From Rhabditophanes sp. KR3021 (taxonomy: Eukaryota; Nematoda; Chromadorea; Rhabditida; Alloionematidae), in contig CAUJLY010000004.1 in NCBI GenBank assembly GCA_963281155.1, positions 5,580,001 to 5,644,000 on the forward strand: DNA of 64,000 bases, written 5' to 3'. The translations under genes were made by a program, and so were the position numbers. Under the pieces are notes generated by a model. It ran no database searches. It was given only the letters and a program-made list of their open reading frames with translations, and was not told the DNA's origin. This document shows, in pieces, positions 1-64,000 of the stretch (position 1 is the first letter of the stretch; the number at the start of each line of letters is the position of its first letter).

Positions 1-2486
1 TTTGAAACGATATGTTTATTGCATTACTATTATTAAAAAGTTTGTCATATGTAGTTGACGATTAAAAATTTTAAATAATATTTCCTGTACTTCGCAATTT
101 TTAGACACCTTCCTTTTTTTTATATAAATTGAAAGCGTTATCCAATAACTTTTAAAAATAAAGAGTACTTATTAAAAGGAGGTACCGTGTACTATTAATT
201 GTAAAGAGATTATTTTAGGAAATACGTGGTCTTATATAAAAACACTTTTGATTATTTGATTGTGCCTACCTTTTCCAAGAACTTTCCTTCAATTTTGTTT
301 GTCTTATATTACTGTCAAAGTATGTTGTTTTGAGGTTGTACGTACTAATTTCCTGAATGCTCATCATACTTTGATTAATCCTTTTATCAAGAAATTGATT
401 AAATAAGCTTTATCACAACTTAAATCATTTTTTGATTGCAATTGTGACATGATTTGATTTCCATTTCCTGGCCTTTCAAGCAAGCGTCGTAAATCATGTT
501 ATTAGCAGTATTACTAGTGTTTATACTTTTATTAATGTTATTAGTGCCATTTACTGTTTTTAATAGTTCTTCAACTTTGTATACCATTAAGCTGTTTGGT
601 ACGCTTAGTATAATATAAACATATTTTAATTTAGTATAAACATACCCTAATTTAGTCATCTCAAATTTGTATTTGTCCAATCCAATTATAGGACTTCCCT
701 TAATTACAAATTTCTTTATTAAAAATATCTATACGGTTTCTGAAGACTCACAGTAAACATTCGTAATTTCTAATTATTGTGCCAATCTTCGTTGCTACGA
801 CAATATTCGTACTTCCCACATGTAGATGAAAACTGTTAACAACAATATGAGCATCAAACATAAACTTACAAAGGATAGGTGTTACTTAATTTCTTTATTA
901 TGTGCATCAAAACCATGAATAAAAATTATAATTTTGTTTTGATTACTTTTAATGCTTCAGACTTGACTATTCATAATCGTTTGTTTAATTTGATTTAAGA
1001 AGATTAATTATACAAAAACAGGTAAATGGTTTAAATATTTACAAATATATAGCCTGTAGTAATAATGTCTAAAACTTTTAATCCTTTAATAAGACTTTTC
1101 TATTATTCCTTATCTTGTTATCACATACAATGCTTTTTTATGAAATATCTATTTTTTGTTTTCATTTAAAGTACCATTTTATTCAATGAACTCTTACGGC
1201 ATGTGAAGAAAGTCTTTTACTACCGTGTGGCAGTATTCACCATCAAACTCTGTATTTTAATTAATGTTTTTTCCCAATCACGACTTGCAAACTTACTGTG
1301 TTGAATGTGAAAACATTATGAGACAGTTGGCTTTCAAGTTTAAGGCCAAAGAGGGTAGGCACGAAAAAGAGACACGTGGGCAGGTATTACAAACAGCATT
1401 GTATTATAACGGATATGTGATGGATGTGATATAAGAAAAGAGTATATTTGGATATATTCATTTGCGATTTTATCCATTATATTCACATCTAAAATATATT
1501 TATTGTACATCTAATGGTATTATTAACATTAATGTTTGACTAAATAATTGTTGCTTTAATATAGTTGTAAATTAGTGAAGCCAATATATTTTTTAAAACC
1601 CAACCTTTATCACACTCCAAAAATCACAATCGTTGAAGTGCTTTGTGGGAATGGTGAAAAAAGGTTTAGATATTATAGAATGTGTCGGAGTCTTGCCTTC
1701 ACAAAATAAATGTACGAAAAGAAGAGTATGATTGTTTAATGATCTCCAACAACAATACATCATACATCTTGTGATAACCAGCTCTTCCATTTGCCACCAA
1801 TTTATTCATTTAAATATACGCATTATGTATTATCCATTATTATAACATTACAGTATTCCAGAATCGACCATTCGTCTCGTTTACCTTTAGAAAATACATA
1901 CAATTTGACTTCATTCGCTGTATAATATATTTACTCTCAATTTATTCTTACGCTGATAACGAGTCATCTCCTTTTTACATGACAATCTCATGAAAGTTAA
2001 AAGCCAATAGTCTCTAGTTCTGTTCTGTATTCGTACAATAGTGGCCACCTCATATATCAATTTAACACTATATTTATAATTTATCACCACACATTTTTAT
2101 CTAAACACTCCTATCATAATCAAAGAGATTAGTATCTTACATCCAATACCGTTTTGAATGTACAAAATTTGTTCTTAACCATAAACAGCACCGCTATTAT
2201 TTTCATTATCAAAAAGAGCTAAGCTTCTTCTTACTCTTTTACGATCTGTTAATAAGACCAGTCTTTGGGGCGGATTATAAGACATTTTGTCCTTGTAGAC
2301 AAGATGGCTTGCTTCTATCGATGATCATTAATTCATTGCTTTCATTATCTCCTTTATCCACAATTAATGAAATAATTTAAACTTAATCTTTTTAGATAAA
2401 CAACCTTTTTTAAACATCCTACAACACATCTATTAAACTTGACGATTTGTTGAGTTTAATTTCTAAAAATCACGATTGATAACAAC
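1..2486. other. Non-coding flank upstream of first homeobox gene
   Basis: I see no supportable gene here. Short open frames exist on both strands but have the length expected by chance in AT-rich DNA and show no family motifs or splice-signal context. The stretch probably holds 5' regulatory sequence for the homeobox gene that follows. TAATCC/GGATTA words typical of K50 homeodomain sites occur (for example near 377 and 1079) but not more often than base composition would give. Confidence 0.5.
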
Positions 2487-4205
2487 ATGGTATATAATGC
2501 TGCCTTCGCGGCAGCAGCCTATAGCTTACCGCAAGCCGCAAGTGCCACACAACAACCTTTTGGAACTACACAATATCATCATATGAATATGCCAGGCTTG
2601 ATGTTTGGCACAGGATCATATAATAACAATGGAAGTAAGTTCAATGTAACTTCGGGTACTTTTTTATGGGTTTACTATTATTTTCGCTATTTTTTATGAG
2701 TTCTCTAACATCGCTAATTCTAACCAATTTAAGGCATTTCTTATCAAACTTTTGAAGGCATAATGCCAAAGCCACGACGCCGAGAAAGGACATCATTTTC
2801 CAGTAAGCCTTCACTGACATTAACATACAAATACTAATATACAAATTGTTTTTTAGAAAGAAACTTGGATGTTTTAGAAGAATATTTTAAAAATTCACAA
2901 TACCCGGATGTATATACTAGAGAAAGAATCGCCGAACAAATATGCCTACAAGAGAGCCGTATCCAAGTCTGGTTCAAAAACAGACGGTAATAAATGGCTC
3001 AATTTATTAATAATAATTTTATTTAGAGCTAAACACCGTCAAAAGGAACGTGAAAAGCCTAAGCAAATGGGAAATCACGTAAAAAAGGAAAATGGTTCTA
3101 GACTATCTTCTACCGATACAGTTGACAATAGTCCAGTTAACTCAATTGGCTTGAACGAAGGTGGTGGAAATAATAATCATCTTATGTCGTTTGAAAGCAC
3201 TTCCGTTGAACGCATACAAGAAGAAAGGTACGTTGATGTGTCAAGGATAAGCTAGGGATTGTCAAACGATAATCATTTTCTTATCCCATCCTAACTCTAA
3301 GAGTTGTACTTTTTATTAACATATAATTTATTATTTAAGCCTCCCATCCAATAGAAGTGGATCTCCACCAGAACTGCATATCAAAACAGATCAGATTGAT
3401 AATTGTGACAAAAAAGAAGATTGCGAAAAAGAAGTTAAGAATGACAATAGAATTAAAAGTTCAGAATCAGTTACTGGTTTAATCCCTATTGACAATCACA
3501 ATCCAACTTCATTGAGTGATCAATCTTGGGCCAGCTCGGATATAGCAAATTCTACGGTATGTTTTATATAAAAGTCTAAATATTACGAAGTACAGGACTT
3601 ACATTTTGCACCAGTAAACACAATTTGTATCAATCTAATTTTCATGTTAACAACCAATGATAAAGTATTACATGTATTGATGGTTTGACCACGGAATGCA
3701 TCACTAAATCTCATTAACATGTACATTTATCACCGAAAAATAATTTGTGTTTAATTTGTGAAATGTGGGCGAAAATAACTTAGATTACAAAAATACTTTG
3801 GATTGGTACATTTTTACAAAAGCTCAAAGCGTACTGACAAATAAAAATGACAAAGATAAAACATTTTGCACATGTATTTAAATGATTTTTTAGTTTGCTT
3901 CAACTGCATCAACAATATTATCACCAAATTTATCTATATCTCCTCAATGTACAATTTCTGTTCCGAATACTGGGCACCTTCAAGCTTTTGGTAACCCAAT
4001 ACCACTACCAACAGCTCAATCTTCTATAGTGCCTCCACTAGGTACCAATACCAGTCTATTTTATCCTCGTGATTTTAATAACTACTTATATACTCAAGCA
4101 CCATACTATGCCGCCAATGGAACAACACTTACTTATAATCCAGCTGATTATGCAGCAGCTAATAATTATTATAATATGAACGGAGCAAACTCCTACTTTT
4201 TCTGA
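2487..4205 (+). CDS. OTX-class (K50 paired-like) homeobox transcription factor, copy 1
   Basis: Six exons: 2487-2634, 2734-2802, 2857-2986, 3027-3227, 3340-3556 and 3894-4205, all phase-consistent, giving 358 residues. The homeodomain lies at about residues 63-122 and is split by two introns; it starts RRRERTSFS and ends with recognition helix [14 protein letters not shown]. Lysine at homeodomain position 50 (WFK) marks the bicoid/OTX/Gsc specificity group that binds TAATCC-type sites. The N-terminus is alanine-rich, and the C-terminus is rich in Tyr, Asn and Ala (several YY pairs), as in nematode OTX-type proteins. The next gene is a related K50 homeobox gene on the same strand. C. elegans has adjacent ceh-36 and ceh-37, so this pair is probably their counterpart; which copy matches which I cannot say. 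Expected role: nuclear regulator of sensory neuron identity. The exon 2 acceptor (TTTAAG) is weak but is the only one that keeps frame. Confidence 0.88.
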
Positions 4206-7200
4206 AATTAATATATCTGCTCTTAAGGCTGTACACGAAGGTATATAAAAGCATGGTTGATCATAGATACACATATTAACCTTATTATTAGTTTCATCAT
4301 AATACATATGTTTGAAGAATTATTTTTGTACATTTTAAAATAATGTTATTGTATTTAAATAAAATTTTTATCTATACAATCCATCCATATTCTGCATTTC
4401 CACAAATATTTACCATATTAAACACTTTTTACAAGAAGTGCTCATGAAATACAGTACTCTCATTTTATTAACCTTAACTTAATTACTAATTGTACCCTAT
4501 CTATTTCCTAATTCTTTCAAGCTGTCATTCAATTCACACAACTTCTGTTCATATATCCTAATTACAAAATTATACATCTTCCAACAGTCATTTAATAACT
4601 CCTTATATTAACTATTATACTAACTTATACACTGACTAATATACTAATTTGTATACTCACTATTAAATGATCCATGATCGGATTAGAAATAAAGACATTC
4701 TCCTATTATACGGCAACAATATAAACCTGCTGTTAGCATCAATCATTATATTAGTTAATTTGTAGTAAGGCTCGATTTATTTGGTTTGTGTTATAAAAAT
4801 GGGAAATACATAAATTATCAATTGTTATGCAATTAGTTGGTAGACGCAAACATCCGTCTTGTCCTCACCTCGTTACGCAACATTTCCCAATAATATTGCT
4901 CTTCAAATCAAATACCAATTTCCGCAATTCCAATAATCACCTTTTAAAATTCTTATACAAAAAGGCACTTGTAGTTTGGATGGCACACTTAAGGTTCTTA
5001 ACATTTTAGCATAAATGATACCGCACGTGTTTGATGTTAATTCAATAGTGCCAAAAATCACACTGATCACAGTGAGTATACAAAGTGATCGGTTATAAAA
5101 TGGTTTTAAAATAAAGGGATCGTTCGGAACCTACGTAAATCTAAGACAAGTGATGAAGTGCTAATCAACCGTGTTTTACACACTTTTAACCCAGACTATA
5201 TGCTTTCGGTACTGGTTGAACTGCTCTTTGTAGTGGAATGATGTGAAATAGGTGTTGAAAGCAGTTCTTCATATTAAAATGTTTAGCAACATGCTGAAAA
5301 ATAAATTAAAAACATTAAAAACATTAAATATATTAAATTTGTTAAGTATATTAAATACATTACATTTATTAAATATAATATTTATTTGTCATTTTAAGTT
5401 GGTAAAACATAATTTGCACCAATTAATCATAGGGATCCCATTTTATTTGCTCAAAATATTATCATAAATCAAAGTTTGATCGGATTAACTGTACATTATC
5501 ATCATTGCCATTCCATTTAAATTATCAACATTAACATACTTATCTAAATAAACAGTCTTTTCAAATTCTTGATAAAAACAGTTTCTCATCAACACAAAAT
5601 CAGACATAAATTGGACAAAAATTGGAAAAAACGGTTAATTATGATTGATAAAGCAAAGAAACATTCACATATTCATTAATATTGTATTGCCTCTATATTA
5701 CTGCAATCAACCATTTTTTCTAAAAAACAAGGTTATTTTTGAGTAATGCTTCCATCATTATTATTTAAATGCACTTTCGTAAAACACTGGTCATGCTGGT
5801 ACATAATGATATAATATTGAATTGGATATTATTTATTTTCTGGGGACATTTTAATATAGATTAGTTGTGGTGAATCTTTTGTCGTTACCTTAGTTATTTG
5901 CTTACAACATAATCTGGTGGACTGAATTCGTACAAAAATAAGTTAATAATGAAAAGTCAATTTTTCTTTTACTTTAATAATCACAATTTATTTATGGTTA
6001 GACATATTTTTTGACTTTGGAATAAGAATGTGATTGAACTATTAGCTAAACAAAGTTTGCTTTTAGTGTTAACTTTAACTATCTACATTTTATTTGTGAG
6101 AACTTTTACCTAACAGTGGTGATTGCTAACTTCTGCTGTTTTATAATTTTAAATTAAGTATTATGTATTCGTGTCAGTTACATATCTGTTAGCTAGCCTT
6201 AAATGTTTGTTTTGTTTGGTAATACTAATACATCTTATGCAATACCGGGATGTTACATGTTTTGTATGTTTACATACTGCAATAATTGTATCTCTTTTAA
6301 ATTGCTTGATCTGCTAATCCCTGCAAATATTGTATCACTTGAAATGGATATATTTGTATTTATTTGAAAAGATCAACTATGCCGTTTCTATTAATACCCA
6401 CTCCATTGTTGCGTTATTTTGTAAATACTTTGATAGTATTCATTCTATTTTCGGCACCTATTTATCACTTGTAAAAGATTAAGAAGCGAAAGCTTGGTAT
6501 GTAGTATAGATGTTTTGTCGGTATTCATTATGTGCAATTGAGCAGGTGATGTATTAATTTGGCACGCTTTTGTCAGTGTCCGTACCGTAGTTCATAAAAA
6601 GAAATGTTATCCCAAAGTTATGTCCAAAATATATAGAAAGGAAATGATATTCTGAAGTTATAAATATATTCTGTGATTTAATTTTCCAATTCTTTATTTG
6701 ATTTCAAACAGATGGTATTTTAAAAGATTTAGGAGTCTGTGAAAAGTTGTTGTGTTGAACTAGCAGGGATTATTAATTTTCAAATAACAAAATGCAGTTA
6801 GACTATTATTTTAAATAGATAGCTTTTTGTAACTTAACTTTAAAATGCACACTGACTTCCTTATACTAAAAATCGTGCACAAAAGTGTTATACACAAGAT
6901 AATCACAATTAAGTTGTCAATTTTGTTCACAGCTTTTGATGACTTACATCAAAGTTAATTGACGAAAAGGAAAGGTATAAAATAATTAGTAGATGTCATA
7001 GATATGATTTTAGTAAGTTGAGTTAATTACCATACAAGTGGGATATCCATACTGTTACACTATTGAACACATTGGTGCTACTATAAATGAACAGTTAGTA
7101 ATTGAATCAGCATATCTCAATTATCATCTTAAGCCATCAGCCATGTTCTCTATTTTCCACCTGTCACAGTTACAATAATTTGTAAATTTTGTAAAACTAA

Positions 7201-9119
7201 TTTTGGGATTATCTCCAATTAAATTGCGTTTCCAAACCCAACAGGGACATTGCTATTAAAAAGAACCGTTCAATTGTTAAAGTTCATCTCGTATTTCATT
7301 AAAGCACGGCACCATTTAATGTTTGTTATGCAATGTGTTTGTTAATTTCATGTTACTCTACTATTAATCTGTTAATCACTTTCTTAAAGATACATACTTG
7401 ATTGCTTATAGTAAGCATCGTATATTAAATTTGATATCGTAGGGGCAATCATATTAGTTAATTTCCCATAATGCATGGTACGATAAAGGTGCAAAAGGCA
7501 CACACCTAACACGATGCTGAGAAAAGTTGATGAACTATTGATACTCGGTTGATTGTAGATATGCATTTCATTCACCTTTTTGATGGATTTAAGAAACAAA
7601 GTTGACAGGTTTGTAGCTGTCCCGAAAAAGGTATTGTCCTCCATAGACAGAATAAGCACCTTCTATAAGCAAATTTCTTAACTTAGCAGGGGTCAAAATA
7701 CCATCTTTGAAAAGTCCGCAGTTGAGAAAGAAACTTAAGTTAGTGTTTGATGATTTTATAAGGGATTATCACAAACATTATTACTGAGATCAAAGGGAAA
7801 AAGAAATAAAGTTGATTGAACACTTCAAAATATTACATTCGGCACTTTAAATGAATTTGTGTTCTAAAGATATAAACAAATGATGTTGAAAACATGTCAA
7901 ATTCATTTTAATATTTTAAGTAATATATTTTTGATAATACGAAAACAGTTTTTAATCTACAAATATTAAGATGACTTTATTTGTGATTTATTTGCAATAA
8001 ATTAAATTGCTAAGCTACCTATTCCTACGCAGTTTCTTGATTATGAACATTTAATTCTAATATCTTTAACAGCTTTTGCCCTTATCTACGCAAATCAAAG
8101 CTTTGTTTGACGTAAAGCAAAAGTATATTTCAATTTATTTAATTGATTTTCAAGATATTAAGGGTGATGATTATTTGGAGGCTCGGGATAAATAGTTATA
8201 TTTAGATATTCGTGACGGAATCGTTTTTGTGGTGTGGCCAATGTTTTTTGGTATAAAAGAGTTGCAGTTTACTTTGCTAGCTTATCTTACCATTTATTCT
8301 TATTTAACTTTCCAAATTTGTTTATGCCACAATAATTTCTTGTGAATTTATTATGTTATTGTTTATAAGTCCTATTCATTAATTTATTATCCCAATAACA
8401 CATCTATAAATATACAAATACTATTCATTTCCACAAATAGGTGAAATAAGTATATTTATATAATTTGCACATGCAAAAATACTAACAAAACAATTTGTGA
8501 ATCTTTTTAAGTCTCAATGGGTTTGGGTTATTGTTGTTTACCTGAATTGAAATTTGAACAAAAGTTTACATTTTGGACCATATTTGTTTTTTATTTAACT
8601 CGGTAAATCGAGTTAACTTAGATACTTCTTTGTGTTCTTTTACAGTAATCTGTTTGCTGTGATGTACATTGTGTTGTCAAAACCTTCAAACCCTCCCAAA
8701 CGTTCATTTTCTTTTTAATTAAGTAGGCTGCTCCAAACCCAAAAAATGGTCATTTAACGACCACGCCTTTATTATACCAGCAAAAGTAATGAGTTCAACA
8801 TCGTGAATATCTATCATAAACTAATTTTACAACTTGCGAAATAAGTTCATTTTTTATCTATTAATACATACTTTACAAATAGTGTGAGGTGTAGAATTAG
8901 ATAAAAGATGAGCAACAAATATAACATACTTTCCTTTAATATTGCTGCATTTGCCCCATATTTATTACTATTATTTGGCTTACTTATAAATTATCCCGAT
9001 TATCCTCACCATCTCTAATATTCTTTGTTTTTTTAGTAAAGACGAATTGTTTATTGTATCTAAAAATTCAATAACAAACAATACATTCCTTATTACTCAT
9101 TAAAATATTATCTTTAATT
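4206..9119. other. Long intergenic region between the two homeobox genes
   Basis: About 4.9 kb without a convincing gene. A polyadenylation-like AATAAA lies near 4360, shortly after the first gene. Small open frames (for instance 5252-5467 and the minus-strand 7384-7659) have no recognisable motif and are within chance length. This is by far the longest same-strand intergenic gap in the window, which suits cell-type-specific enhancers for the second homeobox gene. No terminal inverted repeats or transposase frames were seen. Confidence 0.5.
5297..5390. repeat. AT-rich imperfect tandem repeat (about 11-12 bp)
   Basis: Run of variants of ATTAAAxACATTAAA, including TTAAATATATTAAAT and TTAAATACATTACA. 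It reads as a decayed short tandem repeat and encodes nothing convincing. Confidence 0.5.
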
Positions 9120-10945
9120 ATGGTACCTAATCCAAATGGAATCAGTCCTAACGGAATCAATTCAAATGGTATTAATCCAAATGGCATCAATTCAACTGGA
9201 TTGAATTCCAACAATCTGAATACACCTTTCCATCAGCAATTTAACCCCTATGCTATGGCCCAAACTAACTTTGGAAACTTAGCCTATCCAGGTGCTCCTT
9301 CTGTTTTTAATAATTTTCAACATAGCTTGGTCAATCCACAACATCATTCTGTCAATAATGGTTTACCAGGGTAAGTTCATTTTTTCAACGACATCTATGA
9401 CTAATTTATATTTTAGATATAATATTGAATACACCCGGAAGTCTAATAACCGTCGAGAACGAACCTCATACAGTACGTTAATTCACTTTGTAGCATAAAT
9501 AATATAATAATTCCTTATCTCCAGGTAAAATGGCTCTTGATCGTTTGGAAGCTTCCTTTGTTAGAAGTATGTATCCTGATGTACATCAACGTGAATCATT
9601 AGCTTCCTTCCTTAACCTTGCTGAAGGAAGAATACAAGTCTGGTTTAAGAACAGAAGGTAAGCGTTTATTACTTCCCCACATTAAATCGCTTTTGTTGGC
9701 TAATTAATGCCTTTTAGTATACAAAATAATCTTAAATTTTCAGCTTTTACATAAACTTAAGACCATATTTTTGTTCTTTTATAATTTTATAACACAAAAA
9801 GTAGCATGAAAACTTAAACATACTTTTCGAATGAAGTTTCTAAATCATTAGCTACAATTGTGATGATTTTTCGGTCGTTTACGGTTTAATCGGTTAGGTT
9901 ATCTGTTTGATATTATATAAGAGACTTTTGCAAGTAGTCTTTCTAACTCAACACTACTCGGAGGGCAAGATAAATAATATAAGGCCATTTTACTAAGACA
10001 TGGAATCGATGCTTATGGTTCTTAAAAAGGCAATGGATCGTCAAACCTTGTAATGCCAGTAAAAGTGTAATATTTTTTAAATCATCTTAGAATGTGGCTG
10101 ATTAAACAAGGTTCAGCAATTAAGTCACTCTACATACCATCATCAGTAATAGACTCACTACAATAAATTGTATTTAAGTGCGGATTCATTAATTAGCTTT
10201 CACAAACAATATTATTTTTCTTATATGTTTCCAATCGCTAAGTCGAAGCTTCAATAACATTATCAGCAAAAGTAAAGACAAAAGTTTATTTTATTTATAA
10301 ATAAAAATCATTTCGATTTTTGACCACTATATATTTTATTAAATTTATTAATTGATCCTGTTTAGAGCTAAGTATCGCCAACAAGTCAAACAAAATCAAA
10401 TAATCGAACAAGCTTCGAAGTCAAGTAGGAGAGAAATAGGAAATGAAAGTCCGATTGCAGGAGTACCGAGATTATCCCCAAGAACTATGGACGGTATTAA
10501 GACTGAGTCAAACTCCAACTCAAGATCGTCTTCTTCCCCACATTTGGACTTTAAGGAGATAAAACTTGAAAACTCGCCAGATTCATCTTCTGATACAAGT
10601 TCAAACAGCTCAATGGATAAAACAATACACTCTACTCATGATCTTTCCAAAAATGTAGGCCTACACCACAACTTGCTTAAACTTGATGATTCAAACGGCA
10701 AAGTTAATAAATTGTCACCATCAGCAGACTCAGGAATATCAAATTCTCCTTTAGGCAACACATACCCAATTATACCAAACTATTTTCAAGAAAATATGTC
10801 AAGTAATTTTTTAAACAGCTGTGTTCTTGCTTCAAATCCTTCGGCACCATACTATTATCCCTATTCAGGTTTTCCATATTACAATGGTGGAGTACAATTT
10901 GATCCAGCTGCCGCTAACAATTATTTTTCAGGTCCTAACTCTTAG
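9120..10945 (+). CDS. OTX-class (K50 paired-like) homeobox transcription factor, copy 2
   Basis: Four exons: 9120-9370, 9417-9472, 9525-9657 and 10366-10945, phase-consistent, 339 residues. The homeodomain is at about residues 94-153, beginning [10 protein letters not shown] and ending [16 protein letters not shown]. Position 50 is lysine, as in the upstream gene. Helix 1 departs from the usual OTX form (ALDRLEASF rather than LDVLEALF). The last intron interrupts the RRA codon at the end of the homeodomain at exactly the same site and phase as in the upstream gene, which supports tandem duplication. The N-terminus has a short repeated [10 protein letters not shown] stretch; the C-terminus is Ser-rich then Tyr/Pro-rich. 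The last intron (9658-10365) is large for this window and may carry regulatory sequence. Likely a ceh-36/ceh-37 counterpart; a different K50 class member is possible. Confidence 0.88.
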
Positions 10946-12150
10946 GTACTCAGCAAAAGAAATTTTTGGAAGCGTCATAATGGATATTTAATATTAATTT
11001 TACATGTAAATATTAATCTAATAATTATTTGAACTTTTGACAAATTAATTGAGCTCACTTTGTACATAGTTGCAAGCTTTAATTTTATTGACATCATTTC
11101 AAAAACCTGTGACTGATTTACTATACAAACCTGCATTTATTTATAAATAAAACTATCAAAAGCAATTTGTATACTTATGTTATAATTACTTTAAACGTAA
11201 AAAAGTGTGTTTCTTTAGATTAAAATTATTTATAATATCATGAATTGTAATGAATTAATTGAAACCTTTTTGAATATCCATTGCAAAATGACATCGCAAT
11301 CCGTCCAAGTACCTCTTGCTTATAAAATATATGACTACTTCAATTATAAGCCTACTTAACTCATCTTAACCACATATTTCGCTTCCCTTTTTACTTCAAA
11401 TATTTATGTAAATTGTGTCCTCTTATACCTGTGGAAGTTGTTGATAAAGTGCCATCAATTATGATGCAAATTCCATCATTTAAACCGACACTTCAAATCA
11501 ATCAAGGTTCTTTGTTTCACGCATTTATAGGGGTCATGGCATCGCTTAGCGGCTTTTATCAATTAATTAAATAAAGACTCCCAACCTTTCTTTCTCAAGA
11601 AACAGCCAAAATAAACTAACATCTAATATTTACTTTATCTCCAACTATGTGCTTGTCTAAGGTAGACTAAATAATGAGCGGCCAAATCAAACAGTCTATG
11701 TTACGTCAGGATCCCTTGAGCAAATGCATGAACTGATCGGCATTAATATCTTTTGCAAAGAAACTGTCCGAGGATTTAAAAGGGCAAAAGGTAACGAAAC
11801 GATTTAACAGACAGGTGTCGTCGTGATAACAAACATTTACTCTATTATTTTGTTGTTTTAAATGTTTCTTAATCCAAATGAACGTTAACCAATCTTTCTA
11901 AATGAACATCGATGGACGGTGTAAGTAGGGATAATCATGTAAGATTAAATGAAATGTTGTAACTATCAATTATTAAAAGCAACCAACAATAATTAACTAA
12001 ATACAAATTAATTAAATACAAATTCTTGCAAAATTTAATCTCCTACAAAGACTATCACTTCCGTGTATATTTACACAAAAAAGCACGAGAACTTTAAAAG
12101 CATTGACTTTATTACAACATAACTAACTACACATCATAACAATAAAAAGT
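10946..12150. other. Intergenic, convergent 3' region
   Basis: This lies between the 3' ends of the second homeobox gene and the minus-strand MIA40-like gene. AATAAA at about 11145 suits the homeobox gene. I see no further gene, RNA motif or repeat. Confidence 0.5.
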
Positions 12151-12660
12151 TCATTCATTATTGCTTTTGAAACATCCAGTATCCATGACACATCTCATAA
12201 ACTCCATAAATTGGGTTGTACACGCACCATCTTCGAATTCAATCTTAGACTGCTTTTTCTGACAACTTAATAAATCTCTAAATGCATAACCACAAGGCGA
12301 AGCTACTAAATGTGACACGCAATGACACTCAAAATTAGGTGTTCCATCTGGATTTGTAGGCCCTTAAATACATAATATATTATTATAAAGAATATGTTAT
12401 TATAGACAGCAATATGTTATTATAAAGCCATCAATGGGTAATGCCAAACTATACCTGGGTTGTATTTAGAGAACAAGTCATCTGGTGCCATCATAGATAC
12501 TTTCTTGGCATATTCGTTTGTAATCTCACTATAAAACTTGTCTTTTGTCATAAGATAGACCTACAACAAAGTTACACATTTATTTTTATTTACTAATGAA
12601 ACTTACAGCATCCTTATCACTTATTTTTATTAAACTATTGTCGAAGCTAGATTTCGACAT
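12151..12660 (-). CDS. MIA40/CHCHD4-like twin CX9C intermembrane-space oxidoreductase, CHC variant
   Basis: Three short exons, 12660-12607, 12560-12455 and 12362-12151, with GTAAGT/GTATAG donors and TAG/AAG acceptors, give 123 residues. The C-terminal half is a clear twin CX9C domain: Cys77/Cys87 and Cys101/Cys111, preceded by a CHC triad at 66-68. In MIA40/CHCHD4 the same place holds the redox-active CPC, which oxidises imported small Cys proteins in the mitochondrial intermembrane space and passes electrons to Erv1/ALR. Surrounding residues match the family layout (NPDGTPNFECHC, then SPCGYAF, then a second helix pair), and no N-terminal presequence is visible, as expected for animal CHCHD4. 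Pro67 is His and there is a seventh Cys at 117. It could be a related CHCH protein, but the order CxC-CX9C-CX9C is specific. Confidence 0.78.
12373..12427. repeat. Short tandem repeat in an intron of the MIA40-like gene
   Basis: Two to three near-identical copies of a unit containing ATATGTTATTATA, within the second intron. Confidence 0.5.
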
Positions 12661-13115
12661 TTTCAAAAATATGTACTTTTAGCTGCTTCAATTTTTCTTG
12701 CCACGAAACAAATTGGGCTACCATAGCTTGGAAAATATTTTAAAAGTCAAGACATTTCTACTCATTCGAACGACGCCATAGCATTTGCATACGCTCCTAC
12801 GTTCTATTCAAATAATTTATTTATTTTAAAAAGAATCATTTGGTATTGCAATATTTTTGTCATAATCCTGCCAAAACAATCGTCGTGTTGGGCATTCGTT
12901 ATTGATGTAGTTATATAATCTCTACACACCTAATACATATAATCTACCTCTTATATGCATATCTTGTGCTTACACATAAACTTACAATATATCTGTGTTT
13001 TATATTTAGAAATTTATTTATCATACGAAAATGTATACAATGGGTACATCCGTGTCTTCGGGCGTACATTTAATTTGATTAATCTTTTAACAGTAAACAT
13101 ATCCTTTCTAGGAGA
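12661..13115. other. Divergent promoter region
   Basis: About 450 bp between the divergent MIA40-like gene and the next plus-strand gene, so it likely contains both promoters. CTTTCTAG at 13104-13111, five bases upstream of the ATG at 13116, is a plausible trans-splice acceptor for the plus-strand gene. Confidence 0.45.
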
Positions 13116-14070
13116 ATGTGCCGAGATAAGGTCTTCAGATTGACAGCAAGTAGCAGGTTTCATTCCATATCAAGAAAAGCTCCTTGCCGTACTTGTCGTC
13201 TAAATATTTCCGAAATACCTTCTATTATTGAAGAAGTGCCAAGAAACTTGAGAATTCCAGAGGAGCTAGTGGAGACAATGGAAGAAGAAGACGTTGAAAT
13301 GTCGGTATGTTTTGAGTATGTGTATCAACCGTTATCATGTGATTATTTTATAGAATCATTCAACAAAGAATCACCTTTCAACACAACCAGCTATGCATAG
13401 AAGGCAGATGTATTGGATAGGTACACCCACCCAAAGAAACCCAATATACGCAGGAAATTTGAGCAGCAGCCGAACTTCAAACCTGCTGAGAAGATCATTG
13501 AATCCACGATTGGGTCATCGTACCAGGAATTCGAAAAACTTAAAAATTGACATTCAACGTGAAATTATTGAAGAATGTATCGACAAGTTTTTTGACGTCA
13601 TCAAAATCAAAAAACAATTCGAGGAGAAAAGAAATGGATGGTTTGAAAGATCTGAGGACACCACCAGTTCGGGTGTGATGTCTTTATCTAGCTTCGAAAA
13701 TAATGATTCCTTTGATAGCTGTTCTGTTAACAGCCCAAGAATTGTGGAAGTTGATGATGATGACAATGAGATCATTCCAAATGCCCCAAAAGACGTTAGG
13801 TTAGTATCAAAGTTTGACAGTATTTCTCTTAACAATACTGGAAATGACCGGTGGATTTTACGAGAGCCTATTGGGTCGTGTTCTTCTCAGAATGTTTACA
13901 ATAATCAGGAGAGTATGCTTGTGCGTGGAATAGAAAAGTTGCAAGTCCAAAGGCCAAAACAATTTTTGAGAAGAACTAACGGGTACAACCAAATTAACAA
14001 TAATCTAGTCTCACAAAATGTAGAATCAGTTGCGGATGCAATGATTCATGGTTTCAAAGTATCTCAATAG
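13116..14070 (+). CDS. Hypothetical basic/Ser-rich protein
   Basis: Two exons, 13116-13304 and 13354-14070, joined in phase 0 across a 49-bp intron (GTATGT...TTTTATAG), 301 residues. The ATG follows a TTTCTAG trans-splice-like acceptor. I do not recognise the family. Visible features: a basic N-terminus with several Cys and an RKAPCRTCR stretch; an acidic EEEDVEM segment before the intron; a basic central part with LGHRTRNSKNLKIDI; an amphipathic, probably helical segment IIEECIDKFFDVIKIKKQF; then a Ser/Asp-rich linker (DDDDNEI) and a basic C-terminus. No membrane segment and no catalytic motif are visible. It may be a regulatory or scaffold protein; no function is claimed. Confidence 0.65.
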
Positions 14071-15620
14071 ACATGCAAGCACTATCTCTTTAACTTTCTA
14101 TATTTATATGTTAATAATCATTAATTGATGAAAACTTATATAAAAGTTGTTGTTAATGTTTATGATGTCATATCTATTTTTGTTATTGCCGAAATTGACT
14201 TGGCTCTTAGTATTAAATATATATTTTTTCTCATCTTTAATTATTGTTGTTTTTTAGAAATCTTTTAATATCTAGTAAATACTTTAAATATGGGATTAAT
14301 TCATCATTGCGACGGAGTGCCATAGCCGAATATTATCTTTTTAATGATGTCTTTACGCAGGCACTATAATGTTACTTGACGTCACAAGATTAACAATAAT
14401 GCGGAAATTGTATATTAATATAATTAATTACAAAATTGGTTTTTTTATTTTTGTGTAGTTTAATCATTTATTTGCCATGAGTTGGTGATGTATATCTACT
14501 TTGTATATTTGAAGAATAATATCAAACAATTATATATAGTAAAGAGATTAATAATTCAGTTTTAGTTTACACTTTCCGTTCCTTGCTGTTTACGTGATTA
14601 ACTGGCATTATGAGCTGCCATCATCATACCAATGAATAAGAATTGGTATGAACAAATTTCTTTTTATGTATAAAGTTGGGTCAAGCTTCTTTCATTTACC
14701 TGTTTCAAATTCAATTACCTATAAATAAAATATTCAGTGGAAGTAGGAAAATAAAACAAAATATGAATTATGTATTGGTCACGAAAAAGTTAGTATAAAT
14801 AAAGTGTAGGAAGACATTATTACGAATTGGAATTTAAAACTTGCAAGAATAGGGAGAAATGTGTAAAGATTATATAATGATAAATTAAATACAATTGCAG
14901 ACTATATAAACGAATCACCCTTGAATTATTTCAACTTTGAATTTATAGATTTATACATAACTTGTATTCAAAGATTACATTTTATTCACATCTACAAAAT
15001 AGTATTTATAACATAAATATACTTTTAAATAAAAATGTGTATTTGGCCCATTAACAATGATTAATATGATATATTTTAAATTTGTTGGAGGTTAATCTAA
15101 TATAAGATCATTATAAAACTTTCAATTATGTTAATGAGGAAGTTTCAATGTAACATTTTGATCATTTTATTTGGGTTTCGTCTTTCCGATTTTAGGAATA
15201 CATCAACAGAATATTTAAGTAGAGCGTATTTTGATTTCATAATGTTGACATGATCAAAGTAGAGTTTATTTCGTTGATCGGAACATAAGTTGAATAAAAG
15301 TTTGCACAATTTTAACAGAAGTATTTATCTTGGTATAATCTTTAGTAACAGAAATTGTGTTTTTACCCAACTTTAACACAAACTTTGCATACGAGTATAT
15401 ACTATTTAAATGAGGATAATTATTCCATTCCAGACATTAATATTTGTTGTATAACACTTCCTCTAAACGTATTAAAAACTTATTTTGACATTTATTTTAT
15501 ACTTCCTTTGACGTCGATTTTATACATTGACATTGATTTAATACTCTAACGTTGATTTAATACTTTTCAACAGCATTATTTTACAATTTTTAACAACATT
15601 ATTATAGAGAGATTTACAGA
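14071..15620. other. Intergenic region upstream of the oxidoreductase
   Basis: No supportable gene. The last 140 bp hold a tandem repeat (separate entry). AT-rich sequence otherwise, with no tRNA-like or structured element that I can see. Confidence 0.5.
15482..15570. repeat. About 21-bp tandem repeat, four units, just upstream of the oxidoreductase gene
   Basis: Four imperfect units built on TTGACxTxGATTTxATAC occur head to tail, ending about 50 bp before the ATG at 15621. They could be promoter elements for that gene. Confidence 0.6.
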
Positions 15621-17121
15621 ATGGTTCACCAAAGAATTAACATTATTGAAGAAACCGATGTTTCTGTCCTCAAGGAATCTTTAACTTTTCCAACCACGAA
15701 GATTGTTGCAAGAAATAGATTTTTAAAAGTAAGACATACCATGAATATTATTTAATATCCGTAATATCATTAATAGGCTGCTATGACTGAAAAGCTCTGT
15801 CTTTATGAGCCAGGAAATATTAAACATGGAGTGCCCAACCAAAGTTTAATCAATTTATATGAGCGATGGGGTAACTCTTCATATGGTGTCATACTATCCG
15901 GAAATATTCCTGTTGATAAAAATCACCTTGAAGCACCCGGCAATGCTATTATTGAGAAGGAACTTGACTCTCCAGAAAGAAGAGAGGGATTCAAAAAGAT
16001 GGCTTCAGCTGGGAAAGCTGACGGAGCATTATTTGTGGCTCAACTGACGCATGCTGGGAGACAAACTCCTTATGCTCTCAACAAAAACCCTTCATCTGCT
16101 TCAGATGTTCACTTAGAAAGTGCTACACGTAAATTTATGAAATTTGCAAAGCCTGTTGCTTTAACGATTGAGCAAATTAAGACCGAAGTAGTTGATAAAT
16201 TTGCATTTGCAGCCGAGTATTGTTACAACGCAGGATTTGATGGAGTTCAGGTAAATTAGTTTTCATGATCTTGTGTTAAAAGATATTTTTCAGGTACACG
16301 GAGCACATGGATATTTGCTTGCTCAATTTTTATCGCCAACTACAAATAAAAGAACCGATAAATATGGTGGTAGCATCGAAAATAGAACTAGACTTTATGT
16401 CGAGGTCTATGAAGCCATCAGAGAACGTGTCCCGGTCGAAACAGGATTCATCGTCGGAGTAAAATTGAATTCTGTTGAGTTTCAAAATGAAGGTCTTCAG
16501 ACGTCTGATGCCGCCGAAGCCGCTAAAATAATTGATAAAACTGGATATGATTTTATTGAACTCTCTGGAGGTAAATTATAGTCGGTTGTTAAATTTACTT
16601 ATTTTATTTTAGGGACTTATGAGAAATATGGTTTTGATAAGCAAAGAGATTCAACAACGAGACGTGAAGCCTTTTTCGACGTCTTTTCAAAGTCAATTAA
16701 AGGCGAAGTAAAGCATGCAATCGTATACTTAACTGGAGGATTCCGAAGAGTTTCTGGAATGGTTGAAAGCATCCAAAATAACGTTACCGATGGAATTGGC
16801 CTTGGTAGACCAGTAGCTTCTGAGCCTTCTTTCCCAAAGAGAGTACTTGAGGATAATGTTCAAACTTGTGCAGAGGATTATCTCGACAATAGTGACTTCA
16901 CACTTAGTTTCCTTGCTAGCAATACCCAAATGAGTCAAATGGCAAAACTTCCCTTTAGTGAATGTGGAGGAGATCACTGCAAAGGAATAATGGACTTGAG
17001 CAAGCAAGAAGTTTCCGAACAATATATGGAAACAGTATTTGATTTCCTACAAAATACTGTACTGAAAGCAAATCCCGATGAACCAGCTCACTTTATGCTT
17101 CATTTTGATGTTGAAGAATGA
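15621..17121 (+). CDS. Old Yellow Enzyme family NAD(P)H:flavin oxidoreductase
   Basis: Four exons, 15621-15728, 15777-16250, 16294-16570 and 16613-17121, all phase-consistent, 455 residues, the usual size for animal and fungal OYE-like proteins. The fold is an FMN-binding TIM barrel. The N-terminal FMN region appears as NRFLKAAMTEKLC at about 32-44. The substrate-anion pair is the HGAH of VHGAHGYLLAQFLSP at about residues 195-209 (His-x-x-His, as in several bacterial family members; yeast OYE has His-x-x-Asn). The following KRTDKYGGSIENRTRL is a strong family signature. C-terminal VYLTGGFR and GIGLGRP match the FMN phosphate-binding loops. It should reduce activated C=C bonds of electrophiles with NAD(P)H, probably in the cytosol. 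The physiological substrate is unknown. Confidence 0.9.
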
Positions 17122-17869
17122 TTAAACGTCACTTATAAATGTTTGTTTGATCGTTTTGATTCATTAATAAATTCTTATTTGTCATTTTGCTGCATTATAC
17201 ATAGATTCATCGTGTTTTACAACTCTACATTGTATTATTCTACGAGTAGTAATTCTTAATATATTATTTTTTATTGTTTAATCATTTTAATTGTTTATGT
17301 GTTGACTTGTATCAAATTATTTTATTATTATGTTACATGGTCGGATGTGTTTAAAAATCAGTTCACAAAGTGACCAGGCACAAAGTTGTTTTAGGAACAC
17401 CTTTGGAATGTCCTAATTAATTAGATCAAATTGAGATAATTAATTGGCCATTAAATTTATTATTGTATTAACATTGTAACATATCTTCTAAAAGATATGG
17501 CTATTTATTTCACGATGACTCACAGCTATTGTATTTGTAGGTAACGCATTGAGTATACTTTATCTTGCAAAATCCAATTGAAGTTCCTTGTCAAGTGTAG
17601 TTGGCAATTAAAGGGGTTAGTTATTAATGTTGTTATCTAATTGCCATGTTTTATTATAGTTTTTGGATGTAACTGGAAAAGTTATTGTGTTTGATAAAAG
17701 GTTACTTAAAGGCTTATTGTATTTGGGATTTGATCGCGCTACTCTTATTCTAAGAAGTCGGTGCTTCAAAACAATTCTCAAAATTTTTATTTACGCATAA
17801 ACAAATTGGTTATATTCAAATTTCTCCGCTATAAATATGACCGATTTCCAATAATTCATTTTACTAACA
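17122..17869. other. Intergenic/promoter region
   Basis: Between two head-to-tail genes. AATAAA at about 17165 fits the oxidoreductase 3' end; the rest should contain the kinesin promoter. No other element seen. Confidence 0.45.
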
Positions 17870-19753
17870 ATGTCTGCTGAGTCATCTGATTCATTTGAGG
17901 TAGTTTGCCGCCTTCGTCCATGTTGTCAATCTCAGGAAAATGTTCTTTATTTGGACGACGAGCATGTTCGCATTGTGACTCCAAGTGACAAGATTGTCAA
18001 GGCCTCCCCTGAAAGTCTATTTAAATTTGGCCATGTCTTTGATGGTGACGCCACTCAAAAATCAGTCTTTAAAAGAACATGTGAAAATGTCATCAAGAAA
18101 TTGCTGCATGGTGAAAATGGGCTTTTATTCACATATGGTGTGACATGTTCAGGCAAGACTCATACAATATCAGGAACAAAGCAAGATTCTGGGATTTTGC
18201 CACGTGTTGTTGATGTATTATTTAACTCCATCCCAAAATTGGCTGACAAATGTATATTCACCATTAAAGAGAAAAATGTTGTAACGGCCAATCCTTTTGA
18301 TCGGGCTCTTTACAATTACAACAATTTAATCAAAGAACGAAGCTATGTTGAGATGCAAAAACTCTCACTTTTGTATCACGACCAGCAACTCGAATCTCTC
18401 AAGATTAAGGTCATGGATAAAGGTGAAATTTCAGCTATCTTTATAAGCTATATGGAACTTTACAATCAGCAAGTTTTTGACTTGTTTGATGAAGAAGGAA
18501 GTGCTAGGAAGGATTTAAGGACTGATTCTTTTGGAACTTTGTATTGCGAAAATTTGATTGAACACGAGGTTTCCTGCACTGCTGAAGTTCTTGCTTATTT
18601 TAACAAAGCCCAAGAAAGAAGAAAGACTGCTCAAACTGCTTTAAATGACACCTCCAGCAGAAGTCATTCTATTTTTACTGTCCGTCTTGTTAAAGGGATT
18701 GCAAGTAATTATGCCGTTGGTCAAGCGTCCATCACCCAATCTCAATTATTTCTCGTTGATTTAGCTGGATCGGAACGAGCAAAGAGAACAAATGCTTGTA
18801 AAGAAAGATTAAATGAAGCCAACGCAATTAACAATAGTCTTTTAACTTTAAGAAGGTGCTTCGATGCTCTCAGAAACAATCAAACCAAAAAAAATAAGAT
18901 CCTTCCGCCGTATCGAGAAAACAAGCTCACTCTTCTATTCAAGTCCTTTTTTGAGGGAAAGGGGTCAATTAAAATGATTGTTTGCATTAATCCTAGAGAA
19001 GAAGATTTCGAGGAAAATATACATGTTTTGGGTTTTGCTGAAGTTTCCCAAGAAGTTGAACTTTGCAGCAAAGACAAAACGGAATCATGCAAACCGATTA
19101 GTATGATAAATGGAAACAATTATTCAAGACATGACATCGTTGCTTGGCACAAAGAAGCCGAAACTATTTTTAAGTCTCAAGAGTATGGCCTAATTAAGTC
19201 ATTGACGTCTCAACTTAATTCTCGTGTTTGGGAGATATGCAAAGAAGCTAGAGAGCATATTTTAGTCCAACTTTGTGAGAAAGATCTCCTGGCTTTAAAA
19301 TTTGATGCATTAGAGGAAGAAAAAGAGGACATTTTAGCTTTATCTCAGGAATGCAAAACCAGAATAAATGAATATGAACTTGAAAAGAAAAAATATAAAA
19401 TGAGCGTTGACAAATTGGAGCAGGAATATCAAGATTTAGTTTTGAAGCAACAAGAATCAACAACACTTCTAAAGGCAGAGCCGAAAGAAAGCAAATCGTC
19501 TAATGTAAAGCTTCCCCCAGTATTAGGTAGTTTTAGACAAAGACCTCAATCTCGCGAGTTAAATTCAACTCTTAATGTCAGAAAGAGAGTAGAAATGTTT
19601 AATAAACTTGCTGGAGCCCAATCAAAAGAAAACATGAATGACGGACCATCTACAAAGCGTGCTTTAGTTGGAAAAAGCTATACTTCCTGTAACCAACCTT
19701 ATTTGAAATCAAAATCTACAACAGCAAACATTGCCCGTCCAAAATGGAACTAA
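17870..19753 (+). CDS. Kinesin-6 (MKLP1/ZEN-4-like) motor protein, intronless
   Basis: A single uninterrupted frame of 627 residues. The motor has P-loop GVTCSGKTHT at about 90-99, switch I NDTSSRSHSIF near 257-267 and switch II LVDLAGSER near 293-301, so ATPase motifs are intact. A long insertion between the P-loop region and switch I, and YRENKLTLLFKSFFEGKG at the motor end, point to kinesin-6 (MKLP1/KIF23, C. elegans ZEN-4), the motor of the centralspindlin complex that bundles antiparallel midzone microtubules in cytokinesis. After the motor comes a neck and a short coiled coil rich in Glu/Lys, then a basic Ser-rich tail. ZEN-4 is nearer 775 residues; I do not see the C-terminal Arf6-binding domain of vertebrate MKLP1. 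It may be a shortened paralogue or a KIF20-type member. Confidence 0.85.
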   Translation: MSAESSDSFEVVCRLRPCCQSQENVLYLDDEHVRIVTPSDKIVKASPESLFKFGHVFDGDATQKSVFKRTCENVIKKLLHGENGLLFTYGVTCSGKTHTISGTKQDSGILPRVVDVLFNSIPKLADKCIFTIKEKNVVTANPFDRALYNYNNLIKERSYVEMQKLSLLYHDQQLESLKIKVMDKGEISAIFISYMELYNQQVFDLFDEEGSARKDLRTDSFGTLYCENLIEHEVSCTAEVLAYFNKAQERRKTAQTALNDTSSRSHSIFTVRLVKGIASNYAVGQASITQSQLFLVDLAGSERAKRTNACKERLNEANAINNSLLTLRRCFDALRNNQTKKNKILPPYRENKLTLLFKSFFEGKGSIKMIVCINPREEDFEENIHVLGFAEVSQEVELCSKDKTESCKPISMINGNNYSRHDIVAWHKEAETIFKSQEYGLIKSLTSQLNSRVWEICKEAREHILVQLCEKDLLALKFDALEEEKEDILALSQECKTRINEYELEKKKYKMSVDKLEQEYQDLVLKQQESTTLLKAEPKESKSSNVKLPPVLGSFRQRPQSRELNSTLNVRKRVEMFNKLAGAQSKENMNDGPSTKRALVGKSYTSCNQPYLKSKSTTANIARPKWN

Positions 19754-19867
19754 CCTCTCTACTTTACCTAATTCCAATCAAATCTTTAATAACCCCTTTA
19801 TGTAAAATGTTTTAGTATCTTACTCATTAATAAAAATATTCTCATACAAACTGTCCTTTAGATACTT

Positions 19868-21291
19868 TTATATTTCTAAATTTCTATTAACAAAATGTAC
19901 TATTCCAAATATTGATGCCAAAATTAAAGACAATCCTGTCAATAAATACCAAATAAAAGCTTGACACCAGTCAAGAGTAGAAATGTATATATTTTGAAGT
20001 ATTAAATTTTGTAATAGTCCGGCAGCTTTTGAAAATATTCCACAAACAGCATATGCTGTGCCAATTTCATTCCCTGCAATTATCTTTGCAATGTAGGCAT
20101 AGAGTAACGGGTTAAGAAATCCGTGGAGAGCTCCAAAGGGCAGTGATACATAAATCCCAGCTGACGAATTTGCTAATCCAATTACCAAAACACAAACAGC
20201 CATTGATATGATTGATAATGTAATAATGATCGTGTCCTTAATTTTGAACAGTTTGAAAAATATGACTGATCCGCCTAACATCCCAATTATTTGAACGATT
20301 GGTCTTACTAATTTATATGTTGAGTACTCTTCAGTTTTCCAATTAAATGGGGGAAGTCTTGTGTATGTGCCTATCAGATTTTTCTCTTCCCCGAAAATGA
20401 ATGTTTCCATGAAAGAGGTAAAGATGCAAATATAAAGGGTACATCGCAAGTAATGATCACGTTTTTTGATCATAAAACCAAACAAATCTCTAATGTATTC
20501 TGACAACAAAGGAACATTGGGCACCGTTTGATAAATTAGTGATTTTCCTTCCTCTGGTACACTGTGGTCTTTAATTATGACTATTATTAGAATTATGACC
20601 ACAGACAACACCAACACGATCCACATTATCATTATCTCGGCAAAGTGTTTCATTAATGCTTTCGTGATGGATGAAGCACACAAGGATCCAATACTGAAGA
20701 ACACCGAAACTGTAACCATTCTAAATGATAATGTGGTTTTCTTAAATCTATCCGAAACAAAAGCGTTTATTCCTGACATTAATAATGTTGAATCTCCGAG
20801 AATTCCAGCTGAAATGAAATATATTCCATTAAAACAATCATATTTTAGGCATATTTAAAATTAACTAGTTAAAACGAACCTATAGCTGCTGCAGCATAGA
20901 ACCAATATATATCTAAATCCGTTTTTTCCCATAAAATTAATATTTTTAACAATGTATCTAGAAAAAATGACACCAATCCAACTACCAAAATCCCCTTTCT
21001 TCCAAATCTATCACTTTGTACTCCCAATATGATTGCAGCTATACAGGAAAGAGGTATATTAACATAATCATAATTTCTCTCCCAAATTACCATCTCTTTA
21101 TTGTAAAACTTTTTAATTGCATCATGGGTCATATTTGCATCGTGCGTATAAGTTCTATTCATTTTTTCAAACATTAACTCAGGAGTCAAAATTCCTTTAG
21201 AGGTTCGACACAACGAAATCATCAGCATTAAGATCTCCATCGTATAATCTTGACTGAGAATCTTTCTAGCATACTTTCCTATGAAATCCAT
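19868..21291 (-). CDS. SLC46-type major facilitator transporter
   Basis: Two exons, 21291-20880 and 20808-19868, joined at phase 1 across a 71-bp intron (GTTCGT...TTTCAG), 450 residues. Many hydrophobic segments (about 10-12) and the loop SDRFGRKGI between helices 2 and 3 identify the major facilitator superfamily. The segment spanning the splice (AAAIAGILGDSTLLMSG) resembles the GG(F)xxLL helix of the SLC46 group (PCFT proton-coupled folate transporter and relatives). An extracellular loop with Cys and a central cytosolic loop are consistent. Substrate is unknown: folate, or a nucleoside/muropeptide-type cargo as for other SLC46 proteins, are the family possibilities. A sugar-porter assignment is less likely. 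Confidence 0.75.
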
Positions 21292-21804
21292 TTTATAGTA
21301 CCATAAATTATATTATCAAACTAATAGACACACGTCTTAATATCATTAGAACAAAATCGATTCACAAAGGGCTTCAAATTTAAAAAAGGAAATGATAAAG
21401 TTTACTCTTATATTAGGTCATTTTACAAAGACACTAATCACTATTTAAAGTATTATTATTTAGAGACTTATGATATCAGAAGTTAACGATTACAATGTGA
21501 TTATACATCTAACATCAGTAATTTGTATTTGTTCTTATCGGTTTCCTTGATTAAACGTGTGGTGTAATCATACAATTGACACTTAGTCAAATAGATCTGG
21601 AAAGTAAAAGTATCAAACTTAAAGACCAATCCATAAACAATATATGAAAAATATACAAATAATGCTAAACGCAAATTGAAAGCTGATCATGCTTGTTTTT
21701 TAAATACATATTAACAAACAAAAAACTTAGATTAAATACGAAAACATAATTTTCAGTACATAAGCGATTTTATTTTTATAATGGTTGAACAAAAAATAAA
21801 GTTG
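21292..21804. other. Intergenic region
   Basis: About 510 bp between two minus-strand genes; contains the transporter promoter and the 3' region of nothing else recognised. No feature seen. Confidence 0.45.
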
Positions 21805-22041
21805 TTAATCAATTTTTTTGTTTTCACTACTCTTTGATAGTGTGTCAGCTTCGTCTTCCATGATTTCCTTAGCAGCGGTTTCTGTTTGATTTTTAGGAAT
21901 GTTTAGTGGGCACGTTGGATATAAAATGGAATCCAATTTTGCTTTCCAGGTATCGGGCATAAATCGGAAAATAAGTGGTTGGATAAACTTTAAATAAATA
22001 GCCAAGAAAATTGGTAAAACTACGCAAGGTAAGCAAACCAT
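21805..22041 (-). CDS. UPF0729 (C18orf32-like) small membrane protein
   Basis: Single exon, 78 residues. The N-terminus MVCLPCVVLPIFLAIYLKF, followed by QPLIFRF, closely matches the invariant start of the UPF0729/C18orf32 family (MVCxPCxVxPxLLxIxKKFxxP). The two N-terminal Cys are usually thought to be lipidated and the protein associates with the ER and lipid droplets. The C-terminal half is charged and ends in Lys/Glu-rich sequence, also typical. It sits 149 bp downstream of the larger Skp1-related gene, on the same strand; an operon is possible but not shown. Confidence 0.8.
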   Translation of the reverse strand: MVCLPCVVLPIFLAIYLKFIQPLIFRFMPDTWKAKLDSILYPTCPLNIPKNQTETAAKEIMEDEADTLSKSSENKKID

Positions 22042-22190
22042 ATTTGAAATTAGAGATTCACAAATAAATATTTTGCGATGAATGACAATGCATACGACGA
22101 ACAGAAAGATGTTGGAAGGAAGTTTATTGATACCAATTTAACATATTATTTTATGTACAGAAGGAAAAATGGACAGTTTAAATATGGATT

Positions 22191-22741
22191 CTACTCATTT
22201 GAATCAACACCAACCCAGTCATTTTTCTTTTTTGCTTCAGCAAGGTCTTCTGGGTCGAAATCATTCTCAATCCCCAAGATTTCACGAATCTCTTCGGGGT
22301 CATAAAGACGCAATGTTTCGGCAACAAAATCTGTTGCTGCTGTAAGAAGTTCTTTCATATCCAAATAGTTGGCAGCCAATATCAATTCAAAAATGACCAA
22401 TCTGTGGTCATTAACAAATTTGTCGTTTACATCGGCAAGTTTTTCTTTAACTGCTTCGTTTTCAAACGGACCTAAAGCTTCTTTGTTGGTTTCGGCCCAT
22501 TCGATGACAGCTTTTAAGATGTGTCCCGAGCAATTGTCCAACTCGATTGTCTCAATATCAAGTGGTTCCTCAGAAGTTAAATCGATTCCAAGGTCTAAAA
22601 ATAATTAATAAAGACAATTGAAAATAAAAACTTACCACTGATCATTTGAGATAAAGTGCCGGATTGTTTGACTACTTCTAAAGAAAGGTTGTACTCGACT
22701 TTATCGCCACTGATGACAGGAAGTGTGCGGATAGAATTCAT
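22191..22741 (-). CDS. Skp1-related protein (SCF ubiquitin ligase adaptor)
   Basis: Two exons, 22741-22636 and 22594-22191, phase 1 junction, 169 residues, the normal Skp1 length. The N-terminal BTB/POZ-like part has PVISGDKVEYNLSLEVVKQS and a TIELDNCSGHILKAVIEW block; the C-terminal F-box-binding part has FELILAANYLDMKELL, then YDPEEIREILGIENDFDPED and a terminal KKKNDWVG. It should bridge cullin-1 to F-box proteins. Nematodes carry expanded skr families and a divergent paralogue follows directly on the same strand. The exon 1 length and intron phase are identical in the two, showing tandem origin. Confidence 0.9.
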
Positions 22742-23037
22742 AATCTTATTCTTAAAAATATTAGTTTAGAAACAAAAAATGTTTTCTATATTTAAGTTTC
22801 TGATATATAAACGTATTCCCAATAGACAAATACAAGCAAGCAAACCCTCATGTGTTTTATAAAGAACTTTTTCTGTGCCATATACCTAATTTCATGAGTC
22901 GATACTTAAGATATCATAGATAACATGTGATAATAGGTAGTATAATGATGGGTCTATCCGTAAGTTAATTAAAAGAGGATTGCTGAACAACTTTGCAAAC
23001 AATATTGTTATCAAGCTTTATTAAAATATTGCACAAG

Positions 23038-23646
23038 TTATTCATTTACCCAATTGTTATGGCGTATAAGCTGAAACAATATTTGAGATAAATCATTAAT
23101 TGCAACAAATTAACCTACAGCTTGTTTATCGGTTGGGCTAAAGTCAGGATATACATTGTATTTAACTTTTATTTGTTGTTTACTTAAGCTTTCAAAAATT
23201 TTGGGCATAGCTTTACAACACATCATATAAATTAAGTTTGAATCTAAATAATTGGCGGCCAAAATGACTTCAAAAATAACATCCGAATTTCGATCTATAT
23301 ATTGCTTGTTAAAATCAGTGACTGTTGCTAGTTTTTCTTTATTTTTTAATTCCTCAGGCATTTTACTATATTCATTAGTAACAATTTCCATTTCTTCATA
23401 CAGATTATAAAATTGAATCATTTTCTCCAAAATACTACTTTTGATGGGTAAGATAATTTCATTTTGAGAATAAGTTGTTGATTGCGTGTTTAGTTTAAGA
23501 TCTATAAATTAATATGTTAATCTAAGTGCATATTTATTACCGTTCAGCATCTCTGTCAATGTATTAGATTGAGCAACGAAATATTGGCTCAGTATATGTT
23601 GTATTCCATCTTCAGATATTACAGGGAGGCTTCTGGTTTTCATCAT
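23038..23646 (-). CDS. Divergent Skp1-related protein, tandem paralogue
   Basis: Three exons, 23646-23541, 23501-23119 and 23070-23038, 173 residues. Exon 1 is 106 nt with a phase 1 end, exactly like its neighbour. The last exon is only 33 nt and supplies LIRHNNWVNE, the Skp1-type C-terminus; without it the frame would run into the intron and stop. The core EVILAANYLDSNLIYMMCCK is recognisable, but the BTB part and the DPEEIR region are much changed (KQQIKVKYNVYPDFSPTD). It has no stops or frameshifts, so it is probably expressed, perhaps with an altered F-box or cullin preference. Confidence 0.78.
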
Positions 23647-24323
23647 AAAATAATAAATTGATTAATGTACCTCTTTTGTAAACAAATAACCTCAAATTCT
23701 TAGCACGAATAATTTTTATCAAAGCTTATGCTGATTTTGTGATACCTTACTGTTTGGAATATATCAAACACGTTTTCAATGTGGATATTATTTGATGAAA
23801 GATATCTGAATAAGTGTTGATCATGCAGAAATCCAATGTCAATTTGGAAATGATATGTTCAATAACCAATCAAGAAATAGAACTCAAACGAATCAATTTA
23901 ATTAGTAAAATGTTTAATGTTGTGAATACTAAAATTATAAACACATTAAAATACTCATTTGTAGGCAGTTGACAATCTTTCATATGATACTGATTTTGTG
24001 TTAGTAGTGGTGAGTAAAAATCCTGTGTGATTTAACAAGTGCTGCCAAATAAATTACGGTGTTTTATGCATAAAAGCGTGATGTCGAAACGCTTTTTTAC
24101 TATTCCTATTTAGCGAGAGTATCAGATTGTTCTTTCAAAGGTTAATACGACTCAACTTAAGTCACTTTATTCCAACAACACATCGCTCAAGACAAATCGA
24201 AAGCGCGTCTTTTGTTTTGTATTATCATGTCTGTGTTAATCTTTGTATAGTTCATGTATTTGTCGTTAAATATGATTGTATATTAATAAAATATTTTTAG
24301 ACATATCTAAACTCAAAACAAGG
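23647..24323. other. Divergent promoter region
   Basis: Separates the minus-strand Skp1 paralogue from plus-strand RAD21. TATTTTTAG ending at 24300, 23 nt before the RAD21 ATG, looks like a trans-splice acceptor. No gene seen. Confidence 0.45.
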
Positions 24324-26284
24324 ATGTTTTATTCGCAGTTATTGCTTTCCAAGAAGGGATCACTTTCTAAGATATGGATTGCTGCACATTGCGAGAAAAA
24401 GCTAACCAAGGCACAAGTATTGCATACAAACGTCGAAGAGGAGGTTAATAAAATTATTACCCCTACTATGCAAATGTCTTTAAGGACAAATGCTCATTTG
24501 ATGTATGGGATTGTCCGAATTCATTCAAGACAGCTTAAATACCTTTTGACGGATTGTTCGGATGCTTTGTTGAAAATCAAAATGTCTTTTAGAGCAGGAG
24601 ACGAAGAAAAGTTGATTTCGGAAGTAAGTAGCATTAGCAGCAGCCATTTAACCGTTCCTGGGGTCATTCAAGATTTCAATTTCACTATCAATGAGTTTAA
24701 TGAAAGGGACTTGGAGAAAGAACTTCTGATGAACCAAACTAGAATCAGTTCAATCACAATTACTGAAGACACCATTCCTAATATTGACCCCTTCAATATT
24801 ACTGGAGACTTAAATATGCTAAACATGGATGATTTAATTAATATGGCTGAAGCTGAGGCTATTGATAGTGCCAACGCATTTGCTGCAAGTCAAATTAGTA
24901 TGGACAAAGCTCATGAGGTGGAAGCTCGTAAATTATCAAAGGTCTTTGGAACTTCTCACAACATCGCTCCTGAAAGGGAACGTAGGGAGTCTATCTTTGC
25001 AAATTCAGGAAATAATGAACATCAGGAAGTAACAATGTTACAGTCAGATATAAACATGTCTGACATGCATATGATGAATAATATGGATGAAGAAGTTGGT
25101 GTACCAATGGATGGAGTTACGGAAAATGTAGATCCAAATGACATTTACGATGTGTATGATGAAGCTTTAAACATGACCAGCATGAGTAATATCCCTAAAA
25201 CTCCAGTTCCGCACAGATTAGAAGAAGAGGTGGATGTTTCTGTTCCTGGGAGCTTTAATCTTGAACCTCTTGATGAAACAATAGTGGCTCAAGTTGCGAG
25301 AGGACGCCGTGTCCGCAAAAGAAAAGAACTAATTATTGATGAGGTTCTTAGCCTACGCTCTGGTGATGTTCGAAGAAACAATGAAGCATATCTAGAATCA
25401 CTAAAACCCCCGAACTTGGCTCCTCCAACTAAGAAATTGATGAGATTGATGGATTTTGGAACAGCAAATCAAATGTTCAGCCGTCCAATGATGAGTCATT
25501 TGGTTGATGATTCAGTTCTACGCTACTACAAATCCTGCTGTGTGCCTAGAGAGAAAGTGTTTCAAGCTATTGCAGAACCGATTACCTATCCAATTGTTGG
25601 CAATGATTTGGTCTTAGACGAAAATTTTGACAACAATTCTACTCTTCCTGTTCCTCTTGCTGATCAAATGGATGCCACGGTAACTTTGTTACAATTTAAC
25701 ACTATTTAATTTCCCTTTTAGTATGACGCTACCGTTAATGATTTGGGTAATGTTTCTTTGAATATACCTCTTCAAGCCATGGAAGACTTAGAGCTCCAAA
25801 TACCTCAACAGTTCGAAGAAGATTTCGATAATGGAAACAATGATTTCTTGTTTAATTCCCCTGAACCTGAAGATACAAATATTGACAGAACTGATTATGA
25901 TGTAAGTGGCAGTCTTTTATTCAATAATTTTATTTTTATTAGTTGGATCAAACTGAAAATGATCCCAAGGCAGGAAAGTTTTCCCAAAAATCTCAGCGTG
26001 CTCTAAAAGTAATAAGTCAGAAAATTGTCAAGTCTCAAAATAGTGAAGTAAGTTGAATTATATTGTGTTCGCTTAATTAAACTATTTAGATTATTTTCAC
26101 TGACTTGATCCCAACCACAAAATCCGAAACATCAAAGAAACTTGTTGCTCAACGCTTTTATGCTCTTCTAGAATTAGCAAAAATGTCTGCAATTGAAGTA
26201 GAACAAAATGAACCTTATGGTATTATCAAAATCAAGCCAGGAACGGCAATGTCAAGTTTACTGTCTAATATATCTTCTCTTTAA
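24324..26284 (+). CDS. Cohesin alpha-kleisin RAD21/SCC1-type
   Basis: Four exons, 24324-25679, 25722-25901, 25943-26047 and 26090-26284, all phase 0, 611 residues. The start MFYSQLLLSKKGSLSKIW, followed by AAHCEKKLTKAQV and MSLRTNAHLMYGIVRIHSRQ, is the conserved kleisin N-terminus that contacts the SMC3 coiled coil. The C-terminus QRFYALLELAKMSAIEVEQ is the winged helix that binds the SMC1 head. The acidic, Asn/Met-rich middle is poorly conserved, as usual, and contains several ExxR tetrads (for example in VEAR) that could be separase sites. It should close the cohesin ring for sister-chromatid cohesion. A meiotic paralogue (REC8/COH-3 type) cannot be excluded, but the N-terminus reads closer to mitotic RAD21. 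An in-frame ATG at 24276 lies before the acceptor-like TTTTTAG and is less likely. Confidence 0.9.
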
Positions 26285-26689
26285 TCAGTTTGTCTTTTTA
26301 TTAATTCTTTTTTATTTTGTAAATAAACATTTTCGATTTACCTTCACCTTTTTTGATATGAACAATAACTACGTCTTTATTTCAAGTAACTTAAAAATAG
26401 TTTCACCTACTATATTATAGCACACAATTTAAAAAAACGACGAAATACTTTAACTATCGTGCATCATTTATTACAATCTTTTTCAAATCAAATTAATAAG
26501 TATAATTACAAAGTAGCTGTAAATATTTACATAAATATTATTGAAATTATTACAGATAATTATTTAATGAATATCTTAAATTTGCTTGACTTTTGCAACG
26601 GTTATTGTAAGTAGGGATACTTGCTATAAACTAGCATTTCGTTGTTGTTAACAATATCACCTGACCCCACTTCATTCGTATGAGTGTTC
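26285..26689. other. Convergent intergenic region
   Basis: 3' ends of RAD21 and the FERM gene meet here. AATAAA lies near 26320. Nothing else is seen. Confidence 0.45.
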
Positions 26690-28063
26690 TCAGTAATTAT
26701 AAGAGAATGATGTGTAAGGTGAATAAGATTTTTGCATGAGCCGTGGTGAATCTTCGGAGAATGTTGAAGCAAGAAAGGAATTGTTAAGAGAGTCATTGAC
26801 CAAACCAGAGTCGTTGTCTCTTCTTATTTGACCAAGATGAGAGATGGTCTTGAAATTGTTCAAATTTCTTAGGGGATTATTGTTGAAATTTGTGCTGAGA
26901 CGATCTCTAATTTGCGCGATTCCATTATAAAGATTGGCTCCGAGGCTTTGCTTTTCTGTTGGCATCATTGTAATATTGGAGGTAACACTGTTTCGGTGAC
27001 TCCAACTTCCTGGTCTTGACTGCATTTCTTCGCAAGACTTCTTTTCTTCATTTTTCTTCTCCTGCAGCATTTTTTCAACATATTTGGAGTGGATGTCGAT
27101 AACATAAAACAAGTTTTTAATCACGGTTCTGTCATTTTTAGGAGTCAAAGTCGTTTCTACAGTAGTTTTCTTCCCCTCCATCCCTGATACATTCAGCTTG
27201 ATCTTAACTGATTTCCCAGACTTTGTAACCTTGCCAACTTTGTCCCATGTGTAACATTTTCTAAGGCAATCGTTGTCCAAGGCGAACGTTAAGCTTTGTT
27301 GGCTGGTCCAAACGCGAACAAGGTTTGCATTCCCTTGAAATTCATAATAAATGGAACCATAGCTTGGTAGGTGACAAACTTTAGTCAAGTATTCACTGAT
27401 AAAGACATCTCTGCTTGAAGCGGTAACGGAAGAAACATTTTCATAGTTTCCATATTTATGCCCTAATGCTCTATCAGCATGATTGACTTGATAAATGATA
27501 TCATTTTCGGTAATGTTTAGTGTGCTCATTGCTAATGATCCATATTCCGCAATAACTTCTTTAAGTGAAACCGATGGTACAAATGTTAATGGAAGGTAGT
27601 AGAATGATTTGCAAGTTAAGGCTAACAATTCGATCATCTCCCGTCTTCCTATACCTGTCCACCAACCTTCTTTAATACTGGTGATGCATTCCAAAAAGAC
27701 CAATCTCCTTCCTAGACTATCCATTAGACGATAAGGTAGTTTTGGGAAGTGTCTTACACGTAGTTGAACTACGAATGATATGTCCTTCTTGCGAAGACTG
27801 ATTTTCTTGGAACCATTCAACCATACCCAATTATGAGATATCTTGTTGCTTTTAACCATCAATCCAAAGCAGTCGCTATCCACTAAACCCAAATTGTCCA
27901 TGACTAGTTGGCGTAGCTTTATCCCGGTCATATTTGATGAAAATGTCGTCTTTCTAGTAGAACCGTCGATAAACTGTATTTCCAAGATGCGTTGACTTTT
28001 GTTTTCAGCAGCATCCATTGTAGCCGATGAAAGAGAACAGGACCCATCAAATAAGAAGGCCAT
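26690..28063 (-). CDS. FERM-domain protein
   Basis: Single exon, 457 residues from the first ATG (MAFLFDGS). About 97 nt upstream on the minus strand is a TTATTTTTAG trans-splice-like acceptor, which supports this start. The ubiquitin-like F1 lobe (LEIQFIDGSTRKTTF, then LRQLVMDNLGL and a VWLNGSKKISLRKK turn) begins near residue 25. The F2 helical lobe follows (LVFLECITSIKEGWW, EYGSLAMSTL). A PH-like F3 lobe with YYEFQGNANLVRVW and KCYTWDKVGKV ends near residue 330. The C-terminal 110 residues are polar and lack an ERM actin-binding tail. It is likely a membrane-cytoskeleton adaptor of the nematode frm type; I cannot place it in a subfamily. Confidence 0.75.
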   Translation of the reverse strand: MAFLFDGSCSLSSATMDAAENKSQRILEIQFIDGSTRKTTFSSNMTGIKLRQLVMDNLGLVDSDCFGLMVKSNKISHNWVWLNGSKKISLRKKDISFVVQLRVRHFPKLPYRLMDSLGRRLVFLECITSIKEGWWTGIGRREMIELLALTCKSFYYLPLTFVPSVSLKEVIAEYGSLAMSTLNITENDIIYQVNHADRALGHKYGNYENVSSVTASSRDVFISEYLTKVCHLPSYGSIYYEFQGNANLVRVWTSQQSLTFALDNDCLRKCYTWDKVGKVTKSGKSVKIKLNVSGMEGKKTTVETTLTPKNDRTVIKNLFYVIDIHSKYVEKMLQEKKNEEKKSCEEMQSRPGSWSHRNSVTSNITMMPTEKQSLGANLYNGIAQIRDRLSTNFNNNPLRNLNNFKTISHLGQIRRDNDSGLVNDSLNNSFLASTFSEDSPRLMQKSYSPYTSFSYNY

Positions 28064-29076
28064 CCTTGCTTCCTTGGTTTGGTAAAAATCGAAGATTTCT
28101 ATGGGAACCAATTAATAGTAAGACGGACTTGATAGATAAGATTAAGAACAAAGAATCCACTAAAAATAAGAATATTAGACATTTAATTTTCAGAGTTCAA
28201 AAATATGCATACATATTAATAATTGGCTTCTTCAAACTTGCGAAATAGCACGAAATATACAACGCATATGTGCAATATGTAGATTAGCGATAATATGAAC
28301 TAATAAGGCTAGATTTACAATTTTTTAGCGTCAATAATTAAATTTATTGTTGTTAGAACTGTGTGTAAAATTTAAATGATATGTGTTGTCTTGGTATAAA
28401 CAATGACAAGGGAATATATTTTGGATGCAACAAAAAATTAATGGAGTGAAAAAACGCCTAGACATACGATGATCATGAACAAAGAGCATCGAATCTAAAA
28501 AAAGCAACATGCTTGATGAGAAGATTTTTATTGCAACATCCATTGAAAATATACACTAAGGCAAACATATTTAAGGAGGGCTTGTATTCATAAATGTTCA
28601 CTACTTTTTTCCATATGTCAATTACAAACTTGATCTAAAATAATTGTTTCTCGAAGATACAAAAAATGCCATATTGGGCCAGCCATAAAAAATAATGATA
28701 TGCGAAATTGATAAAAAGTTATGTCTTATGTAACATGACTTTACTCCAATGTCAATTCTTCTTAGAGCGTCATTATGTGGTATGTACAAATAACAATAAA
28801 GTTGTATGCATACAATGCATGACATTTATTAATTTAATTGAAGTGTTATACGTCGTATATGCCTACATTATGCCTACCTTATTAGGAATGTGTACAGGGT
28901 CTCAACCCGACATATAATGCAACGGCGTCCCAAGGTAACTTGGCGATAAAGTTGCCTACTTTAATTGCGCAATAGTATTTGTTACGTTTGTAAGATACGT
29001 GGCATTTTTATGTATTTATTGCAATTTTTATTATTTACTTTGTGTAGAAACTAATTTTGCTTCTTTTAGAATAAAA
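28064..29076. other. Divergent intergenic region
   Basis: Lies between the start of the FERM gene and the start of the sigma-1/ERG2-like gene. Open frames here are under 75 codons with no motif. CTTCTTTTAG ending at 29069 is a plausible trans-splice acceptor for the gene at 29077. Confidence 0.45.
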
Positions 29077-29766
29077 ATGTTTGGCCTGCGCAGCAAGTGG
29101 CAGTTTATTATTGTTTTATTTGTGGTATACCAATTGATCTCATATTGCTTGAGAACTAAACAATATTCCTTCCAAGCTAAGGACTTCAAGGCTGCTGCCA
29201 TCAAAGCTTCTTCCGAAGCAAATGGATTATCAGCTGTTGGGCAATTTGTTAGTGAAATGAAACGTTATAGACCAATGCACACCACAAAAATTAGCTCTTG
29301 GGTTCCCTTATCTCTTTCAAGCCTTCAATTGAATGCATTGTTTGTCTCCACATTAATCACTGAGTATATGGTTGTATTGCAAGCTCCTGTTCAAACAAAT
29401 GGCAGAGTAGGGTTGCACTGGGCAAATTCATCATGCGTAGTTATTCAAGGCTCCGTCAACCGTGTCTTGGACATTGCTAATGGAGGATTTAAGGAAAGTT
29501 TCAAGGCAGGACAATCATTTAGACACGGTGAATTCGAATCCTGTATCTACTCTCTAAGTGAAGGAACTTATTTGACTTGCTACGGGCGTGGTGTTATTCC
29601 CGTTAGTGCTGTGTCACCAATTCTTTCCGCAATTACTAATGCCGATCCAGTCGCCATCGGTAAACTGATTTTGGTTTACTCTAAAGGGCTGTTTGATCAT
29701 TATGCCGAATTTGCTGTTTCAACTTTCAATTATTACAGTGGTAAGAAGTCTAAGCAAGAACTATAA
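29077..29766 (+). CDS. Sigma-1 receptor / ERG2 sterol C8-isomerase-family protein, Cys-substituted ligand site
   Basis: Single exon, 229 residues (human sigma-1 receptor is 223). The ATG follows a TTCTTTTAG acceptor by seven bases. An N-terminal membrane segment (about residues 8-24) precedes the cupin-like domain. YSFQAKDFKAAAIKA, ITEYMVVLQAPV, HWANSSCVVIQG, SFRHGEFES and YGRGVIP line up in order with the sigma-1/ERG2 family, YGRGVIP being the hallmark. The family resides in the ER membrane; ERG2 isomerises sterol double bonds and sigma-1 binds amine ligands. Here Cys120 and Cys168 occupy the positions of human Asp126 and Glu172, the paired carboxylates at the ligand site, while the His corresponding to His154 is kept (His150). 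A normal isomerase or amine-binding function is therefore doubtful. Confidence 0.82.
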   Translation: MFGLRSKWQFIIVLFVVYQLISYCLRTKQYSFQAKDFKAAAIKASSEANGLSAVGQFVSEMKRYRPMHTTKISSWVPLSLSSLQLNALFVSTLITEYMVVLQAPVQTNGRVGLHWANSSCVVIQGSVNRVLDIANGGFKESFKAGQSFRHGEFESCIYSLSEGTYLTCYGRGVIPVSAVSPILSAITNADPVAIGKLILVYSKGLFDHYAEFAVSTFNYYSGKKSKQEL

Positions 29767-29913
29767 TTTTTATTTTAATACATTTTGAAAGATTCATTTG
29801 TATTATTGAATGATTTATTTAATAAAGATTAATAAAGTTTTTTTTAAAAGCATGTATACAAAAACAAAATCATAAATCAGTATATTTTTGAATTATTATC
29901 AAAAGTTGAACAT

Positions 29914-31299
29914 TTAAAGATACTTGTATAATAATTGACACATAGTGATTGCTAAAAAAAGTAAGGAAAACATTTGACTTGCTGAACTTTTACATCCTCT
30001 TTCTCCGAACTTTTGAATATCATCTCCGAAATACTCCATATGCTGATTCTGGAAGAGTGCACCCAGTGTATTCCCAACATCTGTATCTTTGTCACTGCAG
30101 TTTGGATCTTCGCCGTTATTTGTATCACATACTTGATATTCTCCCTTTTTCATTGTTTTTTCAGATCCATACCAAATCTCAGTTGAGTGATGATATGGTT
30201 CACTTGGAATCTCCTTACATCCGTTACCATTTGATGTACATGCTGGGAAATGAGGAATTATATCTGTAAAATAGATAAATTAAGATAATAAAGCATTAAT
30301 TTAATTAACTAACCGTGATAATGAACTACCCTGAATAAATAATTCAACCTGGACTGAACATATTGAGCAAACTCGTAATCTCCAATTCTAGGTTCTTAAA
30401 TCGAATACTATTATTTTGCATAAATGGATGTTCTTACCTCCAAAAGTAATTACTTTTAAATTGTCAGGTAAGACTAAATTTCTTTTTAAAAGATTAAGAC
30501 CGGTCATTATAGCCAAAGCACCTCCTGAAAGATACAAATATTTGTAAATTAATAAATAAAACTTTTTATTTCTTATCAAACATTTTTTGTCGTAATAGTA
30601 AGCCTATTCGTTGCACAGTATAATTCAAATACTGATAAAGCTTTATAGATACAATTTACTAATGTTTTCTGCTACTTTTTGTGGTTTTTACTCTAATTCT
30701 TTCTTATTATAATTAATGGAGTACACACGATACAATTTTAGTAGATGAGCAACACTTACCTAAACTATGACCTGTAATGATAATATTTTGTTGTAGTGGA
30801 TTTGCTGCAATACTAGCACTGAGAAAATTGTCATATGTCATATCACCGGCCCTTAGGTAATAAGAACTAATTTTTCCATGTGCTACACCACTTTCTGTGT
30901 AGTCCTGTGGATTTTGAAATGAAGCTTTTAATTGTTCTAAATATTGATCAAATTTTTCCGTTCCTCGAAATGCAATAATAGTTGTATTGTAACTTTCTAA
31001 AGTAACATAGATTCCAGTACATTTGTCACTGTTGATCTGAAATATATCATAATAATGCCTTTATTTTTTGAACTTACCACATCGCAATCATATGAAGAAC
31101 CACTGATTTGAGAATACTTTATTGAATTGGCACTAGGATATGCTTTATCAACACAGGTTTGAATCATATTTAAATTATTGTCTGTATATGCAGCAGCTGT
31201 AAGCATATATGCCTTGAAACTTAGTGTTTCATCGTATTGGGCTGCATTAATCGCAGTGGAAAGATAAGTTAACAAAGTTGCAAGTGATAGAAGAAGCAT
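29914..31299 (-). CDS. Secreted class 3 (fungal-type) lipase-like protein
   Basis: Five exons, 31299-31078, 31036-30760, 30524-30438, 30394-30314 and 30263-29914, phase-consistent, 338 residues. A signal peptide (MLLLSLATLLTYLSTAINA) starts the protein. The alpha/beta hydrolase core has IIAFRGTE, then the nucleophile elbow GHSLG|GALA with the catalytic Ser split from GGALA by an intron, then FG|EPRIGDYEFA (catalytic Asp) and HYHDIIPHFP. A His in NQHMEYFG near the end is the likely third triad member. Paired Cys (CTSNGNGC, CDTNNGEDPNC) suit a secreted protein. The last 20 residues (FSLLFLAITMCQLLYKYL) are hydrophobic, suggesting a GPI-anchor signal or tail anchor. It likely hydrolyses extracellular lipid esters; nematodes have large families of these. 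Confidence 0.88.
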
Positions 31300-32210
31300 T
31301 GCTGTAAACTGAAAGAATAAGTATTACTTTTGCCTTATATAAGTAAGAGATTAGCTGAAGGATGATTCATTAAGATAACAATGTGTGATACTGGAATATT
31401 CTGAACTTGAAAATGTAGATAGTGTATCGAAAAAGAACATTTTATCTTGACTCAAGTAAAGATCCAAGATATCAAAACATTATCAGCGTCATGAATCACT
31501 TTAGTATATCAAAAAATGGAATCATATTTTTATAAATGAATTTATTACTAAGAAAAAGTTTTGGATATTATTTAATCCCACAGAAAGCAATTCAAAGCTT
31601 AAAATATAAAATATTTCTTTGTAAGCATATACAATGCAAGTTGAATATCTTTATATTACATCTTTTTATGATATATTTTAATTTCCATTGTTAATTCAAT
31701 AGCTTTTGTCAATTTACAAACTCGGATTTACCTTTTTTGTGTTTTATAGACTTTGCACAAACTTTGATTTTATATCAACAAGAGTGACTTTTAATGAATC
31801 ATGATCGCAGTCTTGAATCAACAATCTAATAATAAATGCCTTTTAAATTCTTAAAAATGTGTTCACATAATAAGTTAAAGGAAAAGTTGGTAAATGACTA
31901 TGACGAATTTCTATTTTGAGACATTCGAGGAATAATTTTTAAAAGCTTTGCAATTTAATTGTGATACTTTGTGTGTTCATTCAGAATGTAGTTTGATAAT
32001 GCAATATTTTGATGTACTGAACATTTTAACGTATCAATTTATTTTTTAATAAGCCCCTAATCATTTTTGCTAATAAGAATCTAGCAATCATTAAGTATGG
32101 GCAATCTGCTATCGGAAGTCATAATTAGTTAAAAAGATAGGCTCTCTATATAAAAATAATAAGCGATGCAAATGAAAAGTAAATTTATTTGTGATGAAAA
32201 TTGTATACAA
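31300..32210. other. Intergenic region
   Basis: Upstream of the lipase, downstream of the first tail-anchored gene. Very AT-rich; no gene or structured element recognised. Confidence 0.45.
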
Positions 32211-32552
32211 TCAAAAAGCGTAGAAAATTATAAGAAAAATGATAACTAACCCAAAAAAGCAGCCTAAAACTCCTCCGAAGGCTCGTCTTCTTCTTCGATA
32301 ATGGTGGTGGTGATGACCTTCATGACAAGGTTCCACTACATGGCATGGTTCTATAACACAATGAGGTCCGTTTGAGTATTGTGGATACACTGCAACAGTG
32401 GGTTGATGTTGCATAGCAGGATACGCGTTCGGTGGCAAATTATTAGTATAAATAATGTTTGGATTGTATTGCTGAGGTTGCCCATATTTGAGATTAATAT
32501 CATGAAAAGCTGGTGGAGGGACTCCTATTTCGTCATTAGCATGATTTTCCAT
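32211..32552 (-). CDS. Small tail-anchored protein with PPPAF motif and His cluster
   Basis: Single exon, 113 residues. The N-terminal cytosolic-type part is Pro/Asn/Tyr-rich and has GVPPPAFHDIN near residues 10-20, a PPxY-like motif with Phe in place of Tyr. It continues with AVYPQYSNGPH, a paired (H)C-V-x-EPCH unit, five consecutive His and five consecutive Arg. A single C-terminal hydrophobic segment follows (about 92-112). The layout, a proline-rich N-terminus with PP-A-[YF]-x-[DE]-I followed by basic residues and a tail anchor, is shared with the genes at 34558-34989 and 39164-39478. I do not recognise a named family. The Cys/His stretch could bind metal; that is inference. Confidence 0.65.
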   Translation of the reverse strand: MENHANDEIGVPPPAFHDINLKYGQPQQYNPNIIYTNNLPPNAYPAMQHQPTVAVYPQYSNGPHCVIEPCHVVEPCHEGHHHHHYRRRRRAFGGVLGCFFGLVIIFLIIFYAF

Positions 32553-32859
32553 ATTTAGAAAAATATAACCAGTAAAATGAATGACAATGCTTGAATAAGG
32601 AAAGCTTTATAAGTATGTATATGGATGCGGTTGTGAGTCACAAATCATGCTAAAGGGTACCATTCCATCCTTAGTGCGTTGATAAAATGTTGACTTAATG
32701 ATTATGACGTTTGATCTTATCATTCTCATAATGATCAACTGTGAAGAACATTTAAATTATAATGATTTTGGTGAGTAAACATTAATTGAATTTGTTTACC
32801 AGGATGAGGCGCAGGTCAATAAGTATTTCGAGGAAGTGATGAATATTTATTTAAATAGG
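32553..32859. other. Short intergenic region
   Basis: About 300 bp between two small tail-anchored genes on the minus strand; nothing recognised beyond likely promoter sequence. Confidence 0.4.
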
Positions 32860-33171
32860 TTATGAAAAAAATAGTATGGATAGAGTGAAGATTGTTGTTG
32901 AAACAAAACTGCATACCATACAAGCGCATATTTTAGAAAGCATATTATTCCTGAAATTAGGTTGTTGTACCATAGCATTATTCCGCTGCGTAATATTGCT
33001 ATTTGAATGTTGATTGCAGCCAATTGCATTTTCGTCATCGAACCGATCATAGCTATTTGGAATTAAATCTGCTGTGTGTAGTTTAGGTAACGGTGCTTCA
33101 AATTTGGCAAAATCTATAGAATAAAATCCGGGTGATGGTTCATTTTTGAAAAAACTAGTAGTGTTCTGCAT
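32860..33171 (-). CDS. Small tail-anchored protein, divergent cluster member
   Basis: Single exon, 103 residues. It has a polar N-terminus with FKNEPSPGFYSID and PLPKLHTADLIPNSYD, an Asn/Gln-rich centre, and a C-terminal hydrophobic anchor containing Cys (ICACMVCSFVSTTIFTLSIL). No clear PPxY motif. Position, size, orientation and tail-anchor layout suggest membership of the same local cluster, but sequence similarity is weak. Length alone is near what chance could produce in this DNA, so it is less certain than its neighbours. Confidence 0.45.
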   Translation of the reverse strand: MQNTTSFFKNEPSPGFYSIDFAKFEAPLPKLHTADLIPNSYDRFDDENAIGCNQHSNSNITQRNNAMVQQPNFRNNMLSKICACMVCSFVSTTIFTLSILFFS

Positions 33172-33395
33172 TTTGTGGAGACAAAAAGTAAGATTTGATA
33201 ATTATGTTCTTGAAATTCATATGACTATTGCATCATATTCTGATAGTAATTTTTTAAGATAAAAATTGTCTTTTATATGATAATAACATGAGTATTAGTT
33301 ATGAACTTAATACCAAATGCATAATCAGCAAATTTTAATTAATATTTTATTCTAAAAGATACAATCTTAGTTATCTAATGATTTTTGTTCCTAAG

Positions 33396-33664
33396 TTAAA
33401 GCATAATACAAGTCAAAAATATTGCAGTTGCAAAAAACAAAATAATTGCAACAAAAGCAGTGACAGATTGTTGGTTCCTTTTCCTCATTTAGCAACTGGC
33501 AATAGGATTAAATAGGAGCAGCATTTATGCGAATAAGCTGGACTGTATTAAGTTTTGGGCCAGAATTCGAATAAATTTGTGGATAAACAGAGATGAGTTG
33601 ATTTGATGAAGAATTAAATGGTTGTTGGAAACCTATTTATTTGGTCTATTGTAGGAAGGGACAT
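33396..33664 (-). pseudogene. Decayed member of the tail-anchored protein cluster
   Basis: Reading down the minus strand gives three fragments in different frames. The first is MSLPTIDQINR, matching the LPAYHEIN/PPPAYDEI motif of the cluster. The second contains SVYPQIYSNSGP, close to AVYPQYSNGPH of the gene at 32211-32552. The third is RKRNQQSVTAFVAII, a basic stop-transfer and C-terminal membrane anchor ending in a stop at 33396. At least two frame disruptions and an internal stop separate them. Order and spacing match an intact family member, so this is a broken copy. No splice pair was found that would join the pieces. Confidence 0.6.
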
Positions 33665-34557
33665 TTGTATAACATAAACCATAATTATATTTTTAAATAT
33701 TATTGGTGCAAAGAGAAAATATTATTTGAATTTATAAAAAAGTAATGAAGTCATCTAATACTGATCTTAATAAACAAAAATGATACATATTACAAACATG
33801 TCCAAGTCTAAATGATTGGTTCAAATTATAAGGTAATCTATGAGTATGAGCGATAACTACAAGTTGTTTTTCAAAACCTCATAATATGATAAAAAATGAA
33901 TATTTCTTAAGAATTAAAAGTCCAGCATATAGATCAAATCAAGACCCTTCATATATGACTGAAATTGACTCTTTATATGATTGAAAACAAAAGGTACACT
34001 CATTTTATAACTTTCTTACCTTTTTTGGAAAAATATTTATCCATATAAATTTATATAAATGGCCATGTAAACTTTTTTATTCAAGCAAACTTACGTAATT
34101 CAGCAATTATAATGCTATTTAAGTATTTAATTATGCAGTACTATGAAAACAGAGCCTATTTTGATGTGATAAAGCTATTTTAAAATTATTAATAGAAGAG
34201 CTGAACTATTCTGACGTGATTTAGAAAGACAAGCCACAATAAACAGTGTGAGGCTATTTAGAAGACAAATATAAATGCCACAAATAAGTTTATTTCAACA
34301 GCAAAAATGATTTACAGTTGATATTTTCCCAAAGACAATATTTTTTCTAAACTGGCTAATATTACCATTTTTATTACTTCAGACTATCCAATTTTTAATA
34401 CATTGGAAAGAGCTTGATTCAAGTTATCAATTAGTCTTTTAAGTTTAAAAAAACTTAATGTATGCCCAAGTAATAGAGATTGAAAAAAGGGATTTAGACA
34501 CTTCACACGATTGTATTTCAAATAACAATTACTAATTTATCTATATTTTTGTTTAAA
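33665..34557. other. Intergenic region
   Basis: About 890 bp, very AT-rich, no gene recognised; may contain further unrecognisable remains of the neighbouring family. Confidence 0.4.
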
Positions 34558-34989
34558 TTATGTAACTGCTCGAAGAATAATAAAAAGTAATATAGATACA
34601 ATTATAAAAAATAGGATAATATATATAATAAACATCTTTTTTCTTCTTCTCAAAAATGCCTTCATAGACTCCTCGTTAGAAGAATGAAAGGTAGTGGGGT
34701 TTCCATTATTTTCGGATTCCAAAAAAATTGGCGAATTCGTATGTAGATAGTTTGGTGAATAGACAGCTTGTGAATATACTGGCTGTGGATATACGGATTC
34801 CGGATAAACTGATTGCGAATATACTGGGTGCGGATATACTGATTGGGGAACTACATTGCCTTCAGGGATATAATTATTGATACTATCAATTTCGTCATAA
34901 GCTGGTGGTGGATGAATATGACTTATTCTTCCAGTATTGTCTGTTTCTGATTCGCATGGTGGTGCAGAAGGTTGAATAGTATATACCAT
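34558..34989 (-). CDS. Tail-anchored PPAY/PSAP-motif protein with YPxP repeats
   Basis: Single exon, 143 residues. It has PSAP near the N-terminus (IQPSAPPCE), then PPPAYDEID around residue 30. Next come about five imperfect repeats of VYPxPVYSQ/SVYPES between about residues 48 and 80, then a basic RRRKK stop and a C-terminal membrane helix (about 118-140). PPxY binds WW domains of NEDD4-type ubiquitin ligases, and P(S/T)AP binds the UEV domain of TSG101/ESCRT-I; a membrane protein carrying both would fit an endosomal sorting or ubiquitination adaptor. That role is inference from motifs only. Same strand and architecture as the cluster members at 32211 and 39164. Confidence 0.7.
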   Translation of the reverse strand: MVYTIQPSAPPCESETDNTGRISHIHPPPAYDEIDSINNYIPEGNVVPQSVYPHPVYSQSVYPESVYPQPVYSQAVYSPNYLHTNSPIFLESENNGNPTTFHSSNEESMKAFLRRRKKMFIIYIILFFIIVSILLFIILRAVT

Positions 34990-35313
34990 TGTATTTATTA
35001 ATTATGTTTTAGAAAATAGATTCTTAACACGCACTTATAAAAGTAATTTCACAATTATCTTTTCTAATATAGATTCTTTAGACGTTTAAAATTACTTTAT
35101 TAATTATATTTTATGAAATAGATTTACTTTTGCAAATTTAAAAATGTTATAAAAATCATTCTGATATAGCAATTTCTGATACAATACTTTCGTGACTCAG
35201 ATTTAATGATACCAAACTATGATCTAACGTTAGATAAAACTGGGAGTACAAACATACGACTGCATTTGCTTCTGACTAAGTTCAAGATAGCAATATTTGT
35301 GGATCGGTATGAA
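34990..35313. other. Short intergenic region
   Basis: About 320 bp between minus-strand genes; 3' region of the nuclear receptor and promoter of the tail-anchored gene. Nothing else recognised. Confidence 0.4.
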
Positions 35314-38300
35314 CTATTCTCGCAAGTATATCAATGTCGGATTATCAATACATAATTTCTCATCATACAACTTACTTCCATCGAAAATATCAAAAAATTG
35401 GGATGTAATACGAATCTCTTTCTTTTGACGACAATACGTATTTGTTCTCGCATTTAGCTTCATGAGCATTGATATCCTATGAGCATAATTTGTTTCTTTT
35501 AAGGTAAAAGTGTAATAGTGATGTATGTCATTGTTCAAACTGAGCATGACGGAACGCGCTAACGCCTTTGCTTCATTTGATACACCAATAATGTCATCAA
35601 GAGACCAAAGATAGTGCCCAACCATATAACTGAATTCTGTCAGGTTAGTAAGCTTCAACTCTTTCATCGGCAAGTATATTAGATTTAATAGATACTTATT
35701 GGCCGGATTAAATAACTCAAATAACTGGTTTCGTTTTTCCATTGTCATTTCGGGATTTGAAAACTTGCCAAATTGATCTCCACATACCTATAATGTAAAT
35801 AAAAGTATTTTGGGTGCGAATGTGTTAGTTGAATATACTTACTTGATAGTCGTCATAAAAAATAAGTGTGCGTGGATCTTCTGCACCAAAAGTAGCAATA
35901 CTAAAGTAGATGCGTTCAATAACTAAGAAGAACGGCCAGAAGTGGTTAAAGAGAAGAGCACGATCGCTTTTTGAAAGCTCGCAGAATTCATTACAATGCA
36001 TTAAGCATTCTGCCACTGTCAAGCAGGATTTCTCAAAGTAGATAACTAACTTTTTAAAATTGAGATCATTCGTCATTACAATTGCGTGATGTGGGGGTTT
36101 CTTCATCTTATCAAAAAACAAGTTTAAGGCAAAACTAATTGTCTGAAGAGGAGTATAGAATTGGCCTGGGCATTTTGGTATAACTCGCCTAGGGCCGTGG
36201 AGTATTTGTTTCAGTTTATAAAATTGACATTCGGTATTGAAGCCCAATTTATTATCATCCAGAGACACTCTCTTTATTGCTTCCTCGGGATCCATATTAA
36301 GATAAGCAGAAATTATCTTACTATCTCTATTCATGTCACTATGGTCCTGAGCACTTCTTTGATAAATACTATTTTCATCACACAATTCTTGTGTTTCAAT
36401 TTCAATTGGACTGCTGTTATTAGTCTTTTGTTGGGTATAATAGGTGTGGTTACTAGGTTGATCGTATGAATAGTGTTGGATCACATTGTTATTGCTAATC
36501 ACACTTGAATAGGGGGATTCTTTAAATCCGATATTGTTTTGAATTAAATTGGGAGGATTTATTGCCGATGATTCAGTTTTCATTTTCCATTGCATGCCCA
36601 TGGCATGGCATTTGGCGATTCGACAGTACCTTGAAAAATAAATCAAACTATGTATCACTAAGTTACCTGCAAATAATTAGACAGATGTTATATTGTTCGC
36701 TTAAGTATACATTTTGAGTAAACAATATGCCAAAGGTTTCTTTTTTAAAAGACATTTTTTGAATTTTGAGTATTAGTTACTTTCAAATTTGTTGTCGTTT
36801 TTTATCTATTTATCTTGTAACATTTACTAATTATTGCCTCTTTATTTTAGTGTTTATTCACTCAACCGGAGTTAACTATGGAGGAAAACAATGCAAATAG
36901 TGATGCTAAGAAGCGTTCCAAAAGAACTGAGGAGGAGATGGTTTCGCCACTTGGAATGAGACAGTTGTCTTATGAAGCAACTGGGAAGGAACCACAATAA
37001 TGGATGAAGTTATGTTATCAGTAGGTAGAAAAGATGTGGTAGTTAAAGGTAAGTTAAGCATCTTAAATAATGAGTAATCCTTTTAGTTCTAGATCAGCCA
37101 CTACAACCAAGTCGTTTCTTGGGTTTGTTTCAAAAAACTGATGACTCTGATTTGGCTGAACATGAGAAGTCAACGAAAAGTTTAAGCTTACATGAATATG
37201 ATTGAGGAAGAGTTCACAGTGACTGCTGATTTCGCCGAGGCATTTAACAATCCAATGGAAGTATTTGAATTAAGCGAACGCTTAGTTGAATATACACGTT
37301 CTAACTAAGTGTATTGTAAAAGGGAATTAGATAAGACATCAACCTGCTTTATTTTGATGACATGATAAAAATGTTTTATAGCGTTGGGCTTTTAAAAGGT
37401 ACATATCTACGTTATTCTATGGATTTTATCGTGAGGACATTGTTGGAAATTACAAAGACGCTAACATCAATCATTTATTACAACTCATTCCAAGTTATTT
37501 TATCATTGTTCGTACGCATGGGTCAAATATGGTACCTTTAAGGCTGGAATTGTAAGAATACTTCTGTTGATTAGAAACACGATTGACCAATTAAAATGCC
37601 TGAGGAAACTGATGGAAATAATCAAGAGTTAGCGTAAATTGATATTAGACTTGAGCTTAATAAAATCTTGGAGTTACCGAATAAAACTGATCTTAAAAGA
37701 ATAAAGCCCGAGTTTGAGAAAGTGTGTAAAGAGAACAGAATTGGAACATTGGTAAATAGAGTTGTTACCGATCAAAAAACATTGCTGATTGGTAGATTGA
37801 GAAGCATTTACAGATTTCTAGACAAGGAAGGTTATTCGTATGACGATTGTGATAAAGGGGTATTTGTTCAATGCCTGACGTCTACTTTCTCAACTATGTG
37901 AATTCATGTGTAGTCGCTGACATCTTGACTAAAATGATGTTTAAACTCAAGATAACTACTGAAGAATAATGTAATAATATTTTGATTCCCCGTTTAACTA
38001 GTTTAGTTTAATAAATATTTGCCTGCATAGGTTCTTTTCCGTGTATACAATAGGACATTGTTTAGTATTTCTGCGGCATGTGTATTCTCGATTAGCTGCC
38101 ATTGAACGTCTAAATTCATTATGTTAATAACACATTATTCAAAAATCCTGATTTAACTAAACAGGTAAACTTCACATTATTTTATTTAACTCCTTGTGAG
38201 CTGCTTAATTATTTAGATTGATTCTTAGTTTACCAATTAAGTATATAATTAAGTTATTACAGCACAAAATCACTTAATAAAAAGGTTATTCTTGCTCAGT

Positions 38301-38568
38301 CAAATAAAAAATATTTGTAATTTGAGTTAAATTTAAATCAAAAACAGACTAAAGTGATTGTCCTCGCACTATTTTTGCTTTTACGTAAAAATGTGAGAAA
38401 TACCTATTTAGTATCATTATGGATAAGAAAAAATACCTAACGGAATAACTTTATATTCAAATTACAATGATATTACCTGAAGAAAGTTTGGCAATTGCGG
38501 CAAGCATTAATAGAAAAGTGGATTCCTACAGCAACAGAGGTGCCACAAATTAAGCATGAATCTGTCAT
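35314..38568 (-). CDS. Nuclear hormone receptor
   Basis: Four exons, 38568-38477, 38109-38023, 36629-35843 and 35787-35314, phase-consistent, 479 residues. The first two exons rebuild the DNA-binding domain: finger one is [14 protein letters not shown] then CRNCQTFFR; finger two is [10 protein letters not shown] then [16 protein letters not shown]. All eight zinc-binding Cys are present, so the protein should bind DNA. The ligand-binding domain follows a long polar hinge and is helical, with [17 protein letters not shown] as a recognisable helix 3-5 segment. It is a supplementary-type nematode receptor (HNF4-derived) by the CRNC P-box form. Intron 2 (36630-38022) starts with GC, not GT (AG|GCAAAT), a legitimate rare class, and is almost wholly filled by a decayed antisense gene copy. 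Target genes unknown. Confidence 0.85.
36690..38020 (+). pseudogene. Decayed gene copy ('element A', copy 1) inside nuclear-receptor intron 2
   Basis: About 1.3 kb antisense to the host gene and homologous to 55962-57222. Protein-like fragments in changing frames include [35 protein letters not shown] and [20 protein letters not shown]. Stops and frame changes break the frame repeatedly. An intron-like segment (GTAAGT...CCTTTTAG, about 37050-37086) is retained, so this is a DNA-level copy and not a processed one. The right end carries a polyadenylation signal (AATAAA, near 38010) and lies within a few bases of the host donor site. I could not identify the ancestral protein. Confidence 0.65.
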
Positions 38569-39163
38569 AGTTATCCTATAATTAATATCAACTTATGATT
38601 AATTCTTAGTGTTATTGTACAAAGTATTTTAGTATCAACATACTATAAATAATATTGATCAATAAAGTATGAAAATTACGTTGTTTGAATTTAGATAATA
38701 CGTAAAAAATAATAACTCTGCACTTCATGATAGTTTTATTCTCAAACATTGATAAATAACATTTAGATAATAAACTAGGTGCACATAAATACATTAATAG
38801 TCCTGATAAAGAAAATAATGCATACTTTAATAACGGACTAGTGCATACACTTCTTATCAATGATCATTAACTTTATTTAACATTTGTGAATAAAGGACAG
38901 TTTTAAAATGTTCCACTTGTTATGCTATTTTGACACGACTTTGTGTTAAATATTTGAGGTGTAAATACATATTAATGACACATACAACTCTTTTTGTTAA
39001 AATAAAATTAGTTTTGCATAAGTATAAAATAGTTTGTTTTATCTTGCATGTTTTTACAAAGCGCACTTCATATAAATTTATAACTATTTTATTTGAGAAA
39101 AATGTACATTTTTATTAAAAATATTATCTATTGATGTTTGATTATTTGTTGACGATGAATTAA
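38569..39163. other. Intergenic region
   Basis: Upstream of the nuclear receptor. Short open frames on both strands are at chance length. No element recognised. Confidence 0.45.
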
Positions 39164-39478
39164 TTAATTGTGAACGACTATTATTGAAATACCTAATCCA
39201 ATGAAGAATAATAGCATAAAAATATAGAAGAATATTTTGAATTTATTTGTCGTGAACTGTTTAAAATGTGTTGAATGTGGTGTATTTGATTCAAGAACTA
39301 TTTCAATTTGAGGATAAGGTTTGATTTGATCTTCATTGGGGATGAATGATTTAGGAAATACTAAGGCAGTGTTATTAATTTCATGATATGCAGGAAGTTT
39401 GTTGGGAACTTCCTTTAAAATAACATTAGTTGAATTGGATGGATTTGGTATGAGTAGAGTAGGAGCAGAGTGAACCAT
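39164..39478 (-). CDS. Small tail-anchored protein with LPAY motif
   Basis: Single exon, 104 residues from the first ATG (MVHSAPTLL). It has NKLPAYHEIN near residue 30, parallel to PPPAYDEID in the gene at 34558-34989 and GVPPPAFHDIN at 32211-32552, then YPQIEIV and a basic stretch before a C-terminal membrane helix (about 80-101). It appears to be the outermost member of the local tail-anchored family. Between it and the rest of the cluster lies the nuclear receptor gene. Confidence 0.6.
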   Translation of the reverse strand: MVHSAPTLLIPNPSNSTNVILKEVPNKLPAYHEINNTALVFPKSFIPNEDQIKPYPQIEIVLESNTPHSTHFKQFTTNKFKIFFYIFMLLFFIGLGISIIVVHN

Positions 39479-39931
39479 TTTAAAATAATAAAAGTTCAAA
39501 GGGTAAAGGAACGCCGTATTAAGTAGGTAGATTACTTTTATTTATGTAATATTGATTTTCTTATCATTTAAGGAAGAGAATTATCACTTTTAACAATCGG
39601 GAAGATGAAAATGTATGATATTTATATGGGTTTCGATTTAAATTATAAGCAAATAAAAGATAAAGGTTAAAGGAGTGCATGTTAGCATTATATTTGACAA
39701 GTTTTATGCATACTAAAGTAGATAGTTATTCTGTAAATATTAAAAAGTACGATGGAACCTGATATGATATCATTTATTTTATTTGAAGGAAATGTAGTAA
39801 AAGACAATTCAATATTTGGACAAGCATTTTACTTTTCAAATATTGTCAAGATAAAAAGAACAAACAAATATTTATCTGCTTTTTAAAAATTGTGGTTTGA
39901 TAATTTGCTCCCAAAGTGACAAAAAGTATTT
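39479..39931. other. Intergenic region
   Basis: AT-rich sequence upstream of the tail-anchored gene; nothing else seen until the tRNA gene. Confidence 0.4.
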
Positions 39932-40003
39932 AGCATTGAGTGGTTTCGATCCACCGACCTCTGGGTTATGGGCCCAGCACGCTAACCTCTGCGCCACAAT
40001 GCT
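39932..40003 (-). tRNA. tRNA-iMet (CAT)
   Basis: 72-nt cloverleaf on the minus strand. Acceptor ends AGCATTG and CAATGCT pair with A1:U72. The anticodon arm is CTGGG-CCCATAA-CCCAG (anticodon CAT). The three G:C pairs next to the anticodon loop, A1:U72, and the T-loop ATCGAAA (A54, A60) are hallmarks of the eukaryotic initiator tRNA. Identical in sequence to the copies at 40066, 43737 and 43884. Confidence 0.95.
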
Positions 40004-40065
40004 GTAAATATAATGACTTCATAATCATATTTAAATAGACATTAAGAAATTAAGTAAAAATATAT

Positions 40066-40137
40066 AGCATTGAGTGGTTTCGATCCACCGACCTCTGGGT
40101 TATGGGCCCAGCACGCTAACCTCTGCGCCACAATGCT
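40066..40137 (-). tRNA. tRNA-iMet (CAT)
   Basis: Second minus-strand initiator tRNA copy, identical in sequence to its neighbour and separated from it by 62 bp. Confidence 0.95.
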
Positions 40138-40835
40138 GTGTATATTTTTCTTCACTTTTGACATCATATAACTAAACTAATTTAATTTAAACCTAAAAGT
40201 GTTTATCAGATTTTAGTTAACTTTATCAGTAAGAAAAAGATTTTTTGTTGGGTACATGTTTATATTGCCAATGTTCGGATTTAAGAAGCCTTTCCAATTT
40301 TGATTAAATAACATTCTTTTAACTTTGTTATTGCTTTCTTTTTACCCAATTTAATAAACCGATAGATCGACTAATTATATTTTTGCCTATAATAATGCAC
40401 AAGATTCAAATTGTTCGGTAAAAATGTTTAAACGGCCAATCAATGCTTCTGAAAAGATATTTGGTAAAATGGGTGGCAATGCATCAGTAATAATCTTTAT
40501 TAAGACTTATTGTCGATCTCCTATAAGTGAGGCAATAACAAACTTTAAACGCATAAGGGAATGATTTAGGTTAGCACTCTTATTAACTTTTATATTCTGT
40601 ATAAAATTAGAATCAGTGGCCTCCAATTGCATGCGGTTTAATTTAAAGCCTAAATCAGTTGGAGGTTAAACATCGGAATAAAAATGAGATATAATGTATT
40701 AATGGCATTAAATATGGAAACGAGCATGCAATTGATTTGGGAACGCGATAACTTGTTTAATAGGAATAAAAATATAGCAATGGCGCATTTGTTTACCCAG
40801 TTTGCAATTCCTATAGCAAATAAACTCTAAACTAA
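40138..40835. other. Region upstream of the acidic-protein gene
   Basis: Contains a 48-codon frame, 40684-40830 on the plus strand (MRYNVLMALNM start), ending five bases before the downstream frame but in a different phase. It may be the true first exon or a frameshifted start of the next gene; no splice pair joins them convincingly. Confidence 0.35.
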
Positions 40836-43361
40836 TTGGAAGGAAATGTCTTCGAAGTAGGTAAAGATGCTCAACCTTTACTCATCCGAACAATAATTGT
40901 AGATATTGTTTTTTATATTATGAAATCCTATCCTTGGCTAAATGAACGCACTATTGAAAATTTATCAGCGGAGAATGTTCACGTAGGACCCTGCTGCAGT
41001 TCGGTTAAACAAGCGGAAGCAGGGCTTATTTTTCATAAAAAAGATGGCACTGCCTTTCCGCCACCTAAGCTTATCAATACATTAGATGATGTACATAACA
41101 ACGATTTTATTGTAAAAAACATAGATATCGAAGGATGGCCTATCAAACTAATACCAACTAAAGCAACTAATAGTGGAAAAGGTACATAACTAAACTATTT
41201 TGTAATATTTTGATTATTTTAGAATATCTCAATGGTTTGGAACAAATTATATTTTTGTATCTTTACAATTCGTTCCTAAAAATTACAAACACTAATAAGA
41301 TAAAATATTTTGGTGTGCAAGATTTATACTTTGATCAAAATAACATTTCGAAACAGTTTTTTGTCAATGCCGCCAAAAATATACTTACTGCTATCGTTGA
41401 AAATGACATTCAAGTTTTTGGCTTTATCATTGTGAACTTAGAAAATAAGGAAACAATTATAGAAGCGAAATGCCATTTAAACAAATCAGACAAATATGAT
41501 TATTATTCAGATCAACAATCGGATGACGATGGAATTATTCAAGACGATTTAAGTGAAAGTGATTACTCATTTGATCTAGATAAAGAACATCTCTTAGATA
41601 CAAATATTGTTACTGATGAGCATAGTCTGAATTACCCAAACGATATTAGCATGTCTTCTCAAATAACTCGTTCAACTGAAGAAACTGATTTTGTCCAGAC
41701 TCAATATGATCAACAAAAATATGGCTTATTTGGAAACAATGCACATAACATGGAATATAATACGAATATTCAACATGCAACTGTTACAGAATTAACTTTG
41801 CCCAATACCAATAATAAAACGAAAGATCAAGGAAGGAAAAACAGTGTTCCTTTGGGCAAAAAAAACCTTAATTCAGATGAAAAAAACTTCCTTAGCAGTA
41901 GCGGGGATGAGGCTTTATTTTTAACAATTCTTTCTGATACAGAATCCGAAAATGACGACTCCGATGATGAAGAAGGGGATGTAATAATACCAAAAACTGA
42001 AGCTGTATATGCCTTAGATGAGTTTGGTGATTACAACCTTGAATGTGAGTCCGAAGAAAATGAATTTTATGAAGCGTACGAGGAGACATCAAGATTGAGT
42101 GATGCAACTATCATCAATGAAATGGAGTCTCCTATAGATTATGATCGTTTACTCGAAAAAGAAGTTTATATTATCAATTCAGATGTTGATAAAGGACCTG
42201 ATTCAGAAAGTTTCAATAGTGAGTCATCTGATCAGTCAATGGGCTTAAACGCTTATTATAAAAGGCAGAAAGAAAAGATTTTGGTGAAGAATAATAGGAA
42301 AAAACAAGCTCAACAACTGAGAGATACTTTTGTTGAACAAATATGGTTGGAAAAAGTAGAGATTGCAGAAAGTGATGAATCCAGCATTACATTGAATTTG
42401 GAATTTGAGAATCCTATTAATGACAGTTTAGAAAGCATTTGGTCTGGAGAAAATTCAATAAGGGAAGAATTAAGTGGCAGTTCAGCTGAAACTAGTTCTA
42501 ATGAGGTTTATGTTTTAGATAACTTTGATTCCGATAATAATCTAGAAGTTGAATTCATGGATGAAGACACTTTTGCAAACAATCCTCATTGCAATACTCA
42601 AGTTATCAATGACACTGAAAACCCAAATAGATGCTTGGGAAAATCAGAATCCGAAACAGAAACAGAACCAGAAGAAGAGGAAGATGGAGTATTTGAAATG
42701 CCTTTGTTCGATGAAGTGCTTAAAAAGCTAGGAAAGGTAGATAACTGCTGGGACGTAAAACAAGTTCAAATTGAATGTTACTTTATGATGCAAATGCTCA
42801 AATGGAGATCATTAAGCAATAGCAAGCGTGTAAAGCGAATACAAAGCTTTTTATTGCAAAATAATCTGAATCTGCCGGAAATGCATGACGAATTAACAAG
42901 GGAATTTACTAATTCAAACAACTTTAAACAATTTAATTCAATTTTTCCAAAACATCGAGGTAAGTACCACTATAAACACAGACTGCGTAATATTATAATT
43001 GCAGATATAATCTTAGAGGTTCGATGTTTCGTAGACGTTGTAAAAGCTAAAAAGGAGTTTATCAATAAAGAAACTAGAAAAAACAGTGAAGTTGAAAGTT
43101 CCGTTACAGAAATATTCGATGAGAACGAGGTATAATTAATGTCTTTTAAATTTATACGAATTTTTTAGATAACAAAAACTTGGAAAAGACTATTAGTAAA
43201 TAACAAAACAAATGGAGACAATAGTGAAAAAGGTCATTATGTTTCATCTGCTGGCAAGATGTATGAAACGATGATGGGAAAGGTATATTTAGTATATGTT
43301 ATTTTTATTTATTTCAATATTTCAGTTATCTATGCATGTAAAAAGAAATAAACTGCTGTAA
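40836..43361 (+). CDS. Large acidic Ser/Glu/Asp-rich protein of unknown function, 5' end unresolved
   Basis: Four exons, 40836-41181, 41223-43129, 43169-43282 and 43326-43361, phase-consistent, about 800 codons. The frame opens directly after a TAA with TTG, and the first in-frame ATG is at 40920, so an upstream exon is missing from this model or the start is damaged. The N-terminal 230 residues look folded (MKSYPWLNERTIENLSAENV, VGPCCSSVKQAEAGLIF, FGFIIVNLENKE). A long acidic middle follows, with DDD, SESD and EEEED runs. A basic, probably helical C-terminal domain comes last (FPKHRGKYHYKHRLRN). I recognise no family. The layout of acidic linker plus folded ends suits a nuclear or chromatin-associated protein, as inference only. 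It is enclosed by inverted initiator-tRNA pairs. Confidence 0.6.
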
Positions 43362-43736
43362 ATGTTGCATATAATTTTCTTACTAATTATCATAAATAAT
43401 AAAGCCCAAATTGTTAAATAGTCATTGCTTATTTAACGAACTGCAAGTCGTCTTAAATTAATAATCCACTGCAAACAACAATTTCACTCAAATTGTATTT
43501 AGAAATTTGAATAGATCACATAATCCTTATATTAGGCAGCTCATTTATAAAATATTCAAATTTTTATATGAGCCTAAATTTGTAGAGAAATACTGCCTTA
43601 ACTTGGTTTTCAAATTGAATTATGCATAAAAGGATGATGTAAGACAAACATTGGTAATCAGATATGAGGAGATAAAATGATGTGTATTTGAATGTAAAAG
43701 AGCATGTAAATATGGTCATGGAGTCACTATATTCAC
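43362..43736. other. Short intergenic region
   Basis: 3' region of the acidic-protein gene (AATAAA at about 43398) and flank of the right inverted-repeat arm. Nothing else recognised. Confidence 0.4.
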
Positions 43737-43808
43737 AGCATTGTGGCGCAGAGGTTAGCGTGCTGGGCCCATAACCCAGAGGTCGGTGGATCGAAACCAC
43801 TCAATGCT
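43737..43808 (+). tRNA. tRNA-iMet (CAT)
   Basis: Plus-strand initiator tRNA, same 72-nt sequence as the two minus-strand copies at 39932 and 40066, in the right arm of the inverted repeat. Confidence 0.95.
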
Positions 43809-43883
43809 AATATTTTTAGTCGATTGTGAAATAGAGTTTTTTTAATGTCTATTTAAATATGATTATGAAGTCACTATATTTAC

Positions 43884-43955
43884 AGCATTGTGGCGCAGAG
43901 GTTAGCGTGCTGGGCCCATAACCCAGAGGTCGGTGGATCGAAACCACTCAATGCT
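43884..43955 (+). tRNA. tRNA-iMet (CAT)
   Basis: Fourth initiator tRNA copy; the spacer to its neighbour is the reverse complement of much of the spacer in the left arm. Confidence 0.95.
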
Positions 43956-44094
43956 AAATACTTTTTGTCGTTCTGAATTGTTATTTACACAAATAGAACT
44001 TCATTTTAGGATTTACATAATGCTTAGTAAAATATTTTTAGTATAAATATTTCAATAAATTGTTTAAGATATCATTTTCGACTTCATATGACAT

Positions 44095-44167
44095 GCCTCC
44101 CTAGCTCAATTGGTAGAGCGTTAGACTTTTAATCTAACGGTCGCGGGTTCGAGCCCCGCGGGGGGCT
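44095..44167 (+). tRNA. tRNA-Lys (TTT)
   Basis: 73-nt cloverleaf. Acceptor GCCTCCC pairs with GGGGGGC (one T:G pair). The anticodon arm is GTTAGA-CTTTTAA-TCTAAC (anticodon TTT). The T arm is GCGGG-TTCGAGC-CCCGC. No intron. Confidence 0.95.
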
Positions 44168-44286
44168 TAGTTTTTTGTAACTTTAAGCAAAATTTATAAA
44201 TGTTTGTTTAAACAACAAATAAATTATTTTCTGTATGAACAATATTTTAAATGCATATAATGAAAAAACAAACCTAAGTACATATA

Positions 44287-44358
44287 GCTCCATTGGCCCA
44301 GTGGATAAGGCGTCTGACTTCTAATCAGAAGATCCCGGTTCGACCCCGGGATGGAGCT
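44287..44358 (+). tRNA. tRNA-Arg (TCT)
   Basis: Cloverleaf with acceptor GCTCCAT/ATGGAGC, anticodon arm TCTGA-CTTCTAA-TCAGA (anticodon TCT) and T arm CCCGG-TTCGACC-CCGGG. No intron. Confidence 0.94.
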
Positions 44359-44692
44359 AAAATATCTTTTTGTAATAATTGAATTTCCAATAAAGGGACA
44401 ATATTTTTTGCTAAGTTATAAATACATTAAATAGAGCTCTTCGAATTATATCAACAAATTTGTTAATTGTAGTTATTCATATTAAAATTATAAATAAAAT
44501 TTCTTATTTAAAATAAATACAATGAAAAAGAGTTATACCATAATTTAAAGGAGAGAAAATGATTGTTTGGGACAATTATTGGATTTGGATAGAATTAAAT
44601 TAAGACACTGTGAGTCAATTTCTTAATAGTGCTTACTATATTACATTGATTAAGCATTATACGTGTGTGTCTCTGTTTCCACAAATTAAAAC
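44359..44692. other. Short intergenic region
   Basis: About 330 bp between the tRNA cluster and the 3' end of the next minus-strand gene; nothing recognised. Confidence 0.4.
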
Positions 44693-46455
44693 TCAGATAA
44701 TATTCAAATAAATAGAAAGACAGGAAAAAGTTTTTAAACTCTCTGATATCTCAGAAAAGCTCTTATAATGAGCAGGTCCGACAACGATCTCCGCGCATTG
44801 GACAAGATCTTCTAATTTATCCGAATTCATTAAAGATTCAGCTTTCTTGATTTGATTTTCACCTAGACGCTTCACATTCCTAATGAGGTGTTGTTTTAGC
44901 TGTTTTTGAATGGAATTAGCATATGTTTCCACATTTGTTTTGCCTTCATATGTTTGATCAAACAATTCAGCTTTTTCCAAATTATCCATGCAGCAGGTTT
45001 CCAATTTCTTCAAATTTGCCAACAATTTACGCTCCCGACACCCGTTAGGGTTAAGTTGATTAATGATTAAGTCAAACTTGTTCTTACTATCAATATAGTA
45101 ATGATCATAACCTTCACAATCAACCATAGTAGTCGTTGGTGAAATCTTGTTAATTAGTTCATCCTCCATAGTTGCTTCTGGATTAAAAGACTCTCCATAC
45201 TCTTGGAAATTTGTAGCCAAGTTAGGACATCTCGGTTTTGAGACAGTAATATGACAGACACCAGGAAAAGCTCTGTAGATATTAAAATTCCTATCCAAGC
45301 CAATAACAAGGTCGCTTTTATTCCAAACCAAGGAAATCAGATTACTCTTCCGTTCATTTAGAGCTTCAATCTCACGTTCCGCATTGCTTATTCTTTCTTC
45401 AAATTTAATCAAATAAGAAGAATGTTGTTGTGCTGTTAGCTTTCTACCTCCAGCACATGTCGTTTTGAGAAATGCGGCTTTTTCTTTTCTCTGCTGAGTG
45501 ATGATTTTTCGCTGTTCCGTAAGTTCATATTCAATTTGATCCATCGGGACATCATAGATACTTTGCAAAAGCGTTGAATTCATATTTTTCTCCATACCTT
45601 TATAAAATTCCATTAGATACTTAATAACATTGAATTTTTCATCCGGGTTCAAATTGAAAAAATCCCTGAATTCAACTCCTGCCCTTCCAGCTTCTCTCAC
45701 TTCCTTATCAAGAACGAATTTGTCTTTAAGTGTGTCTTCCTTCAGAATCAACATATAAATAAGAGCTGTGAAGTTACTCGCACTGACATGTTTTCCTTTT
45801 ATCGCATGATTGAGTAGTTTTAAATCCCATTTTGAATTTTCAATAAAGTATGCAACTAATGTTCGCATAGCATTGCCAAAAATAGTTGGAATAGAGTTAT
45901 TCGTATCACCCAGACCTTCTTTAAATGAAGTGAATGTCAATCCATTTTTACGAGGCTTTTTGAAGTTAACTAAGGTAATCATATGCATCATGTTCCAAAA
46001 ATGCTCCTCATGCTCTTTAGTTGTGCGACCCTCAAAGCAGGAAGGCAAATTGATTTCGGAATAATCGGCAAAACCAGGCAGGAATTGGTCATCAGTCGCA
46101 CAAGTTTGATACATTTGTACCAAAACATCGTCAATACCAAAAAAAAGCTTCTTCGGATTCTTCTGTAGATAGATGTTGACCCTAAGATAGTCTTGAAGCA
46201 CCTTGTCTTGGATACCGTCAATCTCATCAACCGTAGTATTAAGCATTTGCTCTTTAATCAGTTGATTTGCTCTATCCCAATTGAACCTCCAGAGGTATTC
46301 CTTCAAGAATTTTAAACGAGCCAAAAAAACCTCTATAAATGACAAGTTATATAAAAAATTAGTGTTATCAATGACTTACCTTTAGGTGAGATTGTTCCAT
46401 CTTCAACCCCAACTTCTATTATGCTATTTTTAGGTTTCACTCTTGATTTTGTCAT
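44693..46455 (-). CDS. WHIM/WSD-motif protein, putative chromatin-remodelling-type factor
   Basis: Two exons, 46455-46380 and 46332-44693, phase 1 junction across a 47-bp intron, 571 residues. The best landmark is LVIGLDRNFNIYRAFPGV near residue 370, which resembles the WHIM2/WSD signature (xGxDRxxNRYWxFP) of BAZ/ACF1/WSTF and Itc1-type ISWI partners. It is preceded by a long coiled-coil/basic stretch (QIEYELTEQRKIITQQRKEK to ALNERKSNLISL), as in those proteins. The N-terminal 250 residues are helical and could correspond to DDT/WHIM1, but I cannot align them securely. No PHD finger or bromodomain is present. Expected to be nuclear. Alternative: an unrelated nematode-specific protein with a chance motif. 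Confidence 0.5.
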
Positions 46456-46827
46456 CGCTTTAGTTTTAATAAGTGAATGACTTTATACATATTTTGAACT
46501 GCATTTGTTGGGTTGGTAAGCCGTTTTAGAAAGAATCGTTTTAGGACATGCTATTGAAGAATGCATGTTTGAGTATGCTTAAATTAATAAATAGATAGAT
46601 AGAAACAATAATTCTACTAACAAAAATGATGTATATTAGGTATGGTGTGTACATTTATTATGGAATGAAAATATTAAAACAATCAAATACGTATTTACAC
46701 TTATATTTATTTTAAAAACTTGAGTAGGACGAAAAAATATTTAGTTCTTAATCATTAAATAAAATAAGTTCCAAACAAAAAATGACCGTTTAATTTCTGA
46801 ATAAATAAGTAGTGCAAAGATAACTTT
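46456..46827. other. Short intergenic region
   Basis: About 370 bp between two minus-strand genes; promoter and 3' sequence only, as far as I can see. Confidence 0.4.
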
Positions 46828-49800
46828 TTAAAGTTTAGCCAGCATCATAAGTGCGCTTTTGGCAAGGGAAAAATCTTGTTCAGGATCAAAGAGACTAATC
46901 ATTCGAGCATTGAGACGAGTTGAAACACTTTTAGCTTTCTCAACATAGGCTACTGCATTAGATGGCAGATCAGAATTGATGAGAACATCGAACTCAACTC
47001 CAGTAGCAGTTTTATAGGACTCCTCAGTAACAACAAGAATTGGCAATTTGGAGAGATTAAATTCATGCAATGCATTGGCCTTCAAATCTCCAGGTTTATC
47101 GTTATTCAAAGCAAACGCATGTAATCCATTGTAAATCAAGAAGTCAGCCATGATATCAGTTTGTTGCTTTAGACTAACAAAGATTAAGATTCTTGGCAAT
47201 TTTGCATTAGGACCTTGCTTCTTCATGATAACATTCATTTCATTGCGGATGATTTCCAAAATAGTTTTATTTTTAAAACCATTTTCAACTTTGATTATAT
47301 CACTAACATTGACTCTTTCTTCCTTGGTCTTGCTGGTGATGGTAACGAAATTTTCTTTCAGTATTTCTAAAGCTAAAGCATTGACTTCTGGATTAAACTG
47401 CTCGGCAAAGATTCCATTGACTCTATATTCAGAGGGGCAACAGTCATACTCATTAATAATCTTCCGAATGATGTCAAAGAAGTTTCTGAGATACATATCA
47501 CCGGCATCATCAATAATAAGATACTTCAAGTTCGTCAAACTAATTTCTTGAGATTTCAAGAAATGATTGAGCCTTCCAGGAGTAATGCACAAAATATTGC
47601 ATCCACGTTTCAACTCTTCCACATTTTCCTTGTACATATATTGTCCAAAACCTTTAGCAATAGACAAAATAGGTATTAGATCATCATTTTATTTTGTTAT
47701 TTTTATATCATAATATTTAGTATCAAATTTAAAAAGACTGCGTACAGTAAGGATTATTCATCTTTCACCGCTTTTAAAATTATCTTCCAAAATATGAAAT
47801 AAAATTACCCTGTTATTCGTTGCCGTCGAGTACAATGAGCACATGTCACCTAAACTCTCAAAAATGTATGAAGTCTCTACATCCGTTGGTTACTTCGATG
47901 TGACATTCAAAGGAGGACTGTCAGCTAGATTGGCACAAATTTGGGAATGTTGTCTCATCATTGCCAACTCCTCTTCAACCAACTTGGATCAAGGAACAGT
48001 TGATGACGACTTGATCAGCATGCTCGATTGTAAATCAGTTGGATTGCTAGGGGAACATCTAACTCATTTACTTTGTGAGACGAGTGAAAATGATCGAATT
48101 GACGTGCCAAAAAATTGATCCAAGTCACGGATACTGCAGAGGAAACATTGCTAAAGCTAAAGAAATCAAGAATAAACTCGATCAACTCAAAGCCAACAAG
48201 GGAGACATTGCATGTTGCGTTTATTTTTTTTGGACTCTACTGCTCTTCATGGTGGGTGGAAATTAGAAGATGTTCTAGATGCCATTAATATGCTGGTGAA
48301 ACGAATTGCATGCCAGTAAGGATGAACGCACACAGAAATGCCTTCAACACTTCTCTCAAATTAGGATTTGTCTTTGACAAGAAGCAAAGATTCCTCAACA
48401 AACTTGTCACTGCAGGAAAGAAGTTGGTTGTTGTCAAAAAAGATCGCTGAAGACATCGAAGCAATTCTCATCAACGGTCTTCGTAGTCAACTCACCAACT
48501 GCGACTCTGGAAAGCCATCATTAGATTTTGTATTGGCTATGAACCCTCAAGTAAACTCGCAAGTTGCCCAATTAATTCTCAAGGACTTCTCAGAATGCGA
48601 AGAGCACATTATGAACTATTGACATATTTTTGTGTTTTAATAAAATTTCTAATAATTACCTTTAGCAATAGAAACGCTAGTTCCTTTAGTAAACTCTAAG
48701 GCAATATCACAAATTTCGAGAAGAGACTCGCGCGTGGGAGTTAGAATAACTGCAATCGGTTGATTAGACTCATGAACAAACCCGCCTTCAAGTATTTTGT
48801 CGATAATTGGTAAGAGGAAAGAACAATTTTTAGTTGTCTTGTCTACAATCTCAACTTTAAAATCTTTTTGAGCGCACAGGACAGGCATGATGTTAGACTG
48901 CATCAATGCGGGCTCGGGGTATGATGAGTCCCTGATACGTTTTTGAAGTATAGGATTGAATCCACAACTTTCCAAATTTCCATAAACTTCAATTTCTCCT
49001 TCAATCACTGTGCCGTGAACTTCTTTTTCCATACTTTTTGAGTTTTCACTGAACTTAGACTCTTGAGTAAAAGCAGGATGAGTTGGAGGAAGAAGATCGT
49101 GTGCTACATTACTTTCAATATATTGGGGTTCCTGTCTCGGAATAAGTGTATCTGGTTCGGAATATCTGGCATCGTTCGTTTCAGTAGGAACAGTTTGCCC
49201 ATTAGTTTGATGACTCGAGAAATTTTGGCTATTGTTTTGAGAAAGTTGAGTGGAAGATGTCATTTGAACTGGAGGTACACAATGAGATGCAACTGGAGAT
49301 ACAAATTGGGATGTAGCTGGAGATATGAACTGAGATGCACCCGGAGAAGCATTATAAGGTGCTGGAGCAGAATTAAATTCATTTGGTGGATGGAAAGCAT
49401 TTGAGTTTGATTGGTCATTGTAATTTCTATGAATACTTGAATCACTAAAATTTCTTTCATGACGATTTCCATACATTTCAGCTTGTGCCTGCTGTAAAAA
49501 TAATTTGTCCTGACATTCTTCACCATTGCATTGGTTTCGTGAAGAGGATCTGTTGTTGTGATACTTCTGCGTTGATGTCCTTAATCCATCATAATCATGT
49601 CCCTTGTAACCTTGATTGTGTCTTGGTTGGTCATCAATGTGAATGATATTGCTATTCAAAGAGTGATTGTCATAAGAATGAACAGTTTCAAACTCCTTTG
49701 CTTGATTTGGATTGACTTGATTGAAATTGGCTTGACTTGCATTGACTTGATTATTGTTGGTTTGATGGGCATTGCCTTGGTTGGTGTTGGAATACAACGG

Positions 49801-50478
49801 GGCTGAATTTTGATAACTGTCACTAATACTTCTCTTGTCGTCATTAACAGATTCTGTTTCATGAAAATCAGAGTACTCAACCGGGGAATTGTTTTGGAAC
49901 ATTGAAAATGGTTCCTTAACTTCGACTTTTGGAACAAACGGCTTGATACTGTCCAAGGAAGCAATGTCTTTGAATGAGAACTCATCATTTGAATTTTCAG
50001 CATGTCTCAAGTCGTTTGCATCACCATAATGCTCGACAAAACCACCTCTTGCATTGTAAGCCAATCTTACGTCATCTCGAGTTGTTTCGCCACCGCATCC
50101 ATAACAAGAATCTTCATCCAATTCACCACCACCATTGACTGTATGAGCATTTACAATTCCAAAAGATCCACCAGAAGCATTCGATTTAGGATAAACCGCT
50201 GGAGCATATGTGTCATGTTGACTATCAAATCCACCTCTTCCACCTTCGTAATGATTTTGGTCCAAGCCACCTCTACCAGAATCGTACTGATTGCCTTGAT
50301 TGTTGTTATAGCATTCATTGTCGTTTCTTTGAGGGTACTTTTTGCAGTCTCTGTCGTAATCGCTCCTACCACTACGTCTATCATTCAGATAATTTTGATT
50401 TTGGCGATCATATCGTTGATTTGAAGAGCGGTTGAAGCCTTGTTGTTGAGAGTATTGCTGAGACGGGAAATAAGACAT
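46828..50478 (-). CDS. Vasa/DDX-like DEAD-box protein with all catalytic motifs degenerate
   Basis: Two exons, 50478-48660 and 47651-46828, phase 1 junction, 880 residues. The N-terminal 430 residues are Asn/Gln/Ser-rich with GRGG repeats and one CYGC, like germ-granule helicases of the Vasa/GLH type. The two RecA-like lobes keep the fold (ILTPTRE = motif Ia, CITPGRL = Ib, ISLFDPEQD near the end). But motif I lacks GxGKT, motif II is IDDAGD instead of DEAD, motif III SAT is absent, motif V is TATGVE, and the HRIGRTGR of motif VI is replaced by VEKAKSVSTR. The frame is open throughout, so it is probably a retained non-catalytic scaffold. The single intron (47652-48659, 1,008 bp) is flanked by 15-bp direct repeats and contains a decayed gene. 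Confidence 0.8.
47650..47664. repeat. 15-bp direct repeat, left copy (target-site-duplication-like)
   Basis: ACCTTTAGCAATAGA, identical to 48658-48672. On the host (minus) strand it reads TCTATTGCTAAAG|GT and supplies the AG acceptor of the helicase intron. Confidence 0.85.
47665..48657 (+). pseudogene. Decayed gene copy inserted in the DEAD-box gene intron
   Basis: Antisense to the host. From about 47810 to the stop at 48622 the plus strand keeps protein-like sequence in successive frames: VSTSVGYFDVTFKGG, then KAKEIKNKLDQLKANKGD, then GGWKLEDVLDAINMLVK, then NGLRSQLTNCDSGKPSLDF and SQVAQLILKDFSECEEH. At least three frameshifts separate them. No retained intron is obvious and AATAAA lies about 15 bp before the right direct repeat, so a retrocopy that has lost its poly(A) is possible. 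The parent protein was not recognised. Confidence 0.65.
48658..48672. repeat. 15-bp direct repeat, right copy (target-site-duplication-like)
   Basis: ACCTTTAGCAATAGA, identical to 47650-47664. On the host strand it supplies AAAG|GT, the donor of the helicase intron. Confidence 0.85.
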
Positions 50479-50770
50479 ATTTATTAATAGCTAACAAATG
50501 GAGAGAGACTATTCGTGAAGTAAATGGTGTAAGTGATTTGCCTTGATATCAAAGTATCTTTTAATATTCAAATTATATAATGAACAAGTGTCATTTTTAA
50601 AAGAACACCTATCCATACGCAACAAACTAAAATACAACACACTATTTATATAATATGCAAATAAAAAGATAATCAGAAAGGTTTAGTAAAATGTGTTATA
50701 TGTATGTAATTACTTCCGCTACAGCAATCCAATGTATCCAGGATACAATTTGTGGTTCTGTAATAAGAGA

Positions 50771-51741
50771 TTACATATTATGTTGGGAAAAAATATTGTA
50801 GGGTTGCATTTGTTGAGTATCATTATGAGAGTTATTAAATTGAATAGTTGTGTTATTTGAATACGAAGAATTCACAACTGGGTAACAGGAAGGATTGTAG
50901 TAAGGACCATTTTGAAAAAATTTCATTGGCACAAATTGACTACCATTTTCATGAGTATCATCACTTGGGGGTGATACATAATCAAGATCATTAATTGTCT
51001 GATAAAAAGATGGTGAGTAAAAGGGAAATTCGGAGATTGGATCTTGAATATTGAAAAGCCTTCTCCTCATAGTTGTTTTTTCCCGAGCTCTAAAAATAGA
51101 TTGAACAATTATATTTTGAAATGATTAAATTATGTTTCTTACCTTCGATTCTTGAACCAAACAGAGATGCGGTCCACTGGAATATTTGTCAAATAGCAAA
51201 TTTTTCTTTTTGCGTCGTGGTCAGGGTATTTTGCATGCTCGAACATTTTTTCCAAAATATTAACCTGCTTAGGAGAATATGTTACTCTTTTTTTTCGTTG
51301 TTGTCGAAGAAGAACAGAGGTCCGACTAAAAATGACGATATTAATATCAACATATGTACATTATCGTCCTTACAATTTTGGGTGGGTTAGGAAGTTATGA
51401 TTAATATCACAATAAACAGTTTCTATTGGTCGATTCATTTCTAATGGTCTACTCATTTCCATTGTACTAATAATTTCATCTGGACGATTCATCTCAATTG
51501 ACCGATTCATTTCATCTGGACGATTCATTTCAATTGATCGATTCATTTCAACTGGACAAATCATTTCTACTAGACGACTCATTTCAACTGGACGACTCAT
51601 TTCAACCGGACGATTCAGCTTAGCTGGACGAATTAGTCCTGATGGGCAACTCATTCTTCTTCCTTTTAAAAAGGTGGAAGATGAATCCCATTGCTTATAA
51701 TGGAAACTTGGATTTGAATGGCTTCTGAATTCAACAGGCAT
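50771..51741 (-). CDS. Divergent K50 paired-like homeobox protein with hexapeptide repeats
   Basis: Three exons, 51741-51374, 51325-51143 and 51089-50771, phase-consistent, 289 residues. The homeodomain, at about 131-190, runs from RKKRVTYSPKQVNILEKMF to DRISVWFKNRRAREK. Position 50 is Lys as in the two OTX-class genes at the left of the window, and the intron again splits the RRA codon at the end of the homeodomain in phase 2. Helices 1 and 2 are strongly diverged (KYPDHDAKRKICYLTN). N-terminal to it lie about eleven consecutive six-residue units of the form NRPVEM. The C-terminus is Tyr/Asn-rich. It may be a fast-evolving OTX-class paralogue. The ATG at 51741 is the first in frame. Confidence 0.8.
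51420..51617. repeat. 18-bp coding minisatellite in the homeobox gene
   Basis: Roughly eleven imperfect 18-bp units (consensus on the plus strand CATTTCAACTGGACGATT), all in frame, encoding the NRPVEM-type repeat. Confidence 0.85.
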
Positions 51742-53912
51742 TCTCAAAAGAAATGTATTTAATAGACTTTAAAAGCAAAATATTTTAGACAGTAGTTAAA
51801 ATATCAAATAAAATTATGAAACTACATATAATTTTACGTTAGTGCCTATTTAATTTATTAATACTAAAGTAGCTCTCACTGGATAGCATTTGAACACAAT
51901 GATAATATTTTAATAAAAAGATTAACTTTGTTGTTGAATTGCATATATCCTAAAGAGTTCATAAATTAAATGTTATGCACAACTTCCAAACAAGACAATA
52001 ACTTAATAAGCTAAAGATTACAAGGTTTGTGTATTTAAATAGATTTGTAGTAAGAACTATTTCGTTGAAGTTTTTAAATGATATTGTAATTAATGACTTT
52101 CTTATAAATATTAAAGCGATAGAATACTTTCAATTGCAAAATTTAACGGAGAAATTAAAAATACTCATGTATCTTGATTAATCTGCATCTTAATGAACAA
52201 ATAACAATAGTAACTTATTATCTACATTTGAATTTCAAAATAAACTGGACTGAAATTTCACCTTTTTGAGATATGAAAACAAAAAACTTTATATATGCAA
52301 AAAATCACAAAAAGTATTATTGCTTATGTCACTACCGAGCCGGAAACTATAATCATAAACCAAATTGTTGGAGATTTATTATAAATTTTACTCTTGGTCT
52401 TATTATCAAAAAAGACAGAACCATTTAATCACTAACACTTCCTTTCTGTTGATAATTAATACGTCAATGACAGAATTATTTTAAGAATTCAGAGAGCTAC
52501 AAAAATGACGTTCATGAACAATAAATACCTTATTCCGTTAAATGTAATTTAATTTATAACATACATTAATTGAAAGTTACTAATTTATCTTTTATGCATC
52601 AAAGGATTAAGGCTTTTATTGTTGGCACACCATTTTTTATAAGTATTTGAGAATGTTATAAATGATTGTTTGTTGAGATCATTAACAATTATTATTTTAA
52701 ATTCATTTTAATTATTTAAGGAAATTGACATACATAGCTTAACATTAATTATATATTTGTTAACAAACTGTGTGATTTAATTTTTGTAGCAGCCCTTATT
52801 TTCTTCTGGAATGAATGATTTTAACTACGGTTGATGGGCTTCAAAAAATGGAAAAGATTAGTCGGCAAAATTCAGAACCCCTCGAGAAGCTTTTGCTTCT
52901 GTAATTTAGAAAAATAACAGCTCATAATTGACATGCAGGAAAGAGGATAAACATCACCTCGTAGCCAGTTCGATATTTTAACGGAAATATATGCTTTTAG
53001 ATACGCTGAAAAAAATAATCTAACATTAATATAGATATAAAATATAGTATAAACCTAAGAAAACACTAGTAGTGACTTACTAACAGTAAGATAGGGCATT
53101 CCAACGACTTCACCATATTTTGTCTTTACTGAAACTTTTTTAATTCTTTTTGATCAACCCATGATGAAAAAGACAACAATACATTGTTTTATTTGTCTGT
53201 TTATTCTCCAACAATTGATCAAAATTAGAATACTTATATTTTAAACAGCCACAATTTTATTTAATATACATAAAAGATATTTTCGTTTTGCAAAAATATT
53301 CAAATTATCACTCTTTTATTAATCAAATTATTCTTGTAACAATATCCAAATTACAATTTTTAATCAATCAAATACATTTTGTCGCACAAAATTTAAAACA
53401 AGTGCTGACAATAGATTTAAAATGGAGAACATTAAAATCCAAATTAATGAAAGCATCTATTGTAAGGAATGGATTTCTTAAATTAAGATTGTTCATAATT
53501 AATCTTTATTATACTCAAATTGAGTCAAATGTCTTTCAAATATTACACATAATTAGTTTACAGCATCGTATTATAAAGTTGATCAATGATACCAAAGTTT
53601 TAAATGCTTTAATCCACTAAATTTTGTTCAAAGTTGTCATGACATCAATTCATACTCAAACAGGCAATGTCATAATTGATCTTGAGGAACAATCAAAAAG
53701 GACAGTATATAAAAAGGTAAATTAACTGTGTTTATTTTTTACCATAATTATTTTATTTACAGGGATGAATATTCAATGATTGGTTTTGAATTTGCACTTA
53801 TTTTATTAATAGTTGCTATTGTTCTATTCGTGACAGGTAGTTTATTAAATGTTTTATGAACAGCATGAATTAATATGCATATTTAAAAATCATTTATATC
53901 AAAGAAAAACAA
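51742..53912. other. Intergenic region with possible gene remnants
   Basis: About 2.2 kb with no model I can support. On the minus strand near 52790-53170 there are short frames (KTKYGEVVGMPYLT, then AYLKAYISVKISNWLRG) bordered by splice-like signals but with stops between them. On the plus strand 53639-53716 could be a small first exon, but the membrane-segment frame at 53763 onward does not join in phase. The rest is plain AT-rich sequence. Confidence 0.4.
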
Positions 53913-56900
53913 TTACCCGTAAATCCATGAAACGGGCACCCATTGACTAGTAGAATTCAATTTCTCCAAGATAACTTCAAGTTGTTTGATCGTTTCGTCG
54001 ATGTCATTGTTGTAAATTACATAATCAAAAAGATGACCAAATGCTTGACGTAAAATTTCACTCTCCTTTAGTAGTCTTTCTAGACTGCCATCTGGGTCCT
54101 GTAGACCTTGCAAATCGGGTGCTGCAATAAATACGACAAACGGCGAATACTCTGCAGTCCTGAGAACTTTCAAAGCTTGCGGTTCAACATCTAATATCGC
54201 AATCTTACCAGATCTGTGAATAGATCTAATCGTTTCAAGTTTTGTCCCATACATGCATTCTTCATGCGTTCCATATTCTAAATATTCATTATTCTGAATA
54301 TCTGTTAACATTGCATCATTTGAAACAAAAAAATAATGCTTGCCATCTATTTCATCCTTCCTACCTTGACGACTTGAATGTGAACTGAAAAGAAACATTA
54401 ATGCAAATTACAAAAAAATTTAAATCGACGTTTTGACTTATTTAAGTTTAATATTTTTTGAATCCACTTTTTTACTTATTTTAAGTGGTAAAAAATTACC
54501 TTTCCTTAGTTTCTTCTGCTTTTGGTATTCTGTTAGTATGTGGCTTAGGATATGCAAACTGGTTCGGATATTTATGAATTAATGTATTTTTAATGCTAAA
54601 ATGGATAAAGTATATAAATTAATTAAATCTTAACTTACTGTCTTCGGCCTACACCGTGGGCACCGAGTAATACTAATGTTTTTCTTTTAAATGTGTGTAT
54701 TGCAACAACTTCTTCGTACGTTACTAAATCTAACTGTTCAAATATATTTGAATGTTTACGAAGATACTTTGTTGTGTAATATTTTTTCTTTTTGTTAAAC
54801 CACATGCAATTTGAATTATCTTTTGCTCTTTCCATTGCCATACAAGCTGTCCTCCATTCTTGAAGTTCCGGAGATGGAATTAATCCTGCCACAGTGATGG
54901 AACTCACTGAACTTCCTTGTTGGTTTAATTGTTGATGAGATGAATTTGGTAAGAAGGATGTTGGAACAAATGTTGAGGGGGAATTTAATGATGAGGGATA
55001 CAATTGACCGATGGCAGGAAACGAGTTGATAAATCTAGATTGCCACCAATTGTGATCATCTTTTGATATGACTTGTAAAATGTCACCAGTTTTAAACGGA
55101 ACACCTAAATTCGGGCATGGGAGTAAATCATCCTGTTTGGGATCGTAATCAAATTGAGCTCTAACAAAAATTTCACATGCAGGAGGAGCACTTCTATATG
55201 AAGGCACAATTTTAAAAGTAACTGTCCCTTTTATATCTCGAAGCATTTTCTGCAAATTGTCCACTGTCTGATTTTGGACACTGATTCCATTAATTTCTCG
55301 TATTTCATCACTAACGTGTAATGTCCCTGAAAATTGACAATTAAAAAGTGAATCAAAAGCATATAAATATGTGTAAAGACAATATTTAATGATTATCGAA
55401 TTGAAAACTCACCATTTCTATGTATTAATCCATTGTACATAATCCTTGCAACTAAGCATCTGCTGTCTTCTGTAATTTTTAGAGTAATTCCCATGGGTTC
55501 CTCTGCTTCTTTTTGAAACTGAATTATTCTAACTCTACTCACTAAGTCTGAAATTAAGTCTATGTCTTCATTCTCGCCATATGGTCGATATGGTTTATTT
55601 TGGTCGAAAGATTGTGTCATATTAGCACTACCTTCTAGATTATAATTTGATGTTGATGGTTGCACATTTTGCTGAGCCATTCTCGGTAATGATTGGGTAG
55701 CATTAGAGCTAGTACTTGGCAAATATCCATTTCCATTTCCTAAATGAGCCAGAGGAGTAGGCACCATTCCTTTAGATGCTAGGTATGATGAGTTCATTTC
55801 CGCAGTATTACTACTGGTTCCTGGTAAAGTATGATGCAATTTTTTAAGTTTATCTATCACTTCGCTTTGCAGTTTATCCTCAGGTTGCGTCAAAATATCC
55901 CCATTGTCAATGTTTGGGCTTGAGTAAATTTCTTGCAATATGATATCTTGAGTTTAAAATAAGTATTGTATTGTATATTAAAGTGTAAATTTTAAGTAAG
56001 CTATATGCCAAGGGTTTTTTCAAAAGAACATTTTTTGAATTTTGCGTAATATTTACTTTCAAATTTGTTGTTGTTATGTATGTATTTATATTCTTATTTA
56101 ACTTGTAACGTCTACTAATTGTTGTCTCTTTATTTTAGTTGTCCATTCACTCAACTGGAGTTAACCTCTGGGGAAAGGGAGGTCAAAAGCGACGTAAAGA
56201 AAAGTCCCAAAAGAAGTAAAGAGGAAATGGCTGTGACTTTTGGTAGGAGACAATTGTCATATGAAGCTACTGGAAAAAGCACCGATAGTTGAGGAAGAAA
56301 GGGAGTTTCGCAAGCTAAAGGTAGGTTAACTATTTTTAATAAAAACAAATTGCTTTGATTCAAAGCCACCCATCACAATAACCAACACGTTCCTTTGGTT
56401 CGGTTCAAAAAGCGGATGACTCATGTTTGACTGAGAAAGAGAAGTTCCTTAAAAGAAGTCACCTACAAATTGAAGAACACACGGATGATATCAAGTAAGA
56501 GGTGTCAGTTTGATATAGACATGAATACATTAGAGCGTGATCTCACAGATACGAGACACTACCGAAGCTCTCTATAAAACAACATACTATAAAATCTTCA
56601 CACCCCTGCTCAGAGCTTAAAATATGATTATATAAAAACATACCTAAAGATAAATAATATTCATCAGAAGAATTACTTAAACATTCCCAATATGATGTCT
56701 TTTGTGAACATAGTCAAATATATTTAATTCAATGGCATCTAAGAGATTATCATCTAATTAATCAAATAACTTAGTTTCAAGAACAAAAAATCGTCACTAT
56801 GATGGGTTCAGACTCCAAAAAATGACATCTTATAGACTAAATAGTATATAAGGAAATATTTTTTAGTAATTTTTCTGTGTGCTTTGGTAAATTCAAATCT

Positions 56901-59900
56901 ATCATTTTTAGTAATACTACTAAATAGCAGAATTTCTCCAATAATTAGAGTGGTACAATTTTAATGGGAGTTACGATTCAATTCAATCGCTCACAAATTA
57001 CGATGTGTTTATGCATTTGTAACGTGGAGTTTATTTCAGTGGAAAGATCAAGCACTAGATCAAGAATTGTGATCACGGTAAATGCACCATGAATGACGGT
57101 TAATCACGTCAATGCATGTGCTGTCGCTGAGATCTTAACTAAAGGATGTTTGAACTTAAAATGGCTAGTGACAATTAGTTCTGATAAAAATATCTTGATT
57201 CCTGTTTAATTATAATAAATATTTTGATTCTCTTGTAATTTACCTTGGGCATTCAATAGGGCTTGTAAGTGTGTATTTGCAAATAATTGCTTCAGTTCAG
57301 ATGCTTCAGGTGAGGGCGCAACTAACAAGTCTAATGTGTTTTTTAATGTTTGAAATAGTTGAAATGCATCATGGTTTGAAGTATGGGGTTGTAAGTTTTG
57401 TTTTCCAATTTTGTCATACAACTAAAATTAGCAAAAGATTAATAATAAGTTTATAAATTATTATGTTTTGAAAAAAAGTTTTGTTAACCTATGATTTGTA
57501 TAGGAGAAGAGGATATTTTTCTTTGATTGTCAGTAGCATATTCTTCAATATCTTGACGACTAATTCTATCTTCCAGATGGGAAACACTAGAAGATAACTT
57601 TCTGGTTGATTCGTCTGTAAGAGATTGTGTCTGGTTAGGATCCAAACAATTTTCTAAATCGTCTCTGCTGGACATTTCAATCATGAGATTAAATACTGCC
57701 GGATTACCAGTGTAACTATGTTCAAACATTCTTTTGGTGTATTTTAAGGAATTGTTTCTTTCAAATACTGTAGCTCTATGGATACGTCGCTGAAGCAAGG
57801 CCAAATCCACTTGCTCATGACAACATAACCCACGATCAGTAAAAGCCCCAACACACATAACGCATATTATGAATGTAAAGAATGAACCAATAAGTGATAT
57901 CAAAAGAAGATTTTGATACATGATAGAATCAACCATTTTTAAGAATAGTAAAATATTGTGCCAGTTGAATAAATGTTATCTTTAAATAAAACAACTATCA
58001 ACACATATTACTTTTGATAAAATAACTTTAAATTAAAGACCCTTCAATATTTTGTCTGTAATTGATTCAGTTATTTAAAATAGCCAAACCTAATATCAAT
58101 TAGAAAAGTTTCTCCTACTTTAATATGATATAAATTATGATTGACCAGCTGTGAATGTGATGAATGAAGATGGATGTAATGAAAGGAATACTATGTAAAA
58201 TACACTTTATGAAATCTACTATTTAAAATATCTAAAAAATATCCTCAATTGATAAAGTTAAATTAAAAATGTCAAACATCAAGTAGAAATAAGCTCTCAG
58301 TATTATATATTTTTTAAGGGAAAGAAGAGCAAAAATAATAACAGTAAAATAATTATTGGGCCAAAAGTTCAGTGCTGAAATGATAGTTAATTTTTAAGCC
58401 CAGTTAATATTAAGCCGATTTGTAATTAGACAAAATGAAGTTAGGGAAGAGGAATGGATAATTAATTATATTACAAATGTTTCAAGTGGCTTTTTGATTA
58501 AATGTTTTTTAATAGAGAGAAGCTAAGTCGTTACTATTTTATTAAAATATTTTCGAATAACCACTAATATTAATCAAAGTATTTTATTGTGGGAGTTTAG
58601 AACAAAATAATATTTTGATACGGTTGAAAAAAATGAAATTTTAAAATGATTGAGTAAATGTGTTTTGAATAGACATTTAGGAAGCAATTTGCCAAATTAA
58701 GCGTGTAATCCGCAAATTAAGATGATGTAGAATGCTTTATTGTAGTTGTAGTGTATGTGAGGATGGATATATGAGGCAATATATTTAAGTCAAATGAACA
58801 ATCTTTAACCCTATTTATCTAATAAACAGAATAAAAGAAATAAAGATTACGTTGATTAGAAATTTAAAAAGTTATTGATGAGTAGAGAGTAGAGTCTATT
58901 GATAAAATAAAATATTACACTTGATAGATAGGCAAAGCCTAAACTGTTTAAATCGAAAGTTTTTTGATGAAAATTGTAGGAAATTGATGTAATTTTATAT
59001 GTGCAAAAAATGCTTGTGATCTAGCTTATTTGTTTTTTTAAGGCAATTTAAATTTTAAATATGTATTGTTGAAAATAAATTCAATCTAAAATATAAATTG
59101 ATAAATTTCATACAAATTGTAATTCTTTTTTATAAAGAAATAAACATCTGCTAGGGATATTTATTTATATACCCTATTTTTTATTAATTGGGGCAGAAAA
59201 ACTAAAACAGCACATTAAGTAAGATCATTAAGAGGTACTTAATTAATCATGTTATAGCTTTCAAAAAAATGAGCTGCACATCTTTAATAGTAGATTTGTA
59301 CAATAAATTACTTAATAGTATTTGAGTTATATAAATAAATTTTGAAGACAACAAACCTTTTTCTTTATGTGAATTTTCATTGTGGAATTAGGAATAACAA
59401 TTGTTCTAACACTTGTTGGTGGAGAAGGAAACGATTCTAACGATGAAGTATCTATTAAATCAAGTTTTAGTTGCCTTCCAGCTGAAGTGTCTCTATTTTT
59501 CCTTGTTTTTCCAAGATTTTCTTGAATTGGATTTTTGGATGACTCCGATGTTTGTGAATCATTTTTAACATCTTCTTCCTTATTTCTTTTATCATCTGGC
59601 AATGAAAAAGAAACAGACCTCCTAATTTTCCTAGTTGATTCAAAGGCAGATTTATCAGAAGGAATCAGAGAAGTTTTCAAGTTTGAACTTCTCATGCTGG
59701 TGGCAGAAACAGCTTTAGGAAGAATATAAAGGTACACTAATTCAATAATATCATTTGATATATTAAATATTATTTATAATTGCTAAACAAATAAATGGCT
59801 TTAGAACTATTTTAAAGTACAAGCTTATAAATCCCAATAATATGAATATTAAATCGAATTAGATATTAAATTGGATATAAAATTGGATGTCGAATTAGAT

Positions 59901-62900
59901 ATGGATTTAGATATAGAATTATATACTAAGTAAACTAATATATGTTGATCTCGTTAGACCCAAATCCTGAATGTGTACATATAATGTACTTATTTATGTA
60001 AGTAAAGTTGGGATAGATACAGTTACATATAATGCAAAATATAATTTAGGCGATCTTAGAAATAAATGAATAGCATGTGAAATCAACTTTTAAGCAAATT
60101 AATGTAGTCACGAAGATGCACAACGCTGGCTTTACAAAGAATATAAAGTTGTTGTGAGCTGTTACTTTAGTTTTAAAAAATTTTAAATAGCTGTGGTTTA
60201 ATTTTAATGTAAAGGAAAATAAAAAGTGATGGAATGAATGACATTTTGGCCACATTTGCATTGAAATTGAGAGGAATGTATAGATGTCAAAAATAAATGT
60301 TGATTGAAATAGATCACGCTAATTTTAGTTACAAACACTAAATTAATTACACAATATCAACAAATGTATAACCAACCCGTCAAAATTGTAAATATTTATT
60401 TCCTTACATAATACCAAAGTTATATAATGTCTCTAGAGTGATAAGGAAATGTGTCGTAGTTTTCACCTAAACTTTTGTGTCAACACTTACATTTTAATAT
60501 ACATAAAATTGGATAAGGAATAGACCTTTACAATTGTCTGTGGTCTTTCTCTTATTTGGGCATCGCTTGTCCCTTTTATAAAATAGTATTGACTCATTCA
60601 ATACTCTATTTCAGAAGCGTTTTTAAATTTTACATACGTAACGGCATTGTATGTTTCTCCTTTAATGTTGACAGTATATTAAAATAGATAAGATGAGTTG
60701 ACAACAAAACAGGCAATGCAAACGGAGTTAACTTGGACTATGAATGAATTGAAACTTTAGGAAGATACTGCAAATGACAAATCATTTGCTGGGCTATGTT
60801 ATTAAGAGTGTAACTTGTTTAAGTGCCTTTTAAGATAGCAATGATGAAGCAAGTATTGATATATAAATCAAACGAAGGAAGAATTGAATGCTATTGTTTT
60901 GAATAAAAAAGGCTCTCCGATAAATGGCATTCAAATATGTTTAGTCCAATAAATGACCTCTTCATTTTTTTTGCAATCTATTCGTTAGAAAGGTCCTTAT
61001 GGTTAAAAAAAGTTTAAACGGAGTATTTAAAATATTTCAACTAAATATTTGATTCAATTGAAGGAGATATTTATGTTTAGGGAATATTTAATTGTTGTTA
61101 TTTATGCAAATCGGTGACAGTGCAGGAACATTAAATCCAAAGAAAAATAGCATAGCTGATAAATAAATTTGCAGAATAAATTTTAAAGCAAGTATAAAAA
61201 TAGACGATATTGGTTGATGTTCCAAATAAAGTTGTTTAAAAGATTGATTTGTGGAGGAACATGGATTAAAAGAGTGCTATTATTTTTAAATAAAAATACT
61301 TTATGCCCAAATAATACTTTTTTAAAGACAAAAGATAAAGAAAAGGAAGTAGAGTTCAAAAATGGAGACAAAATAGTTTGATGGAAACTATTTTTATTCA
61401 ATTTGTGTAAGTAATTTGAAGATTGTGCCAACAAATTTAAATAAAAAACAAGAAACACCACTACATATTTGATAAATATAACTGAAGATTATGAAAGTAT
61501 CTTTAATAATGATAATATTTGACCAAAAAGACAATAGACATTATGTGCAGGAAATTGACAAACTTCTATTTAGTCTATATATTTACAAGTAATTCTTAAA
61601 TTTTTAGATTATTCTGGACATATATAGGTTAAAAAGCTTGCCCATATTTCTATTGTCATACAATATATCCGCCCAAATACATTACATCACTCATTATTCT
61701 CCATGTTATATGTAAAAATTAAATTAACTGTCTTTATCAAAGAGACTATAGCCAAGAGAGAGAATTTGTTTAAATCACAATTGGACAAAAAACTTTTTTG
61801 TCTATTTAACGTCAACATTAAAAAAGTTTCACTTAACTTTTTTTTATGCTGTTATCTTAATTTTTATGTTTCAACTTAATTTATATGATCTCAACTTAAT
61901 TTTTATATTTTAAATTTAATTTTTTATAAAAAAGCTTACGCAAAGTAAATTATGAAAATTATCATCAGCTAATGCTGTTTCTAATTGAGCGTTTGAATTA
62001 GTAGTTTGGTCTGACGACCCGTTTTTTTCTGTCAAAATTGAGATTTGATCTAACGATAGTAGGATCTAAAATTCATTTAATAAAAACTCATAATGGATGA
62101 CGTTACCTTTTCAACAACTGTCACTGGATTGCTTATTTTATTTAAATGATCCTTCCCTATCAATGGCATATTTGTTGATATTCTGGAAATTGGTTCTGCA
62201 TCACAAACATCTCCCCCAGCTAATATGTTATTTAAAACAGTTGAAGATTGCTGTGAAGAAATATTCTTATTGTCTAAATTCTCCCATGCTGGATGATTTA
62301 CAACAGATATTATTCTTGACTAAAAATAAATTTTTTCTTGCATATGTAAAATTTTAAGGATTAATTACCTTCATCTTTCTTCTTAAGTTGTAATTTCTTA
62401 TGTTGTCAACTGCTTCATTTAAATGTTTTCTTTGAGGAACCGATTTATCACTAATCCAGCGATGTTTAAGACAATCAGCAGCGCTGATTCGTTCTTCAAA
62501 CTTTGGATTTAACATTTTTATTAGTAGATCTTTTGCAGGTTCCTGAATAACATCCCAGTGCGAACCTTCCAAATTAATAACACCCTTTTTTATAGATTCA
62601 TAAATATATTCCGTAGGACCATTAAAGGGTAATTTTCCAGAAAGTAACAAATAACAAACTACCCCTGCTGACCAAATGTCAGATGCAGTGTTATATGGAC
62701 TTCCAAGTACCATTTCTGGAGCCATAAATTGCGGGATACCAACTTTTCCCTGATCGCAAAAACTGTCCTTATTAAGTAGTCGAAAAGCAGATGTAAATCC
62801 TCGTACTTTCAAGGGCGCATTGTTATCCCTTCCAGCTAATAAAATGTTATGTGGTCGGACGTCACGATGAATTATAGCTAATGTATGCATATAACATAAT

Positions 62901-63292
62901 CCTTCCAATAATTGTTTTATGTAATGAGATGCAACTGCTTCGCTATAAACAAATCCTGAAGATGCCCGTTTAACTATTTCAAAACAGATATCAGATCCAT
63001 CTAAGTGTTCGAAAATCATGTGAACTGAATTTTCGCCTTTAATCACATTTTGTAGTTGTATTAAATAGGGATTATGTAATTTGGAACAAATTTCGATTTC
63101 TTTGTCAATGTCTTCAATTTTGTATCCTATTGAATTTTTTAATCTTCCAATTGATATGGTTTTGACTGTAAAAGCTTTGCCTGTGCTTCGTTGAATAACA
63201 CGGTAGATTGAAGATAATGGACCTTTCTCAATGATATCTACAATTTGATAGGAATGTGTTAAAAGAGCCGTTTCATCGTTATCCGGCATCAT
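53913..63292 (-). CDS. lin-2: CASK/LIN-2 membrane-associated guanylate kinase scaffold
   Basis: Eight exons, all phase-consistent: 63292-62369, 62319-62107, 62065-61940, 57421-57244, 55946-55413, 55326-54639, 54595-54500 and 54384-53913; 1,076 residues. Domains in order: a CaMK-like kinase ([28 protein letters not shown] end; the DFG position reads GFT, so it is atypical like human CASK with GFG); two L27 domains ([19 protein letters not shown] to [11 protein letters not shown]); PDZ ([16 protein letters not shown]); SH3 with about 50 extra residues before [12 protein letters not shown]; a HOOK basic patch ([12 protein letters not shown]); guanylate kinase ([16 protein letters not shown]) ending WVPVSWIYG. 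It scaffolds LIN-7/LIN-10 and adhesion receptors at epithelial and synaptic membranes. One intron holds 'element A' copy 2, and another (57422-61939) holds at least one nested gene. Confidence 0.93.
55962..57222 (+). pseudogene. Decayed gene copy ('element A', copy 2) inside a CASK intron
   Basis: Antisense to CASK and homologous along its length to 36690-38020. Shared landmarks: ATATGCCAA(A/G)GG near the left end, CATTTTTTGAATTTTG, a CACTCAAC(C/T)GGAGTTAAC block, protein fragments [22 protein letters not shown] and [12 protein letters not shown], an intron-like GTAGGTTAAC segment, and TAATAAATATTT at the right end. It is more degraded than copy 1, with many stops. The copy fills the host intron (55947-57243) to within about 20 bp of each splice site. 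Confidence 0.65.
57484..57936 (-). CDS. Hypothetical single-pass membrane protein nested in a CASK intron
   Basis: Single exon, 150 residues, longer than expected by chance here. A hydrophobic segment at about residues 9-29 ([20 protein letters not shown]) serves as signal anchor, followed by CCHE and a polar, Ser-rich cytosolic-type tail with [18 protein letters not shown] and [18 protein letters not shown]. It lies on the same strand as CASK and just upstream of CASK exon 4. It starts with its own ATG, and no in-phase splice to the CASK exon was found, so I treat it as a nested gene. An alternative CASK 5' exon is possible. Confidence 0.5.
   Translation of the reverse strand: MVDSIMYQNLLLISLIGSFFTFIICVMCVGAFTDRGLCCHEQVDLALLQRRIHRATVFERNNSLKYTKRMFEHSYTGNPAVFNLMIEMSSRDDLENCLDPNQTQSLTDESTRKLSSSVSHLEDRISRQDIEEYATDNQRKISSSPIQIIG
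57937..59326. other. CASK intron, no gene seen
   Basis: Very AT-rich intronic sequence with no supportable frame on either strand and no RNA-like structure. Confidence 0.45.
59357..59695 (-). CDS. Possible Ser/Lys-rich exon inside the CASK intron
   Basis: Open frame of 113 codons from ATG at 59695 to a GTTTGT donor-like site after 59357; without splicing it stops at 59327. The composition is protein-like ([32 protein letters not shown]). It could be an exon of a second nested gene or an alternative CASK exon; no partner exon was found. Length is close to what chance could give. Confidence 0.25.
59738..61939. other. CASK intron, repeats only
   Basis: No gene seen. Two AT-rich tandem-repeat patches: 59848-59935, about 12-bp variants of AAATTGGATAT/GAATTAGATAT, and 61856-61927, variants of CAACTTAATTTTTAT. 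Confidence 0.45.
59848..59935. repeat. Imperfect about 12-bp tandem repeat in a CASK intron
   Basis: Successive variants of AATTAGATATTAAATT/AATTGGATATAAAATT. Confidence 0.55.
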
Positions 63293-64000
63293 TAGATCAT
63301 AAATAGATGTGTCTCTAGAATTGACTATAAATAAATATTTTTTCTATTTTCGACTATTTTCGAAACTTTGAACTATTTTTAGTTGTGATTTAAAAATACA
63401 AAAGTACCGATTCTTTAAATCGCGTCATAGACAATCCCAAAATAGAATAATATTAATAAATAATTGTTTCTGTTGAATAAATTGTATTCAAACTGAAAAA
63501 TGGTTTTATTAGCACATAACTTATTAAATATAAAGAGGTAATTAAAAATTTCATTTGACGGAGATGGGTGAGTTTGAGAATGAATGAAATGTATATGAAG
63601 ATATTATGTGATGATATGATGAGCAAATACGATACACCCAAAAAACATACTAATGTTTGCATCTTTTTTATTGTAATTCAAGTTTTTAAACATAATTAAA
63701 TTAAGAATGAAGTTATTTTAAGAAGTAAGCAGACACAGATTTATACCTCTTAATCAAATTTTAACTAACCGAGCCACCCTCCAACTAAAAGAAAACAATA
63801 GTAGCCACCTTACAAATTCAGATTGATCTGTTAGCAAACATCGCTCTATACATAATTCAACATTAATTTGACTAAATGAAATTGTCATTAACAAATGGAA
63901 GAAGATATGTAATGTGTAGTAGGTAAGGTACAACATAAATGATAAAAGCAAATTGAGAAGTGGTATTTTGTAAGTAGCAATATATGCAAACTTTATTGGT
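63293..64000. other. Region upstream of CASK
   Basis: No convincing gene. Minus-strand frames at 63453-63662 and 63754-63951 are hydrophobic and AT-driven, at chance length. Likely contains the CASK promoter or 5' exons. Confidence 0.4.

Follow-up and report, generated by a model that had tools for sequence, protein, structure and literature searches.

How does a gene come by an intron that begins and ends within the same 15-nucleotide sequence? In the 64,000-nt stretch of Rhabditophanes sp. KR3021 DNA analyzed here (the window), a Vasa-like DEAD-box gene is interrupted in this way, and an initial annotation read the interruption as a recent, introner-type intron gain in which an inserted, antisense gene copy is flanked by duplications that supply both splice sites. 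We favor, at a probability of about 0.6, a reading in which this intron is one member of a large introner family, whose elements turn into spliceosomal introns on insertion in a nuclease-driven process.

A duplicated AG|GT site at the ends of the DEAD-box gene intron

The 15-mer ACCTTTAGCAATAGA was found at both ends of the intron, as first described, and nowhere else in the window: its two occurrences (47650 to 47664 and 48658 to 48672) remain the only ones even with one mismatch allowed, and the maximum count in 100 shuffled windows was 0. On the minus strand, which is that of the host gene, the repeats read TCTATTGCTAAAG|GT. The two copies of this target-site duplication are identical at 15/15 positions, both contain AG|GT, and they form the splice sites. 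In the copy on the host 5′ side (48658 to 48672), exon 1 ends at 48660 and the GT that starts the intron occupies 48659 to 48658; the copy on the host 3′ side (47650 to 47664) contains the acceptor AG, and the intron ends at 47652. The predicted spliceosomal intron is 1,008 nt long, as annotated, and runs from 48659 down to 47652 on the minus strand, with AAAG|GTAATT at the donor and CTAAAG|GTTTTGG at the acceptor. The proposal that the repeats supply both splice sites holds for AG|GT; the AATT that follows at the donor is element sequence.

Exon 1 (48660 to 50490, minus strand) belongs to an open frame extending from 48649 to 50490, whose start codon is not fixed; exon 2 (46828 to 47651, minus strand) contains DEAD and Helicase_C matches and ends with a stop at 46828. 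Removal of the intron restores the anticipated frame (...TSVSIAK-G-FGQYMYK...) and makes the DEAD domain continuous: PF00270 scored 14.9 and 36.4 bits on the separate exons and 67.2 bits on the joined product (profile positions 4 to 151). Elsewhere in the window, a minus-strand open frame at 44693 to 46375 carries a WSD (D-TOX E) motif (PF15613; E value, 1.1e-07).

The inserted element and its GIY-YIG protein

Between the repeats lies a 993-bp element (47665 to 48657, plus strand), antisense to the host gene, which is an internally deleted member of a GIY-YIG introner family. One piece of its protein frame (47798 to 48118, plus strand) matches, from MSPKLSKMY onward, the E...N half of a first GIY-YIG domain; frameshifted middle pieces (48063 to 48288, plus strand) reach the start of a second; and a last piece (48365 to 48622, plus strand) contains the C-terminal end of that second domain (IAEDIEAILI...NCDSGK). 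The AATAAA previously noted near one end of the insert lies on the element coding strand at 48639 to 48644, shortly before the element ends. The insert is the decayed remnant of a gene whose protein has two GIY-YIG endonuclease domains. Its description as a frameshifted antisense gene copy was right as to the frameshifted, plus-strand coding pieces; the element belongs, however, to a dispersed, mobile-looking family and is no copy of a host gene.

The family protein comprises two tandem GIY-YIG domains and zinc-finger-like Cys/His motifs. Its assignment to the GIY-YIG superfamily is based on domain, fold, and conserved catalytic residues; Foldseek by itself gave nothing significant, and a second aligner gave the GIY-YIG matches. 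Coding positions are conserved across the family pieces. An uninterrupted 509-aa frame with two GIY-YIG domains (L061:543-2072) lies antisense within a predicted ryanodine receptor intron, and a 289-aa frame lies inside a predicted ARPC4 intron; both place a homing endonuclease-type gene within a predicted spliceosomal intron, the arrangement known from shintrons. Queries with one frame, a 445-aa protein, and a 44-piece alignment found no relatives outside this genome at an E value of ≤0.001 in a set of 5.8 billion proteins, and none in phages or viral contigs; the sets searched may hold few animal proteins, and the absence of a match does not make the family unique. No reverse transcriptase match was found in the element proteins scanned, nor was a transposase seen in the element.

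A large and old family

The initial annotation had called for a genome search with the insert, and as a DNA query it identified at least 39 further places in the 44.8-Mb genome, with scoring carried out for 40 of the 78 first-look candidates. When two family members served as protein queries against the genome, they gave 138 and 99 matches. Clustering of the DNA and the two protein searches within 3 kb yielded at least 176 places, which is a lower bound and includes distant relatives; no second member was found within the window. The genome also gave 72 cuticle-collagen N-terminal matches, which point to a nematode; a search for SL1 RNA (Rfam) matched nothing, and its control was likewise silent. 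We examined 42 copies with their flanks (39 fetched copies plus the window locus, L055, and L061). Both ends are common to the copies, with internal deletions that differ from copy to copy. Terminal inverted repeats were not found in 40 copies, whose mean end-to-end score was 8.46, versus 8.42 for shuffled ends.

In pieces of ≥150 nt, the closest match of one copy to another is 68 to 84% identical, apart from one pair at 97% in glutamate dehydrogenase (GDH) genes; the family is therefore old. The nearest relative of the window element among the copies compared is 79% identical, and its repeats offer just ∼13 unconstrained bases; the window copy therefore need not be young, since zero changes in so few bases would fit a fairly old insertion too. 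Of the recent gain first proposed, we retain the introner-type gain, which fits the locus, and not its recency.

Family members are unevenly distributed: contig C6, the largest, is strongly depleted (7 of the 176 clustered places versus 44 expected), and contig C5 has 3 versus 9 expected. Perhaps these contigs represent a sex chromosome or differ in chromatin. Further family pieces lie beside fetched copies (L016:5065-5238, L022:250-741, L030:4448-4639, and L047:3681-4422), and one gene, at L016, may contain two family members. At L030 and L047, on the host 5′ side of the copy, the element end sequence seems, by eye, to be doubled in tandem.

Host genes and rebuilt junctions

We scanned 35 of the 42 loci for a host protein, setting aside L015 (a paralog of L018), L017, L021, L023, L030, L046, and L047; the flanks were joined on the host strand at 34 loci, and L012 was represented by exon 1 only. 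Because splice sites were picked by frame and consensus, domain matches, rather than open frames, count as evidence. By this measure, a Pfam domain or solved structure bridges the junction in 24 of the 34 rebuilt host proteins, every time with the element gene in antisense orientation. Bridged hosts include GDH (L018), VPS4, mTOR, citrate synthase, and the ryanodine receptor (L061). Three sets of 10 loci supplied the others: 7 in the first (Biotin_lipoyl, Adaptin_N, BLTP1_N, Cpn60, MBOAT, FAA_hydrolase, and MoCoBD_2), 6 in the second (2OG oxygenase, Oxidored_molyb, Transketolase_N, Pkinase, adh_short, and KIX, the last at its edge only), and 6 in the third (DEAD at the window locus, ARPC4, Glyco_transf_24, RRM, MOZ_SAS, and Glyco_transf_43). 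No bridging domain or structure was found for L011, L020, L024, L031, L033, L034, L035, L036, L039, or L040, whose acceptor was guessed. A ceramidase had been considered as the host at L016 and was rejected when the domain scan gave BLTP1. At L014, L017, L028, and L044, hundreds of open codons flank the copy on each side (829 and 484 at L014); as these frames are read, an introner can be the sole intron over kilobases of coding sequence.

These junctions bear on whether the Vasa-like gene was merely broken by the insertion, with splice sites that arose by chance. Splicing at the window locus is predicted, which leaves some room for that explanation; the same architecture recurs, however, in VPS4, mTOR, citrate synthase, and ARPC4, genes unlikely all to be dead, and we regard a broken gene as very improbable. 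The window locus and the antisense, bridged junctions of the family together support the introner-type intron birth originally suggested, in which an AG|G site is duplicated as the element inserts.

Intron ends and target duplications

If the elements became introns on insertion, little intron sequence should lie outside them. Using hand-set, rough element boundaries, we measured 19 introns (counting both L015 and L018), the longest about 1.5 kb, and found <40 nt outside the element in 17, the exceptions being L044 (49 nt) and L038 (100 nt, with an uncertain boundary). The upstream exon ends in G in all 19, with a preceding A in 11, and the next exon starts with G in 16, although splice scoring itself favored both.

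Target duplications are clear at the window locus and, as we read the alignments, in L033 (10/10), L009 (14/16), and L041 (13/17), where they straddle the splice sites. The initial annotation had called for a search for other introns bounded by direct repeats of 10 to 20 bp; in most copies a duplication is not detectable, and as a group the other copies are only weakly significant. Against permuted partners, 33 other copies gave a P value of 0.0023, with 18 repeats in register versus 11.5 expected (P = 0.0074), some of these junctions being hand-picked; an earlier test of 27 copies gave P values of 0.003 (ungapped) and 0.04 (gapped). With automatic junction picks only, P was 0.013 for 27 copies and 0.008 for 18 bridged copies, rising to 0.08 without L009 and to 0.17 without both L009 and L041. 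Fixed windows that used no splice picks gave a P value of 0.11 for 38 copies.

Had the elements instead inserted into preexisting introns, no intron would have been gained, and the antisense bias would merely reflect selection to keep poly(A) signals out of host transcripts. Such a bias is usual for transposons in introns, L038 and L044 leave the 100 and 49 nt of nonelement intron noted above, within rough boundaries, and clear duplications are missing from most copies. The remnants outside the element in the other 17 introns are nevertheless shorter than two ordinary introns of the window read by eye (about 47 and 53 nt); moreover, the 15-bp repeat at the DEAD-box gene overlaps exon-side coding sequence, and the repeats of L009, L033, and L041 extend across the splice sites. 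Insertion into old introns is accordingly quite improbable in our judgment. An RNA route, in which an excised intron is reverse-spliced into another transcript and then copied back into DNA, would account for the single orientation relative to the host transcript at every bridged junction. Reverse splicing gives no target duplication, however, and the repeats of the window locus (15/15), L009, L033, and L041, together with the antisense nuclease gene, point to insertion at the DNA level; we give this route very little credence.

Composite introns

Five loci (L019, L023, L029, L032, and L033) contain a mini-intron of ∼45 nt ending in TTTTATTTTAG or similar, followed by G and then by an introner donor, GTAACTTACT or a close variant; the L024 composite does so without the extra G. 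At L019, L029, L032, and L033, this G is predicted to be a one-base exon that is needed to restore the protein. Junctions that ignored it were rejected at these four loci and rebuilt with the G. Once the one-base exon was kept, KAT8 (L032) and UGGT (L019) aligned through the junction with solved structures, and RRM bridged the junction at L029; the rebuilt L033 protein gave no domain match. Across the genome, 11 sites match the 22-mer TTTTATTTTAGGGTAACTTACT with ≤2 mismatches, versus 0 for the reversed pattern, and by coordinate comparison 8 of the 11 adjoin a family member.

Like the stwintrons of Xylariales, the composites at these four loci consist of two adjacent introns, both of which must be removed to restore the protein, and the composite recurs at several loci (PMC12403724). 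In a [D1,2] stwintron, as that article describes it, the donor is split between bases 1 and 2; here, by contrast, a complete mini-intron is followed by the one-base exon G and then by the introner donor (PMC12403724).

A candidate homing event between GDH paralogs

Two GDH paralogs, L015 and L018, lie ∼218 kb from each other on the same contig and carry a copy at the identical site. Their introns are identical at 791 of 812 positions (97%), and no other pair among the copies compared is as close. Upstream, the last 60 exon bases are identical, followed further out by 198/236; downstream, identity is 279/300 in bins 840 to 1140 and 502/660 further out, across an indel and in outer bins that need not all be exon. 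The outer flanks are 76 to 84% identical. In L015, a frameshift lies upstream of the intron, and this paralog may thus be a pseudogene. Homing with co-conversion would leave an intron more alike than its host exons, set in a tract that fades in both directions; ordinary gene conversion would look alike.

How the elements may become introns

Taken together, these observations point to splicing as predicted and to insertion as the origin of the introns. As we envision it, the elements would insert in coding exons, mostly at a G|G and often at an AG|G site, duplicating their target (10 to 17 bp in the best cases). Nicking of the two strands by the two GIY-YIG domains, at points ∼10 to 17 bp apart, could give rise to the duplication; the staggered cuts would be made by the nuclease that the element itself encodes, acting in cis or in trans, and this nuclease may also drive homing into a paralog whose site is empty. 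The acceptor AG and the donor G would come from, or adjoin, the duplicated target, while the 5′ end of the element, read backwards, would provide a T-rich tract and its 3′ end, also backwards, the sequence after the donor GT. Splicing would take out the element plus one repeat and restore the protein, making insertion nearly silent. The nuclease gene lies on the strand opposite the host gene. Antisense landings would survive because the element ends read as T-rich tract and donor on the host strand and because AATAAA is kept off the host sense strand.

The main rival to nuclease-driven insertion is a helper acting in trans: the elements would be genuine introners whose GIY-YIG gene is a passenger, not or only partly the mover, and an unrelated enzyme, for example retroelement machinery, would insert them. 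We found no copy with both introner ends and an intact two-domain frame, and the genome has 37 reverse transcriptase (RVT_1) matches, of which many lie in long open frames. Target-primed retroelements commonly leave target duplications that are long and vary in length. The nuclease frame is nonetheless what the family shares, with the coding conservation described above; the copies keep both ends and lose their middles, unlike 5′-truncated retrocopies; and neither a poly(A) tail nor a pseudo-LTR was seen by eye at the displayed element ends. Penelope-like elements combine a reverse transcriptase with a GIY-YIG nuclease, a point in favor of the passenger reading, and, as far as that account extends, resemble this family in their endonuclease, their target duplications, and their residence in eukaryotic nuclear genomes; they differ from it in the reverse transcriptase, for which the element proteins scanned gave no match, and in their pseudo-LTRs (PMC3846280). 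On balance, we consider a passenger nuclease unlikely, yet the most serious competitor of the nuclease-driven reading.

A stronger form of the latter is that an animal nuclear genome holds self-mobilizing spliceosomal homing introns, in which a tandem GIY-YIG nuclease cuts G|G exon sites with a 10- to 17-bp stagger, inserts antisense, where the spliceosome conceals it, and can home into an empty paralogous site, as in GDH. We advance this tentatively, at somewhat worse than even odds. If true, introns would be born through the action of the nuclease itself, from an element without transposase or reverse transcriptase.

Relation to known systems and significance

LEM-3/ANKLE1 and other cellular GIY-YIG nucleases are host repair enzymes, from which this family differs in being dispersed and in having two GIY-YIG domains. 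They are likewise animal GIY-YIG proteins (PMC11975286). A survey of 3,325 genomes found introners in two animal groups only; its main text names copepods and does not contain the word "nematode," and it gives median family lengths of 30 to 654 nt and, for some earlier characterized families, repeats of 3 to 9 bp (PMC9860276). Our family resembles introners as that text presents them in that similar sequences, dispersed through the genome, serve as introns for genes unrelated to one another, with target duplications in some families and splice sites taken partly from the insertion site; it departs from them in its introns of up to ∼1.5 kb, best repeats of 10 to 17 bp, and nuclease gene aboard (PMC9860276).

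The shintrons of mirusviruses are spliceosomal introns with nested GIY-YIG genes, an association described in their report as previously unseen, and spread by cutting has likewise been proposed for them (PMC12768974). By that report, the genomes that contain shintrons are those of giant viruses of protists, and particular virion genes are the main targets, whereas here the setting is an animal nuclear genome, many unrelated genes are hit, and the nuclease gene is antisense and encodes two GIY-YIG domains (PMC12768974). In its available text, a study of nematode intron gain mentions introners as precedent only (PMC9169325). Neither a nematode introner family nor a cellular GIY-YIG introner was found in the literature searched, a body in which subscription papers are mostly outside coverage. 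The elements described here appear to form an animal introner family that encodes a GIY-YIG endonuclease and stands between the introners known so far and mirusvirus shintrons.

The origin of new introns is an old question, and very few introner cases come from animals. Here, many copies have hosts that can be read, and the window locus shows a clear insertion footprint. The tandem GIY-YIG nuclease gene points to a mechanism that, in the literature compared, has no description for introners, and it links introners to the homing-endonuclease introns lately reported from giant viruses. With the GDH pair, the homing of a spliceosomal intron can be tested directly, and the family as a whole may show how an animal acquires new introns.
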